DNA of 64,000 nucleotides from Eubacterium sp. AB3007. GTDB lineage: Bacteria; Bacillota; Clostridia; Peptostreptococcales; Anaerovoracaceae. Position 1 is the first letter of the stretch, and the number at the start of each line of letters is the position of its first letter. The notes under the pieces were generated by a model, which saw nothing but the letters and a program-made list of their open reading frames with translations, was not told where the DNA came from and did no database searches. Positions 1-64,000 of the stretch are shown one piece after another. The stretch covers positions 62,001-126,000 of the forward strand of contig NZ_JIAD01000001.1 of the NCBI RefSeq assembly GCF_000688015.1. Reading direction: 5' to 3'. The translations under genes were made by a program, and so were the position numbers.

Positions 1-2
1 GG

Positions 3-996
3 AGAAACAATATTACCGGTGAGGTGGCAGGAAAACTTACAAAAGCTTTCTCATTCAATATTCCACAGAGATGGAGTATAGCCCACTTATATCAGGCTAT
101 CCTCAATAATGAAGAGCATGTCGGAAAAGTGGACTACATTACTACCCTTTCAGGGTATGTCCACTGGAAGCTTACAGGCCGGAATAAAACTGTGCCCGCC
201 TGAAGGTGATGCCGGTACAGGAATGGTTGCAACAGACAGCATAAGAGAGAAGACTGGCAATATTTCTGCAGGAACATCTGCATTTGCCATGGTCGTTTTA
301 GAAAAAGATCTGACACAAGTGTATGAAAATTTGGATATTGTCACAACGCCTGCAGGCAAGCTCGTAGCAATGGCGCATTCCAACAATTGTTCAACCGAGA
401 TCAATACATGGGTAGGGTTGTTTGATGAATGCCTCAGGGCTTTCGGTGTAACTTGTGACAAAGGAGACATCTACAGAGTGCTGTTCGAAAAAGCAGCAAC
501 GGGAGACGCTGACTGCGGTGGAATGATGTCATATTGTTTCCACTCCGGAGAGCATGGTGTAGGCCTTACAGAAGGGTGTCCGATGTTTATTCATCCTGCT
601 GACTCATTGTTTGATCTCGCCAATTTCATGAGAGTACAGATATATACTGCATTTGGTGCTATGAAACTCGGAATGGATACGCTCATGAAACAAGAAAATG
701 TTCAGATTGAAAGAATTCTGGGTCATGGCGAGATCTTCAAAACCAAAGGAGTAGCACAGGAAATACTGGCTGCTGCACTTGGCATCCCCGTGGCAATTAT
801 GGAAACAGCGGGAGAAGGAGGCGCCTGGGGAATAGCGCTTCTGGCCGCGTACCTTGAAGAATGCGAGAAGGGAATATACATCGAGCACACAACAGCCGCC
901 AATTATGCAGCGTACCTGAATTACTGTGAGAGATTCGGCAAGACTTCAGACTGTCTGATAACCATGTGCGGACACGGGCTGAAATCCGATCACTAG
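3..996 (+). pseudogene. FGGY-family carbohydrate kinase, internally deleted and cut by window edge
   Basis: Two frames of one sugar kinase are visible. Positions 3-203 encode N-terminal-domain sequence ([15 protein letters not shown], then YVHWKLTG) and stop at 201-203. Positions 165-996, one frame over, encode the C-terminal half, with [10 protein letters not shown] (about 190-220), the GNISAGTS block and the ATP-domain motif AGEGGAWGIALLAAYL. FGGY kinases phosphorylate sugars such as xylulose or ribulose; in intact relatives roughly 70-80 residues separate WKLTG from the PPEGDAG block. Here the two abut, so both a segment and the frame are lost. The shared string GGAAGCTTACAGG at the junction can encode WKLTG in one frame and the residues before AGI in the other, which suggests deletion between short repeats. 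The tail after 870 also diverges from the family. The true start lies left of the window. The substrate is not predictable. Confidence 0.85.
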
Positions 997-1063
997 TTTT
1001 GTGGGGACAATACCTGCTACAAACATGGCCGTCGTGTGAACAACCCATGTCCTTTGCCATAGA

Positions 1064-1092
1064 CGACTGTTGAATAAACAGTCGCTTTTTAT
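1064..1092 (+). terminator. Rho-independent terminator after the kinase relic
   Basis: An 8-bp perfect stem (1064-1071 with 1077-1084, arm CGACTGTT) and a 5-nt loop are followed by CTTTTTAT. Confidence 0.8.
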
Positions 1093-1120
1093 ATGCTGAA
1101 ATGCTTGTATCGACAGGTTG

Positions 1121-1166
1121 TTGACATATGTCATAAACCGTTGTATTATATTATTGACATATGTCA
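1121..1166 (+). promoter_or_regulatory. Promoter with two identical palindromic operators for the DUF134-NifX gene
   Basis: TTGACA (1121-1126), a 17-nt spacer and TATTAT (1144-1149) form a near-consensus sigma-A promoter. The perfect 12-bp palindrome TGACATATGTCA occurs twice, at 1122-1133 overlapping the -35 and at 1155-1166 at the expected transcription start, 33 bp apart (about three helical turns). The layout suits repression by a dimer binding both sites, most simply the helix-turn-helix protein encoded immediately downstream (inference). Confidence 0.8.
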
Positions 1167-1179
1167 GAAAGGAGCTGCC

Positions 1180-1893
1180 ATGCCAAGACCACAGAGATGC
1201 AGATGCATCGATACATACCCAGATCACTGGAGCTTTGCTCCACAGGATATGGAGGGAAAGGAAACGATCATAATGAGTCTCGACGAGTATGAGGCTATCC
1301 GACTCCTCGATCAGGAAGGTCTGAAACAGGAGGAATGTGCCGAAAAGATGGGAGTAGCACGCACGACTGTTACTGCCATTTATGAAAGCGCAAGGAAAAA
1401 ACTGGCGGACTTTCTGGTACTTGGTAAGATGCTCCGCATCGAAGGAGGCAGTTATCGTCTGTCACAGCAGGATATAGGAGAAGTAATGCAAAAAGGAGAC
1501 AAAACGATGAGAGTAGCGGTAACCTATGATAACGGGAATATTTTTCAGCATTTTGGACGCACAGAGCAGTTCAAACTGTTTGATATAGAAGAGGGGAAGG
1601 TCGTAAATGATCAGATCATAGATACCAACGGAAATGGGCACGGGGCATTGGCCGGATTTCTCAAGACGGCGGGAGCAGATGCTCTTATATGCGGAGGGGT
1701 AGGCCCCGGAGCACAGAACGCGTTGGCTGAAGCCGGGATCACTATATATGCGGGGGCATCGGGGGATGCTGACGCTGCAGTGCAGAGTCTGATCGAGGGG
1801 ACACTCCCTGAAAGCGGAGAAGCGACATGCGACCATCACGGACACGGAGATCATGAGCATCATGCCTGTGGCCACAGTGGACGCTGCAACTAG
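1180..1893 (+). CDS. DUF134 (UPF0251) regulator fused to a NifX/NifB-like domain
   Basis: 237 residues. Residues 1-100 are a DUF134 domain: MPRPQRCRC opening with its Cys pair, then an ECAEKMGVARTTVTAIY helix-turn-helix. Residues 110-205 are a dinitrogenase Fe-Mo cofactor-type domain (MRVAVTYDNGNIFQHFGRTEQF, then ICGGVGPGAQNAL), and the tail (212-237) is rich in His and Cys, likely metal binding. Such proteins are linked to iron-sulfur or redox regulation, but the ligand is unknown. The start is ATG 1180, 5 nt after AAAGGAG; the open frame upstream lies in the promoter. A second Shine-Dalgarno AAAGGAG (1492-1498) precedes an internal ATG (1507) exactly at the domain boundary, so the NifX part may also be made separately. 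Two palindromes upstream suggest autoregulation. Confidence 0.88.
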   Translation: MPRPQRCRCIDTYPDHWSFAPQDMEGKETIIMSLDEYEAIRLLDQEGLKQEECAEKMGVARTTVTAIYESARKKLADFLVLGKMLRIEGGSYRLSQQDIGEVMQKGDKTMRVAVTYDNGNIFQHFGRTEQFKLFDIEEGKVVNDQIIDTNGNGHGALAGFLKTAGADALICGGVGPGAQNALAEAGITIYAGASGDADAAVQSLIEGTLPESGEATCDHHGHGDHEHHACGHSGRCN

Positions 1894-1971
1894 AATACCG
1901 ATGCTTTCGCCTGGATATTTAGAAGAAAAGTACGATGTGTTGGGCGCGATTGTTGCCGAGGGGAGCATACT

Positions 1972-2496
1972 GTGGTAAAAAGGAATTTAGTAGGTAAGCA
2001 TATGGATTTACTGGAATTAGTGAAAAACAGAAGAGATGCCTTTGTCTTTCTGCCGGAACCTGTCCCTGAGCAAATGGTGGAAGAGATTCTGGAAATCGCA
2101 GGTTACGCTCCATGCAGATGGGGTGGAGATGCGGTTCGCTTCGTCGTGGTGCGGAACAAAGCACTGATCAGGCAGCTTTCCGAATGCAAGTCCATGGGGG
2201 CTGGCCCTCTGATCTACTGCAACGTGGCCATCATCCCTGTTATCGATAGGGCGCAGTCACAACTATGGAGGGAGGACCTGTCTGTTGTCTCAACCTACAT
2301 TATGCTGGCCTGCGAAGAACGCGGGCTTGGCTGCAACTGGATCCACATGGATGGACGCATGGGGCCGGACGGGACAGGAAAAACAGCGGTGGAGGCGATG
2401 CGGGAACTCTTGGATATTCCGGAGGAATACCGGATTTTGAATATTCTTGCAATCGGTTACAACCGGCGCCTACAACCAGAGGCAACAGAGTTCTGA
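1972..2496 (+). CDS. Nitroreductase-family flavoprotein
   Basis: 174 residues with the nitroreductase fold signature: an N-terminal LLELVKNRRDAFVF segment, VEEILEIAGYAPCRWGGDAVRFVVV (FMN binding, seen around residues 38-65) and a C-terminal LACEERGLGCNWIHMDGR loop. Family members are FMN-dependent NAD(P)H oxidoreductases acting on nitro compounds, quinones or enoates; the natural substrate here is unknown. The GTG start at 1972 is 7 nt after GGGGAG; ATG 2002 is an alternative with a weaker site. It lies 78 bp after the DUF134-NifX gene with no terminator between, so co-transcription with that redox-type regulator is plausible. Confidence 0.8.
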   Translation: MVKRNLVGKHMDLLELVKNRRDAFVFLPEPVPEQMVEEILEIAGYAPCRWGGDAVRFVVVRNKALIRQLSECKSMGAGPLIYCNVAIIPVIDRAQSQLWREDLSVVSTYIMLACEERGLGCNWIHMDGRMGPDGTGKTAVEAMRELLDIPEEYRILNILAIGYNRRLQPEATEF

Positions 2497-2587
2497 AAAA
2501 GTCACAGGGTTACAGTTTTGTGAAAACACGTTAGAGAATTATCTGAGATGATCGAAGAGATGATCGATCGCCTGGACAAGAAATTAT

Positions 2588-3285
2588 CGAAAGAATGGTA
2601 GTCGGAGGCCGACCCTTGATAATCTAAAGGAACTCATTTGGAAGAATCTGACCCATATACCTTATGGCAATCTGGACTTTTATCGGAATCAAAGCTGTCC
2701 TTCTCTGGCGATTCCAGACATCTTTGAGAAAATCGTCATCAAGCATGGCTGTGGGGGATGCTTTGAGATCAATCTGCTGCTATTGTCACATTAGATGATT
2801 CACAGTATTATGTGGATGTAGGGTTAGGCCTTCCTTCACCGGTGGTACCTGTTGCACTCAGGGAAGGTTCTGACTGGCAGCCGGCAGCTATTTCGCCCCA
2901 TTATTACTCTTACAGCATGCATCAGAAGGGCAGTACCATCCTGCTTGAGGGGTACAATGGAAGCAAGAGGATGTCTTTGGTAAGCTTTGTTCCGCAGCCT
3001 GTGGAAGTTGTGGATTTTATCCCTTTGAATTACTATGCATGCATGGCAAAGATGAGTCCCGTGACCCAGGGTATCATTGTTGAGAGCATTCGAGATAAGG
3101 GAACTGCTTCCATTTTCAAAGATCAGCTTAGGATCGTTTCAGATAATAAGGTGGAAGAAAGGAAATTAGAAACCAATGATGATCTTAAGGCTGACTTATG
3201 GGAAATATTTGGAATACATTTGGAGCAGCTGTCAGGGCTGACGAATTCCAGGGTGCAATATGACATGAAGGAAGAAACAGAATGA
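2588..3285 (+). pseudogene. Arylamine N-acetyltransferase, internal deletion removes the catalytic His region
   Basis: Family members move acetyl from acetyl-CoA to arylamines through a Cys-His-Asp triad. The first frame (2588-2794) encodes GSRRPTLDNLKELIW, HIPYGNLDF and the Cys motif GGCFEIN, then ends at TAG 2792-2794. The second frame (from about 2785 to 3285) encodes VTLDDSQYYVDVGLG, which holds the triad Asp, and the C-terminal domain. Cys and Asp are normally about 53 residues apart; here about 19 remain, so roughly 34 residues, including the catalytic His segment (HRLLLV in relatives), are gone and the frame has shifted. No convincing start codon or RBS precedes the first frame, so the 5' end is also eroded. 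The stop overlaps the next ATG (ATGA). Confidence 0.85.
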
Positions 3286-3812
3286 AGCATGGGACAACAG
3301 AACTGAATACAAACAGGTTGCTTCTTCGGCCGCATAAACCTGAGGATGCGGATACCCTGTACCGTGATTTTGGTCAGGATCCGGCGATGTACGAATATTC
3401 CGGTTGGAATCCGTATGCAACACGGGAATTGGCGGAGGAGACGGTCAGCCGTTTTATTGCAGGCTATCAGAGAGAAAAATTTTATGGCTGGGCGATCTGC
3501 TGGGATGATATTCTGATCGGCACGGTAGGGGCTTATGACTACGAGCCGGATACAGACAGTATCGAGCTCGGTGTGAGCATTGCGCGTAACTGTTGGGGGA
3601 AGGGATTTGGAAGCGAAGCTGTTAACGCTGTGATCACGTTTCTTATGGAGCACGAGGGCATATCATGTGTGAGAGCTTGGTGTGCGGCCGATAACATAGG
3701 CTCAGCAAGGATCATGGAGAAAGCCGGGATGAGGTGTGTACGCGTGGAAGAAGAGGCTTTGGAGATCGAAGGGAAGTTGTACGATAAACGGATCTATGAA
3801 AAACAGAAGTGA
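3282..3812 (+). CDS. GNAT-family N-acetyltransferase (RimJ/RimL type)
   Basis: 176 residues. TNRLLLRPHKPEDADTLY at the N-terminus, IELGVSIARNCWGKGFGSEAV (beta4 and the acetyl-CoA pyrophosphate loop, here with G-K-G-F-G) and NIGSARIMEKAGM near the C-terminus are typical of the Acetyltransf_3 group that acetylates protein N-termini, amino acids or small amines. The acceptor cannot be told. Its ATG overlaps the stop of the broken arylamine acetyltransferase gene (ATGA), so translation was once coupled to that gene; an RBS-like AAGGAAG sits within the upstream gene. The 193 bp that follow carry no gene. Confidence 0.85.
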   Translation: MKHGTTELNTNRLLLRPHKPEDADTLYRDFGQDPAMYEYSGWNPYATRELAEETVSRFIAGYQREKFYGWAICWDDILIGTVGAYDYEPDTDSIELGVSIARNCWGKGFGSEAVNAVITFLMEHEGISCVRAWCAADNIGSARIMEKAGMRCVRVEEEALEIEGKLYDKRIYEKQK

Positions 3813-3961
3813 TATGAATTCGTGAAGTGCCGTATGATAGTCGCAGTGCGGAGGTTGACTTGGCTGGGGGATTTGGCGTAGCAGAAAATGAGAAGGTGAG
3901 AAGTCTGTAAAGAAATGAGTGGGGTGTCTGCGAAAGTTTCATAGAAAGTTTGCCGCAATTG

Positions 3962-3970
3962 TGGTACTAT
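3962..3970 (+). promoter_or_regulatory. Extended -10 promoter before glgB
   Basis: TGGTACTAT (TG-n-TACTAT) lies 36 bp before the glgB start. There is no good -35 at 17 nt, as is usual for extended -10 promoters. The rest of 3813-4005 shows nothing else clear. Confidence 0.45.
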
Positions 3971-4005
3971 ATATGAAATGGAATATGTGACGGGAGGAAA
4001 GCGAC

Positions 4006-5922
4006 ATGACGTACTTTTCAGATTTCGATAGTTTTCTGCTTCATGAAGGGACGAATTACGAGTTATATAAGGGACTGGGTGCTCATCCGGACGACCTGGA
4101 TGGGGTCGCCGGAACGCGTTTTGGATTGTGGGCTCCTAACGCGCAGGCGGTTTCGCTGATCACTGCGCGTACAGGCTGGGAGAATGAGATCGGCATGAGC
4201 CGCAGTTGGGCAGATCAGGGCATATGGGAGTGCTTTGTGCCTGGCGTATCGGATGGAGATGCCTACCGGTTCATCGTGACCGGGGCAGACGGAGTACGCC
4301 GCTGGAAGTCTGACCCGCTGGCGTTGCGCGCAGAACAGCGCCCGGCCAATGCTTCTATCGTCTGTTCGCTGGATACTTACACATGGGGAGACGAGGAATA
4401 CCAGAGCCAGAGAGACAATACCAAGGTGCTGGGAAAGCCCATGAGTATTTACGAGGTCCATCTCGGTTCCTGGAAGAAGGGCTATCGGGATGAGAACGAC
4501 AAGGACGGGTTCCTAAACTATCGGCAATTGGCGGATGATCTTGTGGAGTACGTCCTCTACATGGGGTATACCCATGTGGAGTTGATGGGGATCTGTGAAT
4601 ATCCCTTTGATCTCTCCTGGGGGTATCAGGTGACAGGGTATTTTGCTCCTACCAGCCGCTACGGCACACCGGACGATTTCCGGTACATGGTGGATCGCCT
4701 GCATCAGAACAATATAGGCGTCATCCTGGACTGGGTTCCGGCCCACTTCCCGAAAGATGAGTTTGCCCTGGCCCAGTTTGACGGCACACCGCTATATGAA
4801 CACGGGGATCCTCTGCGGAGGGAGTATCCGGTGTGGGGGACGTTGGCGTTCGACCATAGTAAGCCGGAGGTCCGTTCCTTCCTGATCTCCAGCGCCTTCT
4901 ACTGGATCAACGAGTTCCATGTTGACGCGCTCAGAGTGGATGCGGTGGCTTCCATGCTCTACAACGACTATGATCGCGCAGAGTGGCGGCCTAACATGTT
5001 TGGCGGACACATGAATCTGGAGAGCATGGATTTCCTGCGCCAGCTTAATTACGAAGTATGTGGCAAAACCACAGGTTACCTGATTGGTGAGGACTCCTCG
5101 GCAGAGTGGGGCATTACCGAAGACGTGACCAGAGGGGGGCTGGGCTTCACACTGAAATGGAATATGGGATGGATGAATGACACCCTGCGTTACATTGCGC
5201 TGGATCCGGTTTACCGGAAGTGGCATCACGGTGTACTGACCCATACGGCGGACTATGCGTTCTCCGAGAATTACGTTCTCGTCCTCTCCCATGACGAGGT
5301 AGTCTACGGCAAGCATTCGATGGTCGAAAAAGCGCCTGGGAAGATCGAGGACCGCATGGGAAGTCTGAAAACACTGTATACCTTCCAGTTTACTCATCCC
5401 GGCAAGAAACTGCTTTTCATGGGGCAGGATTTTGCACAGGAACGGGAATGGAACGTGGAAGAGAGTATCGACTGGCATCTGGCGGATGAGTTTGGACACA
5501 GAGATATCATGCTCACGATCAAGAGACTCATGGAAGTCTACAAGCAGTTCCCGGTACTCTATACGGATTCCAAGAATCCGACCACCTTTGAGTGGATCAA
5601 TCGCAACGACAGTTGGGCGAACACGATCAGTTTTATACGTCGAAATCCGTGGAACTATGAGGACGCGGTCCTGGTGGTATGTAACTTCTCTCCCACGCAT
5701 CACTACGATTACTGTGTGGGTGTGCCGGTCCCCGGCAGCTATGAACGAGTTTTCAGCACATTTGACTTGTTGCCTTCGGGCGGCGGCCCAGGAGAGGCGG
5801 GCGATGGACCCGTCCTGCTCAGCATGGAAGGAGAGTGTGACGGACGTCCTCAGCACCTGCAGTACAGCCTGCGGCCTTTTGAGTCGATTATCGTTAAACT
5901 ACCAGAAAGTGGGAAAAACTAA
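4006..5922 (+). CDS. glgB: 1,4-alpha-glucan branching enzyme
   Basis: 638 residues, the usual size. It cuts alpha-1,4 glucan and re-attaches the piece by an alpha-1,6 link in glycogen synthesis. An N-terminal CBM48-like domain (GTRFGLWAPNAQAVSLI, about 35-115) precedes the GH13 barrel: MSIYEVHLGSW, VELMGICEYPFDLSWGYQVTGYFAP, the nucleophile Asp in ALRVDAVASML, the acid/base Glu in YLIGEDSSAEWG, and the stabiliser Asp in VLSHDEVVYGK. The C-terminal all-beta domain is complete. The start is ATG 4006 with GGGAGGA 8-9 nt upstream. It is followed after 6 bp by another GH13 enzyme; no glgA, glgC or glgP is in view, so the rest of the pathway lies elsewhere. Confidence 0.96.
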   Translation: MTYFSDFDSFLLHEGTNYELYKGLGAHPDDLDGVAGTRFGLWAPNAQAVSLITARTGWENEIGMSRSWADQGIWECFVPGVSDGDAYRFIVTGADGVRRWKSDPLALRAEQRPANASIVCSLDTYTWGDEEYQSQRDNTKVLGKPMSIYEVHLGSWKKGYRDENDKDGFLNYRQLADDLVEYVLYMGYTHVELMGICEYPFDLSWGYQVTGYFAPTSRYGTPDDFRYMVDRLHQNNIGVILDWVPAHFPKDEFALAQFDGTPLYEHGDPLRREYPVWGTLAFDHSKPEVRSFLISSAFYWINEFHVDALRVDAVASMLYNDYDRAEWRPNMFGGHMNLESMDFLRQLNYEVCGKTTGYLIGEDSSAEWGITEDVTRGGLGFTLKWNMGWMNDTLRYIALDPVYRKWHHGVLTHTADYAFSENYVLVLSHDEVVYGKHSMVEKAPGKIEDRMGSLKTLYTFQFTHPGKKLLFMGQDFAQEREWNVEESIDWHLADEFGHRDIMLTIKRLMEVYKQFPVLYTDSKNPTTFEWINRNDSWANTISFIRRNPWNYEDAVLVVCNFSPTHHYDYCVGVPVPGSYERVFSTFDLLPSGGGPGEAGDGPVLLSMEGECDGRPQHLQYSLRPFESIIVKLPESGKN

Positions 5923-5928
5923 TTCTAC

Positions 5929-7992
5929 ATGGATATACACAACACAGAACACACCTTTTTAGCATCTTTCTTCAGTGATGAAACAGAAAGGTTCCGCACT
6001 CCCGCAGAACCTGTGCCAGGGCAGAAAGTGACTGTTCGCCTTCGCGGACCAAAGTCGGTAAACGGCGCCAAGGTCACACTGGCTCTGGGGGATTCCACTG
6101 AGATCATCATGCGCAGGAACGACTATGGACAACATTTCTCTTTGTACGAAGCGACGTTCACATGCCCGGAGGGAGTTGTTTCCTATCGGTTCCGTATAGA
6201 ATATCGCAGGCGGGTCTACATATGCCAGAAGGATGGGACAAAACAACTGAGAGCGGGTGAGTGCATTGATACTCATCTTGATTTCCGGTTCTTCCCCGGC
6301 TTCCACACGCCCACATGGGCCAGAGGTGCCGTGCAGTACCAGATCTTTCCGGATCGTTTCCGCAACGGGGACAAGTCAAACGATGTGGAGGATGGAGAGT
6401 ACTCCTACAACCACCAGCATGTACGAAGGATCGCGGACTGGGACAAGCCTCCTGCCGAGGACGACTACCGTTGTTTTTATGGCGGAGACCTCCGCGGTAT
6501 CATGGACAAGCTGGATTATCTGCAGGATCTGGGGGTAGAGGTCATCTATCTGAACCCGATCTTTCTGTCTCCGTCCAGCCACAAGTACGATACTCAGGAC
6601 TACGAACACGTAGATCCTCACTTTGGCGTGATCGAGGAGGACCACGACCTTCCGCTGGAACATTGGGAGATGCACAATGGCTTTGCCCGCAAGTATATCT
6701 CCCGCGTGTTGAGCGAGGTGAACGCAACCAAGACAGACGCGTTGTTTGCCGAGTTTTGTGCCGAACTGCACAAAAGAGGCATGCGGGTCATTCTGGATGG
6801 CGTGTTCAACCATTGTGGATCCTTCCACCTTTGGATGGACCGGGAGGGCATCTACAAGGAGATGCCGGGATATGCCCCCGGTGCGTACCAGAGCGAGGAT
6901 AGCCCGTATCGGGATTTCTTCCATTTCACGGACAAAGCACCGGGATACGAAGCCTGGTGGGGCGTGGACACGTTGCCAAAACTCTACTACGAGAACTCCA
7001 GAAACCTGTGGGAGGCGGTATTCTCCATTGCGGAGAAATGGCTCAAGCCACCGTATTCCATTGATGGCTGGAGACTTGATGTGGCCGCAGACCTGGGGCA
7101 CAGCCTCGAGTTGAACCACGCTTTCTGGCGCGAATTCCGCAACCGTGTCAAGGCGGTCAATCCCGAGGCCGTGATCATCGCTGAACACTATGGGAATCCG
7201 GAGACATGGCTGGAAGGAGATCAGTGGGACACCGTCATGAATTACGACGCGTTCATGGATCCTGTCTCCTTCTTCCTGACAGGAATGGAGAAGCACAGCG
7301 ATGGCATCCGGGAGGATCTGTATCAGGATGGAGAACAGTTTTTTGCAACCATGCAGAAACGCATGGCGAGTTTTCAGTGGAACTCTCTCCAATGCGCCAT
7401 GAACGAACTCTCCAATCACGATCACTCCCGATTTCTGACGCGAACCAATCGCACAGTGGGCCGTACCCATACCCTCGGTCCTGAAGCGGCAGAGAAGGGA
7501 ATCGACAAGGCGGTGCTCCGAGAGGCCGTCGTGATCCAGATGACATGGCCGGGAGCACCGACGATCTATTACGGGGACGAAGCCGGTCTGGTGGGTTGGA
7601 CTGATCCTGATAACCGCCGGGGCTATCCCTGGGGACGAGAGGATACGGAGTTGATCGACCTGCATCGCAGCCTTATCGCGTTGAGACATGATCTGCCCGT
7701 GTTGCGCACAGGCTCCATCGTGCGCTTGGGCGCGGGTCATGGTTGGATCTCCTATTCCCGTTTTGATGGGGAGCAGTGCATCGTAGTGGTCTGCAATAAT
7801 GACCTGGAGGACTGCACCATGTCACTCGATGTCTGGAAAGCCGATGCTGCAGATGGAGATCGGTTCGTTCAGATCTTCCGCACTGATCAAGAAGGACATT
7901 CCTGTAAGGAACTTCCATCTGGGGAGGTGCGTCACGGGAAACTGTATCTCAGTGTAATGCCCCAGAGCACGCTGATTCTGAGGCGGGCTTAG
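5929..7992 (+). CDS. Cytoplasmic GH13 glucanohydrolase (neopullulanase/alpha-amylase-like)
   Basis: 687 residues without a signal peptide. The N-terminal beta domain (about 1-125) resembles CBM34 of neopullulanase and cyclomaltodextrinase. The barrel starts at GAVQYQIFPDRFRNGD; region I is VILDGVFNHCG, the nucleophile Asp is in DGWRLDVAAD, the acid/base Glu in VIIAEHYGN, and the transition-state Asp in LSNHDHSRFL. Family members hydrolyse alpha-1,4 and some alpha-1,6 bonds in maltodextrins, cyclodextrins or pullulan. It begins 6 bp after glgB, so the two are one operon; trimming or recycling of intracellular glycogen is the natural reading. The exact substrate is not predictable. Confidence 0.88.
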   Translation: MDIHNTEHTFLASFFSDETERFRTPAEPVPGQKVTVRLRGPKSVNGAKVTLALGDSTEIIMRRNDYGQHFSLYEATFTCPEGVVSYRFRIEYRRRVYICQKDGTKQLRAGECIDTHLDFRFFPGFHTPTWARGAVQYQIFPDRFRNGDKSNDVEDGEYSYNHQHVRRIADWDKPPAEDDYRCFYGGDLRGIMDKLDYLQDLGVEVIYLNPIFLSPSSHKYDTQDYEHVDPHFGVIEEDHDLPLEHWEMHNGFARKYISRVLSEVNATKTDALFAEFCAELHKRGMRVILDGVFNHCGSFHLWMDREGIYKEMPGYAPGAYQSEDSPYRDFFHFTDKAPGYEAWWGVDTLPKLYYENSRNLWEAVFSIAEKWLKPPYSIDGWRLDVAADLGHSLELNHAFWREFRNRVKAVNPEAVIIAEHYGNPETWLEGDQWDTVMNYDAFMDPVSFFLTGMEKHSDGIREDLYQDGEQFFATMQKRMASFQWNSLQCAMNELSNHDHSRFLTRTNRTVGRTHTLGPEAAEKGIDKAVLREAVVIQMTWPGAPTIYYGDEAGLVGWTDPDNRRGYPWGREDTELIDLHRSLIALRHDLPVLRTGSIVRLGAGHGWISYSRFDGEQCIVVVCNNDLEDCTMSLDVWKADAADGDRFVQIFRTDQEGHSCKELPSGEVRHGKLYLSVMPQSTLILRRA

Positions 7993-8004
7993 TATAGGAC
8001 CGGA

Positions 8005-8033
8005 TTGAAATCATCATGATTTTGCGGTATTAT
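8005..8033 (+). promoter_or_regulatory. Promoter of the DUF5685/J-protein operon
   Basis: TTGAAA (8005-8010), 17-nt spacer, TATTAT (8028-8033), 32 bp before the start codon; AGGAGG follows at 8051-8056. Confidence 0.75.
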
Positions 8034-8065
8034 TAATAGTAATACACACAGGAGGTATTTTACAT

Positions 8066-8917
8066 ATGAAAGGATACGTAGAACCCGAGAAGGCGGAACT
8101 TCGCCTGCGGGAATACGAAATATATAACGCCTACTATTGCGGATTATGTAAGGAGGCGGGAGAAAACTACGGACAGTTCAGCAGACTGGCGCTTAGCCAT
8201 GACATGACGTTCATGGCTTTGTTCCTGGGGGCTTTTGCAGAGGAGCCGGACGAGATCGCGCATCAGCACTGCATCATCCATCCCCTGGTACGTAAACCCA
8301 TTGAGCTAAAGTCTCAGGCTGTGAAATACGCAGCGGACATGATGATGATCCTGACGGGGGAGAGTTTCATGGACGATGTGAAGGACGGAGAGAAATCATC
8401 TCTGCCGGGGCGCATCATGGGTGTCATGAAGCAATACGAGAAGGCCGCCAACCTGCATAGCAAGGAGGCGAAGGCCATCAACGAGAATCTGCAGAAGCTC
8501 TATTCCATGGAGAAGACCGACAAAATCGATGTGAACCAGATGGCTGCGTACATGGGAGAGGTGATGCGGATCGTCTTCACCTCCTACACGCTCCCAGCAG
8601 ATCAGGAGGCACAGGTCGGAGAGTTTGCGATGAACCTGGGCAAGTGGATCTACATGATTGACGTGCTGGACGATTTTGAGGAAGACAAAGCCCAGGGCCG
8701 GTTCAACCCCATGTTGGCCATGGGCGCGAAGGAACGGGCACAGGTGGTGGGGGCGCTGCAGCCCTCTCTGGAGTACTACCTCAACGAGATGGGGAAGGCG
8801 TTCGATCTGATTACATTCAAGAAGAACGGAGACATCGTGAAGAACGTGGTGTTCTTTGGACTCAGACGCAGAACAGAAGAAGTACTGAGTGGAAAGAGAA
8901 AGGGAAAACATGATTGA
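8066..8917 (+). CDS. DUF5685 family protein
   Basis: 283 residues of unknown function. The N-terminus [36 protein letters not shown], written here by its key parts GYV, Y-x-x-YYCGLC, identifies the DUF5685 family. A helical body follows with a notable acidic stretch [18 protein letters not shown] around residues 200-215, which recalls (without proving) the Asp-rich metal sites of all-helical prenyl-transferring enzymes. No signal peptide or clear membrane segment is seen. The start is ATG 8066 behind AGGAGG. The stop overlaps the start of the J-domain gene, so the two proteins are translationally coupled and probably act together. Confidence 0.8.
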
Positions 8918-9509
8918 GGATCCATATAAGGTATTGGGCGTCAGCAGAGGCGCCTCTGAAGACGAAATCAAGCAGGCGTATCTGGCTCTTGTGAAGAAAT
9001 ATCATCCTGATAAGTATCAGGGGAATCCTCTGGCGGATCTGGCAGAAGAGAAGCTGCAGGAGGTCAATGAGGCCTACGACATGCTAAAAGAGAAATCCGC
9101 CTACCAGTCTGCTTACGGACCTGCAGGTGGCGGCTATGCCAATACCTATGGTGGCGAGCCCGGATATATCTCTATCCGGCAGGCACTGGACCGGGGGGAT
9201 CTGGCCAGGGCGGAGCAGATGCTTATCAACATCCGAATTCACGATGCGGAGTGGTTTTTCCTAAGCGGTGTGCTCCAGTTCAAGCGTGGATACATCCAGA
9301 ATGGGATGGCGAACGTGGAGAGAGCTATGGAACTGGACGGGAATAATCGGGAGTACCAGGAAATCTATCGGCAGATGGCAGGAGCAGGTGGCCTGTACCG
9401 CGCGAGATCAGACCAGTACGGGTATGACCGGAGGCGGACAAGTGACGATGCTCTCTGCATGACACTGCCGCTATGTTTCTGTCTTCCAAATCCGTTCTGC
9501 TGGTGCTGA
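8910..9509 (+). CDS. J-domain (DnaJ-type) co-chaperone with TPR-like tail
   Basis: 199 residues from ATG 8910. Residues 1-65 form a J domain ([20 protein letters not shown], with the HPD tripeptide in [10 protein letters not shown]) that would stimulate an Hsp70 ATPase. A glycine/tyrosine-rich linker (about 70-95) leads to a helical repeat region resembling TPRs ([34 protein letters not shown]). The tail is short and unusually rich in Cys ([17 protein letters not shown]), suggesting membrane association, lipidation or metal binding. It lacks the zinc-finger and C-terminal domains of DnaJ, so it is a specialised J-protein. An in-frame ATG at 8889 lies deep in the upstream gene and is less likely. 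Confidence 0.85.
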
Positions 9510-9554
9510 CCCTGCGGGACAATCGTGATCGTTTAGCAAGAAAGGAGCAGGCTT

Positions 9555-10934
9555 ATGGCACTTTGGGCTGGAAGGTTCAAGAAAGACATGGATGGAATCG
9601 TGAAGGAATACAACGCTTCCATCCATTTCGATAATATCATGTTTAATGAGGACATTGAGGGTAGCATCGCCCACGTGACCATGCTGGAGGCGGTCGGGAT
9701 CGTCACCAAGACAGAGCGGGACCAGATCATCACGGGGTTGGAGGAGATCCGCCAGGAGATCGCGGAGGGACGCGCAGACTTCTCTTCGGATGACGAGGAT
9801 ATCCATATGGCCATCGAGTCCAGGCTCATCGAGAAGATTGGGGACGCAGGGAAGAAATTGCATACAGCCAGGTCCAGAAACGATCAGTGCCAGGTGGACG
9901 CCCGGATGTACCTGAAGAAAAAAATCAGTGAGATCGCCAGGGAACTGCTTGAATTGGAGGAGATCATCCTGAAGAAGGCAGACAAGTATGCAGACTGCAT
10001 TTCGGTAGGTTTCACCCATATGCAGCATGCACAGCCTATAACGATCGGGTTCATGTTCATGGCGTATTTCCAGATGTTCCGAAGGGATGTGGAGCGTCTG
10101 ACCGCTACCTATGAGCGGATGGACTACTGCCCGTTGGGAGCATGCGCTCTGGCCGGTACCACCTTTCCCATCGACAGGGGAACCACATCGGAATTGCTGG
10201 GCTTCCGTGCTCCCACAGAGAACGCCATGGATTCCGTAAGTGACAGGGACTACGCCATCGAGCTGCTCAGCAATGCGTCTATCTCCATGATGCACCTGTC
10301 TCGCTGGGCAGAGGAGTTCGTCTGGTGGAACAGTACGGAGTTCTCATACATCGATATCGATGATAGTTACTGCACCGGGAGCAGCATCATGCCACAGAAG
10401 AAGAACCCGGATATGGCGGAGCTGATCCGTGGGAAGTGCAGCCGGGTCTACGGTGATCTGTTCCAGTTGCTGGCCCTCATGAAAGGGACCCCGCTGGCCT
10501 ACAACAAGGACTTCCAGGAGGACAAGCTGGGTCTGTTCGACGCAGTGGAGACCTGGCGTGCTTCTGTTCAGATCTTCTCACATATGCTGGATAGGACAGA
10601 GTTCCGTATGGACGAGATCCAGAAATTCCTGGACAAGGGATTTTTGAACGCCACGGATGTGGCGGAGCATCTGGCCCAGAACGGGATCCCCTTCCGGGAA
10701 GCGCACAATATCGTGGGGCGCATGGTCCAGATGGCGGAGGAACACGGTTGCCAGCTGGAAGAACTGGATGACACTATGCTGCAGGAGATCGATCCCCGCC
10801 TCAACCGGGATATGGTGGGGGATATCAGTATCGAGAACTGTGTAAATGGTCGTATGTCCTACGGTGGAACAGCACCGGCAGAGGTACGCAGGCAGATCGA
10901 CAAGGGACGCCGTTGGTTGGAGAGCCTGCGGTAG
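9555..10934 (+). CDS. argH: Argininosuccinate lyase
   Basis: 459 residues, full length. It cleaves argininosuccinate to arginine and fumarate, the last step of arginine synthesis. It opens with LWAGRFKKDMDGIVKEYNAS; the fumarase/aspartase-superfamily signature is GSSIMPQKKNPD (about residues 277-288), and ARSRNDQ and TH-MQHAQP motifs are present. The start is ATG 9555 after AAAGGAG. No argG is adjacent. It is the first of three genes (argH, malic enzyme, fumC) that share fumarate metabolism. There is no clear promoter in the 45 bp upstream. Confidence 0.97.
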   Translation: MALWAGRFKKDMDGIVKEYNASIHFDNIMFNEDIEGSIAHVTMLEAVGIVTKTERDQIITGLEEIRQEIAEGRADFSSDDEDIHMAIESRLIEKIGDAGKKLHTARSRNDQCQVDARMYLKKKISEIARELLELEEIILKKADKYADCISVGFTHMQHAQPITIGFMFMAYFQMFRRDVERLTATYERMDYCPLGACALAGTTFPIDRGTTSELLGFRAPTENAMDSVSDRDYAIELLSNASISMMHLSRWAEEFVWWNSTEFSYIDIDDSYCTGSSIMPQKKNPDMAELIRGKCSRVYGDLFQLLALMKGTPLAYNKDFQEDKLGLFDAVETWRASVQIFSHMLDRTEFRMDEIQKFLDKGFLNATDVAEHLAQNGIPFREAHNIVGRMVQMAEEHGCQLEELDDTMLQEIDPRLNRDMVGDISIENCVNGRMSYGGTAPAEVRRQIDKGRRWLESLR

Positions 10935-10949
10935 AAAACGGAGGAGCAT

Positions 10950-12113
10950 ATGGATTACAGTAAGATCGCAATAGAGAAGCATGCGGAGTGGAAAGGCAAG
11001 TTGTCCGTAGAAACCAAGGCGCCGATCACCAACCGGGAAGAACTCTCCATCGCCTACACTCCCGGCGTTGCAGCGCCGTGTCTGGAAATTCAGAAGAATG
11101 AGGATCTGGCTTATACATATACGGGAAAAGGAAACCTGGTAGCTGTGATCACAGACGGCACTGCCGTGTTGGGACTGGGCGATATCGGGCCCGCCGCCGG
11201 CATGCCTGTCATGGAGGGAAAGTGTGCTCTGTTCAAGGCATTTGCCGGTATCGACGCTGTCCCTATCTGCATCGACAGCAAGGACCCGGATGAGATCGTC
11301 CGCACAGTACAGCTCATCTCCAAGAGTTTTGGCGGTATCAACCTGGAGGATATCAGCGCACCTCGCTGTTTTGAGATCGAGAGAAGGCTGATCGAGCTAT
11401 GTGACATTCCGGTGTTCCACGATGACCAGCATGGAACAGCGATCATCGCCAGTGCGGCTATCCTCAACGCCCTGAAGGTGACAGGTCGGAAGCCGGGCGA
11501 TCTGAAGATCGTTTTCAGCGGCGCCGGTGCCGCCGGGATCTCCATCGCCAAAATGTTCCGGCGGTTTGAATTCGGAGACATCATTCTTTGTGACAAAGAC
11601 GGCGCCATCTACGAAGGCGCTCCCTATAACAACCCCGCTCAGGAGGAAATGGCGAAGGTCACCAACCGAGAGAATTTCCATGGCACGCTGGCAGAGGCTT
11701 TGGTGGGTGCAGATATATTTGTGGGCGTATCCCGTCCGCATCTGGTCACCCAGGAGATGGTCCGGAGCATGGCGAAGGATCCGATTGTTTTCTCCATGGC
11801 GAATCCAGTACCCGAGATCATGCCGGAAGAGGCGAAGGCGGCGGGAGCTTCCGTGGTGGGAACCGGGCGGTCGGATTATCCGAATCAGATCAACAACGTG
11901 ATCGCGTTCCCGGGGGTGTTCCGCGGAGCATTGGATTGTCGGGCAGCAAGGATCACAGAGGAAATGAAGATGGCAGCGGCCAGAGCTATCGCCGGGGTGA
12001 TCCCGGAGGAGGAGCTATCTCCGGAGTACGTGCTCCCAGATGGGTTCAACCCGCTGGTGGTAGAGCGCGTTGCTGAGGCGGTGGCAGAAGCCTGGACAAA
12101 ATACGGTGGTTGA
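10950..12113 (+). CDS. NAD(P)-dependent malic enzyme
   Basis: 387 residues, the short bacterial form. It oxidatively decarboxylates malate to pyruvate. The N-terminal malic domain has the catalytic Tyr motif [12 protein letters not shown] and [16 protein letters not shown]; metal ligands are in [12 protein letters not shown] and [11 protein letters not shown]. The NAD-binding domain has the fingerprint [15 protein letters not shown], followed by acidic residues that favour NAD over NADP only weakly. It sits 15 bp after argH and 16 bp before fumC; an RBS GGAGGA is at 10940-10946. Together the three genes carry arginine-derived fumarate to pyruvate. Confidence 0.94.
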
Positions 12114-12129
12114 CAGAAAGGTGGAAGAT

Positions 12130-13497
12130 ATGGAGAACTACAGGATCGAACACGACACCATGGGTGAAGTCAAGGTGCCTGCAGACAGGTACTGGGGGGC
12201 ACAGACGCAGCGGAGCCTGCAGAACTTCCGCATTGGTACGCACAAGATGCCGGGAGAGATCATCGGATCCTTCGCCATCCTGAAGAAAGCGGCGGCGATG
12301 GCCAACGCTCAGCTAGGGATGATCGACCGGGATCTGGCAGACCTCATCGCCCGGGTGTGCGATGAGGTACTGGCGGGGAAGTTGAACGGTAATTTCCCAC
12401 TGGTCATCTACCAGACCGGAAGTGGTACGCAGTCCAACATGAACGTGAATGAGGTGGTCGCCAATCGAGGGAATGAGATTGCCGGGAGCACGGTGCTCCA
12501 TCCCAACGACCACGTGAACAAGTCGCAGAGTTCCAACGATACCTTTCCCACAGCGATGCATATTGCGGCACTGCTGACGGTGGAAAGGAAACTTTTGCCG
12601 GCGGCCTGCCGACTACGTGATGAGCTCAGGCGCCTGGAAGAGGAAAACAGCGAGATCGTGAAGACCGGCAGGACACACCTGCAGGATGCGACGCCACTGA
12701 CCCTGGGGCAGGAGATCAGCGGATGGCGTTCCATGCTGGACCACGACATCCATATGGTGGAGCAGTCTACAGACGGACTACGGGAACTGGCGCTTGGAGG
12801 TACCGCTGTGGGAACCGGGCTGAATGCTCACGAGGACTTTGGCCGGGTCTCTGCGGAGATGATCACCAAGTTGACGGGGACCAACTTCCGCACAGCGGAG
12901 AACAAGTTCCACTCTCTGACATCCAAGGACGCTCTGGTGTTCGCCCACGGTGCGCTGAAGGCGCTGGCCGCGGATCTTCTGAAGATCGCCAATGATGTCC
13001 GGTGGCTGGCCTCCGGCCCCCGCTGCGGCATCGGCGAGATCAACATCCCGGAGAACGAGCCGGGCAGTTCTATCATGCCGGGCAAGGTGAATCCGACCCA
13101 GTGTGAAGCGTTGACCATGGTGTGTGTACAGGTGATGGGACACGATACCACCATCGGCATCGCGGCCTCGCAAGGGAATTTTGAGCTGAACGTGTTTATG
13201 CCAGTGTTGATCTATGATTTCCTGGAATCCTGCAATCTGCTGGCAGAGGCCATGGACTCCTTCCGGGTGAACTGTGTCTGCGGTATCACGCCCAACCGGG
13301 AGAAGATCGACGAGAATATGCGCAGGTCTCTGATGCTGGTGACAGCTTTGAACCCGCATATCGGCTATGAGAACGCCGCCAAGATCGCCAAGCTGGCTCA
13401 CCGGGAAGGTCTCACACTGAAAGAAGCAGCCCTCAGACTGGAGCTGCTCACAGAAGAAGAGTTCGATCAGTGGATCGTCCCGGAGAAGATGGTATAA
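12130..13497 (+). CDS. fumC: Class II fumarate hydratase
   Basis: 455 residues. It interconverts fumarate and malate without an iron-sulfur cluster. The N-terminus [29 protein letters not shown] is diagnostic (key parts: [12 protein letters not shown]), the active-site His is in [12 protein letters not shown], and the signature [15 protein letters not shown] is near residue 318. The start is ATG 12130 behind AGAAAGGTGG; the frame open back to 12070 overlaps malic enzyme and is not used. Its last 31 bp overlap the 3' end of the convergent radical SAM gene. It supplies malate to the preceding malic enzyme. Confidence 0.95.
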
Positions 13498-14492
13498 ACG
13501 CCTTCCGGCAAGGAAGGATCCGCCTGGTAACGGAGTTGTATCTCCGGGTACATGGCGCTGAAGTATTGCCGATTACAGGCTTTGTGCCCGATGAGGTTCG
13601 AGAAGGAACGGGGGTTTGCGGCGCAGAGGATATGTGTGCTCCCGGCAGGAAGCGCATCGAGTTTGCGGCAGATGTCTTCTCTGGCTATCTTGCCTTCCAC
13701 CAACTGGCGAAAGGCTGGGTGGAAGGTGTCGCCCAGGACAGTGTGCTCCCCCGCAAGAATGTCACTGGATTTCAGTCCAACCCGAATCACGTTGATGCCG
13801 GCGCCGGTGAGGATCCGGTACATAGCCGCTGTGCGGCAGACAGCATCCTCCAGGGCCAAAGCATCGTAGGCGCCGGACAGGCACATATCGTACAGCGGAG
13901 TATCCCGGATCACGATGGTGGGATACAGCCGGGCGATGGAGGGGCCAATGCGGACCGTCTCCCGGGCGGAATATAGGCAGGTCTCCATGGTATCGCCGGG
14001 CAGTCCGATCATCAACTGGATTCCCAGTGTGAAGCCATAAGCTTGTATGAGCTGGCTGGCCTGATAGACACAGGCACTGCCGTGGCCGCGACCGGCGTTG
14101 CGCAACACTGTCTCATCGAAGGATTGGACTCCCAGTTCGATCACATCCACCCCATACGCTTTCAGGTTGTCCAGAACAGTCTGGTCGATATAGTCGGGAC
14201 GGGTGGACAGGTGGATGCGCTGGATCTGACCGCGCGTTTTGTAACCCTGGGCAATGGACAGATAGGCGGACTGCTCCTCCATGGGCAGTGCCGTGAAACT
14301 TCCACCGTAAAATGCCACCTCCACAGTGGGCACCTCTGCCAGAGTGGTTAGCCAGGTGTCGATGGTCTCGGATACGCTCTGCGGGGTGTCCGATGCTTCA
14401 TGGGCTGTGATCTTCCGCTGGTTGCAGAAGACGCAATCGTGGGGGCAGCCCCGGTGAGGTATGAAGATTGGAATGATTGCATGCTTTTTCAT
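13467..14492 (-). CDS. Elp3-like radical SAM protein
   Basis: 341 residues from ATG 14492. The radical SAM cluster motif CxxxCxxC is in [17 protein letters not shown] near the N-terminus, followed by [12 protein letters not shown] (SAM binding) and a barrel with [12 protein letters not shown] and [10 protein letters not shown], all typical of the Elp3/HemN-like branch. Reaction and substrate are unknown; distant relatives modify tRNA. The frame extends upstream to 14576, but a promoter (TTGCAT, 17 nt, TACAAT) ends 7 nt before ATG 14492 and there is no ribosome-binding site, so translation from a leaderless mRNA is likely. It is divergent from ung and convergent with fumC. Confidence 0.85.
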
Positions 14493-14499
14493 AACTACC

Positions 14500-14528
14500 A
14501 TTGTAGCGTAGTTCGGTAGAAGATGCAA
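14500..14528 (-). promoter_or_regulatory. Promoter of the radical SAM gene, 7 nt from its ATG
   Basis: On the minus strand TTGCAT (14528-14523), a 17-nt spacer and TACAAT (14505-14500). Transcription would begin at about 14493-14492, at the start codon itself. Confidence 0.65.
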
Positions 14529-14557
14529 TGGACAGAGGCCCTTTCTGAATATTGGCA

Positions 14558-14586
14558 TTGTGTTCGGAAGGGGCATACGGTATAAT
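14558..14586 (+). promoter_or_regulatory. Promoter of ung, 6 nt from its ATG
   Basis: TTGTGT (14558-14563), 17-nt spacer, TATAAT (14581-14586). Only AAGACT separates the -10 from ATG 14593, and no Shine-Dalgarno is present, so the ung message should be leaderless. Confidence 0.7.
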
Positions 14587-14592
14587 AAGACT

Positions 14593-15276
14593 ATGGTAAA
14601 TATAGGAAACGATTGGGATCAGGTCCTGACAGAAGAATTTCAGAAAGAGTACTATCAACAGCTGCGGCAGTTTCTTGTGGAAGAATACCGGACGCACGTG
14701 GTCTATCCGGATATGCACGACATATTCAACGCCCTGAAGGCCACCGCCTACCAGGACGTGAAGGTAGTGATCCTGGGACAGGATCCTTATCACGAGCCAG
14801 GGCAGGCCCACGGTATGTCCTTCTCGGTGAAACCGGGGGTGCCCCAGCCGCCCTCTCTGGTGAACATCTTCCGGGAACTGGAGAGCGATCTGGGCATCGC
14901 GCCACCGCCGAAGGATTACGGGTATCTGATGCACTGGGCCCAGGAGGGGGTACTTCTGTTGAATACAGTGCTGACAGTGCGGGAGCATGCAGCCAATTCC
15001 CACAAGGGAAAGGGTTGGGAGCAGCTGACGGACCGGATCATCAGCGCGCTGAACGAGAGGGAAGCGCCGGTAGTGTTTCTGCTTTGGGGGAAGAACGCGC
15101 AGGCGAAGGTCCCCCTGATCACGGCGCCGCAGCATCTGATCCTGACTGGAGCACATCCGAGTCCTTTGTCTGCGCATCATGGATTCTTCGGAGGCCGGTA
15201 TTTTACCAAGGCGAATGCGTTTCTTAAGGGCACCGGGCAGGGACCGGTGGACTGGACTATTAAGGAGGTAGTATAA
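14593..15276 (+). CDS. ung: Uracil-DNA glycosylase, family 1
   Basis: 227 residues. It excises uracil from DNA to start base-excision repair. The water-activating loop [17 protein letters not shown] and the DNA-intercalating HPSPLSAH motif are both intact, with FLLWGKNAQ between them. The usual start MVNIGNDWD is ATG 14593; an in-frame ATG at 14560 would lie inside the promoter and is unlikely. Its stop shares one base with the ATG of lemA (TAATG), and the lemA RBS AAGGAGG is within ung, so the two are coupled. Confidence 0.96.
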
Positions 15277-15839
15277 TGTTTAAATTTCTCATTATCATTG
15301 TTGCGATCATCGTCCTGCTGATCCTGTGGTTCGTCTCTATGTATAACGGTTTTGTGAAGGCGAACAACAACTGTGAAGAGGCTTACTCCACTATGGACGT
15401 TTACATGAAGAAAAGATATGACCTCATTCCGAACCTGGTGGAGACAGTGAAGGGCTATGCCAAGCACGAGGCAGAGACGTTGCAGAACGTGGTGGCCGCC
15501 AGAAATGCCGCTGCCAGCGCCGGTTCGGTGGGAGAGAAGATCGAGGCGGAGAACGCCTTGTCCGGCACATTGCGTCAGCTGTTTGCTGTCGCCGAGGCGT
15601 ATCCTGATCTGAAGGCCAACCAGAATTTCCTGGATCTGCAGGAGCAGCTGAAGAGCATTGAGGAGGACATCGCCAATTCCCGTAAGTACTATAACGGCAC
15701 GGTGAAGATCTTCAACAACAAGTGCCAGATGTTCCCGAGCAACATCATCGCCAATGCGTTCAACTACTCCAAGAAGGAAATGTTCGAAGTCAGCAACGAG
15801 GCGGAGAGAGAGAATGTCCAGGTGAGTTTTAATGCGTAA
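15276..15839 (+). CDS. LemA family membrane protein
   Basis: 187 residues. One N-terminal membrane segment (about 2-22) is followed by the LemA helical domain: NNCEEAYSTMDVYMKKRYDLIPNLVETVKGYA (key parts: KKRYDLIPNLV, GYAKHE) and ENALSGTLRQLFAVAEAYPDLKAN. LemA proteins are widespread, with a cytoplasmic helical bundle and no settled function; they often pair with DUF2207 proteins, as here. The RBS is AAGGAGG at 15261-15267. It overlaps the next gene by 8 bp. Confidence 0.92.
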   Translation: MFKFLIIIVAIIVLLILWFVSMYNGFVKANNNCEEAYSTMDVYMKKRYDLIPNLVETVKGYAKHEAETLQNVVAARNAAASAGSVGEKIEAENALSGTLRQLFAVAEAYPDLKANQNFLDLQEQLKSIEEDIANSRKYYNGTVKIFNNKCQMFPSNIIANAFNYSKKEMFEVSNEAERENVQVSFNA

Positions 15840-17772
15840 GGATTGGATGAGAATGAGGCCGCGTTATGCGGCCTTTGTCGTACTCCTGTCGGCAATGTTG
15901 ATGACGCTGTGCTTTGTGGCAACGGAGCCGGTGTTCGCGGAGTACGAGGACTACGATACAAACGAGTTTAATGTGGACGCCCGCATCGATGAAGATCACA
16001 CGATCCATGTAACGGAGACTATCAAGGTGGATTTCAACCAGAGTGCTCACCACGGGATCATGCGGTACATCCCCTTTGCGGACAAGTTATATCAGATCCA
16101 CGGCATCGATGTGGAGGGATGGGAGTACAGCGTAGACTCCGAGCACTGGCCCAGCGGTAATGGGTATAAGGTCATCCGTATCGGCAGTGCTGATGAGTTG
16201 GTCAGCGGGCCGCAGACATTCAGGCTGCATTATGATCTGAAGTGCTTCCGGGACGATCAGCCTGATGCGGATTATCTGTCCTTTGACATGTTGCCCACCG
16301 GGTGGAATACCCCAATCGCCAAGGCGACCTGCACCCTCAGATTGCCCAAGGCCATCGACTGGAAGGCACTGAAACTCTACAGCGGGCAGTACGGGGAGAA
16401 GGCGGACGCGTCTCAATACTTCGATGTTTCTATCGATGAGAATACCAACACCATCACGGCAAAGGGCAGAGCTCTTCCCTATCGTGTGGGTCTGACTGCG
16501 GCGGCCACCCTGGAGGAAGGCTACTGGGTGAATCCTGCCAACAGAGACTTTGTGTGGACGATTCTCTACGTAATCCTGGCACTGATCCCGCTCATCGCCG
16601 TCCTCCTGTGGGTGCGGTGGGGCAGAGATCCCCAGATCATCAGGACCGTGGAGTTCTACCCGCCGGAGAACCTGTCGCCCTGCGAGCTGGGATATATCGT
16701 GGACGGAAGGGTGGATGACAAGGACATCGCCTCCATGATGATGTACTTTGCAGACAAGGGCTTGTTGTCGGTGGAAGAATACAAGAAGAACAAGTTTCGC
16801 ATTCATAAGTTGAAGGACATAGATAGCAACGAGAAGCGATTCATCAAGGATATTTTTCAGGCTTTGTGGAAAAGCGGTAAAACTGTCGATCTCAGCAAAA
16901 AGAACACGGCTATGGGAGAGGCTCTCTATAGGGCCAAAGACAGGATCATCGGTTACTACAACAGCGACAACAGACGTCTCTACAGCAGCGCGGCGGAGGT
17001 CTGCCGCTATGTCGGCCAGGTACTTATGCTGCTCCCGTCGCTGGTGGGGATCATTCTGGTGGCCTATGCCAATTTTGAGATCTGGGAGAGCGTGCTTGCG
17101 GTGGCTCCTTTGGTGATCCAGGTGATCGGCATGCGGAAGGTCATGAAAAACTACGATGCCAAGGATGCACGGTCCTTCAGCCGTAATGTGATGAGTTTTG
17201 TCATCGGCATCGCTGTTACGATCGTGGGCCTGGGCATTGCTGCGGCTCTCATCGTCAGCATGATGAACGGAAAACTTCTGGTAGCCGGTGTGATGCTGGT
17301 GTCTGCCGCAGTGACGTTCTTCTTTGTGGTATTCATGCGGGCCCGCACAAAGCATACCGCGGAGCTGATGGGCAAGATCCTTGGGTTCCGGGATTTCATC
17401 AGGACGGCGGAATACGATCGGCTGAAGATGCTCTCCGATGAGAATCCTGACTATTTCTTCAACATCCTGCCGTATGCGTATGTCATGGGAATGTCCACCC
17501 GTTGGGCGAGAAAGTTTACGGACATCGATATCCATCCGCCGGTATGGGCCAGCGGATATGATGATGGATGGGTATACATGCCCATGTGGTATGGCAGCAT
17601 GATGAACAATACTGCGGCCGATATGGCAGACAAATATCATGCAGCCATGATCGACGATCTGAAGGCAGACTTTGGAGATATCGCCGGTGGCGGTGGCGGC
17701 ATCGGTGGCGGATTTGGCGGCGGTGGATTCTCCGGCGGCGGATTCGGCGGCGGCGGAGGAGGCGCCTGGTAA
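15832..17772 (+). CDS. DUF2207 domain membrane protein with Gly-rich tail
   Basis: 646 residues. A signal sequence (about 1-36, ending near VFA-EYE) leads into an extracytoplasmic DUF2207 domain (about 40-230: FNVDARIDEDHTIHVTETI, HHGIMRYIPF). Membrane segments are visible near residues 237-260 and, as a cluster, near 400-505. The C-terminus is a low-complexity Gly-rich run (last 28 residues) typical of the family. Function is unknown. It overlaps lemA by 8 bp, and the lemA-DUF2207 pair is a recurrent arrangement that argues for a shared envelope complex. ATG 15847 is an alternative start. Confidence 0.88.
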   Translation: MRKDWMRMRPRYAAFVVLLSAMLMTLCFVATEPVFAEYEDYDTNEFNVDARIDEDHTIHVTETIKVDFNQSAHHGIMRYIPFADKLYQIHGIDVEGWEYSVDSEHWPSGNGYKVIRIGSADELVSGPQTFRLHYDLKCFRDDQPDADYLSFDMLPTGWNTPIAKATCTLRLPKAIDWKALKLYSGQYGEKADASQYFDVSIDENTNTITAKGRALPYRVGLTAAATLEEGYWVNPANRDFVWTILYVILALIPLIAVLLWVRWGRDPQIIRTVEFYPPENLSPCELGYIVDGRVDDKDIASMMMYFADKGLLSVEEYKKNKFRIHKLKDIDSNEKRFIKDIFQALWKSGKTVDLSKKNTAMGEALYRAKDRIIGYYNSDNRRLYSSAAEVCRYVGQVLMLLPSLVGIILVAYANFEIWESVLAVAPLVIQVIGMRKVMKNYDAKDARSFSRNVMSFVIGIAVTIVGLGIAAALIVSMMNGKLLVAGVMLVSAAVTFFFVVFMRARTKHTAELMGKILGFRDFIRTAEYDRLKMLSDENPDYFFNILPYAYVMGMSTRWARKFTDIDIHPPVWASGYDDGWVYMPMWYGSMMNNTAADMADKYHAAMIDDLKADFGDIAGGGGGIGGGFGGGGFSGGGFGGGGGGAW

Positions 17773-17774
17773 CG

Positions 17775-18137
17775 ATGATCACTCTGGAAACATTTCGCGA
17801 TCTTGTGGCGGAGGAGATGGACGAGTTGCCACAGGTGTTCTTCCTGGGACTTAACGGAGGGGTGATGGTGGAAGAAGCCGCCATGCCCCATCCGAAGCGA
17901 CGGGCAGACGATCTGTACATCCTGGGACAGTACAGCACAGGTCACCTGGGGAGGAGCATAACCCTGTTCTATGGCTCTTTCCTGAGGATGATGCCGGCTG
18001 CTTCCGAAGCGCAGATGCGGCAGAAAATTCGGGAGGTTCTCCGGCATGAGTTCCGACACCATCTGGAAGGCCGGTCCGGCGTCAGGGACCTGGAGATCGA
18101 GGACGAGGAATTCCTCCGCAATTATCTCACCCGATAG
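17775..18137 (+). CDS. Zincin-like metallopeptidase family protein
   Basis: 120 residues from ATG 17775, 2 bp after the DUF2207 stop. The HExxH zinc motif is in VLRHEFRHHLEGRSGVRDLE, and LYGSFLRM-type residues (LFYGSFLRM) precede it, as in the small 'metallopeptidase family' (Zincin_1) proteins of about 115-130 residues. Protease activity is assumed from the motif and not proven for this family. No signal peptide, so it acts in the cytoplasm. It is likely the last gene of the ung-lemA-DUF2207 operon, followed at once by a 10-bp palindrome. Confidence 0.8.
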   Translation: MITLETFRDLVAEEMDELPQVFFLGLNGGVMVEEAAMPHPKRRADDLYILGQYSTGHLGRSITLFYGSFLRMMPAASEAQMRQKIREVLRHEFRHHLEGRSGVRDLEIEDEEFLRNYLTR

Positions 18138-18169
18138 TGTGTCAAAGGGGACGGTTCTTTTTGACACAC
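18137..18169 (+). repeat. REP-like perfect inverted repeat
   Basis: The 10-bp arms GTGTGTCAAA (18137-18146) and TTTGACACAC (18160-18169) flank GGGGACGGTTCTT. There is no T-run after the stem. The GGGGACGGTTC core with GTGTCAAA arms resembles repeats associated with Y1 (IS200/REP-associated) transposases in other bacteria, from general knowledge; no transposase is nearby. It may also stop transcription from the zincin gene. Confidence 0.6.
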
Positions 18170-18176
18170 CCTGGCG

Positions 18177-18205
18177 TTGCAAGAGACAGGTAAATATGAT
18201 ATTAT
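18177..18205 (+). promoter_or_regulatory. Promoter of typA
   Basis: TTGCAA (18177-18182), 17-nt spacer, TATTAT (18200-18205), 37 bp before the start; GAAGGT is the RBS. Confidence 0.65.
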
Positions 18206-18242
18206 AAATTATTAAATCTAACATCAAAGAAGGTAATACTGA

Positions 18243-20117
18243 ATGGCAGAAAAACAAAAAATCATTAACATCGCTGTGATCGCGCATGTAGATGCGGGGA
18301 AATCCACTCTGGTGGATGCTTTCCTGAATCAGAGCGGTGTTTTCCGTGAGAATGAGGAGATCGTTGACTGTGTGATGGACAGCGACGATATCGAGAGAGA
18401 ACGAGGCATCACCATCTATTCCAAGAACTGTTCCATCATGCACGGGGACACCAAGATCAACATAGTGGATACTCCGGGGCATGCGGATTTCAGTTCCGAG
18501 GTGGAGCGCATCATGAAGACTGTGGATACAGTGATCCTGTTGGTGGATTCCAGTGAGGGCCCCATGCCTCAGACACGTTTTGTGTTGAACAAGTCCCTGG
18601 AGCAGGGATTGAACCCGATCCTGCTCATCAACAAGATCGACAAGAAGGACGCCCGGATCGATGAGGTGGTGGACGAGGTCTACGAGCTTTTCATGGATCT
18701 GGAAGCGAATGACGAGCAGTTGGATTTTCCTATCCTCTACGGTATCGCACGCCAGGGAATCGCTGTGAAGGATCCTGCCGAGGTGGCTGACATCGAGGTG
18801 GGTGAGGGGGACAAGAAGATCAAGCATACCCCCAGAGGCATCGGCGGGTTCGATATCACACCTCTGTTCGATACCATTGTAGAGCATTGCGAACCGTATC
18901 CGGATCTGCGAGAAGAACCGCTGCAATTTCAGGTATCCACCCTGGGCTACGACGATTACATCGGCAGACTGGGAATCGGCCGCATCACCAAGGGCGTTAT
19001 CCGGGAAGGACAGAACGTGGCCGTTGCCAAGGAAGACGGCAGTATCGTGAACAGGAAGATCAACCAGGTCTTTGTTTACCGTGGGCTAAAGCGCATGGCC
19101 GTTCCCCAGGCAGAGTGCGGCGATATCGTGGTGGTGTCCGGCATCTCTGATATCTCCATCGGTGAGACCATCTGTGATCCAGCAGATCCACAACCAATGG
19201 AGATGATCCACATCGAGGAACCTACTCTGTCTATGAACTTCATGGTCAACAGTTCACCCTTTGCGGGGCAGGTTGGAAAGTATGTCACCTCCCGTCATAT
19301 CCGTGACCGTCTGAACAAGGAGTTGGAGGTCAACGTAGGCCTGCTGGTGGAGGAGACTGATTCTACAGACTGTTTCAAGGTGTCAGGCAGAGGGGAACTG
19401 CATCTGTCCATCCTCATTGAGAACATGCGTAGAGAAGGGTACGAGCTGGCAGTGAGCAAGCCTGAGGTCATTCTCAAGCGGGATGAGAATGGAAAGAAAC
19501 TGGAACCTGTGGAGGAAGTAGTGATCAACGTGCCGGACGAGTATTCCGGTGCTGTCATCTCCAAGCTGAACATGCGAAAAGGCATGATGGTCCAGATGAC
19601 GACCGGAGAAGGCGGCTATTCCCGACTGGAGTACCATGTGCCGACCAGAGGACTGCTGGGCTATCGATCTGAGTTTATAAACGACACCAGAGGTGAGGGG
19701 AGCATGGAGCGCCGGTTTTTCGATTTTGAACCCTTCAAGGGGGAGATTCCCGGCCGTACCAATGGCGTAGCCATCGCCATTGAGGAGGGTAACTGTACTC
19801 CTTACGCCATTTTCAATATTCAGGAACGCGTTCAGATGTTCGTAGAACCCGGTACGCATGTGTACGAAGGCATGATCGTGGGCATGAATATGCGCTCCGA
19901 TGACATGGAAGTCAACCCCTGCAAAGCCAAGAAGGTGAGCAATATGCGTGCGGCCGGCTCTGATGACACCATTAAGCTCTCACCGCCGCGGGTATTCAGC
20001 CTGGAGGAGGCGCTGGAGTTTATCGAGACCGATGAGCTTGTAGAGATCACCCCGGATGATATCCGCCTGAGGAAGAAGCTCCTGCGGGAGATCGAGCGCC
20101 GCCGTGCCGGCAGATAG
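18243..20117 (+). CDS. typA: Ribosome-associated translational GTPase TypA/BipA
   Basis: 624 residues, standard length. The G domain shows [14 protein letters not shown] (G1), RGITI (G2), DTPGHADF (G3) and NKIDKKDAR (G4); EF-G-like domains II, III and V and the BipA-specific C-terminal domain follow ([32 protein letters not shown]). It binds the ribosome in a GTP-dependent way and helps 50S assembly at low temperature or under stress. It has its own promoter and lies 12 bp before mscS, so the two are probably co-transcribed. Confidence 0.97.
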
Positions 20118-20129
20118 GAGGCAGCGCCT

Positions 20130-20963
20130 ATGGAGGATATCAAGGAAACCATCAACATTCCCTATGTCAACGATACGTATTTTTGGAAGGCTGTGGCCGT
20201 TTGCGTCGTTCTGCTGGCTGGGTGGATCGCCATTCGACTGGTACTGAGGGTCTTGCGCAGGACATTGGGCAGAAGCGGGCTGGACGAATCGACCCACATG
20301 CTGGTGTTCCGAGTGGTGAAACTCATCCTGTGGATCCTGGTGTTGTTGCTGGCTTTGTCTCAGGTGGACACAAAGCTATTGGCGCCGCTTCTGACAGTGC
20401 TGGGCACCTGCGGAGTGGCTATCGCCCTGGCCCTGAAGGACAGTCTCGGCAACGTGGCCGGCGGACTGATCCTGGTATTCACAAAGCCGTTCGTGGCGGG
20501 GGACGAGGTGGAGATCTCCGGGAACTCAGGGCTGGTGGATCGGATAGACCTTTTCACAACCCATTTGCATACTTTCGATAATCGGGTTATAATAATACCT
20601 AATGGTACCATAACAAATTCTACTATCATAAATGCCACCAGACAGGAGCTGCGTAGAGTGGATGCTTTGTTCTATGTGAGCTATGACTCTGACATCGACA
20701 AGGTGAAGAAGATCCTGTACAAGTTGGCGGAGGACGGCCCCATGCTGTTGAAGGAACCGGCGCCCTACATCGCGCTGACCGAGCACGGGGACAGCAGTCT
20801 GATCTTCAAGGTCGGTATATGGTGCAGAACAGAGGATCGGTTCCTCGCTGCTACATATATAGAGGAAAATGTGAAATTGCGATTTGATGAAGAAGGAATT
20901 GCAATCCCGTATCCGCATATGGATGTGCGGGTGCACGAAGTTACTGCTACAGAAGACGATTAA
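20130..20963 (+). CDS. mscS: Small-conductance mechanosensitive channel, MscS family
   Basis: 277 residues. Membrane helices lie near 17-40, 62-82 and 88-112; the pore helix and its junction are in ALALKDSLGNVAGGLIL, followed by the beta domain (FVAGDEVEISGNSGLVDRIDLF, VIIIPNGTITNSTIIN) and a C-terminal cytoplasmic domain. It opens on membrane tension to release solutes during hypo-osmotic shock. RBS TAGGAGG precedes ATG 20130. The 35 bp to pyc have no terminator. Confidence 0.95.
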   Translation: MEDIKETINIPYVNDTYFWKAVAVCVVLLAGWIAIRLVLRVLRRTLGRSGLDESTHMLVFRVVKLILWILVLLLALSQVDTKLLAPLLTVLGTCGVAIALALKDSLGNVAGGLILVFTKPFVAGDEVEISGNSGLVDRIDLFTTHLHTFDNRVIIIPNGTITNSTIINATRQELRRVDALFYVSYDSDIDKVKKILYKLAEDGPMLLKEPAPYIALTEHGDSSLIFKVGIWCRTEDRFLAATYIEENVKLRFDEEGIAIPYPHMDVRVHEVTATEDD

Positions 20964-20998
20964 CAGTTAGAATTTTTCTTGATCAAGGAGTGAAAGAG

Positions 20999-23900
20999 AT
21001 GGCAGAAATTAAGAAATTCAAAAGAGTGCTGGTCGCCAACAGGGGAGAGATCGCGATCCGTGTATTCCGCGCCTGCAGCGAACTGGGAATCCGTACCGTT
21101 GCAATCTATTCTGAGGAGGACAAGACAGCACCCTTCAGAAAGAAGGCAGACGAGTCTTACCAGATCGGAAAAGGAAAAGATCCTGTATCCGCCTACCTGG
21201 GCATCGATGAGATCATCGCTCTGGCCAAGTCCAAGGGCGTAGACGCGATTCATCCGGGCTACGGATTCCTCTCTGAGAACGCGGATTTCGCAGACGCCTG
21301 CGAGAGGGCCGGCATCGAGTTCATCGGGCCTACCGGAGAGATGATGAACCAGCTGGGAGACAAGATCCAGTCCAAGATCGTAGCAGATGAGGTGGGTGTC
21401 CCTACCATCCCGGGTGTTGAGAAAGCAATCGAGAACGAAGAAGAAGCGCTTGAAATCGCTGACAAATGCGGGTATCCTGTCATCCTGAAGGCAGCCGCCG
21501 GCGGCGGCGGACGCGGAATGCGAGTAGTCCGCGAGAAGTCCAACCTCGTTTCTGAGTACAGGGCTGCCAAGAGCGAGGCCGGAAAAGCTTTCGGTATCGA
21601 CGATGTGTTCATCGAGAAGTATCTGGAGAACCCAAAGCACATCGAGGTTCAGCTTCTGGGAGATAAGGACGGAAACATCGTCCACCTGTATGAGAGAGAT
21701 TGTTCGATCCAGCGTCGGCATCAGAAGGTTGTAGAGTTCACTCCATCTCTCTGCCTGACTGACAAGCAGAGACAGGCGATCTGCAACGATGCTCTGAAGA
21801 TCGGCCGCTTCGTCAATTACAGAAGTGCTGGAACCGTCGAGTTCCTGCTGGACAAAGACGGCAACCACTATTTCATCGAGATGAACCCGAGGATCCAGGT
21901 TGAGCATACCGTCACAGAGCTCTCCACCGGTATCGACATCGTGCAGGCACAGATCAAGATCGCGCAAGGGTACACTCTGGATTCCCCGGAGATCAACATT
22001 AAGAGCCAGGCAGATATCCGTCAGGGAGATTATGCCATTCAGTGCCGTATCACCACCGAGGATCCTGCCAACAACTTTGCCCCCGACACAGGCATCATCG
22101 AGGTGTACAGCAGTTCCTCCGGTTTCGGCATCCGTCTTGACGGAGGCAGCGGAGGAGCCGGGGCAGAGGTCACTCCGTACTATGACAGCCTGTTGGTGAA
22201 GGTCACCGCGTTTGCCAGGACTTTTGAGGATACGAGGCGAAAAGCCATCCGCGCTTTGCAGGAGATGCAGATCAAAGGAGTCAAGACCAACATCAACTTC
22301 CTGCTGAACGTGATGAACCATCCTGATTTCATCGCCGGTAACTGCGACACAGGATTCATCGCCGCCAATCCGGAGCTGCTGGATGTGAGAGCGATTGTGG
22401 ACAGAGAATTGAAGGTCCTGAACTACATCGGTAACATAGTGGTCAACCAGACCCGTGGTGAAAAACCGCACTTCAACGTACCGGCTTTCCCACGGATCCC
22501 GAAGACCGAGACCAACCAGTTGGTCGGAACCAAGCAGATGCTGGACCGCAAAGGACCGGAAGCTGTTGCCAAATGGGCGCTGGAGCAGAACAAGCTGTTG
22601 ATCACCGATACGACTATGCGAGATGCACAGCAGTCTCTGATGGCGACCCGTGTGCGTACAATCGATATGACCAAGATTGCGCCGGCAGTGGCGCTGTACG
22701 AGCAGGATGCGTTCTCCATGGAGATGTGGGGCGGTGCCACCTTCGATACTGCCTACCGGTTCCTGAAGGAGTCTCCATGGGATCGTCTGGACGAACTGCG
22801 TGAGAAGATCCCTAACGTCATGTTCCAGATGCTGATCCGCGGTGCCAACGCTGTTGGATACAAAAACTATCCAGACAACGTGATCAGAGAGTTCGTCAAG
22901 CTGGCAGCAGAGGGCGGCATCGATGTATTCCGTATCTTTGACTCTCTTAACTGGATCCCGGGCATGGAAGTGGCCCTGGACGAAGTGCTGAAGCAGGGTA
23001 AACTTGCGGAGGCGACGATCTGCTACACCGGCGATGTGCTGGATGTTTCCAGAGAGAAATACAACATGGACTACTATGTCCGCAAAGCCAAGGAACTGGA
23101 GAAGATGGGAACGCACATCATCGGGATCAAGGACATGACCGGTCTGCTGAAGCCGGTTGCCGCCTACAGACTGGTGAAGGCTCTGAAGAACGAGGTCTCC
23201 GTTCCGATTCACCTGCACACCCACGACACCACCGGAAATGGTGTTGCCACTGTGCTGATGGCAGCAGAGGCTGGCGTGGATATCGTGGACGCAGCCATCA
23301 ACAGTATGTCCGGACTGACCTCTCAGCCGGCTCTGAACTCTATCGTGGCGGCTATGCAGTACAGTGAGAGAGATACCGGTATGGATCCGGCTAAACTGCA
23401 GATCATCTCCGACTACTGGGAGGATGTACGTCCGGTCTACAAGCCATTCGAGTCCGATCTGGACACTCCGTCCGCGGAGATCTACAGATACGAGATCCCG
23501 GGTGGACAGTACTCCAACCTGAAGGCACAGGTAGACAGTTTTGGTCTCGGGCATAGACTGCACGATGTAAAGGAAATGTACAAGCGTGTCAATGACATGC
23601 TGGGAGATATCGTCAAGGTCACACCGTCCTCCAAGGCGGTTGGTGACATGGCTATCTTCATGGTCCAGAATGACCTGACGCCGGAGAACATCCTGGAAAA
23701 GGGCCAGGGCATCGACTTCCCTGATTCCATCGTCTCCTTCTTTGAGGGTATGATGGGACAGCCGGAAGGCGGATTCCCGAAAGATCTGCAGAAGCTGGTG
23801 TTGAAGGACAAGAAACCAGTTACCTGCAGGCCGGGAGATCTGCTGCCGCCAGAAGATTTCGACTACATCAAGAAGGGCCTGATCAAGTACTTTGGCATCG

Positions 23901-24439
23901 AAGGTACCCCGAGAGAGGTCATCAGTTACGCCATGTATCCGAAGGTCTTTGAGGATTACCTGAAATCCATCAAGAAAGACGGCCGGTTCACCCTCATGGG
24001 ATCCGACGTATTCTTCCACGGCCTGGCCGAGGGCGAGACCTGCGAGGTCAAGCTTGACGAAGGTAATGAGATGGTGCTTAAGCTCACTGAGATCCGCGAT
24101 GTGGACAAGGAAGGTAACAGAGAACTGGACTTCGAGCTCAACGGCAACCGTCGTTATATCCAGGTGAAGGACGAGCATGTGGAAGCAGCGATTTCTGTAT
24201 CCACCAGATTTGCGGATGAGGATAACCCGATGGAGATCGGCGCTAACATCCCGGGCAAGATCGTGAAGGTCCTGGTGGAAGTGGGTGATGTGGTCGAGGA
24301 TCAGCAGCCTGTTGCTGTCATCGAAGCCATGAAGATGGAAACCAACATCATCGCCAAGTCCGCCGGTAAGGTGGAAGAGATCCTGGTGAAACAGGATCAG
24401 CAGGTCAAGGCCGGCGAGTTGATCGCAGTCCTGAAATGA
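20999..24439 (+). CDS. pyc: Pyruvate carboxylase
   Basis: 1146 residues, full length. It carboxylates pyruvate to oxaloacetate with ATP and biotin. The biotin carboxylase domain (about 1-450: VLVANRGEIAIRVFRAC, KAAAGGGGRGMRVV, ERDCSIQRRHQKVVE), the carboxyltransferase domain (about 530-800: TDTTMRDAQQSLMATRVRT, HTHDTTGNG), the allosteric/PC-tetramerisation region and the biotinyl domain with VIEAMKMETN are in order. The start is ATG 20999, 8 nt after AAGGAG; the GTG at 20990 is part of that site. A long hairpin and a terminator follow. It offers the anaplerotic link for the pyruvate made by the malic enzyme. Confidence 0.98.
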   Translation: MAEIKKFKRVLVANRGEIAIRVFRACSELGIRTVAIYSEEDKTAPFRKKADESYQIGKGKDPVSAYLGIDEIIALAKSKGVDAIHPGYGFLSENADFADACERAGIEFIGPTGEMMNQLGDKIQSKIVADEVGVPTIPGVEKAIENEEEALEIADKCGYPVILKAAAGGGGRGMRVVREKSNLVSEYRAAKSEAGKAFGIDDVFIEKYLENPKHIEVQLLGDKDGNIVHLYERDCSIQRRHQKVVEFTPSLCLTDKQRQAICNDALKIGRFVNYRSAGTVEFLLDKDGNHYFIEMNPRIQVEHTVTELSTGIDIVQAQIKIAQGYTLDSPEINIKSQADIRQGDYAIQCRITTEDPANNFAPDTGIIEVYSSSSGFGIRLDGGSGGAGAEVTPYYDSLLVKVTAFARTFEDTRRKAIRALQEMQIKGVKTNINFLLNVMNHPDFIAGNCDTGFIAANPELLDVRAIVDRELKVLNYIGNIVVNQTRGEKPHFNVPAFPRIPKTETNQLVGTKQMLDRKGPEAVAKWALEQNKLLITDTTMRDAQQSLMATRVRTIDMTKIAPAVALYEQDAFSMEMWGGATFDTAYRFLKESPWDRLDELREKIPNVMFQMLIRGANAVGYKNYPDNVIREFVKLAAEGGIDVFRIFDSLNWIPGMEVALDEVLKQGKLAEATICYTGDVLDVSREKYNMDYYVRKAKELEKMGTHIIGIKDMTGLLKPVAAYRLVKALKNEVSVPIHLHTHDTTGNGVATVLMAAEAGVDIVDAAINSMSGLTSQPALNSIVAAMQYSERDTGMDPAKLQIISDYWEDVRPVYKPFESDLDTPSAEIYRYEIPGGQYSNLKAQVDSFGLGHRLHDVKEMYKRVNDMLGDIVKVTPSSKAVGDMAIFMVQNDLTPENILEKGQGIDFPDSIVSFFEGMMGQPEGGFPKDLQKLVLKDKKPVTCRPGDLLPPEDFDYIKKGLIKYFGIEGTPREVISYAMYPKVFEDYLKSIKKDGRFTLMGSDVFFHGLAEGETCEVKLDEGNEMVLKLTEIRDVDKEGNRELDFELNGNRRYIQVKDEHVEAAISVSTRFADEDNPMEIGANIPGKIVKVLVEVGDVVEDQQPVAVIEAMKMETNIIAKSAGKVEEILVKQDQQVKAGELIAVLK

Positions 24440-24452
24440 GAGACCTAATGGG

Positions 24453-24490
24453 GACCTAACCCCATTTGCGAAGCAAATGGATGGTAGGTC
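24453..24490 (+). other. Long imperfect hairpin in the pyc 3' region
   Basis: GACCTA (24453-24458), CC and CCATTTGC pair with GCAAATGG (24473-24480), GG and TAGGTC (24485-24490) around a GAA loop; short internal loops break the stem. An upstream copy of GACCTAA (24442-24448) could compete for TAGGTC. It precedes the true terminator, so it may protect or process the 3' end. Confidence 0.6.
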
Positions 24491-24497
24491 TTCCGAA

Positions 24498-24528
24498 AGA
24501 GGCACATGGTAACATGTGTCTCTTTTTT
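24498..24528 (+). terminator. Terminator after pyc
   Basis: An 11-bp stem (24498-24508 with 24513-24523, one G-U), loop GTAA, then TTTTTT. Confidence 0.9.
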
Positions 24529-24587
24529 ACATTAAATTAAAATTATTAGATAATTTTGGAAAATCACTACCATTTAAAAAAGTTGTG

Positions 24588-24596
24588 TGGTATAAT
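24588..24596 (+). promoter_or_regulatory. Extended -10 promoter of the alanine symporter
   Basis: TGGTATAAT at 24588-24596 is a consensus extended -10, 51 bp before the start codon. The surrounding 24530-24647 is AT-rich and otherwise empty. Confidence 0.65.
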
Positions 24597-24647
24597 ATGG
24601 ATGTAATTTTATTCGTTATTGTTTGTCTAAGGTTAAGGAGGCGAACT

Positions 24648-26033
24648 ATGATAGCTTTTATTGACTGGTTTGACGGCTTTCTATGGGGCCTTCCTCTGAT
24701 CATTGTCCTTCTGGGAACACATGTGTTCTGTACAGTCAGAACCGGTGTTGTTCAGATCCACACGTTCAAGGGGATCAAACTATCCGTGACACCTGACCCG
24801 GATGGTGAAGGTGATGTCTCGCAGTTCGGTGCGCTGACAACGGCACTGGCTGCTACCATCGGTACCGGAAACATCATCGGTGTGGCGACCGCGATCGCCA
24901 ATGGTGGACCGGGCGCCGTATTCTGGATGTGGATGACTGGCGTGTTCGGCATCGCTACCAAGTACATGGAGACAGCGATGTCCGTCAAGTACAGAGAGCA
25001 GACAGAAGACGGTCGTATGATCGGTGGCGCGTTCACAGCTCTGGAAAGAGGCATGAACGCCAAGTGGCTGGGTGTGATCTTCGCTCTGCTGGGAGCCATC
25101 GCAGCCTTTGGTATCGGCTGTATGACACAGGCGAACTCGATATCCACAGCACTGGGACAGAACTTCGGTCTCCCCACATGGGTATCCGGTATCATCGTTT
25201 CTGTGTTCACAGCATTCGTAATCCTGGGCGGCGTCAAGTCCATCACCAGAGTTACTGAGAGACTGGTACCGTTCATGGCAGCATTCTACGTCATCGGTTG
25301 TATCATCGTTCTGTGCATGAACGGTGGCGCAGTTGGTACAGCATTCGCACTGATTTTCAAGGGCGCATTCACCGCACAGGCTGGCGTCGGAGGTCTGTTC
25401 GGATTTACCGTTGCGCAGGCGATCCGCTATGGATGTGCTAGAGGTCTGTTCTCCAACGAGTCCGGTATGGGTTCCGCTCCGATCGTAGCGGCATCCGCCA
25501 AGACCAGAAACCCCGTAAGACAGTCTCTGGTCTCCATGACAGGTACCTTCTGGGATACCGTCATCATCTGCCTGCTGACAGGTCTGACTCTGGTCAGTTC
25601 CGCAGTGGCACATCCGGAGTTCGTTGCTGGCGGCGTAGAGGACACCACCGTCCTGACCTTCCAGGCATTCGGCCTGATTCCGGTCATTGGACGTCCTATC
25701 ATCGCTCTGTCCCTGGCACTGTTCGCATACTCGACGATCCTCGGATGGTCCTACTATGGTGAGAGATGTGCAGAGTACCTGTGCGGACCCAAGATCATCA
25801 CTCCGTACAAGATCGCTTTCGTTATCTTCTCCTTCGTAGGATGCGTAGTCGCGCTGAACACCGTATGGACCATCGCAGACATCCTGAACGGACTGATGGT
25901 CGTTCCGAACGTTATCGGTGTCTGGGCACTGTCCGGCGTATTGGTGAAGGATCTGAAGACATATGTCAACGACATCGACGCAGTGGATCCAACACCGATT
26001 CCAGTGGTCAACAAGCAGATCGCCGATCTGTAA
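24648..26033 (+). CDS. Sodium:alanine symporter family (AGCS) transporter
   Basis: 461 residues from ATG 24648 behind TAAGGAGG. About 10-11 membrane segments; family signatures are ALTTALAATIGTGNIIGVATAI, GGPGAVFWMWMTGVFGIATKY, and the pair GCARGLFSNESGMGSAPIVAA and LFAYSTILGWSYYGERC. It imports alanine or glycine with Na+ (or H+). The open frame upstream to 24516 is AT-rich promoter DNA and not coding. Its even, favoured codon choice suggests strong expression. It stands alone between two terminators. Confidence 0.95.
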   Translation: MIAFIDWFDGFLWGLPLIIVLLGTHVFCTVRTGVVQIHTFKGIKLSVTPDPDGEGDVSQFGALTTALAATIGTGNIIGVATAIANGGPGAVFWMWMTGVFGIATKYMETAMSVKYREQTEDGRMIGGAFTALERGMNAKWLGVIFALLGAIAAFGIGCMTQANSISTALGQNFGLPTWVSGIIVSVFTAFVILGGVKSITRVTERLVPFMAAFYVIGCIIVLCMNGGAVGTAFALIFKGAFTAQAGVGGLFGFTVAQAIRYGCARGLFSNESGMGSAPIVAASAKTRNPVRQSLVSMTGTFWDTVIICLLTGLTLVSSAVAHPEFVAGGVEDTTVLTFQAFGLIPVIGRPIIALSLALFAYSTILGWSYYGERCAEYLCGPKIITPYKIAFVIFSFVGCVVALNTVWTIADILNGLMVVPNVIGVWALSGVLVKDLKTYVNDIDAVDPTPIPVVNKQIADL

Positions 26034-26061
26034 GAGCAATACACAACTTCAACATTCTTGT

Positions 26062-26089
26062 GGAGAGTCGCTTCGGTGACTCTCCGTTT
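26062..26089 (+). terminator. Terminator after the alanine symporter
   Basis: Stem GGAGAGTC (26062-26069) with GACTCTCC (26078-26085), loop GCTTCGGT, then GTTTC; the T-run is weak. Confidence 0.65.
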
Positions 26090-26177
26090 CACATATTGAA
26101 AGAAGGCAGCAAATGGAGAGAGCACAACAATATGTTTTGAAACTGATGAAGTTCCCTGAATACGATAGGGAGGCAGT

Positions 26178-27140
26178 ATGCAAGGAATACTGGTTTACAT
26201 CTATAACATCACTCTTCTCATCCTCTTCATGCAAAGTGCGGAGGTCTGTTTGTATGCCTGGAAGAAGACCGGAGCCGAATGGATTCGTGATCTGAAGTGG
26301 ATCTTCCTCCTTCTGTTGGGGGAATGCGTGGTGACCTTTGCCTTTGATATGGGGCTGATCCAGTCTGACTTCCACGGTATGGAAGGGCTCTATCTGTGGG
26401 TACGCGTGGGGGTGGAGGCTTGTCTCTGTCTGCTTATTCTCCGGATGGCAACTCATCTCACCGAAAGTTGTCCTATAGTACTTTACATATTGTTTGCAAT
26501 TTGCCTCGGGCTGGCACTTGCGCCGTTGTTCTTTCCTGTACCCAAAACCTTCTCCTCCGCAACTTTATCTGTTCTGTATATCCCTATGTTTGCCCTGGCT
26601 TTCTACCTCTGTCATCATAGCTTACAGGGGGAACAAAGACCTCTGGCCAGATGGCGTTGGCTCCTTTTGGTGTCCGCGATGTCTTTTGCTGCGGTTTTCT
26701 TCTGGCAAGTATGCGTGTTTTTCCTGCACAAATCCGGATGGATCGATCTTCGTTACCGGATCAATTGGCCGCTGGATGTCTATTGGCTGTTGCTTTGTGT
26801 CTGTGTCAGGAGGATCACGGGAGAGGAGACCAAGCGGGCGGATAGCCGGATGATCGCAGAGGCGCTGCAGAAGGTGGCCGGCGAAGAGAGAACAAAGCCC
26901 GTTTCCGAAGACGAGGCCGTGACCGCCGAGAGATTCTGCAGACGGTATGGTTTGACGGGGAGGGAGAGTGAGATCACGGAGCTGATCCTGAAGGGAAAGG
27001 GGAACCAGGAGATCGCGGAAACCTTGTTCATCAGCGTCGGCACCGTCAAGCACCACGTACACAATATTTTTGTAAAGTTAGAGATCGAGAGGCGCAGTCA
27101 GCTGATGCGGGCGTTTATCGACTTCCGGGAGGAGGAGTGA
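26178..27140 (+). CDS. Membrane-integral LuxR-type transcription regulator
   Basis: 320 residues from ATG 26178 behind AGGGAGG. The first ~210 residues are hydrophobic with about seven predicted membrane segments (for example LLILFMQSAEVCLYAW, LKWIFLLLLGECVVTFAF, VLYILFAICLGLALAPLFF). A linker leads to a LuxR/FixJ helix-turn-helix at about 250-312 (YGLTGRESEITELILKGKGNQEIAETLFISVGTVKHHVHNIF, written here for its GLTxRE...NQEIA...VGTVKHHVHNI core). It lacks a receiver domain, so the membrane part should sense the signal directly. It ends 1 bp before the first DUF819 gene and most likely controls that operon. The signal is unknown. Confidence 0.85.
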   Translation: MQGILVYIYNITLLILFMQSAEVCLYAWKKTGAEWIRDLKWIFLLLLGECVVTFAFDMGLIQSDFHGMEGLYLWVRVGVEACLCLLILRMATHLTESCPIVLYILFAICLGLALAPLFFPVPKTFSSATLSVLYIPMFALAFYLCHHSLQGEQRPLARWRWLLLVSAMSFAAVFFWQVCVFFLHKSGWIDLRYRINWPLDVYWLLLCVCVRRITGEETKRADSRMIAEALQKVAGEERTKPVSEDEAVTAERFCRRYGLTGRESEITELILKGKGNQEIAETLFISVGTVKHHVHNIFVKLEIERRSQLMRAFIDFREEE

Positions 27141-27141
27141 T

Positions 27142-28383
27142 ATGTGGAGTCATCTGTTTGATCTTGGGAGTCCTCTGATAGGACCGGATAATACATGGGG
27201 GCTTTGGACGGTCTGCGTTCTCGGAGCCACTCTTACCATCTGCCTGGAGCAAAGATATCGCCTTGCAGCCAAAATGACAGGGGCGCTGATCGCCTTGGTC
27301 ATAGCCATGCTTCTGTCAAGCCTAAGGGTCATCCCTATGGAATCCCCTGTATGGGATTCGGTCTGGACATTTGTCGCGCCTCTGTCGCTGCCGCTGGTTT
27401 TGCTGGGGTGCGATGTCCGGCAGATGGGGAGAGAGGCAGGCCAGATCCTCAAGTGCTTTCTGGTGGGATCTGTTGGGACCGCTCTGGGAACTATGATCGG
27501 GTTTCTGTTGCTGAAGGATCGTATTCCGGAACTGGAAAAACTAGTGGGCGTGTTCACCGCCACCTATACCGGAGGGGCGATCAATTTTGATGCCGTTGGA
27601 AGGGCGCTGGACGTCTCACGAGAAGTGCTGTCGGCGGCAACGGTGGCAGACAACATGGTCATGGCCCTGGTATTTGCCATTCTGATGATCATTCCCTCCA
27701 TGGGCTTCTTCCGCAGGCACTTTCACCACCCCTTCATCGATGACAATGAGGCGGATGCGGGGGCAGAGGAAAGTCGGGGAACAAGGCCGTATATCCCTGC
27801 CTACTCCCGTCGCAGCCAGATTGCGCTGAAGGATATCGCGCTGTCGCTCTCTGTCGCACTGGTGATCGTGGGGGTCTCCAGGCTCCTCGGAGGCTGGTGT
27901 GGAGACTTGCTGCCACAGGGCAACACCCTCGTGCGGATCGTGCATATCCTGTTTAGCAATGAGTATACCTGGATCAGTGCGATCTCCATCAGCTGCGCAA
28001 CTCTGAAGCCGGGAATCTTCGGAGCGATCCATGGGGCCAGAGAGATAGGGGTCTTTTTGATCTACATCTACTTCTTCACCCTGGGGGTGCCGGCTTCCAT
28101 TCCACTGCTGCTGAGTGGCTCCGTCATGCTGCTCGTGTTTGCGTTGGTCGTGGTGATCACCAACATGCTGTGTTGCTTTCTGTTCGGCAGGATCTTTCGC
28201 TGCCCATTGGAAGATATCATCCTTGCGGTCAACGCCTGTATCGGCGGCCCCACCACGGCAGCTGCCATGGCCGGGGCGAAGGGATGGAATTCTCTGGCAG
28301 GTCCCGCGATCCTGGTGGGGGTCCTCGGCTACGCGCTGGGCAGCTATCTGGGTCTGATGGCAGGTGGATTCCTTTGTGCATGA
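27142..28383 (+). CDS. DUF819 family transporter, copy 1
   Basis: 413 residues, about 11-12 membrane segments. The family core is visible: TYTGGAINFDAVGRAL, ATVADNMVMALVFAILMI and the late NACIGGPTTAAAMAGAKGWNSLAGPAILVGVLGYALGSYLG, in which GGPTTAAAMA is the hallmark. A charged cytoplasmic loop lies near residues 195-225. DUF819 proteins (YjcL-like) are uncharacterised permeases. It is 127 bp upstream of a same-length paralogue and 1 bp downstream of a membrane LuxR regulator; RBS GGAGGAG overlaps the regulator's end. Confidence 0.9.
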   Translation: MWSHLFDLGSPLIGPDNTWGLWTVCVLGATLTICLEQRYRLAAKMTGALIALVIAMLLSSLRVIPMESPVWDSVWTFVAPLSLPLVLLGCDVRQMGREAGQILKCFLVGSVGTALGTMIGFLLLKDRIPELEKLVGVFTATYTGGAINFDAVGRALDVSREVLSAATVADNMVMALVFAILMIIPSMGFFRRHFHHPFIDDNEADAGAEESRGTRPYIPAYSRRSQIALKDIALSLSVALVIVGVSRLLGGWCGDLLPQGNTLVRIVHILFSNEYTWISAISISCATLKPGIFGAIHGAREIGVFLIYIYFFTLGVPASIPLLLSGSVMLLVFALVVVITNMLCCFLFGRIFRCPLEDIILAVNACIGGPTTAAAMAGAKGWNSLAGPAILVGVLGYALGSYLGLMAGGFLCA

Positions 28384-28510
28384 GACAAGTCTGATAAAAT
28401 ACAACTAAAGTTCAGGGAAGTTTGGTCGAAGGTTCATTGCTGAAAGGACAGAGATATATAACAATATACATATTATCTGTTATTTTGCATAATCGAAAGG
28501 AGTATCGAGT

Positions 28511-29752
28511 ATGCTGAGTTCATTATTCCAAAGCGCTCTGGGAAGAGAAACGCTGGTGGCCGCAGACGATACCTGGGCACTGTTGTTTGTCCTGGTGGTC
28601 AGTGTGGGCATTGCCATATACCTGGAGCAGAAGTATGACTGGGCCTCCAAGATCTCGGGTGCCATCATAGCACTGATCTTTGCACTGGTCCTGTCCAACC
28701 TTGCCATCATCCCCACAAGTTGCGTGCTGTATGATGATATCATCTGGGGGTATGCCGTTCCTATGGGAATCCCGCTCCTGCTGCTGCAGTGTAACATGAA
28801 GAGGATCTGGAAAGAAACGGGCCGAGTCATGGTCATCTTTCTGATCGGTGCAGTGGGAACCGTCTGCGGTGCATTCATCGCCTATGGTCTGCTGCACAAC
28901 GTGGTGCCGGAGGCAGCCGGTGTTGCGGCTATGATGACTGGTTCATATATCGGAGGTGGCGTGAATTTCGCGGCTCTGGCGGGGCAGTTTGAGATTAGCG
29001 GAGAGACCGTGGGTGCTACCACCGTGGCGGATAATCTGCTGATGGCACTGTATTTCTTTGTGCTGATCTTCATCGCCGGTACCAATTTCTTCCGGAGCAG
29101 GTTTCCACATCCTCACATCGATGCCGTAGAGGCACAGGAGATCGATGAGTCCAAGACACAGGCAGCTGCTTACTGGGGGAGGAAGGATATTTCTCTAAAG
29201 GACATCGCAATCAACATTGCCTACAGCGTTGTGATCGTATTTCTGGCACAGCTTATCGCCAGCGGGATCGCGGCGGTGATCCCCACCAGCAACCCGGTAC
29301 TGGAAATCTGCAATGTATTCTTTGGCAGCCAGTATGTCTGGATCACCACACTGTCTATGATCGTGGCCACCTTTGGAGAAAAGCAGGTGGAGAAGCTGAA
29401 CGGGTCACAGGAGATCGGGACGTACTTCATCTATCTGTTCCTCTTTGTCATCGGTGTGCCGGCTTCCATCGTCAAGATCATTACAGAAACGCCATCGCTG
29501 CTGTTGTTCACAGCGATCATGGTTCTGGTCAACATGGTGTTCTGCTTTGTGGCAGGGAAACTACTTCGCTTCGATCTGGAGGACTCGATCCTTGCGTCCA
29601 ACGCCAACATCGGTGGGCCGACGACAGCTGCAGGCATGGCCATCTCACAGGGATGGAGCCAGCTGGTGGGTCCCATCATGCTGGTAGGAACCTTCGGATA
29701 TGTGGTAGGTACCTACCTTGGTGTTGTGGTTGGCGGTATTTTAGGCGCATAG
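28511..29752 (+). CDS. DUF819 family transporter, copy 2
   Basis: 413 residues, the same length as copy 1 and clearly paralogous: SYIGGGVNFAALAGQF, ATTVADNLLMALYFFVLIF and NANIGGPTTAAGMAISQGWSQLVGPIMLVGTFGYVVGTYLG (hallmark GGPTTAAGMA). The loops differ, so the two may form a heteromer or carry different substrates. ATG 28511 follows AAAGGAG. It is 22 bp upstream of a VanX-like dipeptidase, which makes a D,D-dipeptide or cell-wall fragment a reasonable but unproven cargo. The 127 bp before it have no clear promoter. Confidence 0.9.
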   Translation: MLSSLFQSALGRETLVAADDTWALLFVLVVSVGIAIYLEQKYDWASKISGAIIALIFALVLSNLAIIPTSCVLYDDIIWGYAVPMGIPLLLLQCNMKRIWKETGRVMVIFLIGAVGTVCGAFIAYGLLHNVVPEAAGVAAMMTGSYIGGGVNFAALAGQFEISGETVGATTVADNLLMALYFFVLIFIAGTNFFRSRFPHPHIDAVEAQEIDESKTQAAAYWGRKDISLKDIAINIAYSVVIVFLAQLIASGIAAVIPTSNPVLEICNVFFGSQYVWITTLSMIVATFGEKQVEKLNGSQEIGTYFIYLFLFVIGVPASIVKIITETPSLLLFTAIMVLVNMVFCFVAGKLLRFDLEDSILASNANIGGPTTAAGMAISQGWSQLVGPIMLVGTFGYVVGTYLGVVVGGILGA

Positions 29753-29774
29753 TCGCATAGGAAAGGATGGTCAC

Positions 29775-30485
29775 ATGAAAGTAGAATATAGCAAGCCGAT
29801 TCCGGTGGTAGAGGATCCTGCGCCATCGAAGGAGGTGCTGTTTGAAGACGAGGCCATGGTACCTGTGGAAGAGACTGAGAGGCTCGATATCAAGATGATG
29901 TATCCGCTTCTTGGTTTCCGTCACGGGGATCCCCGCTGCATGTTGAGAGAAACCGTGCATGGGATGCTGCAGGCCGCAGCCGATCTGTTGCCGGAAGGTT
30001 ACCGCCTAAGGGTCTGGGATGCGTGGCGGCCCTTCGCGCTTCAGCAGGAACTGTTTGAAGTCTACAGCGTAGACATCGTGAAGGAGTTCCGACTGGAGAA
30101 GCTTAGTGTTGAGGAGAGGGAGGATTTTGTGGCGAAGTTTGTCTCTATTCCCATTCCAGACCAGGATTATCCGCCGCTGCACACCACAGGCGGTGCGGTG
30201 GATGTGACGATCCTGGATCCGGCGGGGAAGGAACTCGCCTTCGGCTGCGATTTCGACGCGTTTACAGACAAGACGCGAACGGCGTATTTTGAGAGCGATG
30301 CCGGTGCAGCCTCTCCGGAAGCCGCGATGTTCAGGGATAATCGCAGGATGCTGTATAACGTGATGCTCGCCGCGGGATTCACCAATCTGCCCTCTGAGTG
30401 GTGGCATTTTGATTACGGTGACAAAATCTGGTCGGCCATCACAGGTAAGCCGGCCAAGTACCACGGGGAGTTCCTGATCCCCTAG
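29775..30485 (+). CDS. VanX-like D-alanyl-D-alanine dipeptidase (M15D)
   Basis: 236 residues. Zinc ligands and catalytic residues match VanX: the HxxGxAxD motif in PLHTTGGAVDVTI, and the Glu and His in SEWWHFDYGD. RLRVWDAWRPFALQQ holds the conserved substrate-binding Arg. Family members hydrolyse D-Ala-D-Ala; with no signal peptide this acts in the cytoplasm, where it would recycle imported or turnover-derived dipeptide, since no vanA/vanH homologue is near to suggest glycopeptide resistance. It closes the LuxR-DUF819-DUF819 set; RBS AAAGGATGG. Confidence 0.9.
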   Translation: MKVEYSKPIPVVEDPAPSKEVLFEDEAMVPVEETERLDIKMMYPLLGFRHGDPRCMLRETVHGMLQAAADLLPEGYRLRVWDAWRPFALQQELFEVYSVDIVKEFRLEKLSVEEREDFVAKFVSIPIPDQDYPPLHTTGGAVDVTILDPAGKELAFGCDFDAFTDKTRTAYFESDAGAASPEAAMFRDNRRMLYNVMLAAGFTNLPSEWWHFDYGDKIWSAITGKPAKYHGEFLIP

Positions 30486-30505
30486 CAGGATCGAAAAATA
30501 CGGTG

Positions 30506-30534
30506 TTGACAGATGAGGTGAGGAGTGGTATACT
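30506..30534 (+). promoter_or_regulatory. Promoter of the infC-rpmI-rplT operon
   Basis: TTGACA (30506-30511), 17-nt spacer, TATACT (30529-30534). Strong promoter starting an approximately 140-nt leader. Confidence 0.85.
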
Positions 30535-30540
30535 CTTTGG

Positions 30541-30660
30541 GTAGTGAAGAAGAAGTTATCCGCTTCTCACCTTTCAGACGATATACAGTTTGTTGGGTCG
30601 ATATGGAAAGACAAGAACTGGTTGTTTTTTTGCGGCGGATACAGAGGTATCCGTTTTTTA
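30541..30660 (+). promoter_or_regulatory. infC leader with attenuator (L20-type autoregulatory leader candidate)
   Basis: A terminator stem CGGATAC (30636-30642) with GTATCCG (30647-30653), loop AGAG, is followed by TTTTTT and lies 17 bp before the infC RBS. TATCCGC at 30557-30563 is complementary to GCGGATA at 30635-30641, the left arm of the terminator, and so could act as antiterminator. In Firmicutes this operon is controlled by L20 binding to such a leader; matching the actual L20 consensus was not possible by eye. Confidence 0.7.
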
Positions 30661-30676
30661 GTAGGAGGTAGGAACC

Positions 30677-31228
30677 ATTAGCAAGACAAACAGAATCAAC
30701 GAAGAGATTCGTGCCAAGGAACTGAGAGTCATCGACAGCAATGGAGAGATGATCGGTATCATCAGCCGGAACGAGGCTTTGTCTCTGGCTGAGGAGAGAA
30801 AACTGGATCTTGTGGAGATCTCACCGAATGCCAATCCGCCCGTCGCAAAGATCCTGGACTACGGTAAGTATCGTTACGACATGCAGAAACGAGAGAAGGA
30901 AGCCAAGAAGAAACAGAAGACCATCCAGGTCAAGGAGATTCGTCTGAGCACCTTCATCGAGGAGCATGATGTGCAGGTGAAGGCCAAGACTGCATGCAAG
31001 TTCCTGAAGGATGGGGACAAGGTCAAGGTCAGTCTGCGATTCCGTGGACGTGAGCGTGATTACGTGAACAAAGGCCGCGATGTGATGAACGCTTTTGCGG
31101 ATGCATGCGCAGAAGTGGGAGTGGTGGACAGGAAGCCTTCGTTTGAGGGCAGAAGCCTCACCATGTTCCTTTCACCGAAACCTGCAGAAAAACAGAAAAA
31201 GTCAAAAGACAAGGATAACGGAAAGTAA
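30677..31228 (+). CDS. infC: Translation initiation factor IF-3, AUU start
   Basis: 183 residues when read from ATT at 30677, which gives the conserved N-terminus [19 protein letters not shown] and sits 7 nt after AGGAGG. IF-3 prevents subunit association and rejects non-canonical initiation codons, so its own AUU start gives negative feedback, as known for infC elsewhere. The linker and C-terminal domain follow ([29 protein letters not shown] in relatives; here [21 protein letters not shown]). The first ATG (30749) would delete 24 conserved residues. Confidence 0.96.
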   Translation: [183 protein letters not shown]

Positions 31229-31252
31229 TAACTGAACTAGGAGGAGATACCA

Positions 31253-31453
31253 ATGGCAAAGAACAAGATGAAGTCCCATAGGGGCGCATGCAAGAGACTG
31301 AAGCTGACCGGTTCCGGAAAGATCCAGAGACATAAGGCTTACAAGAGCCACATCCTGACCAAGAAGACCCCGAAGAGAAAGATGGGGCTCCGCAAGTCTA
31401 CCGTACTGACCAGTGCGGATCACAAGAGAATGTTAAGGTCTATGGCTAAATAG
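31253..31453 (+). CDS. rpmI: 50S ribosomal protein L35
   Basis: 66 residues: [21 protein letters not shown], then [13 protein letters not shown], the complete L35 pattern. It is 24 bp after infC with RBS AGGAGG and 15 bp before rplT. It is the middle gene of the classical infC-rpmI-rplT operon. Confidence 0.98.
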
Positions 31454-31468
31454 TAGGAGGGGTTTACA

Positions 31469-31828
31469 ATGGCAAGAGTAAAGAAGGGTGTCAACGCCCA
31501 TAAGAGACATAAGAAGATTCTGAAGCAGGCGAAGGGTTTCTACGGACAGAAGAGCAAGGTTTTCCGTGCAGCGAACCCGGCAGTGATGAGATCTCTGCGT
31601 TCTGCATACATCGGCAGAAAGCTCAAGAAGAGAGACTATCGTAAGGTCTGGATCGCCAGAATCAACGCAGCTGCCAGAATGAACGGCATCAGCTACAGCC
31701 GTCTGATGGATGGCCTGAAGAAGAGCGGCATCGAGATCAACCGCAAGATGCTCTCTGAGATGGCGATCTACGACGCAGCAGGATTCGCCACTCTGTGCGA
31801 GACTGCCAAGGCTGCCTGCGGAAAATAA
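31469..31828 (+). CDS. rplT: 50S ribosomal protein L20
   Basis: 119 residues, full length: [23 protein letters not shown], then [21 protein letters not shown] and [19 protein letters not shown]20 is essential early in 50S assembly, and in Bacillus it represses this operon by binding the leader. RBS AGGAGGGG. Followed by a strong hairpin at 31841-31864. Confidence 0.98.
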
Positions 31829-31840
31829 TCACAGGACAAC

Positions 31841-31868
31841 AACCGCCGCTTTCATGCGGCGGTTTCAT
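31841..31868 (+). terminator. Hairpin terminator after rplT
   Basis: AACCGCCGC (31841-31849) pairs with GCGGCGGTT (31856-31864) around TTTCAT; the T-run is short, so partial read-through into coaBC is likely, since coaBC has no visible promoter of its own. Confidence 0.75.
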
Positions 31869-31887
31869 CGTATTCGGAGGAATGACC

Positions 31888-33087
31888 ATGAATTTCAAGG
31901 ATAAGAAGATTCTGATCGGCATCAGCGGAGGCATTGCGGCCTACAAGATCGCCAGTCTGGTGTCCCGTCTGAGCCAGGAGGGAGCAGAGGTGCACGTGAT
32001 CATGACGGAGCATGCCTGCGAGTTTATCTCGCCGTTGACCATGGAGACCCTGAGTGGCCAGAAATGCTGCACTGATACTTTTGACCGAAGTCGGCCCTTT
32101 GAGGTGGAACACATCGAGGTGACTAAGGATGCGGATCTGTATCTGATCGCGCCAGCCACCGCCAATGTCATTGCCAAAGTCGCCTGTGGCATCGCCGATG
32201 ATATGCTGACTACCACATTCCTGGCGGCGGACTGCCCCAAGATGGTAGCCCCTGCCATGAACACCAGGATGTACAGCAATCAGATCACTCAGGACAACCT
32301 GGACAGGCTCAGAAAGTACGAGATTGAGGTGATCGATCCCATGGTGGGGCACCTGGCATGCGGAGATACAGGGGCAGGGAAGATGCCCTCTCCGGAGGAT
32401 CTCTACGCGGCCATGGAGCGTCGCATCGCCAGAAAGAAAGATCTGGCAGGCAAGCGGGTGCTGGTGACCGCCGGTGCTACCTGCGAATCCATGGATCCTG
32501 TCCGCTTTATCACCAACCATTCCAGCGGGAAGATGGGATTTGCCATGGCCAAGGAATGCATGCTCCGAGGTGCGGAGGTGATCCTGGTGAAGGCAGCCAC
32601 CACGGCGACCCCACCCCAGTTCTGTCAGATCGCGGAGGCAAAGAGTGCTGAGGAGTTGTTCAAGACGGTCAAACGACTGGCGGTGAATGCGGATGTGGTG
32701 ATCATGGCAGCAGCGGTTGCGGATTACACTCCTGCAGAGTACGTGGACCACAAAGTCAAAAAGAAGGACGGAGAACTCTCTGTCGAGCTGAAGCGTACGG
32801 TGGATATCCTGGCGCATATTGGTGCACGGAAACGTCCGGAGCAGTTCTTCTGCGGTTTTTCCATGGAGACAGAGAACCTGATCGAGAATTCCACTGCAAA
32901 GCTACAGAAGAAGAACCTGGATATGATCATCGCCAATAGTCTGGTAGATGCAGGGTCCGGCTTCCAGACGGACACCAACAAGGTGACCATCATCCGTCCG
33001 GAGGGAGTAGAACGCTGCGAACTGATGAGCAAGGAGATGGTGGCAAAGACCGTTATCGACCGGATCGCAGATGAAATCAATGGGTAA
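31888..33087 (+). CDS. coaBC: Bifunctional phosphopantothenoylcysteine decarboxylase / phosphopantothenate-cysteine ligase
   Basis: 399 residues. It makes 4'-phosphopantetheine for coenzyme A: the CoaC flavoprotein part (about 1-180; KKILIGISGGIAAYK, and the active-site His in HIEVTKDADLYLIAPATANVI region, PAMNTRMY) and the CoaB part (about 185-399; VLVTAGATCESMDPVRFITNHSSGKMGFAMA and the AAVADYTP motif with essential Lys residues near VKKKDGEL). ATG 31888 is 7 nt after GGAGG; ATG 31882 is too close to the RBS. A strong terminator follows at 33110. Confidence 0.95.
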   Translation: MNFKDKKILIGISGGIAAYKIASLVSRLSQEGAEVHVIMTEHACEFISPLTMETLSGQKCCTDTFDRSRPFEVEHIEVTKDADLYLIAPATANVIAKVACGIADDMLTTTFLAADCPKMVAPAMNTRMYSNQITQDNLDRLRKYEIEVIDPMVGHLACGDTGAGKMPSPEDLYAAMERRIARKKDLAGKRVLVTAGATCESMDPVRFITNHSSGKMGFAMAKECMLRGAEVILVKAATTATPPQFCQIAEAKSAEELFKTVKRLAVNADVVIMAAAVADYTPAEYVDHKVKKKDGELSVELKRTVDILAHIGARKRPEQFFCGFSMETENLIENSTAKLQKKNLDMIIANSLVDAGSGFQTDTNKVTIIRPEGVERCELMSKEMVAKTVIDRIADEING

Positions 33088-33109
33088 TGGAATGATAGAA
33101 AAGATCATA

Positions 33110-33154
33110 GGGCAATTCCGGCGAGGGGCGCCGGGATTGCCCGTTTGTTTTGTT
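33110..33154 (+). terminator. Terminator after coaBC
   Basis: A 14-bp stem with one G-U pair (33110-33123 with 33129-33142), loop AGGGG, then GTTTGTTTTGTT. It lies in DNA where the 3' end of the convergent nuclease relic would be expected. Confidence 0.9.
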
Positions 33155-33171
33155 CGGTCCGGCTTTGTGAA

Positions 33172-33904
33172 ATTATCTCCCAACACATACCCTTCTTTTT
33201 GGTAGAGCCGTGCTCTGGTTCCGAAGTCAAGCCGATAGGATTCCAAAGCAAGGCCACCAAGATGTTCGATGATGATGATTGATCCGTCGTAACACTGGAT
33301 CATGAAATCCGGATACAGATTTCTCTCATTTCCCCAGTCATCGGTGACAATGAGAAGGCATTCGTAGCGAAATGGGATCCCTGCAGCCAGCAGAAGATTG
33401 TACCAGATGACCTCGCCCTTTGATCGAAGACGTGTGCCTTCGATAGCATAGTTCTCTGCGTCTCGGAACTCCTGGGGGTTGCGTGGGTAGTCTGCCGCCG
33501 CCCATGCTTTCAATTCCTCCATCCGTTGGTCGACAAAGCCTGTTTTGCATATCTCGCGACAGAGTTTTGGCATTCGTGCATAGACGCCTTCCACCGAGTC
33601 ATCCCAAAGATCTGTCATTGTTTGCTCCAGGATCGGCCGGTTGTGATCGAGAATTTCTTTGAAAGTGCGCTGGTAGATGATCTGTAAAACCTTTAGCAGG
33701 TCTTGGGAGTTTTCTTTGCCCAGATAGGTACGGATCCGCTTTCCACCTTTGTCGGTGGAAAGGTAGTAGTAGGCATGTTTGCCGACCTTTTTTCGTTCGA
33801 TGAAACCAGCAATGTCAGCGTTTCCATTTTTGTCCAGCAACTGGGAGATCCTCTGGTTTCGCTTCAGTTCGTTTTTTACGCTCCTTTTGACGGGTATGGA
33901 TCAT
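33172..33904 (-). pseudogene. PD-(D/E)XK-type nuclease relic, frameshifted near the start and 3' truncated
   Basis: A good start exists at ATG 33904 (minus), 7 nt after AGGAGG, giving MIHTRQKERK, but that frame stops within 30 codons. One frame over, the reading frame gives KNELKRNQRISQLLDKNGNAD and then a long domain with no start codon near its N-terminus. The switch falls at a run of six A (forward T run 33872-33877); five A would restore one frame. The core matches PD-(D/E)XK nuclease relatives: TRLRSKGEVIWYNLL, IPFRYECLL, NLYPDFMI and IIIIEHLGG supply the E, D and ExK-like positions. Family similarity ends at GYVLGDN (about 33172), short of the usual C-terminus; the frame then runs on antisense to coaBC to 32902. 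Probably inactive; sequencing error at the A run is the main alternative. Confidence 0.7.
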
Positions 33905-34012
33905 TCGGATGCCTCCTCTCTCTAATCGCCTGTTTTTGGTTTAGGTAAGTATTTAAAAATATATGGGTCAGGCGTCCCTATGTATATGATAATCCTTACC
34001 TAGATCATCCTC

Positions 34013-34063
34013 TTGACAACCTGACAATTGGTGCTATAATCAATTTGCAACTTAGTTGCAAAT
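34013..34063 (+). promoter_or_regulatory. Promoter with Fur-family-like operator for the metal permease operon
   Basis: TTGACA (34013-34018), 16-nt spacer, TATAAT (34035-34040). At the expected start point lies a perfect palindrome, arms ATTTGCAAC (34043-34051) and GTTGCAAAT (34055-34063) with TTA between, the size of a Fur-family box. The second gene downstream encodes a Fur-family protein, the obvious candidate to bind it. The rest of the 231-bp gap has an inverted repeat TAGGTAAG/CTTACCTA and a direct repeat ACTGCGGA (34085-34092, 34113-34120) in the leader. Confidence 0.8.
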
Positions 34064-34135
34064 CTTATATTCAGTCGTTTATCCACTGCGGAGTTTCGAG
34101 GACTTTCCACGAACTGCGGAACTGAGGAGTTATAT

Positions 34136-34987
34136 ATGCAGGAAGCACTGTTAGAATCACTTATAGATAGCATTAAACTGATCCCTTTCCTCCTTGTGAC
34201 CTATCTGGCCATGGGGATGCTGGAACGAGCGGCCAGTGAGCGGTCAAAGAAAATCATCAGAAAGGCAGGCGTAGTTGGGCCGGTCTGGGGTGCGCTGATC
34301 GGCGTGATTCCCCAGTGCGGGTTTAGTGCTGCGGCCTCCTTCTTTTATGTGGAGAAAGCCATCACGCTGGGAACGCTGATCTCGATCTATATGGCCACCT
34401 CGGATGAGATGCTCCCGATCTTCCTGTCGGAGCACGTGGCAGCATCCACCATTGTGGGGATTCTGGTAGCCAAGGTGGTCATCGGCATGGTCAGTGGTTT
34501 TCTGATCGAGGCGATGTTCGGATGGATGGCACGTAGACGCCGGATCCCTGCGGATTTCAGTGGTGAACTGGGGACCGGCTGCGGGTGCGCAGCAGATCTT
34601 CTCATCGATTCTGTGCGGAAGACCATGCAGGTGTGGTTTTTTATTCTCATCGTATCTGTGGGAATCAGTATCATCATGGAAGCGGTGGGACAGCAGGCTA
34701 TCTCCAGCCTCATCGGCAATGTGCCGGTGGTGGGTGAAGCGGTGGCAGGCCTGGTAGGGTTGATCCCCAACTGTGCAGCCTCTGTGATCATCACGCAACT
34801 CTATATTGATGGAGTTATCGGGGCAGGACCCATGATGACCGGTCTGTTGGCCAGTGCCGGTGTGGGGCTGTTGGTACTTTTCCGGGAGCATCACAACCCA
34901 CGACACGATCTTCGCATCGTGGGGCTGCTATACATAGTGAGCGTGACCTGGGGCGTTGTGATCGAACTCCTGGGTATCAGTTTTTGA
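34136..34987 (+). CDS. ArsP_2-type metal permease (putative manganese/heavy-metal transporter)
   Basis: 283 residues with about 8-10 membrane segments. Paired motifs GALIGVIPQCGFSAAASFFYVEKAITLGTLI and VAGLVGLIPNCAASVIITQLYIDG (each with a P-x-C core) mark the inverted-repeat family annotated as putative manganese transporter or ArsP_2 efflux permease. A cytoplasmic Cys motif GTGCGCAADL lies midway. Metal and direction are not proven. ATG 34136 follows GAGGAG. It is 10 bp upstream of a Fur-family gene and behind a Fur-like operator, so expression should follow metal status. Confidence 0.85.
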   Translation: MQEALLESLIDSIKLIPFLLVTYLAMGMLERAASERSKKIIRKAGVVGPVWGALIGVIPQCGFSAAASFFYVEKAITLGTLISIYMATSDEMLPIFLSEHVAASTIVGILVAKVVIGMVSGFLIEAMFGWMARRRRIPADFSGELGTGCGCAADLLIDSVRKTMQVWFFILIVSVGISIIMEAVGQQAISSLIGNVPVVGEAVAGLVGLIPNCAASVIITQLYIDGVIGAGPMMTGLLASAGVGLLVLFREHHNPRHDLRIVGLLYIVSVTWGVVIELLGISF

Positions 34988-34997
34988 GAGGTGTGTG

Positions 34998-35420
34998 ATG
35001 GGGAAAACCTACAAAACCGAAGGGCGAAAGAAGATCATGGATATCCTGCGTCAGTCTGGTGGGGTTCCTCTCAGTGTCCCGCAGATCGAGGGGAAACTGC
35101 AGGAGGGAGGCAGTCCACTCAACAAGACGACGATCTACCGTTATCTGGACAAGCTGGAGGACAGCGGCGATGTAGTGAAGTACGCAGGCGACGAGGGCAG
35201 GAAGGCTTTGTTCCAGCTGGTGGACAGGAAGCACCGTTGCGATCAGCATCTTCATCTGAAGTGTGTGGAATGCGGTGCATTGCTGCACCTGGATGGGCCG
35301 ACGATGAGCACACTGGCGGAACAGGTCTACACGGAGCATGGGTTCATGATCCAGTGCAGGAACTCTGTGATCTACGGATTGTGTCAGGAATGTCTGAAGA
35401 AGGAATGGATGTCTGATTAG
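34998..35420 (+). CDS. Fur-family metalloregulator
   Basis: 140 residues from ATG 34998 (a GTG at 34995 is also possible). A winged helix (TEGRKKIMDILRQ, LNKTTIYRYLDKLEDSGDV) is followed by the Fur dimerisation/metal domain: HLHLKCVECGALLHLDG with a CxxC pair, and LCQECLK with a second, which form the structural zinc site. Fur, Zur, PerR and Mur share this layout; which metal is sensed cannot be settled by eye. It overlaps nothing but follows the permease by 10 bp and probably represses the shared promoter through the palindrome at 34043-34063. Confidence 0.9.
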   Translation: MGKTYKTEGRKKIMDILRQSGGVPLSVPQIEGKLQEGGSPLNKTTIYRYLDKLEDSGDVVKYAGDEGRKALFQLVDRKHRCDQHLHLKCVECGALLHLDGPTMSTLAEQVYTEHGFMIQCRNSVIYGLCQECLKKEWMSD

Positions 35421-35453
35421 GAATCCTAATAATGTACATCACAATTCTATTCT

Positions 35454-35482
35454 TGAATAAATGCCACTGGAATGGTATACTT
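35454..35482 (+). promoter_or_regulatory. Promoter of the scaffold/GGGtGRT operon
   Basis: TTGAAT (35454-35459), 17-nt spacer, TATACT (35477-35482), 41 bp before the first start codon. No obvious operator palindrome overlaps it. Confidence 0.75.
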
Positions 35483-35523
35483 ACAATAAATTAGTATCCG
35501 TATTTTAAAGGGAGGTTACGACT

Positions 35524-36219
35524 ATGATATATACAAAGGAAGTCGAGAACATGTGCCCGGTGGGCAGAATGGATGCGACTCATGGACCTTCGCCGATTCC
35601 GGAAGAAGGGAAATGGGTGCAGGTCAAGGAAGTAAGCGACATCTCCGGCCTGACCCATGGTATCGGCTGGTGTGCGCCACAGCAGGGTGCATGTAAGCTG
35701 ACTCTTAACATCAAGGAGGGGATCATCCAGGAAGCGCTGATCGAGACCATCGGATGCTCTGGTATGACCCATTCCGCAGCCATGGCGGGAGAGATCCTGG
35801 TGGGGAAGACCGTGCTGGAGGCACTGAACACCGACCTGGTATGTGACGCCATCAACACTGCTATGAGAGAGTTGTTCCTGCAGATCGTCTACGGAAGATC
35901 TCAGTCCGCATTCTCAGAGGATGGTCTGGCAGTAGGCGCCGGTCTGGAGGACCTGGGCAAGGGCACTATCAGCCAGGTGGGTACCATCCACTCCACCGAA
36001 CTGAAGGGACCGCGTTATCTGCAGCTGACAGAAGGATACATCCTGGAGCAGGGCCTGGACGAGGAGAACAACATCATCGGGTATAAGTACATCAATACCG
36101 GAAAGATGCTGGAGTTCATCAAAAACGGTGACGATCCAAAGGATGCCATCGAGAAGGCGACCGGCACCTATGGAAGATTCGACGAGGCGGTCAAGAAGAT
36201 CGACCCGAGGAAGGAATAG
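35524..36219 (+). CDS. IscU/NifU-like iron-sulfur scaffold family protein
   Basis: 231 residues, longer than IscU. The scaffold fold is recognised from GIGWCAPQQGACKLTLNIKEGIIQEALIETIGCSGMTHSAAMAGEILVGKTVLEAL (key parts: WCAPQQGACKL, the ...IGCSGMTHSA loop, ILVGKTVLEAL), which mirrors the first and second Cys regions of IscU. The third IscU Cys is missing: the equivalent stretch reads VYGRSQSAFSEDG. An extra N-terminal Cys (ENMCPVGRM) and a unique C-terminal domain (about 140-231) are present. So it may bind a cluster differently or have another role. RBS GGGAGG; 12 bp before the GGGtGRT gene. No iscS or sufBC is adjacent. Confidence 0.85.
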   Translation: MIYTKEVENMCPVGRMDATHGPSPIPEEGKWVQVKEVSDISGLTHGIGWCAPQQGACKLTLNIKEGIIQEALIETIGCSGMTHSAAMAGEILVGKTVLEALNTDLVCDAINTAMRELFLQIVYGRSQSAFSEDGLAVGAGLEDLGKGTISQVGTIHSTELKGPRYLQLTEGYILEQGLDEENNIIGYKYINTGKMLEFIKNGDDPKDAIEKATGTYGRFDEAVKKIDPRKE

Positions 36220-36231
36220 GAGGTGCAGGAT

Positions 36232-37230
36232 ATGGAATTGTTCGAAAACTATGAAAGAAGAATAGACGGCATCAACAAGGTCATGGCACAGTACGGTATT
36301 GAGAGCCTGGAAGAGGCGCGCAAGATGTGTCAGGACAGGGGATTTGATCCCTACGAGATCGTGAAGGGCGTGCAGACGATCTGCTTTGAGGACGCTTGCT
36401 GGGCCTATGTGCTGGGCGCTGCCATCGCCATCAAGAAGGGCGCTACCGCAGCGGCTGACGCAGCCAAGGCGATCGGCGAGGGGCTGCAGGCATTCTGTAT
36501 TCCCGGCAGTGTAGCAGACGATCGTAAGGTCGGTATCGGACACGGTAACCTGGCCTCCATGCTTCTGGATGAGGACACCGAGTGCTTCGCCTTCCTGGCA
36601 GGCCACGAGTCCTTCGCGGCGGCAGAGGGTGCCATCGGCATCGCCAACTCCGCCAACAAGGTCCGGACCAAGCCACTGAGAGTCATCCTGAACGGATTGG
36701 GCAAGGATGCCGCCAAGATCATCTCCAGGATCAACGGTTTCACCTATGTGCAGACAGAGTTCGACTTCTTCACAGGCGATCTGAAGATCGTGGAGGAGAA
36801 GGCGTACTCCAACGGAGACCGGGCGAAGGTCAAGTGCTACGGCGCGTTCGACGTGAGAGAAGGCGTGGCGATCATGCACCATGAGAACGTGGATGTTTCC
36901 ATCACCGGAAATTCCACCAATCCAACCCGTTTCCAGCACCCGGTAGCGGGTACATATAAGAAGGAGAGAGTCCTTGAGGGCAAGAAATACTTCTCCGTGG
37001 CATCCGGTGGCGGCACCGGAAGGACCTTGCATCCGGACAACATGGCAGCAGGACCTTCTTCTTACGGCATGACCGACACCATGGGCAGAATGCACTCTGA
37101 CGCGCAGTTCGCCGGCAGTTCCTCCGTCCCCGCGCATGTGGAGATGATGGGCTTCATCGGCATGGGCAACAACCCGATGGTAGGTGCCAGCGTGGCTACC
37201 GCCGTCGCTGTGCAGGAACACTGCAATTAA
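36232..37230 (+). CDS. GGGtGRT protein, function unknown
   Basis: 332 residues from ATG 36232, 8 nt after TAGGAGG (GTG 36223 overlaps that site). The name-giving motif is ASGGGTGRTLHPDNM near residue 265. Other conserved-looking parts are CFEDACWAYVLGAAIAIKKGA, CIPGSVADDRKVGIGHGNLA, FLAGHESFAAAEGAIGIA and the C-terminal GFIGMGNNPMVGASVATAVAV. It has no signal peptide or long membrane helix; the Gly-rich loops suggest nucleotide or cofactor binding, which is inference. It always-adjacent partner here is an IscU-like protein upstream and a small Cys-rich membrane protein downstream. No enzyme activity is known to me for this family. Confidence 0.9.
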   Translation: MELFENYERRIDGINKVMAQYGIESLEEARKMCQDRGFDPYEIVKGVQTICFEDACWAYVLGAAIAIKKGATAAADAAKAIGEGLQAFCIPGSVADDRKVGIGHGNLASMLLDEDTECFAFLAGHESFAAAEGAIGIANSANKVRTKPLRVILNGLGKDAAKIISRINGFTYVQTEFDFFTGDLKIVEEKAYSNGDRAKVKCYGAFDVREGVAIMHHENVDVSITGNSTNPTRFQHPVAGTYKKERVLEGKKYFSVASGGGTGRTLHPDNMAAGPSSYGMTDTMGRMHSDAQFAGSSSVPAHVEMMGFIGMGNNPMVGASVATAVAVQEHCN

Positions 37231-37282
37231 AAGTTGGTGATCCAGCCCTGCTTGCGGAGGGCAGAAGGGAGATGAATCGTCA

Positions 37283-37486
37283 ATGGAATACTTTTTCAGT
37301 CACATCGGATACATCCTGTTGGGCGGTCTGTTCATCGCCGGCATTTGCATCGTGTGGGCTTTTGCGGCCATGAAATGGCATGCGGAGCTGGAAGAGGAAG
37401 GAATCGACCATGTGGCCCACTGCACCAAGGAGGGTTGTGCTGGTTGTTCCTTTATGGCCAAGTGCGGAACAGAGCGCAAGGATTGA
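37283..37486 (+). CDS. Small single-pass membrane protein with a CX4CX2CX5C tail
   Basis: 67 residues. One membrane helix (about 7-30, YILLGGLFIAGICIVWAFAA) is followed by an acidic stretch and a C-terminal HCTKEGCAGCSFMAKCG motif (CX4CX2CX5C) likely to hold an iron-sulfur cluster or metal, resembling FeoB-associated Cys-rich membrane proteins in layout. It is 52 bp after the GGGtGRT gene with AAGGGAG 11 nt before ATG 37283, and a terminator follows at 37508, so it ends this operon. Proposed role: membrane docking or electron/metal transfer for the two upstream proteins (inference). Confidence 0.75.
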   Translation: MEYFFSHIGYILLGGLFIAGICIVWAFAAMKWHAELEEEGIDHVAHCTKEGCAGCSFMAKCGTERKD

Positions 37487-37507
37487 TCCGTTTGAGAAAG
37501 TTAACGA

Positions 37508-37545
37508 GGAGAGGGCTGCTTACACAAAGCAGCTCTCTTTTTGTG
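37508..37545 (+). terminator. Terminator before the his operon
   Basis: GAGAG and CTGCTT, separated by a GG bulge, pair with AAGCAGCTCTC around an ACACA-type loop, followed by TTTTT. Confidence 0.85.
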
Positions 37546-37572
37546 AATGTACGATGGGTTTTTGTAACCCAC

Positions 37573-37608
37573 TTGCAACCTGTGCTTTTCTATGTTAACA
37601 TAGTAAAG
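37573..37608 (+). promoter_or_regulatory. his operon promoter with palindromic operator
   Basis: TTGCAA (37573-37578), 17-nt spacer, TAACAT (37596-37601). Over the -10 lies the perfect 14-bp palindrome CTATGTTAACATAG (37590-37603), which extends with one mismatch pair to 37585-37608 (CTTT and AAAG ends). This is a likely repressor site; no T-box or His leader peptide was found. A TrpR-like HisR/YerC repressor is the best-known candidate in Firmicutes, but its site was not verified here. Confidence 0.75.
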
Positions 37609-37625
37609 TGCGAAAGGAAATAACT

Positions 37626-38747
37626 ATGAAAATCGATAGAAACAGAATGACGAGAGAGGAGAAGACGCAGCTGGAGCTTCACTCCCTCTACCAGAAATAC
37701 GGTTACTCCAGGTTCAAGATGGGCAAGTTCGAGGACTATGATCTGTATGTACGGAACCGGGACTTCATTGCGCAGGAAAGCATCATCACCTTCAGCGATC
37801 GTAGTGGCAAACTGCTGGCGCTGAAACCGGATCTGACGCTCTCCATCGTCAAAAACTACCGCTATCAGCCTGGAATCACCCAGAAGGTTTACTACAGCGA
37901 GAACATCTACCGGGCATCCAAGGTGGACGGCTCTTACCGGGAGTTGACCCAGACAGGGCTGGAGTGCATGGGAGATGTAGGACTTTATGACACCTTTGAG
38001 GTGACCATGATGGCCCTGAAGAGTCTGTCCGCCATCAGCAGCGACTACGTGCTGGAGATCTCGCATATGGGCGTTCTGGCAGATCTGCTCAGCAATCTTG
38101 AGGAAGGTCTGCAGGCACGGCTTCTCAAGTTGATCGGTGAGAAGAACAGCCATGATCTGGAGCGAGTTTGCCAGGAAGAGGGCGTGGCTCTGGAACTTGT
38201 GGAAGCGTTGAAGACAGTAGTCAATACCTACGGGGATTACAGAAAGGTCCTGAAGAAATTCAGTACCCTGCCTCTGGGAGAACGGGGGAAGGAGGCGCTG
38301 CAGCAGCTGTCCGATGTAGTGGGGTTGCTGTCCAGTTATCGGATGACCTCCAAGGTCAATCTGGACTTCTCCATCGTCAACGATCTCACTTACTATAGTG
38401 GTATCCTATTCAAGGGATATATCGCAGGGATCCCACAGGCTGTCCTTTCCGGCGGCCGTTATGACACACTCATGGGCTACATGGGCAAGAAGGGTGGAGC
38501 CATCGGGTTCGGTGTCTATCTGGATGAGTTGGATAGATTGGATCCGGGGAGCCGGGATTACGATGTGGACGTGCTCTTTCAGTACACCCTGGAGGATGAT
38601 CTGCGCCTGATGTACAAAGTCATACGAGAACTGATTCACGGCGGGCAGACTGTTTTGGCAGAGAAAGAGATCCCGGAGAAACTCAAGTACAGAAAACGCA
38701 TCAGATTAGAAGGAAATGAGGTCATCACGGTTGAAGAATATGATTAA
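37626..38747 (+). CDS. hisZ: ATP phosphoribosyltransferase regulatory subunit
   Basis: 373 residues, a catalytically dead histidyl-tRNA-synthetase-like protein that pairs with short HisG for the first step of histidine synthesis and its feedback control. Class II synthetase motifs are visible in degenerate form: ESIITFSDRSGKLLALKPDLTLSIVKNY, YRELTQTGLECMGD, and GGRYDTLMGYMGKKGGAIGFGVYLDEL. ATG 37626 follows AAAGGAAA; the in-frame start at 37608 is less well placed. It is the first gene behind the palindromic promoter and overlaps hisG by 8 bp. Confidence 0.93.
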   Translation: MKIDRNRMTREEKTQLELHSLYQKYGYSRFKMGKFEDYDLYVRNRDFIAQESIITFSDRSGKLLALKPDLTLSIVKNYRYQPGITQKVYYSENIYRASKVDGSYRELTQTGLECMGDVGLYDTFEVTMMALKSLSAISSDYVLEISHMGVLADLLSNLEEGLQARLLKLIGEKNSHDLERVCQEEGVALELVEALKTVVNTYGDYRKVLKKFSTLPLGERGKEALQQLSDVVGLLSSYRMTSKVNLDFSIVNDLTYYSGILFKGYIAGIPQAVLSGGRYDTLMGYMGKKGGAIGFGVYLDELDRLDPGSRDYDVDVLFQYTLEDDLRLMYKVIRELIHGGQTVLAEKEIPEKLKYRKRIRLEGNEVITVEEYD

Positions 38748-39375
38748 CGTAGCGCTGCCGAAGGGCAGACTTGGCAAGAAAGTATATAAGATGTTCGAGG
38801 AGGCCGGTTACGATTGTCCAGAGCTTCTGGAGGATAATCGTAAGCTGATCTTCGAAAACGAGGAGAAGGGGATCCGATTCTTCTGGGTCAAACCCAGCGA
38901 TGTGACCATCTACGTTGAGCGAGGCGCCGCAGACATTGGAATCGCGGGCAAAGACATTTTGCTGGAATACCGGCCGGATGTGTTCGAGGTGCTGGACCTG
39001 CAGATGGGAAAATGCCGCATGGCAGTTGCTGCCCCAAAAGGCTTCCGCTACAACCCGGAGAGGACGCTTCGGGTGGCCACCAAGTTCCCGGGAATCGCCC
39101 GCAGCTTTTATGGAGAGAAGAACCGGGACATCGATATCATCAATCTCCACGGGAGCATAGAACTGGCCCCAATCGTAGGTCTGGCGGACGTGATCGTGGA
39201 TATCGTTGAGACTGGGAAGACTCTGAAGGAGAACGAACTGGAAGTCATCGATACCGTGGTGCCCATCAGCGCCCGGCTCATCGTCAACAAGTCCGGGTTC
39301 CGCTTCAAGACCAAGGCCATCGAGTCTATCCGGGATGCCCTGGCCAGCGCAGTGGAAGGAGGAAACCATGAGTAG
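38740..39375 (+). CDS. hisG: ATP phosphoribosyltransferase, short form
   Basis: 211 residues; joins ATP and PRPP to give phosphoribosyl-ATP. It begins MINVALPKGRLGKKVYKMFEEAG; GAADIGIAGKDILLE and the PRPP loop ETGKTLKENELEVID are present. It lacks the C-terminal regulatory domain of long HisG, which is why HisZ is required, and hisZ is directly upstream. ATG 38740 overlaps the hisZ end; the frame open from 38716 is inside hisZ. Confidence 0.96.
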   Translation: MINVALPKGRLGKKVYKMFEEAGYDCPELLEDNRKLIFENEEKGIRFFWVKPSDVTIYVERGAADIGIAGKDILLEYRPDVFEVLDLQMGKCRMAVAAPKGFRYNPERTLRVATKFPGIARSFYGEKNRDIDIINLHGSIELAPIVGLADVIVDIVETGKTLKENELEVIDTVVPISARLIVNKSGFRFKTKAIESIRDALASAVEGGNHE

Positions 39376-40435
39376 ATTCCTTCACAGCCGTTTTTTGGCT
39401 CTGGATGCGTATACACCAGGAGAGCAGCCCAAGGATACGGTCTATACCAAACTGAACACCAACGAGTCACCTTACCCGCCTGGTCCCAGGACCGTGGAGG
39501 CTGTACAGGATGCCCAACGAGCCAGGAGCCTGCGGCTCTACTGTGATCCGGATGCTACCGCTTTGAAGGATGCTCTGGCAGAACGTTACGACACATCGCG
39601 AAGCAACGTGTTCGTATCCAACGGATCCGATGATATCCTGAACTTCGCGTTCATGGCCTTCGGAGAGCAGGGGGTGAAATACCCGGCGATCTCCTATGGA
39701 TTCTATCCGGTATTCTCCCAGTTGCACGGTCTTGCGGAACACAGGATCCCGCTGAAGGAAGATTTCTCCATTGATCCTGCGGAGTACGCGGGGAACGATG
39801 CGCTGGTCGTCATCGCCAACCCCAATGCTCCGACGGGCATTCCTCTGGAGCTTGAGCAGATCCGGGAGATCCTGGAAGAGAATCCGGATCAGGTGGTGGT
39901 CATCGATGAAGCCTACATTGATTTTGGCGGAGTCTCCTGCGTCCCTCTCACAAAAGAATACGAGAACCTTCTGGTGGTCCAGACCTTCTCTAAATCCAGA
40001 AGTCTGGCGGGAGCTCGGCTGGGGTATGCCATTGCGGCGGCCTCTCTGATCGCAGATCTGGAAACCATCAAATACTCCACCAACCCTTACAATGTCAATA
40101 CCGTGTCGGCAGCAGCGGGGTGTGCGGCTTTGTCCGAGGAGTCCTATTATCAGGAGAACTGCCGAAAGATCCAGGAGACCCGTGAGAGGGCGGCTGCGCG
40201 GCTTTCGGAACTGGGATTTCGTGTGATCCCCTCGGTTTCTAACTTCCTGTTCGTAAGCACAGATAGGATCGGCGGGAAGGAACTCTATGAGAAACTGAAA
40301 GATCGTCATATACTCATAAGACACTTTGACAATCCGGCCATCAGTGAGTACAATAGAATCACAATAGGTACTGATGAGGAAATGGAGATCCTCTTTGCGG
40401 GCATTGAGGAGATCCTCGGAAAGGAGTGGGTATGA
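39368..40435 (+). CDS. hisC: Histidinol-phosphate aminotransferase
   Basis: 355 residues; PLP enzyme that transfers an amino group from glutamate to imidazole-acetol phosphate. Motifs: KLNTNESPYPPGP, ANPNAPTG, VVIDEAYIDFGG and the PLP-lysine region TFSKSRSLAGARLGYAIA. ATG 39368 overlaps hisG by 8 bp with GGAAGGAGG upstream. In most clostridial operons hisD sits between hisG and hisC; here it is absent and the two genes overlap. Confidence 0.95.
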   Translation: MSRFLHSRFLALDAYTPGEQPKDTVYTKLNTNESPYPPGPRTVEAVQDAQRARSLRLYCDPDATALKDALAERYDTSRSNVFVSNGSDDILNFAFMAFGEQGVKYPAISYGFYPVFSQLHGLAEHRIPLKEDFSIDPAEYAGNDALVVIANPNAPTGIPLELEQIREILEENPDQVVVIDEAYIDFGGVSCVPLTKEYENLLVVQTFSKSRSLAGARLGYAIAAASLIADLETIKYSTNPYNVNTVSAAAGCAALSEESYYQENCRKIQETRERAAARLSELGFRVIPSVSNFLFVSTDRIGGKELYEKLKDRHILIRHFDNPAISEYNRITIGTDEEMEILFAGIEEILGKEWV

Positions 40436-41019
40436 GACGGGGAAAGATAGAGCGGGCGACCGCGGAAACACAGATCAAGCTCATGCTGGAACTGGATGGT
40501 GAGGGGAAATACGATGTGGACACGGGATGCGGATTCCTGAACCACATGCTGGAGCTCTTCACAAGACACGGCAGGTTTGATCTGGCGATCCGTTGCCAGG
40601 GAGACACCCACGTGGATTACCACCACACCGTGGAGGATGTGGGAATCGCGCTGGGGCGCGCGTTCACACAGGCGATGGGAGACAAGCGTGGCATCCGCCG
40701 CTACGGCGATATCGTGCTCCCTATGGATGAGACCCTGATGATCTGCGCGGTGGATATTTCCGGTAGAGACTACCTGGGGTTTGACGTACAGATTCCAACG
40801 GAGAAGGTGGGGGATTTGGACACCGAACTGGTGAAGGAGTTCTTCCTGGGGTTTGTGCGCAATGCCGGGGTGACCCTGCATTTCAAGCAACTGGCAGGAG
40901 AGAACACCCATCACATCATCGAGGGGATGTTCAAGGCGTTTGGACGAGCCATGGGTCAGGCGGTTGCAATTGATGAACAATTCAAAAACCAAATACCATC
41001 GACGAAAGGTGTGATATAA
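40432..41019 (+). CDS. hisB: Imidazoleglycerol-phosphate dehydratase
   Basis: 195 residues, monofunctional. Duplicated metal-binding His motifs: GFLNHMLELFTRHGRFDL, THVDYHHTVEDVGIALG and the later ENTHHIIEGMFKAFGRAM. It dehydrates imidazole-glycerol phosphate with Mn2+. ATG 40432 overlaps the hisC stop (ATGA), 5 nt after AAGGAG. Confidence 0.97.
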   Translation: MRRGKIERATAETQIKLMLELDGEGKYDVDTGCGFLNHMLELFTRHGRFDLAIRCQGDTHVDYHHTVEDVGIALGRAFTQAMGDKRGIRRYGDIVLPMDETLMICAVDISGRDYLGFDVQIPTEKVGDLDTELVKEFFLGFVRNAGVTLHFKQLAGENTHHIIEGMFKAFGRAMGQAVAIDEQFKNQIPSTKGVI

Positions 41020-41642
41020 TGATAGCGATAGTGGATTACGGCGTGGGTAATATCTTTTCCCTGTCCAGTTCTCTGCGGGCGATCCACGAGGAGGTGGAAC
41101 TGGTCAGTGATCCGGCCAGGCTCCGAGAGGCAGATAAGATCATTCTGCCGGGAGTAGGCGCGTTTGCGGATGCTGCTCGGAAACTGAAGGAGTCAGGTCT
41201 GGAGGAGGTCCTTCTCGAGAAGTGCAGGCAGGGGACTCCTCTTCTGGGGATCTGTCTGGGAATGCAACTGTTATTCGAGGAGAGCCATGAGTACGGGGTG
41301 ACCCCGGGTCTTGGGCTTGTGAAGGGCAAGGTGGTCTCCATGGTGCCTGTCGTACCGGAGAACTACAAGGTCCCACACATCGGATGGAACGAGCTCCATT
41401 TCCCAAAGGATAAGGAGAAGAGCCCGCTTTTCCGGTATGTGGAAGAGGGGAGCCACGTGTACTTTGTCCACTCGTTCTATGGGACGGAGTGTGAGGCATC
41501 GACGATCGCTACCACAGAATACGGTGCGGAGTTGACAGCAGCGGTCCAACATGGTAATGTTTTTGGTGTTCAGTTCCACCCTGAGAAGAGCAGTGTGGTG
41601 GGGCAGAAGATCCTGAAAGCATTTTGTGAGATGGGAGGATAA
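41019..41642 (+). CDS. hisH: Imidazole glycerol phosphate synthase, glutamine amidotransferase subunit
   Basis: 207 residues, class I amidotransferase: IVDYGVGNIFS start, nucleophile Cys in LLGICLGMQLLFEES, His and Glu in GVQFHPEKSS. It supplies ammonia to HisF. ATG 41019 shares its A with the hisB stop (TAATG). Confidence 0.97.
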   Translation: MIAIVDYGVGNIFSLSSSLRAIHEEVELVSDPARLREADKIILPGVGAFADAARKLKESGLEEVLLEKCRQGTPLLGICLGMQLLFEESHEYGVTPGLGLVKGKVVSMVPVVPENYKVPHIGWNELHFPKDKEKSPLFRYVEEGSHVYFVHSFYGTECEASTIATTEYGAELTAAVQHGNVFGVQFHPEKSSVVGQKILKAFCEMGG

Positions 41643-41644
41643 CG

Positions 41645-42367
41645 ATGAAGATTTTTCCGGCGATTGACCTGAAGGACGGACAGGTCGTAAGACTGCTGAA
41701 AGGCGATTACAACAAGATGACTGTGTACGCAGAGGATCCACTGGAGGTGGCGGAGGAATTCCAGGAAGCCGGTGCGGAGTATTTGCACGTGGTGGATCTG
41801 GATGGCGCAATTGACGGAAACACTCCCAACTTTGCGGCAGTCAGGGACATCATCGAGGGAACAGATCTGAAGGTTGAGATCGGCGGAGGCATCAGAAACG
41901 AGGAAATCGTCGTTGATTATGCACAGATCGGCGCCCTGCGTGTCATCATCGGGACTATGGCCATCAAGGATCCTGAATTCACTTCCAGAATGATCCGTAA
42001 GCACGGCAAAAACGTTGCGGTGGGCGTTGATATCGCTGATGGCAAGGTGGCCATCGAGGGTTGGACCAACGTAACAGACACCACTACGGACGAGATGTTC
42101 AGCAACCTGATCGATGAAGGGGTCAGAACGATTATCTGTACGGATATTGCCAAAGATGGCGCCATGGAAGGAACCAACGTGGAGCTCTACCGGAAACTGG
42201 TGGAGGAGTACGGTGGTTATGTGGATATCATCGCATCCGGGGGGATCTCCTCACTGGAGGATCTGGATCGGATCGCAGAGATCGGCGTGCCGGGTGCGAT
42301 CATCGGCAAGGCGCTCTACACAGGAGCACTGGATCTGGCAGAAGTCATAGAGAGATATAAGGATTAG
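41645..42367 (+). CDS. hisA: Phosphoribosylformimino-5-aminoimidazole carboxamide ribotide isomerase
   Basis: 240 residues, TIM barrel: [19 protein letters not shown] with the catalytic Asp, [27 protein letters not shown], and the second catalytic Asp in [15 protein letters not shown]. It isomerises ProFAR to PRFAR, the HisF substrate. It starts 2 bp after hisH with GGGAGG. Confidence 0.97.
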
Positions 42368-42369
42368 AT

Positions 42370-43128
42370 ATGATCACGAAGAGAATCATACCGTGTCTTG
42401 ACGTGCGTGATGGACGTGTGGTCAAGGGCGTGAATTTTGAGGGGCTCCAGGACGTATCTTCGCCTGTAGAGCTTGGGAAGTATTACAGCGATAATGGGGC
42501 GGATGAGCTGGTGTTCTACGACATCACCGCCTCCAGTGAAGGACGCAAACTCTTTACAGAGATCCTCACCGAGGTGGCCTCTACCATCTTTATCCCCTTG
42601 ACAGTAGGAGGCGGGATCAACACATTAGAGGATTTTGACCGGGTGCTGAAGTGCGGCGCGGACAAGGTTTCCGTCAATTCCGGAGCCATTCGGGATCCGG
42701 AACTGATTGGAAGGGCAGCCAAACGCTACGGTGATCAGTGTGTCGTTCTGTCCGTGGATGTGAAGAGGGTGGATGGTCGGTTTACCGTGTTCGCCAAGGG
42801 CGGCAGGGAGAACACCGGCATCGATGCCATCGAGTGGATTCGACGGGGAGAAGCAAACGGTGCCGGGGAGATCGTGGTGAACAGCATCGATACCGATGGT
42901 GTCAAGCGCGGATTCGATATCGAGATGCTGAAGGCGGTGTGTGATGTGGTGAAGGTGCCGGTCATTGCCTCTGGTGGAGCAGGCTCCATCGAAGATTTCA
43001 AGGAACTGTTTCGCGAGATTCCGGATATCGACGCGGGATTGGCCGCTTCCATCTTCCACTTCGGAGAGGTGGCGATTCCGGACCTGAAGAGAGAGTTGGC
43101 GGCAGAAGGAGTGAATGTTAGAAGATGA
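42370..43128 (+). CDS. hisF: Imidazole glycerol phosphate synthase, cyclase subunit
   Basis: 252 residues, TIM barrel: [20 protein letters not shown] with the catalytic Asp, [25 protein letters not shown], and the second catalytic Asp in [17 protein letters not shown]; the GGAGSIEDF phosphate loop is near the end. With HisH it makes imidazole-glycerol phosphate and AICAR. It is 2 bp after hisA and overlaps hisI by ATGA. Confidence 0.97.
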
Positions 43129-43781
43129 TCAATATAGAGGAACTGAAATTTGATGACCGGGGACTGATCCCTGCCATCGTCCAGGACGTACACAGCAAGC
43201 GAGTGCTCACTTTGGCATATATGAATCGCGAGAGCCTTGCGATTACCCTGAAGGAGAAGAAGACCTGCTTCTGGTCAAGGTCCCGGCAGGAACTGTGGCG
43301 AAAGGGAGAGACCTCCGGTAACTACCAGCATGTGGTGAGTATCATTGCAGACTGTGACAGAGATGCGCTGACGGTGCTGGTGGAGAAAGATGGTCCTGCC
43401 TGTCATCTTGGAACGGATTCCTGCTTTGAGTTCCCGGTGGTGGGCGAGGTGGATGTGCCCGCAGATCGGTTTGACCTGGAGACGCTGTACGAGATGTTGC
43501 AGGACCGAAAGGAGAAAATGCCAGAGGGATCCTATACTTCCTACCTCTTCGAGAAAGGGATCGACAAGATCCTGAAGAAGATCGGCGAGGAATCCACAGA
43601 GGTGGTCATCGCAGGCAAGGCGGAGGATCGAGACGAGACGGTCTATGAGATCGCGGATCTGGCTTATCATGTGATGGTGTTGATGGTGCAGATGGGGATT
43701 AGCGTGGAGGATATCCGCAGCGAACTGGAATCCCGTCACATCATCGACCACAAGGTTAAACAGGAGAAAATGACAAAATGA
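43125..43781 (+). CDS. hisIE: Bifunctional phosphoribosyl-AMP cyclohydrolase / phosphoribosyl-ATP pyrophosphatase
   Basis: 218 residues. HisI part (1-110): [35 protein letters not shown] and the zinc Cys residues in [11 protein letters not shown] and [12 protein letters not shown]. HisE part (about 118-205): [28 protein letters not shown] MazG-like helices with EESTEV acidic metal ligands. It carries out steps two and three of the pathway. ATGA overlaps at both ends tie it to hisF and hisK. Confidence 0.96.
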
Positions 43782-44557
43782 AGATCCTGAACCGGGACTG
43801 CGATTACAACCTGCACACCCACACCTGTTACTGTGACGGGAAGGGAACGCCGGCGGAGATCGCAGTGGAAGCGCGGAAGCTTGGATTTCGGATGCTGGGT
43901 TTCAGCGGGCACGAGTATGCGCCCCATGATCTGGATGCCTGCATGAGTCCCGAGAGCACAAAGCAATACAACCTTGAGATCGAGGAACTGAAGTCACTCT
44001 ACCAGGGAGTGATGGAGATTCATCGCGGCATCGAGCGAGACTATTTCGGAGGACCGAATGGATATACATACGATTATGTAATCGGCTCGGTCCATTACGT
44101 GCAGAAGAACGGGGTATTCATCTGTGTGGATGACACGCCCGAGATACTTGCCGAAGGTGTAGAGAAGCACTACGGCGGTGACTGGATGGCCATGGTGGAG
44201 GATTATTATGCACTGGTGGGCGATGTACGTCGGAAGACCGGGGCGGATATTATCGGGCACCTGGATCTGGTGACCAAGTTCAATCACGACAATCGTTTCT
44301 TTGATGAGAACAGTACCAGATACAAAAAAGCTGCCCTGAGGGCTGTGGCGGCTCTGGCAAAGGACAGGCCGATCTTTGAGATCAATACCGGAGGCATGGC
44401 CCGTGGTTACAGGGACAGGCCATATCCGGCGGATTTCATTCTGGAAGAGATCAGCAGACTGGGATGTCCGGTGATTCTTTCCAGCGACTGCCACGATGGA
44501 AGGAGTCTGGATTTTGGATTCAGAGAGGTTATAGAGCATATGGAGAGGGGCTGTTGA
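43778..44557 (+). CDS. hisK: PHP-type histidinol-phosphatase
   Basis: 259 residues, PHP-domain phosphohydrolase: metal ligands in [52 protein letters not shown] and [14 protein letters not shown]. It removes phosphate from histidinol phosphate, the job of the missing HisB phosphatase domain. It is the last gene of the operon (ATGA overlap with hisIE) and its stop lies inside the terminator stem. Confidence 0.92.
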
Positions 44558-44572
44558 ACAGCCTCTTTTTTC
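44544..44572 (+). terminator. Terminator of the his operon
   Basis: AGAGG and CTGT (GG bulge) pair with ACAGCCTCT around TGA, the hisK stop, then TTTTTT. Confidence 0.8.
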
Positions 44573-44574
44573 GT

Positions 44575-44655
44575 GCATTCTCACGCCAGGTGTAGCTGGA
44601 GAGAATGCCCAAAAAACCAAAAGCCCTCGTTTACGAGAAACAAGGTCTTTTGGTT
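44575..44655. other. Two consecutive hairpins in a 317-bp gap
   Basis: First stem: GCATTCTC (44575-44582) with GAGAATGC (44601-44608), holding an inner CCAG/CTGG stem. Second: AACCAAAAG (44615-44623) with CTTTTGGTT (44647-44655), holding an inner CTCGT/ACGAG stem. A6 at 44611-44616 lies left of the second stem, so it reads as a terminator for leftward transcription although no minus-strand gene is seen. The remaining DNA to 44788 is AT-rich with no supported gene. Confidence 0.6.
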
Positions 44656-44788
44656 GCGATATTTATTTAATTAAGAAAGAACGTTCAAAAGGGGGATTTC
44701 TCCACACCTTTTGACGATTTAATTTTATAACATTTTTTGTATGAATGCAAGTGGTATGTGATATTTTTGTGAAAAAATGTTTTATCGT

Positions 44789-44817
44789 TTGAAAAGTGGT
44801 GTGTATGGTGTTAGAAT
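44789..44817 (+). promoter_or_regulatory. Promoter of the membrane isomerase gene
   Basis: TTGAAA (44789-44794), 17-nt spacer, TAGAAT (44812-44817). The 5' UTR has a small hairpin, GCAGGC (44829-44834) with GCCTGC (44840-44845). Confidence 0.75.
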
Positions 44818-44874
44818 GGTACACAGCGGCAGGCTTTGTGCCTGCGATCATGATAAAAGCGAGGATATAAGGAT

Positions 44875-46005
44875 ATGACTAAGAAAAAGAAACTGATCAT
44901 CGGAATATCATCCGCGGCTGTGATCGTGGTGATATTGGCGTTATTGCTGATATTCGTCTTTGACGTATTTGGACTCTTTACATCGTCCTATCGTCTTGAT
45001 TACGACAAGTATATCAAGCTCGGGAACTATAAGGGACTGGAATACGACAAGATCAGCGTCTCCGTTTCCGACAAGGAGGTCAAGGAGGAGATCAACAACC
45101 GTCTGGAGGCGAAGACAGAGACCAAGGATGAGACCAGCGGCACTGTCAAGGACGGGGATACCATCACTATCTCCTATGTAGGCAAGATCGACGGAAAGAC
45201 ATTTGCCGGCGGCAGTGCGGAGAACAGCACCATCACCATCGGAGAGACCCAGATGATCGACGGATTCATAGATGGACTGATCGGCAAGAAGGTCGGCGAC
45301 AAGGTCACCCTCAACCTAAAGTTCCCCAAGGATTACCAGAATGAGGACGTAGCCGGCAAGAAGGTCGTGTTTGACGTGACGATCAAGTCCAAACAGGTCA
45401 AGAGCACTCCTAAGTATAATCTCGATTTTGTGAAGGAGAACAGCAACAGCAAGACACTGGAAGAGTACGAGGCCTCCGTCAAGAAGGACCTGGAGAAACA
45501 GAAGACAGAGTCTGCAGAAGACGGTGTCAAGCAGACCCTGTGGTCCCAGGTGGTGGCTTCCTCCAAGGTCAAGAAGTACCCGAAGAAGCAGCTGGCCTAT
45601 GAGGAGGAACAGTTCATCAAGAAATACAAGGACATGGCCAAGAGTTATGGGGCTACATGGAAGGACTTCCTGAAGCAGTATATGCAGATGTCCGAGAAGG
45701 ATTTCAACAAACAGACCAAGGAGTATGCTAAGACAGTCGTCGCCCAGAAGCTGACCATGCATGCCATCGCTGAGAAGGAGGATCTGGAAGTCAGCAGCAA
45801 GGAATATAAGAACAGATTGGACGAATTGCTGAAGCAGGCAGGATTCACCAAGGAGCAGTTCCAGCAACAGTACAATCAGTCTATCGAGGAGTACGCGAAA
45901 GCCAATGACTTTGGATCCAGCTTCCTGCTCGAGAAGGTGGAACAGTTCATCTTGGATAACGGCAAGGTGAAAGCCGCTGCAGACAAGGATTCGAAGAAAG
46001 ACTAG
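44875..46005 (+). CDS. Membrane-anchored trigger-factor-like peptidyl-prolyl isomerase
   Basis: 376 residues. One N-terminal membrane anchor (about 7-35, in a KKKK-start signal-anchor layout) puts the rest outside the cytoplasm. An FKBP-type domain lies at about 85-175 (GDTITISYVGKIDGKTFAGGSAENSTITIG, FIDGLIGKKVGDKVTLNLKFP). A long Lys/Glu/Gln-rich helical C-terminal region (about 185-365) matches the chaperone arms of trigger factor (EEYEASVKKDLEKQK, RLDELLKQAGFTKEQFQQQY). The ribosome-binding N-terminal domain of trigger factor is absent, as expected for an exported chaperone. It probably folds secreted proteins at the membrane. It is flanked by its own promoter and terminator. Confidence 0.85.
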   Translation: MTKKKKLIIGISSAAVIVVILALLLIFVFDVFGLFTSSYRLDYDKYIKLGNYKGLEYDKISVSVSDKEVKEEINNRLEAKTETKDETSGTVKDGDTITISYVGKIDGKTFAGGSAENSTITIGETQMIDGFIDGLIGKKVGDKVTLNLKFPKDYQNEDVAGKKVVFDVTIKSKQVKSTPKYNLDFVKENSNSKTLEEYEASVKKDLEKQKTESAEDGVKQTLWSQVVASSKVKKYPKKQLAYEEEQFIKKYKDMAKSYGATWKDFLKQYMQMSEKDFNKQTKEYAKTVVAQKLTMHAIAEKEDLEVSSKEYKNRLDELLKQAGFTKEQFQQQYNQSIEEYAKANDFGSSFLLEKVEQFILDNGKVKAAADKDSKKD

Positions 46006-46045
46006 AAACAGAATCGCAGCGAGACAGATACTTGAGCAACATGTG

Positions 46046-46073
46046 CGGGGAGGGGTTTCCTTCCCCGTTTTTC
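46046..46073 (+). terminator. Terminator after the isomerase gene
   Basis: CGGGGA and GG pair with CC and TTCCCCG around a short loop, followed by TTTTTC. Confidence 0.8.
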
Positions 46074-46144
46074 TTGTGGCACGGAATTGTTTTTTGTAGT
46101 AAAATAAGAATGAATCACTATGAGAAGAGCATAAGGAGGCAGAG

Positions 46145-46606
46145 ATGAAGTGTCCGTATTGTGACAGCGATGATACCAGGGTGATCGATTCCAGACCGAC
46201 GGAGGACGGTCATGCCATCAGAAGGCGAAGAGGTTGCGAACACTGTGGCAAACGGTTCACCACCTATGAGAAGGTAGAGGAATCCATCATCATGATCATC
46301 AAGAAAGACGGACGCCGTGAGGCGTTTGACCGAAACAAGGTGATCAACGGGATTATCCGCGCCTGTGAGAAACGGCCTGTCTCCCTTGCGGAGATTGAGC
46401 AGATCACAGCGAACATAGAGCGAGGGTTGAACAACCTCATGGAGAAAGAAGTGAAAAGCGATTTTATCGGTGAACTGGTTATGGATGAACTGAAGAAGAT
46501 CGACGAGGTCGCCTACGTCCGATTCGCATCTGTATACAGACAGTTTACCGATGCCAATACTTTCATCAAGGAAATCGAGGAACTGCTTGCAACCAAGAAG
46601 AATTAA
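46145..46606 (+). CDS. nrdR: Transcriptional repressor NrdR
   Basis: 153 residues. Zinc ribbon ([33 protein letters not shown]) plus an ATP-cone domain ([20 protein letters not shown]). It represses ribonucleotide reductase genes in response to dATP/ATP. No nrd gene is in the window and no NrdR box was seen upstream. ATG 46145 follows AAGGAGG. It is 12 bp upstream of cmk. Confidence 0.96.
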
Positions 46607-46618
46607 GAAGGTGAAACT

Positions 46619-47269
46619 ATGAACAAGATCATCAGAATCGCGGTAGATGGCCCCAGTGGCGCCGGAAAGAGCACCATTGCCAGGAAAGTCGCGAAGAAAC
46701 TCGGAATCGAATATGTGGATACAGGAGCTATGTACCGTGCGGTAGCCTACAAGATGACCAGTGAAGGGATCGGCCCTGAAGAAGGGGAGCGCATCGAGGC
46801 TGTGCTGAAAGACACCGTCATCGATTTCGATCAGGGAGTCATCACCGTGGATGGCACAGAAGTGGAGAGCAAGATCAGAACGCCGGAGATTTCCGAGGCG
46901 GCCTCCATCTATTCCGCTCTTCCCCCGGTGCGGGCCAGTCTGGTCCAGGCGCAGCGGGAGATCGGGCATCGGAAGAGTGTGATCATGGACGGCCGCGATA
47001 TCGGTACCAACGTGTTCCCGGATGCGCAGTACAAGTTCTACCTGACGGCAACTGCAGAAGAGCGCGCGGACCGGCGTTATAAGGAACTGGTAGAGCGTGG
47101 GCAGGAAGTCGTGTACGAGGAAATACTGGAGGATATCCGGCAGAGAGACCATAACGACATGACCAGAGTGCTGAATCCTCTAAGGAAGGCAGAGGACGCC
47201 ATCGAGGTGGACAGCACCCACATGTCTATCGATGAGGTAGTTGACTTCATCTACGATAGGGTGGTATAA
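46619..47269 (+). CDS. cmk: Cytidylate kinase
   Basis: 216 residues. P-loop AVDGPSGAGKSTIARKVAKKLG, then YVDTGAMYRAVAYK and MDGRDIGTNVFPDA, with the lid RAERRYKEL-like ADRRYKELVERG. It phosphorylates CMP and dCMP. RBS AAGGTG. Together with NrdR it touches nucleotide supply. Confidence 0.95.
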   Translation: MNKIIRIAVDGPSGAGKSTIARKVAKKLGIEYVDTGAMYRAVAYKMTSEGIGPEEGERIEAVLKDTVIDFDQGVITVDGTEVESKIRTPEISEAASIYSALPPVRASLVQAQREIGHRKSVIMDGRDIGTNVFPDAQYKFYLTATAEERADRRYKELVERGQEVVYEEILEDIRQRDHNDMTRVLNPLRKAEDAIEVDSTHMSIDEVVDFIYDRVV

Positions 47270-47333
47270 TATATATTGGTTTTTCATCGGCATGTTTCCA
47301 TGCTATAGGGGTGTCAGGAATGATGGAGGAGAT

Positions 47334-48023
47334 ATGCGAATCAAGTCATTGCCTGAGAAGGAAAGACCAATTGAAAAAGCTGTTGCGCAGGGGGTAGGTA
47401 GTCTGACGAACACAGAGCTTCTGGCATTGATCATCCACACCGGAACCAGGGAACGATCATCGATCCATCTGGCGGAGGAGGTGCTGGCGGTCTGTGACCA
47501 TGGGATCCGTGACCTGGGGGCCGTGGAGTTGGAGGATCTGACTGCGATCAGAGGGATCGGAGAAGCCAAAGCCTGCCGTATCATAGCAGCGATCGAGTTG
47601 GGTAAGAGAATGGCCACGAGCAGAAGTGCCAGAGGGGATTATCTGGAGTCTGCAGGGGACGTGGCCTGTATGTTCATGGAAGAGCTTCGTTACGCAAGGA
47701 AAGAGCACTTTCGGACGGTTTTGATCAATACGAAGGGACAGGTGATGTCAGTGGACAGCGTCTCTGTGGGAGAGTTGTCCAGCACGGTCGTTCACCCGCG
47801 GGAGGTGTTTGGAAACGCGATCAGGAAGAGCGCTGCGGCGGTCATCCTGGTACATAATCATCCAAGTGGAGATCCCAATCCCAGCAGCGAGGATATCACG
47901 ACGACAGAGAGGCTCGTCAGAGGGGGAGAATTGTTAGGCATAGATGTCCTGGATCACATCATCATCGGAGACGGCGTATACTGCAGTTTCCGGGAGATGC
48001 ATCTGATCACAGTGGCCAGTTGA
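47334..48023 (+). CDS. radC: RadC family protein (JAB/MPN domain)
   Basis: 229 residues from ATG 47334 behind GGAGGAG; the frame open from 47241 overlaps cmk. An N-terminal helix-hairpin-helix region (LTAIRGIGEAKACRIIAAIELG) precedes the JAMM-like motif ILVHNHPSGDPNPSSEDITTTERL. Despite its name, a DNA repair role is doubtful; the metal-site motif suggests a peptidase or nuclease fold. In Bacillus radC sits beside mreBCD-minCD; here only minD follows. Confidence 0.93.
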   Translation: MRIKSLPEKERPIEKAVAQGVGSLTNTELLALIIHTGTRERSSIHLAEEVLAVCDHGIRDLGAVELEDLTAIRGIGEAKACRIIAAIELGKRMATSRSARGDYLESAGDVACMFMEELRYARKEHFRTVLINTKGQVMSVDSVSVGELSSTVVHPREVFGNAIRKSAAAVILVHNHPSGDPNPSSEDITTTERLVRGGELLGIDVLDHIIIGDGVYCSFREMHLITVAS

Positions 48024-48039
48024 TTCCTAGGAGGAAATG

Positions 48040-48771
48040 ATGAGCAAAGTATATCTAGTAGCTTCGGGAAAGGGTGGAACCGGAAAGACCATGTTTGCTG
48101 CCAATCTCGGGGCGTCTTATGCTCAGATGGGATATAAGGTCGTCGTGGTCGATATGGATATGGGCCTTCGTAATCTGGATCTCTATTTCGGGTTGGAGAA
48201 CAACGTTGTGTTTGACGTGTTTGATGTGATGACGGGTGTCTGCCATATCAAGCAGGCGTTGGTCAGAGACCGCCGTTTTGACAACCTGTATATCATCGGA
48301 GCGTGTCCGGAGCGGGATAACGGAAGCATCACGCCGTTACATGTGAAAGTACTCTGCGAGAGACTGAAGCAGCAGTTCGACTACGTGATCGTGGACTCTC
48401 CCGCAGGGATCGACGATGGGCTCGTGCTGGCCTCCGCAGGAGCAGACGCGGCCATCATCGTTTCCACGCCAGAGTATGCAGCGCTGCGGGATGCGGATAC
48501 CCTTGACCGGGAACTGCGCAGGCTGGGAATCAAGCGCCGTTATCTGGTGCTGAACAAGCTGATCGCCGAGATGATGAACGCCGGATACATCCCCAAGCTC
48601 AGGGTGATCGGCAATATAATGAAAGCCGAACTGCTGGGGATCATACAGTTCGATATGAACATCAACATCTCCACCAATCTGGGGGAGCCTATCGTCCTCA
48701 AGAAGGACTCCTATATCTCGGAGAATTTCCACGAGATCGCAAGGAGATTACGCAACAGAGAGAAGGAATAA
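48040..48771 (+). CDS. minD: MinD/ParA-type ATPase without MinC or MinE nearby
   Basis: 243 residues from ATG 48040 (5 nt after AGGAGG). Deviant Walker A KGGTGKTMFAANLG, switch I VVVDMDMGLRNLDLYFGLEN and Walker B VIVDSPAGID are those of MinD, which localises division inhibition at the membrane. The C-terminus ISENFHEIARRLRNREKE could form the basic amphipathic helix used for membrane binding. mreBCD, minC and minE, expected between radC and minD or next to it, are absent, so the partner is either encoded elsewhere or different. Confidence 0.82.
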   Translation: MSKVYLVASGKGGTGKTMFAANLGASYAQMGYKVVVVDMDMGLRNLDLYFGLENNVVFDVFDVMTGVCHIKQALVRDRRFDNLYIIGACPERDNGSITPLHVKVLCERLKQQFDYVIVDSPAGIDDGLVLASAGADAAIIVSTPEYAALRDADTLDRELRRLGIKRRYLVLNKLIAEMMNAGYIPKLRVIGNIMKAELLGIIQFDMNINISTNLGEPIVLKKDSYISENFHEIARRLRNREKE

Positions 48772-48777
48772 ATGACG

Positions 48778-48801
48778 GAGCTGCGCATGCAGCTCTTTTT
48801 T
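48778..48801 (+). terminator. Terminator after minD
   Basis: GAGCTGC (48778-48784) with GCAGCTC (48789-48795), loop GCAT, then TTTTTT. Confidence 0.9.
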
Positions 48802-48832
48802 GTAGATTTACGGGAAGAGCCCGCATTTCTTC

Positions 48833-48862
48833 TTGACATGAATGCTCTCCAACAACTATAAT
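48833..48862 (+). promoter_or_regulatory. Promoter of rny
   Basis: TTGACA (48833-48838), 18-nt spacer, TATAAT (48857-48862), about 98 bp before the start codon. The leader contains a TTGACAA/TTGACAAT tandem (about 48923-48937). Confidence 0.8.
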
Positions 48863-48960
48863 ATAAAGGATGTGGATATTTAAGGGTTAGATACACACAA
48901 GCAGAAACGTTCTTTATATATTTGACAATTGACAATACGAACAGAAAAGGAGGTGCTTTT

Positions 48961-50499
48961 ATGTCTCTGATTACTGTTATCGTCGGGATCGTAGCCATTC
49001 TCTTAGGAATATTGATTGGATATATACTCAGGAAGAATATTGGCGAAAAGACAATCGGCAGCGCCGAGCAGAAGGCCAGGAACCTCATCCTGGACGCGGA
49101 AAACAGATCCGAAACGATAAAGAAAGAAAGACAACTAGAAGCAAAGGAAGAAGCGCATAGGATGCGCAGCGAGGTTGAGAAGGAAGTTAGAGAGCGGAGA
49201 GCCGAGGTCCAGCGTTCCGAGAGAAGACTGGTCCAGAAGGAGGAAGCTGTCGACAAGAAACTCGAGAGCATCGAGAAGAAAGAAGAACGCATATCCCAGC
49301 ACGAGAAGGACATCGTGCGCAAGAAGAACGAGCTTGAGAAAACCCTGGATAGACAGATTGCTGAACTGGAGAAGATCTCCGGGTACACTGCAGACGAGGC
49401 GAAGGCCCTTCTGCTGGAGGATATCGAGAAGGACTGCCGCAAGGAGGCGTCCCAGCTGATCAAGGAAATCGAAACCAAGGCCAAGGATGAGGCTGACAAG
49501 ACCGCCAAGGAGATCATCACCGGCGCCATCCAGCGCTGTGCGGCAGATCATGTGGCGGAGAGCACCTTGTCCGTTGTCAACCTGCCCAGTGATGACATGA
49601 AAGGGCGCATTATTGGACGTGAAGGGCGGAACATTCGCACTATTGAGACCCTGACCGGTGTAGATCTGATCATCGATGATACTCCGGAAGCGGTCATCGT
49701 GTCCGGTTTTGACCCCGTGAGAAGAGAAGTCGCCAGAATCGCCCTGGAGAAACTCATCGTGGACGGACGGATCCATCCTGCCAAGATCGAGGAGATGATC
49801 CAGAAGGCCCAGAAGGAAGTCAACCAGACTATCCGCGCTGAGGGTGAGCAGGCCACCTTTGAGGCTGGCATCCACAATCTGCATCCTGAGCTGGTCAAGC
49901 TTCTTGGAAGGCTTCACTACAGAACTTCCTATGGGCAGAATGTCCTTAAGCATTCGATCGAGGTCAGCCATCTGGCAGGTCTGATGGCCGGAGAACTTGG
50001 TTTCGATGTGAAACTGGCCAAGAGAGCCGGACTGCTCCACGACATCGGCAAGGCTCTGGATCATGAGTACGAGGGGACCCACGTGGATATCGGTATCCAG
50101 ATACTGAAGAAATACAAGGAGTCCGAGGCCGTGATCAACGGCGTAGCTGCTCACCACGGGGATTACGACCCCAAGACACAGGAAGCCGTCCTGATTGCCG
50201 CAGCTGACGCACTTTCCGCCGCCAGACCTGGTGCCAGGAGAGAGACTCTGGATGTCTATATCAAGCGACTGGAGAAGCTGGAGGAGATCGCCAACACCAC
50301 ACCTGGTGTGGACAAGTCCTATGCCATCCAGGCCGGAAGAGAGATCCGCATCATCGCCAAGCCAGAAGAGGTCAAGGACGATGAGATCGCTCTGCTTGCC
50401 AGAGATATCTCCAAGAGGATCGAGTCCGAGCTGGAGTACCCGGGCCAGATCAAGGTCAATGTTGTCCGGGAGACCCGTGCAGTTGATTATGCGAAATAA
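48961..50499 (+). CDS. rny: Ribonuclease Y
   Basis: 512 residues. N-terminal membrane helix (about 3-23, [18 protein letters not shown]), a long coiled coil (about 35-195, rich in E, K and R), a KH domain ([28 protein letters not shown]) and an HD domain ([28 protein letters not shown]). It starts mRNA decay by endonucleolytic cleavage at the membrane. ATG 48961 follows AAAGGAGG; the frame open from 48922 is leader sequence. Confidence 0.97.
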
Positions 50500-50556
50500 C
50501 TATTTTTATAGGCCGCTGCCGCAAGGTTGCGGCCTGATGTGTAACAGAGGAACCTT

Positions 50557-51729
50557 ATGATCTATTTGGATAACAGTGCTACGACCAGACAGGATGACCG
50601 CGTGACAGAGAAGATGCTGCACGCCATGCGGGAGGATTTCGGCAACCCTTCCTCCCTGCACACCCTGGGGCTTACGGCGCAGAACCTCGTGACTGAGGCA
50701 CGCAGGGAGATGGCTTCTGCTTTGGGAGCCCGCCCGGAAGAGATCGTATTTAATTCCGGAGGTACAGAGGGAGACAATACGGTGATCGACGGCGCCATGA
50801 GATCCGGCAGACACCGGGGGCATAAGCTGATCACTACAGAGGCCGAGCATCCGGCTGTGCTGGAAGCCTGCCGTCGGCAGGAGCAGGCAGGTGCCCAGGT
50901 GGTTTATCTGAAGGTAGATGAGAAATGCCGTCCAGACATGGAGCAACTCGCTGCGGAACTGGATGAGGAGACAGTGCTGGTCTCCATGATGGCGGTAAAC
51001 AACGAGATCGGGACCATATTCCCGGTGAGAGAGGTGGCGGATCTTTGCCACAGGCACAAAGCTTTGTTCCACACGGACGCCGTACAGGCGCTGGGGAAGA
51101 TCGATCTGGGGAACACCGGTGCGGACTTCATCACCATCAGCGGGCACAAGATCCACGGACCAAAGGGTATTGGCGCGCTTTGGGTCAGGAAGGGAGTCAA
51201 TCTGCCGGCCTATATCGTCGGCGGGGGACAGGAGAAGGACCGCCGGTCAGGAACGGAGAATGTTCCGGGGATCGTCGGTCTCGGAGAAGCGGTCAAACTG
51301 ACCAGAGAGGAACTGGCAACCTGTGAGGCTGTTCGCGACGGCAGCGAGCTGGCGGGGATGTATCGCGTCAGACAGTATCTGCTGGACGGCCTCAGAGAAA
51401 GCATTGGGGACATCCGCGTCAACAGTCCGGAGGATCCGAAGGAATGCGCCGCATCGGTGTTGAATGTCTCCTTCCTGGGGACCAGAGGAGAGGTGATCCT
51501 CCACACACTGGAGGGAGAGGGGATCTACGTGTCCACCGGTTCCGCCTGCTCCTCGAACAAGAAGGGAAGGAGTCATGTGCTGAAGGCTATGGGGCTTTCA
51601 GACAAGGAGATCGAGGGTGCGATCAGATTCAGTCTGTCCAGAGACAACACGATCCAGGAGATGGACGTGGTGATCGAGAAGGTGAAGCAGGCAGTGGAGC
51701 GGTTCAGGCTGCTGGGCAGCTTTCGCTGA
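50557..51729 (+). CDS. Cysteine desulfurase (NifS/IscS family) paired with thiI
   Basis: 390 residues, PLP enzyme that takes sulfur from cysteine. Opening IYLDNSATTRQDDRV, TEAEHPAV (PLP-stacking His), the PLP-lysine motif ITISGHKIHGPKGIGAL, and the catalytic Cys in STGSACSSNKKGRSHVL are intact. It is 15 bp upstream of thiI, so like the desulfurase beside thiI in Bacillus it most likely feeds sulfur to tRNA 4-thiouridine; a wider role in cluster assembly is possible. A 22-nt GC hairpin lies in the gap after rny, without a T-run. Confidence 0.92.
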   Translation: MIYLDNSATTRQDDRVTEKMLHAMREDFGNPSSLHTLGLTAQNLVTEARREMASALGARPEEIVFNSGGTEGDNTVIDGAMRSGRHRGHKLITTEAEHPAVLEACRRQEQAGAQVVYLKVDEKCRPDMEQLAAELDEETVLVSMMAVNNEIGTIFPVREVADLCHRHKALFHTDAVQALGKIDLGNTGADFITISGHKIHGPKGIGALWVRKGVNLPAYIVGGGQEKDRRSGTENVPGIVGLGEAVKLTREELATCEAVRDGSELAGMYRVRQYLLDGLRESIGDIRVNSPEDPKECAASVLNVSFLGTRGEVILHTLEGEGIYVSTGSACSSNKKGRSHVLKAMGLSDKEIEGAIRFSLSRDNTIQEMDVVIEKVKQAVERFRLLGSFR

Positions 51730-51744
51730 TAGAGGAGAAGTGCT

Positions 51745-52929
51745 ATGAACGAACAGAATATTCTCATCGTGCGCTGCGGCGAGGTAGCGTTGAAGGGGAT
51801 GAACAAGCCATATTTTGAAAAGACGCTGGTAGAACGGATCCGCCGGAACCTGAAAGGATTTGATGGGGTGGATGTGAAGCGCCACGAGGGACTCATTTTC
51901 GTGAGAAGTCCCAGGAAGCATCAGGAGCAGGATCTGATCCGGGAGATCAGCAAGGTCTTCGGAGTCGCGTCCATCAGCCCGGCGGTGGAAGCTCCTAGCG
52001 ACCTGGACGCCATCGGAGAAGAGGCCGTACGGTTCATGCTGAAGCAGATCGAGGAGAGGGGCATCAAGACCTTCAAGGTAGAGGCCAAACGAGCTGACAA
52101 GCGATTCCCGGTGAAATCCCCGGATATCGCCAGAATCATCGGAGCCAAGGTGCTTATCGGCTGCAAGGTGCTTTCGGTGGACGTACATGAGCCGGACTGC
52201 AGGCTGTTCGTAGATTTGCGGCCGGATCGGACGTACATTTATGATCAGAAGATCTCCGGATTCGGAGGACTTCCTCTTGGTACCAACGGAAAGGGAATGG
52301 TTCTTTTGTCCGGTGGGATTGATAGCCCTGTGGCAGCGTGGATGATGGCCAAGCGAGGGATGCTTATCGAGGCAGTCCATTTTCACAGCTATCCCTATAC
52401 CAGCCAGCGCGCCCAGCAGAAGGTGGAGGAACTGGCCGGGATCGTGGCTGGCTATACAGGGAGATTCAAGATGCATGTCATCAACCTGCTGCCGATCCAG
52501 GAGGAAATCGTGAAGAACTGTCCGGAAGAGGAGACTACGATCTTGGTACGTCGTTTCATGATGCGCATCGCTCAGGAGATCGCCCGAAAAGCCGGTTGTA
52601 TGATGTTGATCACCGGCGAAAACCTGGGACAGGTTGCCAGCCAGACCGCGGAAGCGTTGGTGGTGACCGATGCCTGTGTACAGATGCCGGTGATGCGGCC
52701 GTTGATCGCCATGGACAAGGTGGACATCATGGACAAAGCCCAGGAGATCGGTACTTATGAGAAGTCCATCGAACCTTATGAGGATTGCTGTACTGTGTTC
52801 CTGCCCAAACATCCCACTACCAAGCCCAGGCTTGCACAGATCGAGGCATCCGAGTCGAAACTGGATGTAGAGGGGCTGGTGAAGGCCGCGGTAGAGTCTC
52901 AGGAGACCATTCAGATCGAAGTACAGTAA
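51745..52929 (+). CDS. thiI: tRNA 4-thiouridine synthase
   Basis: 394 residues: ferredoxin-like and THUMP domains (about 1-165), then a PP-loop ATPase (LLSGGIDSPVAAWMMAKRG). It adenylates U8 of tRNA and inserts sulfur. The C-terminal rhodanese domain of the E. coli enzyme is missing, as in Bacillus, so the desulfurase encoded just upstream must hand sulfur directly to the catalytic region. MITGENLGQVASQT is the conserved late motif. A 15-bp terminator follows. Confidence 0.96.
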   Translation: MNEQNILIVRCGEVALKGMNKPYFEKTLVERIRRNLKGFDGVDVKRHEGLIFVRSPRKHQEQDLIREISKVFGVASISPAVEAPSDLDAIGEEAVRFMLKQIEERGIKTFKVEAKRADKRFPVKSPDIARIIGAKVLIGCKVLSVDVHEPDCRLFVDLRPDRTYIYDQKISGFGGLPLGTNGKGMVLLSGGIDSPVAAWMMAKRGMLIEAVHFHSYPYTSQRAQQKVEELAGIVAGYTGRFKMHVINLLPIQEEIVKNCPEEETTILVRRFMMRIAQEIARKAGCMMLITGENLGQVASQTAEALVVTDACVQMPVMRPLIAMDKVDIMDKAQEIGTYEKSIEPYEDCCTVFLPKHPTTKPRLAQIEASESKLDVEGLVKAAVESQETIQIEVQ

Positions 52930-52940
52930 GATGTATACCA

Positions 52941-52976
52941 AAAGAAGGTGATTCGATTCCGAATCACCTTCTTTTC
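52941..52976 (+). terminator. Terminator after thiI
   Basis: A perfect 15-bp stem (52941-52955 with 52960-52974), loop ATTC, ending in CTTTTC. The A-rich left flank could make it work both ways. Confidence 0.9.
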
Positions 52977-53011
52977 GTATAAAGCCACACTGAAAAAACA
53001 CCATTTATTAC

Positions 53012-53040
53012 TTGCAAAAAGTATACAAGTATGGTTAAAT
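53012..53040 (+). promoter_or_regulatory. Promoter of the acyl-CoA dehydrogenase/Etf operon
   Basis: TTGCAA (53012-53017), 17-nt spacer, TTAAAT (53035-53040). It leaves an approximately 120-nt leader. Confidence 0.55.
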
Positions 53041-53109
53041 AAATATGGTGTGGATTTGTGTTTGTGAAAAATATAACTTTCACAGGGCATCCGCATCAGC
53101 TAACGTCAG

Positions 53110-53142
53110 ACGGTTAAAAACCTCCCTCGGGAGAGGGACCGT
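53110..53142 (+). other. Structured leader before the acyl-CoA dehydrogenase gene
   Basis: ACGGT (53110-53114) pairs with ACCGT (53138-53142) and CCCTC (53124-53128) with GAGGG (53133-53137), giving a stem with a one-sided 9-nt bulge and a GGGA tetraloop. There is no T-run. It fits no riboswitch class known to me. Confidence 0.5.
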
Positions 53143-53167
53143 TATTATAATCTAAGGAGGCATTTAC

Positions 53168-54310
53168 ATGAACTTTCTACAGACGAAGGAACAGGAATTC
53201 GTAAGGAAAATGGTAAGAGACTTCGCCGAGACCGAAGTTGAGCCATTGGCTGCTGACATCGACAAAGAGCACAGATTCCCTGAAGAGACTGTTGCCAAGA
53301 TGGCAGAGCTCGGCATGATGGGTATCCCGTTCCCAACCAAGTACGGCGGAGCTGGCGGAGACGAGATCTCCTATGCGATCACCGTGGAAGAACTGGCTAG
53401 AGTATGTGCATCTACAGCGGTTATCGTTTCCGCACATACATCCCTCTGCTGCTGGCCGATCTACGCTTACGGTACAGAAGAGCAGAAGATGAAGTACCTG
53501 CCTGACCTGCTGAAGGGTCGTAAGCTTGGTGCTTTCGGTCTGACCGAGCCTAACGCAGGAACCGATGCTGGTGGACAGCAGACAAGAGCGGTCCTGGACG
53601 GCGATGAGTGGGTTCTGGATGGAGCCAAGGTGTTCATCACCAACGGTGGCTATGCAGACACTTTCGTAGTCATGGCTATGACCGACAAGAAGAAGGGTAC
53701 ACACGGCGGAATCAGTTCCTTCATCGTAGAGAAGGGTGATCCGGGATTCTCCATCGGTAAGACCGAGGACAAGATGGGAATCCACGCCTCCTCCACCACA
53801 GAGCTGATCTTCCAGAACTGCAGAATTCCTAAGGACAGACTGCTGGGAGAAGTTGGTGACGGATTCAAGGTAGCCCTGTCCACACTGGACGGCGGACGTA
53901 TCGGAATCGCTTCCCAGGCTCTGGGTATCGCACAGGGTGCATTCGATGTTACCGTTGACTACATGAAGGCCAGAAAGCAGTTCGGAAAGAGACTGTCCCA
54001 GATGCAGGCACTCCAGTTCGAGATGGCTGATCTGAAGACAAGAATCGAAGCTGCAAGACTCCTGGTTTACAGAGCTGCGTTCCTCGAGGATGCTCACAAG
54101 CCTTACGGTGAGGCCGCTGCCATGGCTAAGCTGTTTGCTGCTGAGACTGCAATGAAGGTAACGACTAAGTGCGTCCAGTTCCACGGCGGATATGGATACA
54201 CCTGTGATTATCCGGTTGAGAGAATGATGAGAGACGCCAAGATCACTGAGATCTATGAGGGTACCTCTGAAGTTCAGAAACTCGTAATCGCAGCTAATAC
54301 TTTCAAATAA
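53168..54310 (+). CDS. Short-chain acyl-CoA dehydrogenase (butyryl-CoA dehydrogenase-like)
   Basis: 380 residues, full length. FAD enzyme, here paired with Etf. Motifs: FGLTEPNAGTDAGGQQT (flavin/substrate), FITNGGYADTFVV, KMGIHASSTTELIF, and near the end QFHGGYGYTCDYPVERMMRDAKITEIYEGTSEVQ (key part YEGTSE with the catalytic Glu). Together with a ferredoxin-domain EtfA it resembles the CarCDE caffeyl-CoA reductase set of Acetobacterium and Bcd-Etf of butyrate formers; substrate cannot be decided. Strong RBS AAGGAGG, even codon use and long leader suggest abundant expression. Confidence 0.93.
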   Translation: MNFLQTKEQEFVRKMVRDFAETEVEPLAADIDKEHRFPEETVAKMAELGMMGIPFPTKYGGAGGDEISYAITVEELARVCASTAVIVSAHTSLCCWPIYAYGTEEQKMKYLPDLLKGRKLGAFGLTEPNAGTDAGGQQTRAVLDGDEWVLDGAKVFITNGGYADTFVVMAMTDKKKGTHGGISSFIVEKGDPGFSIGKTEDKMGIHASSTTELIFQNCRIPKDRLLGEVGDGFKVALSTLDGGRIGIASQALGIAQGAFDVTVDYMKARKQFGKRLSQMQALQFEMADLKTRIEAARLLVYRAAFLEDAHKPYGEAAAMAKLFAAETAMKVTTKCVQFHGGYGYTCDYPVERMMRDAKITEIYEGTSEVQKLVIAANTFK

Positions 54311-54332
54311 AGATAAATAGGAGGAATTAGAA

Positions 54333-55139
54333 ATGGCATTCAAGATTATCGTATGCGCAAAGCAGGTACCTGATACAAACGTAATCAAGATCAATCCGAA
54401 GACCGGAACCCTGATCAGAGACGGTGTACCAAGCATCCTGAACAATGACGATGCTAACGCTCTGGAAGAAGCATTGAAGATCAAAGATAAATATCCAGAT
54501 ACAACCATTACCGTTATCTCCATGGGACCGCCGCAGGCTAACGATCTGCTGTTCGAGTGCATCGCTAAGGGCGCTGACGAGGGTATCCTGGTATCCGACA
54601 GAGCAGTTGGCGGATCCGATACATGGGCTACCTCCAACACACTGGAAGCAGCTGTACGCAGATGGGTCAAGGACAACGGAGATTTCGACCTGCTGTTCAC
54701 CGGAAGACAGGCTATCGATGGAGATACCGCTCAGGTTGGACCGCAGCTGGCTGAGAAGCTGGGACTGCCTCAGGTTTCCTACGTTGAGGAATTCGAACTG
54801 GCTGAGGACAGAAAGTCCGTTACCGTTAAGAGACAGCTCGAGGATGGTTATGAACTGATCGAGGTTCAGCTGCCTTGCCTGCTGACCACCATTAAAGAAC
54901 TGAACACTCCGAGATACATGAGCGTGAACGGCATCTATGGTGAGAAGAACATGAAGACCTGGAACGCCAAGGACATCGAGGTTGACCTGACTAAGGTTGG
55001 TCTGGAAGCATCCCCGACAAACGTATTCAGATCCTTCACTCCTGCTCCGAAGCAGCCGGGCGTCAAGATCGAGGGCGACACTGAGAACGAACAGGCTAAG
55101 AATCTGCTGATCAAGCTCAAGGGTAAGCATGCAATCTAA
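54333..55139 (+). CDS. etfB: Electron-transfer flavoprotein beta subunit
   Basis: 268 residues. It begins FKIIVCAKQVPDTNVIKINPKTGTL; EALKIKDKYPDTTITVISMGPPQA and the flavin-binding LLFTGRQAIDGDTAQVGPQLAEKLGLPQVSYV are typical of EtfB of bifurcating systems, which bind the second FAD. It lies between the dehydrogenase (22 bp) and etfA (19 bp), each with a GGAGG-type RBS. Confidence 0.95.
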   Translation: MAFKIIVCAKQVPDTNVIKINPKTGTLIRDGVPSILNNDDANALEEALKIKDKYPDTTITVISMGPPQANDLLFECIAKGADEGILVSDRAVGGSDTWATSNTLEAAVRRWVKDNGDFDLLFTGRQAIDGDTAQVGPQLAEKLGLPQVSYVEEFELAEDRKSVTVKRQLEDGYELIEVQLPCLLTTIKELNTPRYMSVNGIYGEKNMKTWNAKDIEVDLTKVGLEASPTNVFRSFTPAPKQPGVKIEGDTENEQAKNLLIKLKGKHAI

Positions 55140-55158
55140 TTTGGAGGAGGAAATATAA

Positions 55159-56469
55159 ATGGCTATTAACATTATCAAAGAAAAATGTATCGGTTGCGGA
55201 CAGTGCTTCAAGAGCTGCCCGAAGGACGCATTTTATTTCGAACCATATGATGGAAACAAGCTCGGCAAGGTTGCTGCAATCGGACCTAGCTGCGACTTCT
55301 GTAACCAGTGCCTGACCGCATGTAAGTTCGGTGCGATCGAAGAGAAGAAGATCGAAGTTCAGGCTGACCTGGATGACTACAAGCACGTTTGGGTGTTCGC
55401 AGAGCAGAGAGACGGCAAGCTGATGAACGTTGCTCTGGAGCTCATCGGTGAGGGCTATAGACTGGCCAAGGAAATCAGCGAGGATACGCAGGTTTGTGCA
55501 GTTCTGCTGGGTTCCGAAGAAGACATCACTCCGCTGGTTGACGAGTGCTTCGCATACGGCGCAGAGAAGGTCTACAAGATTGCCAGCCCGGTTCTGCAGC
55601 ACTACACCACAGACGCATACACCTATGCTCTGAAGGAAGCCATCGACGAGTACAAGCCGGAGATCGTTCTCTACGGTGCTACCCACATCGGAAGAGACTT
55701 CGCTCCGAGAATCGCTGCTCGCTGCAACACCGGTCTGACCGCTGACTGCACCAGACTGGACGTAAGAGTTTCCAGCTACATCGAGTTTGCCAAGAAGAAC
55801 ACCACTCTGGATACTTCCACACTGGATCCAGATGATCCTTCCACCGGCATCAAGCAGACCCGTCCGGCATTCGGCGGAAACCTGATGGCTACCATCATCT
55901 GCCCGAGAACCAGACCGCAGATGTCCACCGTACGTCCTGGCGTAATGCAGAAGAGAGAGCCTGTTGAGGGTGCTACCGGTGAGGTCATCGATGTGAAGAC
56001 TACCGTTTCTGAGGACGATATCCACATCACCATCAAGGACGTTGTCAAGTCCGCTAAGGAAATGGTTTCCCTGACTGATGCTGATATCATCTGCTCCGGC
56101 GGACGTGGACTGGGCGATCCTTCCGGTTTCGAACTGATCAAGAAGTTCGCTGACAAGGTTGGCGGCGTGGTTGGTTCCTCCCGTGCAGCTGTTGACGCTG
56201 GCTGGATCGATCACTCCCATCAGGTTGGACAGACTGGTACCACCGTTAAGCCGAAGATCTACTTCGCTTGCGGAATCTCCGGCGCTATCCAGCATCTGGC
56301 TGGTATGCAGACCTCCGATTGCATCGTTGCCATCAACAAGGATCCGGATGCTCCGATCTTCGAAGTTGCTGACTTCGGTATCGTCGGTGACCTGTACAAG
56401 GTGATCCCTGAGATCATCGAGGAGTGGGACAACGCAGAAGCTCTGTATGACGCTTCCACAAGAGCATAG
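55159..56469 (+). CDS. etfA: Electron-transfer flavoprotein alpha subunit with N-terminal ferredoxin domain
   Basis: 436 residues, about 70-100 longer than ordinary EtfA. Residues 1-68 are a two-cluster [4Fe-4S] ferredoxin domain: [12 protein letters not shown] and [14 protein letters not shown]. The EtfA domain follows, with the FAD site at [39 protein letters not shown] and [28 protein letters not shown] (key parts [23 protein letters not shown]). The same fusion occurs in CarE of caffeyl-CoA reductase. It should pass low-potential electrons from the bifurcating flavin to ferredoxin-type acceptors. A terminator follows. Confidence 0.95.
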
Positions 56470-56496
56470 TCCGCTCAACATAATATTGTCACACAA

Positions 56497-56530
56497 ACGG
56501 GACTGCCATTCATTGGCAGTCTCGTTTTTT
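56497..56530 (+). terminator. Terminator after etfA
   Basis: A 12-bp stem (56497-56508 with 56514-56525, one G-U), loop TTCAT, then TTTTTT. Confidence 0.92.
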
Positions 56531-56593
56531 CAGAATTTCTGTGGCCGGAAATACAGCCGTGAGGATATGAGAATGGCTGGCCCCAATGACATA

Positions 56594-56622
56594 TTGACGA
56601 ATGCCGGATTATGCGGTATCCT
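56594..56622 (+). promoter_or_regulatory. Promoter of the DUF4234 gene
   Basis: TTGACG (56594-56599), 17-nt spacer, TATCCT (56617-56622), 34 bp before the start codon. Confidence 0.65.
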
Positions 56623-56656
56623 AGATGGAAAGACTAACTCTAAAAGGAGACAGACT

Positions 56657-57037
56657 ATGTACATACAAGAAAGAAGTATCGCACTCTATATCATTCTGAC
56701 GATCGTGACCTGCGGGCTATTCTCGTTTTATTGGCTCTACTGTATCAACGAGGATGTGAAGCACGTATCGCAGGATGGCACCATGATGGATGGAGGACTT
56801 GTCATCCTGTTGACAATCGTGACCTGCGGGCTGTTCGGTATTTACTGGGCCTATGTCATCGCAAAGAAGCAGGACGAACTGCAGCAGCAGTGGTTCGGGA
56901 CCGCCCCTGACCAGACGATGTGTATCGTCACCATCATCCTGTGGGTCTTCGGCCTGTCCATCATTGATCTGGCCATCTTCCAGGATACCAACAACAAGTT
57001 TGCAAGGACGGGAGCGATGCCCAGAGGATATTATTGA
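56657..57037 (+). CDS. DUF4234 family membrane protein
   Basis: 126 residues from ATG 56657 behind AAAGGAG. Two near-identical hydrophobic repeats, ILTIVTCGLFSFYWLY (about 13-28) and LLTIVTCGLFGIYWAY (about 52-67), and a third segment (IVTIILWVFGLSIIDLAIF, about 90-108) are the DUF4234 pattern. Function unknown. It stands alone between two terminators. The frame open from 56447 starts inside etfA and is not used. Confidence 0.85.
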   Translation: MYIQERSIALYIILTIVTCGLFSFYWLYCINEDVKHVSQDGTMMDGGLVILLTIVTCGLFGIYWAYVIAKKQDELQQQWFGTAPDQTMCIVTIILWVFGLSIIDLAIFQDTNNKFARTGAMPRGYY

Positions 57038-57066
57038 AAAATCGAATATTCCTCATGCACAATTTA

Positions 57067-57115
57067 AACGACGCGCCTCTTGGAAATGATTCCAGAAGGA
57101 CGCGTCGTTTTTTAC
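57067..57115. terminator. Bidirectional terminator between DUF4234 gene and agmatinase gene
   Basis: AACGACGCG (57067-57075) pairs with CGCGTCGTT (57101-57109) and an inner TGGAA/TTCCA stem caps it; T6 follows on the plus strand and A-rich DNA precedes it, so it can serve both convergent genes. Confidence 0.85.
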
Positions 57116-57128
57116 ATATTGCGGAATA

Positions 57129-58064
57129 TCAGCGGAAGGAGACCAGCTTCCCCAGATTTCTCGCCCATGCGCCCCAGCCCTCGGTCAGCAGTTTGCGACC
57201 GGCGTACATGGAGGCCAGAGAGTCATCCAGAGGAGGGGCGATTTCCACAATGTCGAATCCGATGATGTTCAGCTCAGCAAACAGCCTCTGCATCAGCGTC
57301 ATGGCCATGCGGGAGGACAGACCTCCGAACTGAGGCGTGCCGGTGCCTCCAGCGAACCCCGGATCCAGTGCGTCGATGTCGAAGGTGAGATAGACCTTGC
57401 TGAACTTCTGCATCTTCATGATGCAGTCCTCTGCCACCGCCTCGATTCCCTGATGATAGCAGTCCCAGGCGGTCTTAACCTGCAGATCCGCCTCCCGGCT
57501 GAACTGAAACTCATCCGGTTCGATAGAGCGGATTCCGATGAAATACAGGTTCTCTGTGGAGGTGATATTCTCCATCTCCAGTGCCCGCTGCTCTGTTGAG
57601 CCGTGGGACAGTGGATCCCCCTCCAATTCAAAACTCAGATCCATATGCGCATCAATATGGATGATTCCGAAGGGCTCCTTCAGCGCCGCGTTGATGCCTC
57701 TTTCCACCGGGATGGTGACCGAGTGGTCGCCGCCGATCATGGTGAAGCGAGTGCCCTGTTCGACCAGCTTCTTCACAAAGCCTTGCACCTCTGCGAATAT
57801 CTCCTCTCTGTTCTCTCCGACAAAATTTCCTGCATCCAGAACACGGAAGTCCGCATAATAATCCAACTGCTCCGTACAGGGGGTGGCGTGGTCCGTGTTG
57901 GCCCGCAGCAGATCCGGTGCCTGGGCCGCACCTCCGCGGTAACTAACCCCACCGTCATAGGGGATGCCGAAGATCACCGCATCCACATCCTTCGGGTCTG
58001 CTCCCGGGTTGTTCAACCCGAACCAGGTGTTCCCATCCTGTGCATGTATATTCAGATCAATCAT
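57129..58064 (-). CDS. Agmatinase/arginase family (ureohydrolase)
   Basis: 311 residues. Binuclear Mn site motifs are intact: MIGGDHSVTIP, IIHIDAHMDLSFE and LTFDIDALDPGFAGGTGTP. It hydrolyses a guanidino compound such as agmatine or guanidinobutyrate to urea and an amine; PQFGGLSSRMAM favours agmatinase-like over arginase but does not settle substrate. No speA or speE is in view. It has its own promoter at 58091-58119 and RBS AAAGGAGGG, and shares a terminator with the convergent DUF4234 gene. Confidence 0.9.
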   Translation of the reverse strand: MIDLNIHAQDGNTWFGLNNPGADPKDVDAVIFGIPYDGGVSYRGGAAQAPDLLRANTDHATPCTEQLDYYADFRVLDAGNFVGENREEIFAEVQGFVKKLVEQGTRFTMIGGDHSVTIPVERGINAALKEPFGIIHIDAHMDLSFELEGDPLSHGSTEQRALEMENITSTENLYFIGIRSIEPDEFQFSREADLQVKTAWDCYHQGIEAVAEDCIMKMQKFSKVYLTFDIDALDPGFAGGTGTPQFGGLSSRMAMTLMQRLFAELNIIGFDIVEIAPPLDDSLASMYAGRKLLTEGWGAWARNLGKLVSFR

Positions 58065-58090
58065 AATAATCCCTCCTTTTCATTTGTATC

Positions 58091-58119
58091 ATTATACAGG
58101 AAAAAGGAGAAAATGTAAA
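58091..58119 (-). promoter_or_regulatory. Promoter of the agmatinase-family gene
   Basis: On the minus strand TTTACA (58119-58114), 17-nt spacer, TATAAT (58096-58091), 26 bp before the start codon. Confidence 0.8.
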
Positions 58120-58150
58120 ATCGCACCTACCGCTACCTGTCTGCGGCTTT

Positions 58151-58756
58151 CTACTCGGTGCCATTTTGCAAGATCGCCTTCACTTTCTGGTTGATCTTTC
58201 GGTCATACAGGCAGATCAGGATAATCTCTGTCGTAGTCAGTGCAATGACGATGCCAAACCCCAGATAGGCATGGTAGAAGGTTCCTGCTCCTGCCAGCAT
58301 ATAACCGCCAACACTGATGTAGCGGATGACGTGGATGACCTCCCGATCCAGGATGGGGCAGTTGTTCAGCTTCTCGATGGCCTTGCTCTCAACTGTGATG
58401 GAGAGCTGTACCAGTAGAAGCACCACGATATATAGCCGCATGGAGGGCGCGTGTGCCAGAGAGTGTCCGATCACGCCCGTCGCAAAAGGCAGCAGGGTCA
58501 CAAAGAACAGCCACAGGCAGTTAATCAGGAAGATGCGGTGATTGATGTGCTCCGCGTTGGCGATGCTGTCGTGGTGCTCATGCCATGCCAGGAAGATCTG
58601 CAGGAAACTGATGATGTATGCCAGCATGGTGGGCCATTGGGCCGCTACGGCCCTGAAACTGGCCTCCGTGGGAATATCTAGCTGGAGTACCATGATGGTG
58701 GCGGCGATGGCTATGATCCCATCGGTGATAGCGAGTAGTCTGTTTTTATCGATCAT
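58151..58756 (-). CDS. Bacterial TMEM175 family potassium channel
   Basis: 201 residues, one six-helix repeat. The family signature is at the very N-terminus: RLLAITDGIIAIAATIMVLQLDIP, given here by its RLLAITDG and IAATIMVL parts. Further helices follow (LAYIISFLQIFLAWHEHH; IFLINCLWLFFVTLLPFA). Bacterial TMEM175 proteins form tetrameric leaky K+ channels. Its start overlaps the hydF end by 11 bp, so it is co-transcribed with hydrogenase maturation genes; a functional tie is not evident. Confidence 0.9.
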   Translation of the reverse strand: MIDKNRLLAITDGIIAIAATIMVLQLDIPTEASFRAVAAQWPTMLAYIISFLQIFLAWHEHHDSIANAEHINHRIFLINCLWLFFVTLLPFATGVIGHSLAHAPSMRLYIVVLLLVQLSITVESKAIEKLNNCPILDREVIHVIRYISVGGYMLAGAGTFYHAYLGFGIVIALTTTEIILICLYDRKINQKVKAILQNGTE

Positions 58757-59981
58757 ACTTGTCGTTCCTTTCTGTTGATATTGTCCGCCCCAAAGGCGCG
58801 ATGCTCCGCTGTAGAATCCCGTTCATGTGGGCGATGAGCAGACCGTAGTTGAGGAAGGGGACTCCCTGGGCGATGCTCCGCTTCGCCCTGGTGCGTATCT
58901 CTCTCTCCGTCAACATGCATCCTCCGCAGTGGATCACTAGCCGGTAGGAATGCAGATCCTCCGGGAAATCTCGTCCCGATACGGTCTCATGCACAAAGCC
59001 TGCCTGGCTGTGTTCTCGCAGCCATCGCGGGATCTTTACTGTACCGATATCGTTGCACTGTCGGTGGTGGGTACAGCCCTCGGCAATGAGGATCCTGTCT
59101 CCATCCTGGAGGGAATCTATGGCGTGGATCCCCTGTAATGCTGTATCCAGGAAGCCCTTGTATCTGGCCATCAGAATAGAGAAGGAGGTAAGAGGGATCT
59201 CCGCCGGAATGATCGCAGCTACTTCCCGGAACACCTGGCTGTCCGTGATGACCAGGGCCGGCGCGGACATGGTCTGTATCGTCCGCGCCAGCTCGGGCGG
59301 GCGGCAACACGCGACGATGCCGCCCGCTTCCAATGCCTCTCGGAGCACCTGCTGCTGTGGCAGGATGAGCCGCCCCTTTGGGGCGGATTCGTCCAAGGGG
59401 ATCACCAGGATGATCTGGTCGCCGGGGTGAAGCAGGTCGGCGACCAGAGTGCGTTGCGCACCGGTAGCCTCCGCCAGGGCGGCGGCGATCCTTTCCTTCA
59501 GTTCGGGAATGCCATCACCGGTCAGTGCGCTGACATGCAGGGGCGCCGGAAAGCCCTCTCCGGGAGATGGCGTAGTCTCTTGCAAGTCCTCCTTATTGTA
59601 CACGACCAGGTAAGGGATCTCCCGTTCCCTGAACGCTTCTAACAAGGCTTTGTCCGCGGGAACCAAGGCATGGGCCTCCGCCGCAGAGCCGTCGATCACC
59701 AGGATGGCAAGATCTGTGCGGTCCAACACCTGGCGGGTCTTCGCCACACGAAGATCCCCCAGGGAACCTTCGTCGTCATAACCTGGGGTATCTATAATAA
59801 CCACCGGTCCGGCAGGCAGCAGCTCCATGGCTTTGTAGACCGGATCAGTGGTGGTGCCTGCCTGGGGGGAGACTACGGCCAGTGCCTGGCCGGTGACACG
59901 GTTGACAATGCTTGATTTTCCTGCATTGCGGCGCCCGAAGAAGGCGATGTGAGGCCGCTGAGCATTGGGTATATCGTTCAT
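58746..59981 (-). CDS. hydF: [FeFe]-hydrogenase H-cluster maturation GTPase HydF
   Basis: 411 residues. A GTPase domain (FFGRRNAGKSSIVNRV, DTPGYDDEGSLG, VYNKEDL), a dimerisation domain, and the C-terminal cluster-binding domain with EGCTHHRQCNDIGTVKIP and VIHCGGCML, whose Cys residues hold the [4Fe-4S] cluster. It is the scaffold on which the 2Fe subcluster is built and passed to apo-hydrogenase. RBS GGAGAGG. 10 bp after hydG. Confidence 0.96.
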   Translation of the reverse strand: MNDIPNAQRPHIAFFGRRNAGKSSIVNRVTGQALAVVSPQAGTTTDPVYKAMELLPAGPVVIIDTPGYDDEGSLGDLRVAKTRQVLDRTDLAILVIDGSAAEAHALVPADKALLEAFREREIPYLVVYNKEDLQETTPSPGEGFPAPLHVSALTGDGIPELKERIAAALAEATGAQRTLVADLLHPGDQIILVIPLDESAPKGRLILPQQQVLREALEAGGIVACCRPPELARTIQTMSAPALVITDSQVFREVAAIIPAEIPLTSFSILMARYKGFLDTALQGIHAIDSLQDGDRILIAEGCTHHRQCNDIGTVKIPRWLREHSQAGFVHETVSGRDFPEDLHSYRLVIHCGGCMLTEREIRTRAKRSIAQGVPFLNYGLLIAHMNGILQRSIAPLGRTISTERNDKYDR

Positions 59982-59991
59982 TTTCCTCTCC

Positions 59992-61410
59992 TTAAAACCG
60001 GAAGTCCCGCTTGCCCTCGTGGATATTCGTGATATATTCGGTCGCCTTGGCCCGGACCTTCTCGTTTGGGATCACGCCCAACTCTCGCTGGATCAGAGGA
60101 TCGCCTACGGCTCGGGTGGCGGGGGAGGCGTAATCCTCCAGATACTCCTTCAGAGTCATCAGGGCGTTGGGGTGGCAGCAGTTGACGATCTGCCCGCTCT
60201 TCAGCAGGCTCATGAAGCGGTCGCCGGTGCGGCCTTCCCGGTAGCAGGCGGTGCAGAAACTGGGGACGTAACCCAGTTCCATGAGCCAGCGGACCACCTC
60301 GTCCAGTGTGCGGCGGTCGCTGACGTCGAACTGGGCGGAGTTCTCTTCTTCGGGTTCTTCCTCGACATAGCCTCCCACGCTGGTGCGGGATCCGCCGCTG
60401 ATCTGAGAGATGCCCAGGTGGAGCACGCGCTCCCGGCTGGCCTGGCTTTCTCTGGTGGAGACGATCATGCCGGTGTAGGGCACGGCGATGCGGATGCAGG
60501 CCACAATCTTGGCAAAGGTGTCATCGCTGATGCCGTTGTCGAACACCTCCGGGTCGATGTCATCGGCCCGGCGGACCCGGGGGACGCTGATGGTGTGGGG
60601 GCCGCAGCCTTTGGCAGCTTCCAGATGCTCCGCATGCATCAGCAGCCCGATGAAATCGTACTGGTAGTTGTTCAGTCCGAACAGCACACCCAGGCCTACG
60701 TCATCGATGCCGCCGTCCATGGCCCGATCCATGGCCTCCGTGTGGTAGGCATAGTCGTGCTTGGGGCCGGTGGGGTGGAGGGCTTCGTAGTTTTCCTTAT
60801 GGTAGGTCTCCTGGAACAGGATGTATGTACCGATGCCTGCCTCCTTCAGCTTCCGGTAGTTGTCGACGGTGGTCGCGGCGATGTTCACGTTCACCCGGCG
60901 GATGTCTCCGTTTTTGTGATGAATGCTGTAAATGGTCTGGATGGACTCCAGGATATACTCGATGGGATTGTTAACCGGGTCCTCGCCGGCCTCGATGGCC
61001 AGGCGCTTGTGCCCCATATCCTGCAGAGCGATCACTTCCTGGCGGATCTGATCCTGGGTAAGCTTCACCCGGCGGATGTGCTTATTCTTGTAATGGTAGG
61101 GGCAATACTCGCAGCCGTTGACGCAGTAGTTGGACAGGTACAGCGGCGCGAACATGACGATCCGATTGCCGTAGAATCGCTCCTTCAGTTCGGCGGCAAG
61201 CTGGTAGATCTCCTCGTTCTTATCCGGGAGCACGCAGTTCAGGAGCACGATCGCCTCCCAGTGGCTGACGCCCTTTCCCTCCCGGGCCTTTGCCAGGATC
61301 TGGTCGATCAGAGCGCGGTCAGCTTTGTGCTCCTCTCCGTATGCAAGACAGTCCAGGATCTCCTGGTGGTCGATGAACGCCGATGCGTTCGGTGACATTA
61401 CGTTATACAT
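59992..61410 (-). CDS. hydG: [FeFe]-hydrogenase maturase HydG, radical SAM tyrosine lyase
   Basis: 472 residues. N-terminal radical SAM cluster CVNGCEYCPYH, barrel motifs IEAGEDP and FQETYHKENYEALHPTGPK, and the C-terminal auxiliary cluster site CTACYREGRTGDRFM. It splits tyrosine to make the CO and CN ligands of the H-cluster. The start is ATG 61410 behind AAGGAGG, with ATG 61398 as an alternative. It lies between a broken esterase gene (35 bp) and hydF. Confidence 0.97.
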   Translation of the reverse strand: MYNVMSPNASAFIDHQEILDCLAYGEEHKADRALIDQILAKAREGKGVSHWEAIVLLNCVLPDKNEEIYQLAAELKERFYGNRIVMFAPLYLSNYCVNGCEYCPYHYKNKHIRRVKLTQDQIRQEVIALQDMGHKRLAIEAGEDPVNNPIEYILESIQTIYSIHHKNGDIRRVNVNIAATTVDNYRKLKEAGIGTYILFQETYHKENYEALHPTGPKHDYAYHTEAMDRAMDGGIDDVGLGVLFGLNNYQYDFIGLLMHAEHLEAAKGCGPHTISVPRVRRADDIDPEVFDNGISDDTFAKIVACIRIAVPYTGMIVSTRESQASRERVLHLGISQISGGSRTSVGGYVEEEPEEENSAQFDVSDRRTLDEVVRWLMELGYVPSFCTACYREGRTGDRFMSLLKSGQIVNCCHPNALMTLKEYLEDYASPATRAVGDPLIQRELGVIPNEKVRAKATEYITNIHEGKRDFRF

Positions 61411-61445
61411 AGATTCTATTTCCTCCTTGACCAGTGTTCGATATG

Positions 61446-61972
61446 TTAATTATCCAATAGAAAAGGCAGAAAGTATCGCATCTGCCGATACCACCAGGGC
61501 CAGTCATGGTTCACGTCATAGCCCCAGAAATCACACCAGGCATGGATCCCTTTGGCCTGGAATACTGACGAAAGATTCCGGAGTGTCCGTACACCGTCTT
61601 CCTCCCAGGCGCCCTGTCCGCAGCAGAAGATCATCTTACGCTGGTTGTACAGGTGGATATACGGGTGGTCTTCTGGCATGTTAGGCAGGAAGCATTCCGG
61701 CGAATTGTCATACAGGGTGCTGTTCATGAAATCCCCGAAGAACTCTCTGGAATCATAGATGCCGGACAGGGCGATCATCCCCCGGAACAGATCCGGCCGC
61801 CGCAGGAAGGCGATGGCTGCGTGATTGGCGCCCATGCTGAAGCCTGTGACCGCGGGGGTCTCTGGATTCCGGCTGCGGATCTGCGGAATGGAACGCCTGC
61901 GTGCCCGTGGATCAGCATATGCATGTCGCGGTTCAGATAGCTGCTGTACTGTTTGGTTTCTTCTCGATACAT
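61446..61972 (-). pseudogene. Esterase (alpha/beta hydrolase) with internal deletion and frameshift
   Basis: From ATG 61972 one frame gives YREETKQYSSYLNRDMHM and IHGHAGVP, the N-terminus of the PF00756-type putative esterases. About 61890 the family match jumps to another frame, which runs to 61446: IPQIRSRNPETPAVTGFSMGANHAAIAFLRRPDLF, with nucleophile Ser in GFSMGA, then IALSGIYD, MPEDHPYIHLYNQRK and FWGYDVNHDWPWW with the catalytic His. Relatives are about 250 residues; about 175 remain, so roughly 75 residues between HAGVP and the IPQI helix are missing. TTCC repeats flank the join. The gene follows the ATP-grasp gene by 21 bp and precedes hydG, so it belonged to the same operon. Confidence 0.8.
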
Positions 61973-61993
61973 TCCAAACCTCTTTTCTATGTG

Positions 61994-63175
61994 TCACTTC
62001 AGAACAAAACCTGCGAACTGATCCATTTCTGTCTTTGTGCGGAATTTTGCCATGTACGCGTAGCGACCCATGGCAGGCCAGTCGATGGGGGGCATCTCCT
62101 CGTGCATCACCAGATCTGCTCCGTACCGGGCCAGGATCTCTTCCTCAGTATGGTGGAAGCTGTGCCCGTCCTTGCGGCTGGCATAGGCGCAATAGTAACG
62201 TTCCTGCGGCTGGGGGAATATCCTCTTTCCGTAGGCTGCCATTTCGGCGTAGATGCGGTAGGCATCGATGGACTGGGCGTAATTGATCATATCCGGATCG
62301 TGACCGCCGGGAGGTCGCATGTTCACCTCCATAACCGCATAGTCCCCGGCCTTCCCGATGCCTTCGTGGTCTCCTGCAAGCCGAATGAATTCGAAGTGGA
62401 TGAAGCGCATGCTTTCTCCAAACGCCTTCGCTGTTCGTCTCCCCAGTTCCTTCAAGGAATCGGGGATCTCAGGACTGGTGTAGAAGAAAACATTGTCACC
62501 CTTCTGTACCGCATCGATCACCGGTGCATAGGTGTTCGTTGACTCAAACAGTGGCTCGCACTGAGCATCTAACACGGCGTCGTAGGTACAGATGTCTCCG
62601 GCCAGGAATTCCTCCATAACATAGGGGACCGAAGGGAACTGCTGATAGAAAGCAAGCAAGTCTGCCTCCGTATCCAGTTTGTAAACACCATAGGCACCGA
62701 CTCCCACGTCCGGCTTGGCGATGAGGGGGTACCCGGTCTCGGCAGCGAAAGCTTTTCCGCTCGCAAGATCGGTAACGCAGTGCTGTCTGGCAGTGGGGAT
62801 TCCGGCTTCCCAAAAGACCTTTTTCATCTCTGACTTGCGTATGAGACGCTGGATCTGATCAGCGCGAGGACCGTGCTGAACGTTAAAATCAGTTCGCAGG
62901 CGGGCATCCGTAGGCAGCCAGTATTCGTTCATGGATTCTATCCAGTCGACTCGCCCATACTTGTGGATAAAGAAGGCGACGGCTCGATATACCTGGTCGT
63001 AGTCCTCCAGGGAGGAAACATAGTAATACTCGCTCAGAGCGTTTTTCAGCGTATCGTTCAGGGAATCATAGGGCATATCTCCGATCCCAAGAACATTTAC
63101 CTGAAGTTCTGACATGCATTTGCAGAAGTGGGTGCCGCACTGTGGAAACCCAGGTGAGATATATATATAATTCAT
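61994..63175 (-). CDS. ATP-grasp ligase-like protein
   Basis: 393 residues from ATG 63175 (GTG 63181 is too close to AAAGGAA). An N-terminal Rossmann-like part (NYIYISPGFPQCGTHFCKCM) is followed by an ATP-grasp fold: YPLIAKPDVGVGAYGVYKL (ATP-binding Lys and Gly loop), YVMEEFLAGDICTYDAV and the metal-binding YAVMEVNMRPPGGHDPDMIN. Such proteins join a carboxylate to an amine or thiol; the substrate is unknown. It overlaps hydE by a few bases at most and lies in the hydE-hydG interval with a broken esterase gene, an insert that is not part of the standard maturation set. Confidence 0.85.
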   Translation of the reverse strand: MNYIYISPGFPQCGTHFCKCMSELQVNVLGIGDMPYDSLNDTLKNALSEYYYVSSLEDYDQVYRAVAFFIHKYGRVDWIESMNEYWLPTDARLRTDFNVQHGPRADQIQRLIRKSEMKKVFWEAGIPTARQHCVTDLASGKAFAAETGYPLIAKPDVGVGAYGVYKLDTEADLLAFYQQFPSVPYVMEEFLAGDICTYDAVLDAQCEPLFESTNTYAPVIDAVQKGDNVFFYTSPEIPDSLKELGRRTAKAFGESMRFIHFEFIRLAGDHEGIGKAGDYAVMEVNMRPPGGHDPDMINYAQSIDAYRIYAEMAAYGKRIFPQPQERYYCAYASRKDGHSFHHTEEEILARYGADLVMHEEMPPIDWPAMGRYAYMAKFRTKTEMDQFAGFVLK

Positions 63176-63177
63176 TG

Positions 63178-64000
63178 TCACAATTCCTTTCTGTCGTGCC
63201 GGAAGGAGGGGTGATCTCCTCTTCCGAAATCAAGCCGGTATCCAATGCGCTGCATCCGAGTGGCAAGACTGTTCATTCCTTCTACTGATTCTGCGCTTGT
63301 GCTGAGCTTGTTGTCGTACAGCTCGTATTTCTCTCTTGCGTCCGGTGGAGAAAGGTTAGGCATCACCACGTTTGCACCGGCCAGGATCCCTCGCTCCCGC
63401 CCGTCAGCATCGATGGTGGACAAAGCCGTGGTTGCCGGAAGAAGCACCTTTGGGAGCATGATTCTTGTGAGGCTCAGGCAGGCGGTTGTCAGGTCCACCG
63501 GACCTGTGGGATACCTCCGAAAGGGGGTGTCGTGATGGGGTACAAAGGGCCCGATTCCTACCATCTCTGGCTCCAGTTCTTTCAGAAACAGAAAGTCCTT
63601 TGCCAGTGTTTCGGCTGTCTGTCCCGGTGTGCCTACCATGAACCCGGCGCCCACTTGATATCCCAGATCCTTCAGATCCCAAAGGCATTGTTTTCGATGC
63701 TCCCACCGCATGCTCCGGGGATGAAGCCGGGCATAGTGCGCCGGATCTGCGGTCTCGTGTCGAAGCAGGTATCGGTCGGCCCCTGCCTCCCGCCATGCCC
63801 TGTATGTCTCCCTTGGCCGCTCGCCTACCGAAAGGGTCACGGCGCAGTCCGGGAACTCTGCCTTGATCCGTTCCACCAGTTGGCACAAAGCCTTGTCAGA
63901 AAGGGCTATGCCGCCAGCGTCAGTCCCCCAGCCGCTGTCCTCCCCGCCCTGGAGCACGAAGGTCCGCAATCCCAGCGCATGCCCCTCTCGGCAGCATGCG
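63178..64000 (-). CDS. hydE: [FeFe]-hydrogenase maturase HydE, 5' end outside the window
   Basis: The visible 273 codons cover most of the radical SAM barrel: GLRTFVLQGGEDSGWG, VTLSVGERPRETYRAWREAGADRYLLRHETAD, HYARLHP, GYQVGAGFMVGTPGQT and IGPFVPHHDTPF. The frame stays open to 64000, and the CxxxCxxC cluster motif would lie beyond the edge. HydE works with HydG and HydF in building the H-cluster dithiolate. Its stop is 2 bp from the ATG of the ATP-grasp gene, so the two are translationally close. Confidence 0.95.
   Translation of the reverse strand, partial: ACCREGHALGLRTFVLQGGEDSGWGTDAGGIALSDKALCQLVERIKAEFPDCAVTLSVGERPRETYRAWREAGADRYLLRHETADPAHYARLHPRSMRWEHRKQCLWDLKDLGYQVGAGFMVGTPGQTAETLAKDFLFLKELEPEMVGIGPFVPHHDTPFRRYPTGPVDLTTACLSLTRIMLPKVLLPATTALSTIDADGRERGILAGANVVMPNLSPPDAREKYELYDNKLSTSAESVEGMNSLATRMQRIGYRLDFGRGDHPSFRHDRKEL

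Follow-up and report, generated by a model that had tools for sequence, protein, structure and literature searches.

The stretch of DNA analysed here (the window; 64,000 nucleotides from Eubacterium sp. AB3007) carries two adjacent genes that code for an IscU-like protein and a GGGtGRT protein. We predict, with a probability of about 0.8, that the two proteins together form an enolase (2-phosphoglycerate hydro-lyase) that depends on iron, consists of two subunits and has no relation to the classical Mg-dependent enzyme. The prediction is based on the mutual exclusion of the pair and classical enolase among genomes, the position of the pair in glycolytic operons, its response to iron, its occurrence in fluoride operons, and the IscU fold with invariant cysteines of one subunit.

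Enolase is, to our knowledge, regarded as a universal enzyme of glycolysis. Butyrivibrio proteoclasticus was the first organism reported to lack it (Kelly 2010, PMC2914790), and enolase-less bacteria have been reported since 2010 (PMC2914790, PMC3558957, PMC6118326, PMC7523725, PMC11257099). In the Hungate1000 study, about half of the Butyrivibrio strains had no enolase, and the gene was also missing in Prevotella and Lachnospiraceae; among the isolates in IMG, which number more than 30,000, those that lack it make up less than 0.5%, and looking for a compensating gain of function was described as yielding no substantial insight (PMC6118326). Reviews from 2023 and 2024 describe the substitute as still unknown (PMC11026938, PMC11187502). 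How Butyrivibrio, Prevotella and Oscillibacter manage without enolase is a stated open question, and the passages of this literature that deal with missing enolase do not mention the IscU-like/GGGtGRT pair.

The features of the locus, numbered from the first nucleotide of the window, are as follows.

35453..35481, + strand: promoter-like site, TTGAAT, 17 nt, TATACT, with an extended -10 TG (pattern scan)
35524..36219, + strand: IscU-fold (NifU-like) protein, 231 amino acids; predicted cluster-holding subunit of the iron-sulfur enolase
35671..35673, + strand: codon of Cys50 (G-x-C-A-P-Q-Q-G), invariant
35692..35694, + strand: codon of Cys57, nearly invariant
35755..35757, + strand: codon of Cys78 (G-C-S-G-M-T), invariant, before helix 79-91
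35842..35844, + strand: codon of Cys107 (T-D-L-V-C-D-A-I-N), invariant, before helix 108-122; likely place of the third IscU cysteine
36232..37230, + strand: GGGtGRT protein (PF14057), 332 amino acids, with a Rossmann-like region at residues 112-320; subunit predicted to bind the substrate and catalyse the reaction
37006..37026, + strand: GGGtGRT motif, in a low-confidence loop after strand 254-258; putative phosphate-binding role
37283..37486, + strand: Cys-rich membrane protein, 67 amino acids; a neighbour judged to lie outside the system
37504..37544, + strand: terminator-like hairpin with a T-rich 3' side

The three open reading frames of the initial annotation were confirmed, as was its name for the second protein, which matched PF14057 with 647.4 bits (cut-off, 27) over 326 of 327 positions. 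Its description of the first protein as scaffold-like was borne out by a distant match to NifU_N of 21.0 bits, just below the cut-off of 22. A Pfam scan up to an E value of 10 gave these two matches and nothing else; in particular, neither protein of the pair matched Enolase_C (PF00113). The IscU-like protein scored at most 25.2 bits with the curated IscU, NifU and SufU models, whose cut-offs range from 92.5 to 273.3. The pair is not filed in the classical enolase superfamily. Our claim is that it works like an enolase, which is a predicted function.

Whether the two larger families occur together was the test named by the initial annotation, and in our sample their co-occurrence was complete. 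GGGtGRT was detected in 19 of 299 phylum genomes, and a separate profile for the IscU-like family (E values up to 1e-15) picked out exactly those 19, an obligate pairing. The one genome with two GGGtGRT copies also has two IscU-like copies. We then considered 100 loci (the window, 19 genome stretches and 80 named loci). The two genes are adjacent in 94 of them, with the IscU-like gene first. The six exceptions comprise an overlap of open frames (L049), three loci truncated by the beginning of the contig (L093, L112 and L122) and a further two whose contig holds only part of GGGtGRT (L040, where the IscU-like gene is in place, and L085). Moreover, within-family distances of the two proteins correlate (r = 0.78, n = 90, with L069, L083, L084 and L109 dropped), compared to 0.28 for the best of 1,000 permutations. 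In Collinsella aerofaciens, suf genes are located close to the pair. Vibrio likewise carries GGGtGRT; hence it is not restricted to strict anaerobes, which counts against an iron-sulfur enolase.

Eight pair loci (L024, L025, L029, L031, L032, L033, L065 and L102) lie behind at least two glycolytic genes among gap, pgk, tpi and gpmI. Because of this neighborhood, we looked for classical enolase in pair-bearing genomes. No match to Enolase_C was found in the genome that contains the window (one contig, 97.3% complete), and the same search was positive in 14 of 14 control genomes. Enolase was absent from 14 of the 27 pair-bearing genomes tested and present in all three pair-less ones. In the family of the window's genome (119 genomes), the pair and enolase exclude each other: 38 genomes have the pair without enolase, 75 have enolase without the pair, only one (G390) has both, and five have neither (Fisher P = 1.9e-24, a value inflated by shared descent). 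Of the last five, G310 and G312 were among the entries listed, and G387, G389 and G396 were deduced from the run of genome handles. G372, whose sole match of 18.1 bits is below the cut-off, was taken as enolase-less, and G384, with a short fragment, as enolase positive. The two systems are exchanged even within genera: in g1, one genome has only the pair (G000), another only enolase (G294) and a third both (G390), and swaps are also seen in g240 (G402 versus G324) and g232 (G399 versus G316).

Across the phylum, enolase was absent from 7 of 19 pair genomes and from 10 of 280 others (P = 1.7e-5), with weak or short matches in G032, G157 and G193 counted as present. Nine of the ten genomes with neither enzyme are less than 95% complete, and the tenth (G042) is at 97%. 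We also searched 50 named pair-bearing genomes, a subset of 80 that was fixed ahead of the outcome and is listed without completeness values. Enolase was missing from 20 of them, and in three more the enolase gene has an in-frame stop. Judged by their titles, the 20 span Bacillota, Bacteroidota, Spirochaetes and Lentisphaerae, and the enolase-less carriers of the pair include Oscillibacter sp. 1-3 and metagenome-assembled genomes of Prevotella, Treponema and Lentisphaeria. Two sets of genomes argue against our reading: those with both enzymes (12 of 19 pair genomes in the phylum and, with fragments counted, 30 of the 50 named ones) and those with neither (5 of 119 in the family and 10 of 280 in the phylum).

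Gene order points in the same direction as the exclusion. In G355, an enolase-less genome (87% complete), a single strand carries pgk, gap, tpi, the IscU-like gene, GGGtGRT and secG (names by Pfam); the IscU-like gene starts 13 bases behind tpi, and GGGtGRT overlaps it by 4 bases. G368, from the same family, has enolase and no pair, and its order is gap, pgk, tpi, eno, secG. Related orders are found in G300 (pgk, tpi, eno, another frame, secG) and G324 (pgk, tpi, eno). Thus, in this one enolase-less genome, the pair occupies the former eno position. In G390, G294, G316, G308, G340, G248 and G174, eno is located apart from those glycolytic genes. The gene gpmI is directly upstream of the pair, at 84 to 182 bases, in L024, L025, L029, L031, L032 and L033, and pyruvate kinase follows GGGtGRT at 15 and 151 bases in L024 and L025, respectively. 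The pair is flanked by gpmI and pyk in G248 and G174; besides these, four loci lie directly behind gpmI (120 to 182 bases) and two are separated from it by about 0.7 kb. At least one of six glycolytic genes was found within 9 kb in 14 of 94 pair loci. The glycolytic loci come from few lineages, with six of the eight in one family of the 299-genome sample. The pair shares with classical enolase (PF00113, EC 4.2.1.11) the predicted reaction and the place in glycolytic operons (tpi-X-secG and gpmI-X), and the two replace each other between genomes. Unlike classical enolase, it has two subunits instead of one, is built from an IscU fold and an orphan fold with no sequence match to that enzyme, would use an iron-sulfur cluster instead of Mg, and responds to iron in the opposite way.

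The iron response comes from published data on species of two phyla. In the proteome of Clostridium pasteurianum in the early phase, as tabulated in that study, GGGtGRT was 7.1-fold and its NifU neighbor 2.4- and 3.7-fold (two spots) more abundant with iron, whereas enolase was 4.1- and 4.8-fold (two spots) more abundant without it (PMC5395762). In Bacteroides thetaiotaomicron, BT0173-0174 (the pair) fell 11- to 12.8-fold upon iron depletion, and BT4570-72 rose 2.0- to 7.7-fold (P = 0.144); the latter figures cover a three-gene stretch that includes eno, with no separate eno value in the data given (PMC10434189). The passages that report these responses draw no link between the pair and enolase (PMC5395762, PMC10434189). 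Opposite responses are what is expected of an iron enzyme and its iron-free substitute.

Fluoride provides a further connection. In three genomes from three families (G186, G089 and G125), two crcB-type genes, which would encode fluoride exporters, and a DUF190-like gene come directly after the pair; the Pfam check covered both crcB genes and the DUF190 gene of L037 and the first crcB gene of L038 and L039. A fluoride riboswitch (RF01734) is located just upstream of the pair-crcB-crcB-DUF190 operon in L037 (58.5 bits) and L039 (57.3 bits), and in L038 (46.5 bits) it lies upstream of a TauE gene that precedes the pair operon. Using a model built from the sites of L037 to L039 and three further sites, we detected no riboswitch next to any further copy of the pair among the sources covered (100 in one search and 33 in another), and one weak match was located elsewhere in L206. 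Classical enolase is also present in G186 and G089 and is absent from G125. Fluoride is a classic inhibitor of Mg-enolase, so a fluoride-induced, Mg-free enolase would make sense.

We next consider the proteins themselves. All 94 IscU-like sequences compared have Cys50, Cys78, Cys107 and His45, and Cys57 is present in 92 (the short frames L083 and L109 were left out, and L049 and L040 were added). In an AlphaFold model (mean pLDDT, 87.8), residues 39 to 130 adopt the IscU fold. The second and third cysteines of IscU each stand directly before a helix, as do Cys78 and Cys107 in the model. The initial annotation had taken the third cysteine to be missing; judged by helix position and end offsets, Cys107 is likely its equivalent. 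It was overlooked because about 11 residues that precede it are deleted (alignment by eye). The iron-sulfur link proposed at that time is supported by the predicted fold and the conserved cysteines. The deleted segment is where the LPPVK loop would stand, which Hsp70 is described as using to trigger cluster release from ISCU (PMC6205161), and the C-G-D motif has lost its Asp (CAPQQG and NTDLVC); the NifU of the same genome has KCGD and LPDYKMHC. A scaffold that lacks these release features suggests a cluster that stays on the IscU-like protein instead of being released. Compared to the IscU/NifU_N scaffolds (PF01592), the IscU-like protein thus shares the fold and three conserved ligand cysteines; it differs in the shifted first cysteine, the deletion, the loss of the C-G-D Asp, an extra C-terminal part of about 90 residues and the fixed partner GGGtGRT. 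The fold of the GGGtGRT protein had no confident match to anything.

According to our model, Cys50, Cys78 and Cys107 of the IscU-fold subunit would be the ligands of an iron-sulfur cluster. A set of three invariant cysteines would fit a site-differentiated [4Fe-4S] cluster, since they would leave one iron open. This iron may act as a Lewis acid that binds the C3 hydroxyl and the carboxylate of 2-phosphoglycerate and activates the hydroxyl. The GGGtGRT subunit would bind the phosphate through the glycine-rich GGGtGRT loop of its Rossmann-like region, and one of its invariant His, Lys, Asp or Glu residues may serve as the base, with phosphoenolpyruvate as the product. In iron-sulfur L-serine dehydratase and aconitase, a cluster iron acts as a Lewis acid on the hydroxyl and carboxylate of the substrate. 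The proposed chemistry, in which an open [4Fe-4S] iron eliminates a beta-hydroxyl adjacent to an acidic alpha-hydrogen, is shared with these enzymes; by Pfam scan, the pair has no sequence relation to them. The pair would be made when iron is plentiful, and species with both enzymes would use classical enolase when iron is scarce. A fuller version of this proposal is somewhat better than an even bet: that the pair is an independent, oxygen-sensitive and fluoride-tolerant iron-sulfur enolase, formed from a converted scaffold and the orphan GGGtGRT fold, that it repeatedly displaced the classical enzyme in at least four phyla, and that glycolysis switches between iron and magnesium enolases according to iron and fluoride where both are kept.

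The genomic evidence by itself says only that the pair makes classical enolase dispensable. The pair could therefore be another bypass, for example, from 2- or 3-phosphoglycerate to pyruvate, which a different enzyme would then convert to phosphoenolpyruvate. We consider this unlikely, as gpmI upstream in six loci and pyruvate kinase downstream in two fit a step from 2-phosphoglycerate to phosphoenolpyruvate, and the pair was swapped for eno itself in G355. The IscU fold and the suf genes of C. aerofaciens would also suit a scaffold dedicated to assembling or repairing some other iron-sulfur enolase encoded elsewhere. Assembly genes, however, usually rise in iron shortage, whereas the pair falls; the pair alone fills the eno slot, and it lacks the LPPVK loop and the C-G-D Asp of IscU, all of which make such a scaffold quite improbable. 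Expression in many gut anaerobes (PMC11204068) and the higher level with iron (PMC5395762) are compatible with a protein that stores or carries iron, sulfur or clusters, the exclusion of enolase then being an indirect effect of lineage or lifestyle. That explanation is very doubtful, since exclusion within genera, an operon with the pair in the enolase slot and fluoride riboswitches are not expected from it.

The initial annotation had instead proposed a membrane-linked, three-protein device for metal, iron-sulfur or sulfur/selenium, docked by the small protein. By position, the three genes share one transcription unit here, and the small protein does end in the C-X4-C-X2-C-X5-C tail described. 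The small gene follows the pair, however, in only 2 of 34 loci of the family (the window and one other; the 34 loci come from 32 of the 39 pair genomes), so the three-gene module was not borne out. Relatives of the small protein occur in 14 of 119 family genomes, and 10 of the 13 other than the window's have no GGGtGRT, which argues against a membrane-docked complex. Among 11 loci of relatives examined, the order pair then small gene is seen in G380 alone, and in 10 of the 11 the small gene lies near rplT or coaBC-like genes (recognized by eye in the relatives and by Pfam in the window) or beside an ArsP_2 permease; the Cys tail is absent in 4 of the 11. The pair itself lies behind rplT-coaBC in 3 of 34 family loci (the window, L169 and L193). 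As both the pair and the small gene are found near rplT-coaBC, they appear to be neighbors in place and not partners. The selenium idea found no support either: a strong SelD match was present in only 9 of 19 pair genomes, leaving 10 without one, and was absent from the window's genome. Taken together, we regard this device as extremely improbable. The small protein is of the same general kind as the FeoB-associated Cys-rich membrane proteins (PF12669), from which it differs in being adjoined by coaBC, the ArsP_2 permease or other genes; the window protein did not match PF12669, and its G380 relative reached 23.1 bits, below the cut-off of 27.

The boundaries proposed for the operon held in part. 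The promoter-like site has the elements listed above, with TG before the -10; yet only two such sites occur in 34500-38500, against 3.0 expected by chance, so that the site alone is weak evidence. A pattern scan detected no terminator, but folding revealed a strong hairpin at the expected place (-26.9 kcal/mol for 37500-37550, z = -6.0). The neighboring permease is an ArsP_2/arsenic_eff protein that adjoins a Fur-family gene; its relatives are near the pair in 2 of 34 loci of the family. No desulfurase was seen by eye among the frames of 31 to 42 kb, as had been stated, but the genome has a desulfurase-nifU gene pair elsewhere and also encodes a SUFBD-core protein. The earlier interpretation was partly supported, and the link to enolase had not been seen.

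In extracts of B. proteoclasticus, a coupled assay gave only very low enolase activity, and the description of the assay does not name anaerobic handling (PMC2914790). An oxygen-labile enzyme could be missed in such an assay, but the very low activity is still a result against an iron-sulfur enolase. Further points against it are the P value of 0.144 for the B. thetaiotaomicron eno stretch, the single enolase-less genome with the pair in the eno slot, the few lineages behind the glycolytic loci, the presence of a neighboring fluoride riboswitch in just three loci, and the GGGtGRT fold, which resembles nothing with confidence.

As an enolase, the pair would account for the survival of many gut bacteria that have no normal enolase gene, and it turns the question of the missing enolase into a direct assay. 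If this reading is true, it would give a function to a protein family found in gut and rumen proteomes, correct metabolic models that assign these species a broken glycolysis, and tie the central metabolism of anaerobes to the supply of iron.

The small Cys-rich membrane protein of the MEYF type, which in the window is encoded beside the pair of IscU-like and GGGtGRT genes, resembles FeoB-associated proteins in kind. Its Cys tail is present in some and absent in others of the loci compared (the window and L162-L172). In the family, rplT/coaBC-like genes form a repeated neighbourhood of this protein (window 31469-33087; loci L162-L172). The features considered here were as follows:

Window 32902-33840: a 312-aa open frame on the - strand; its 33000-33840 part had no Pfam match
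Window 34136-34987: ArsP_2-type permease, by Pfam
L165:9017-9904: ArsP_2-type permease, by Pfam
L166:8686-9576: ArsP_2-type permease, by likeness

Because the permease adjoins the small protein in two other genomes (those of L165 and L166), permease and small protein, rather than the pair, may belong together.

The enolase gene of three pair-bearing genomes, G426, G431 and G436 (the genomes of L046, L052 and L064), carries one in-frame stop. These stops look as if enolase loss were ongoing once the pair is present, or as if they were assembly errors.

In Collinsella aerofaciens (L222, 1-5993), a transposase gene separates the pair from sufD, sufS and sufU on its upstream side. In Parabacteroides distasonis, a 63-residue uncharacterised protein is encoded between the pair's two genes (L223, 4800-4991). 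A second, divergent copy of the pair was detected in genome G207 (L041:5735-10487; 526 bits). Upstream of it are aconitase-family genes (PF00330 and PF00694, by Pfam) and a PrpF-like gene, the latter recognised by eye; the substrate of this copy may be another hydroxy acid. GGGtGRT is likewise encoded, at 68% identity, on large replicons of marine Vibrio (H8-H10; Vibrio sp. THAF191d, THAF191c and THAF64) and is therefore not limited to strict anaerobes.
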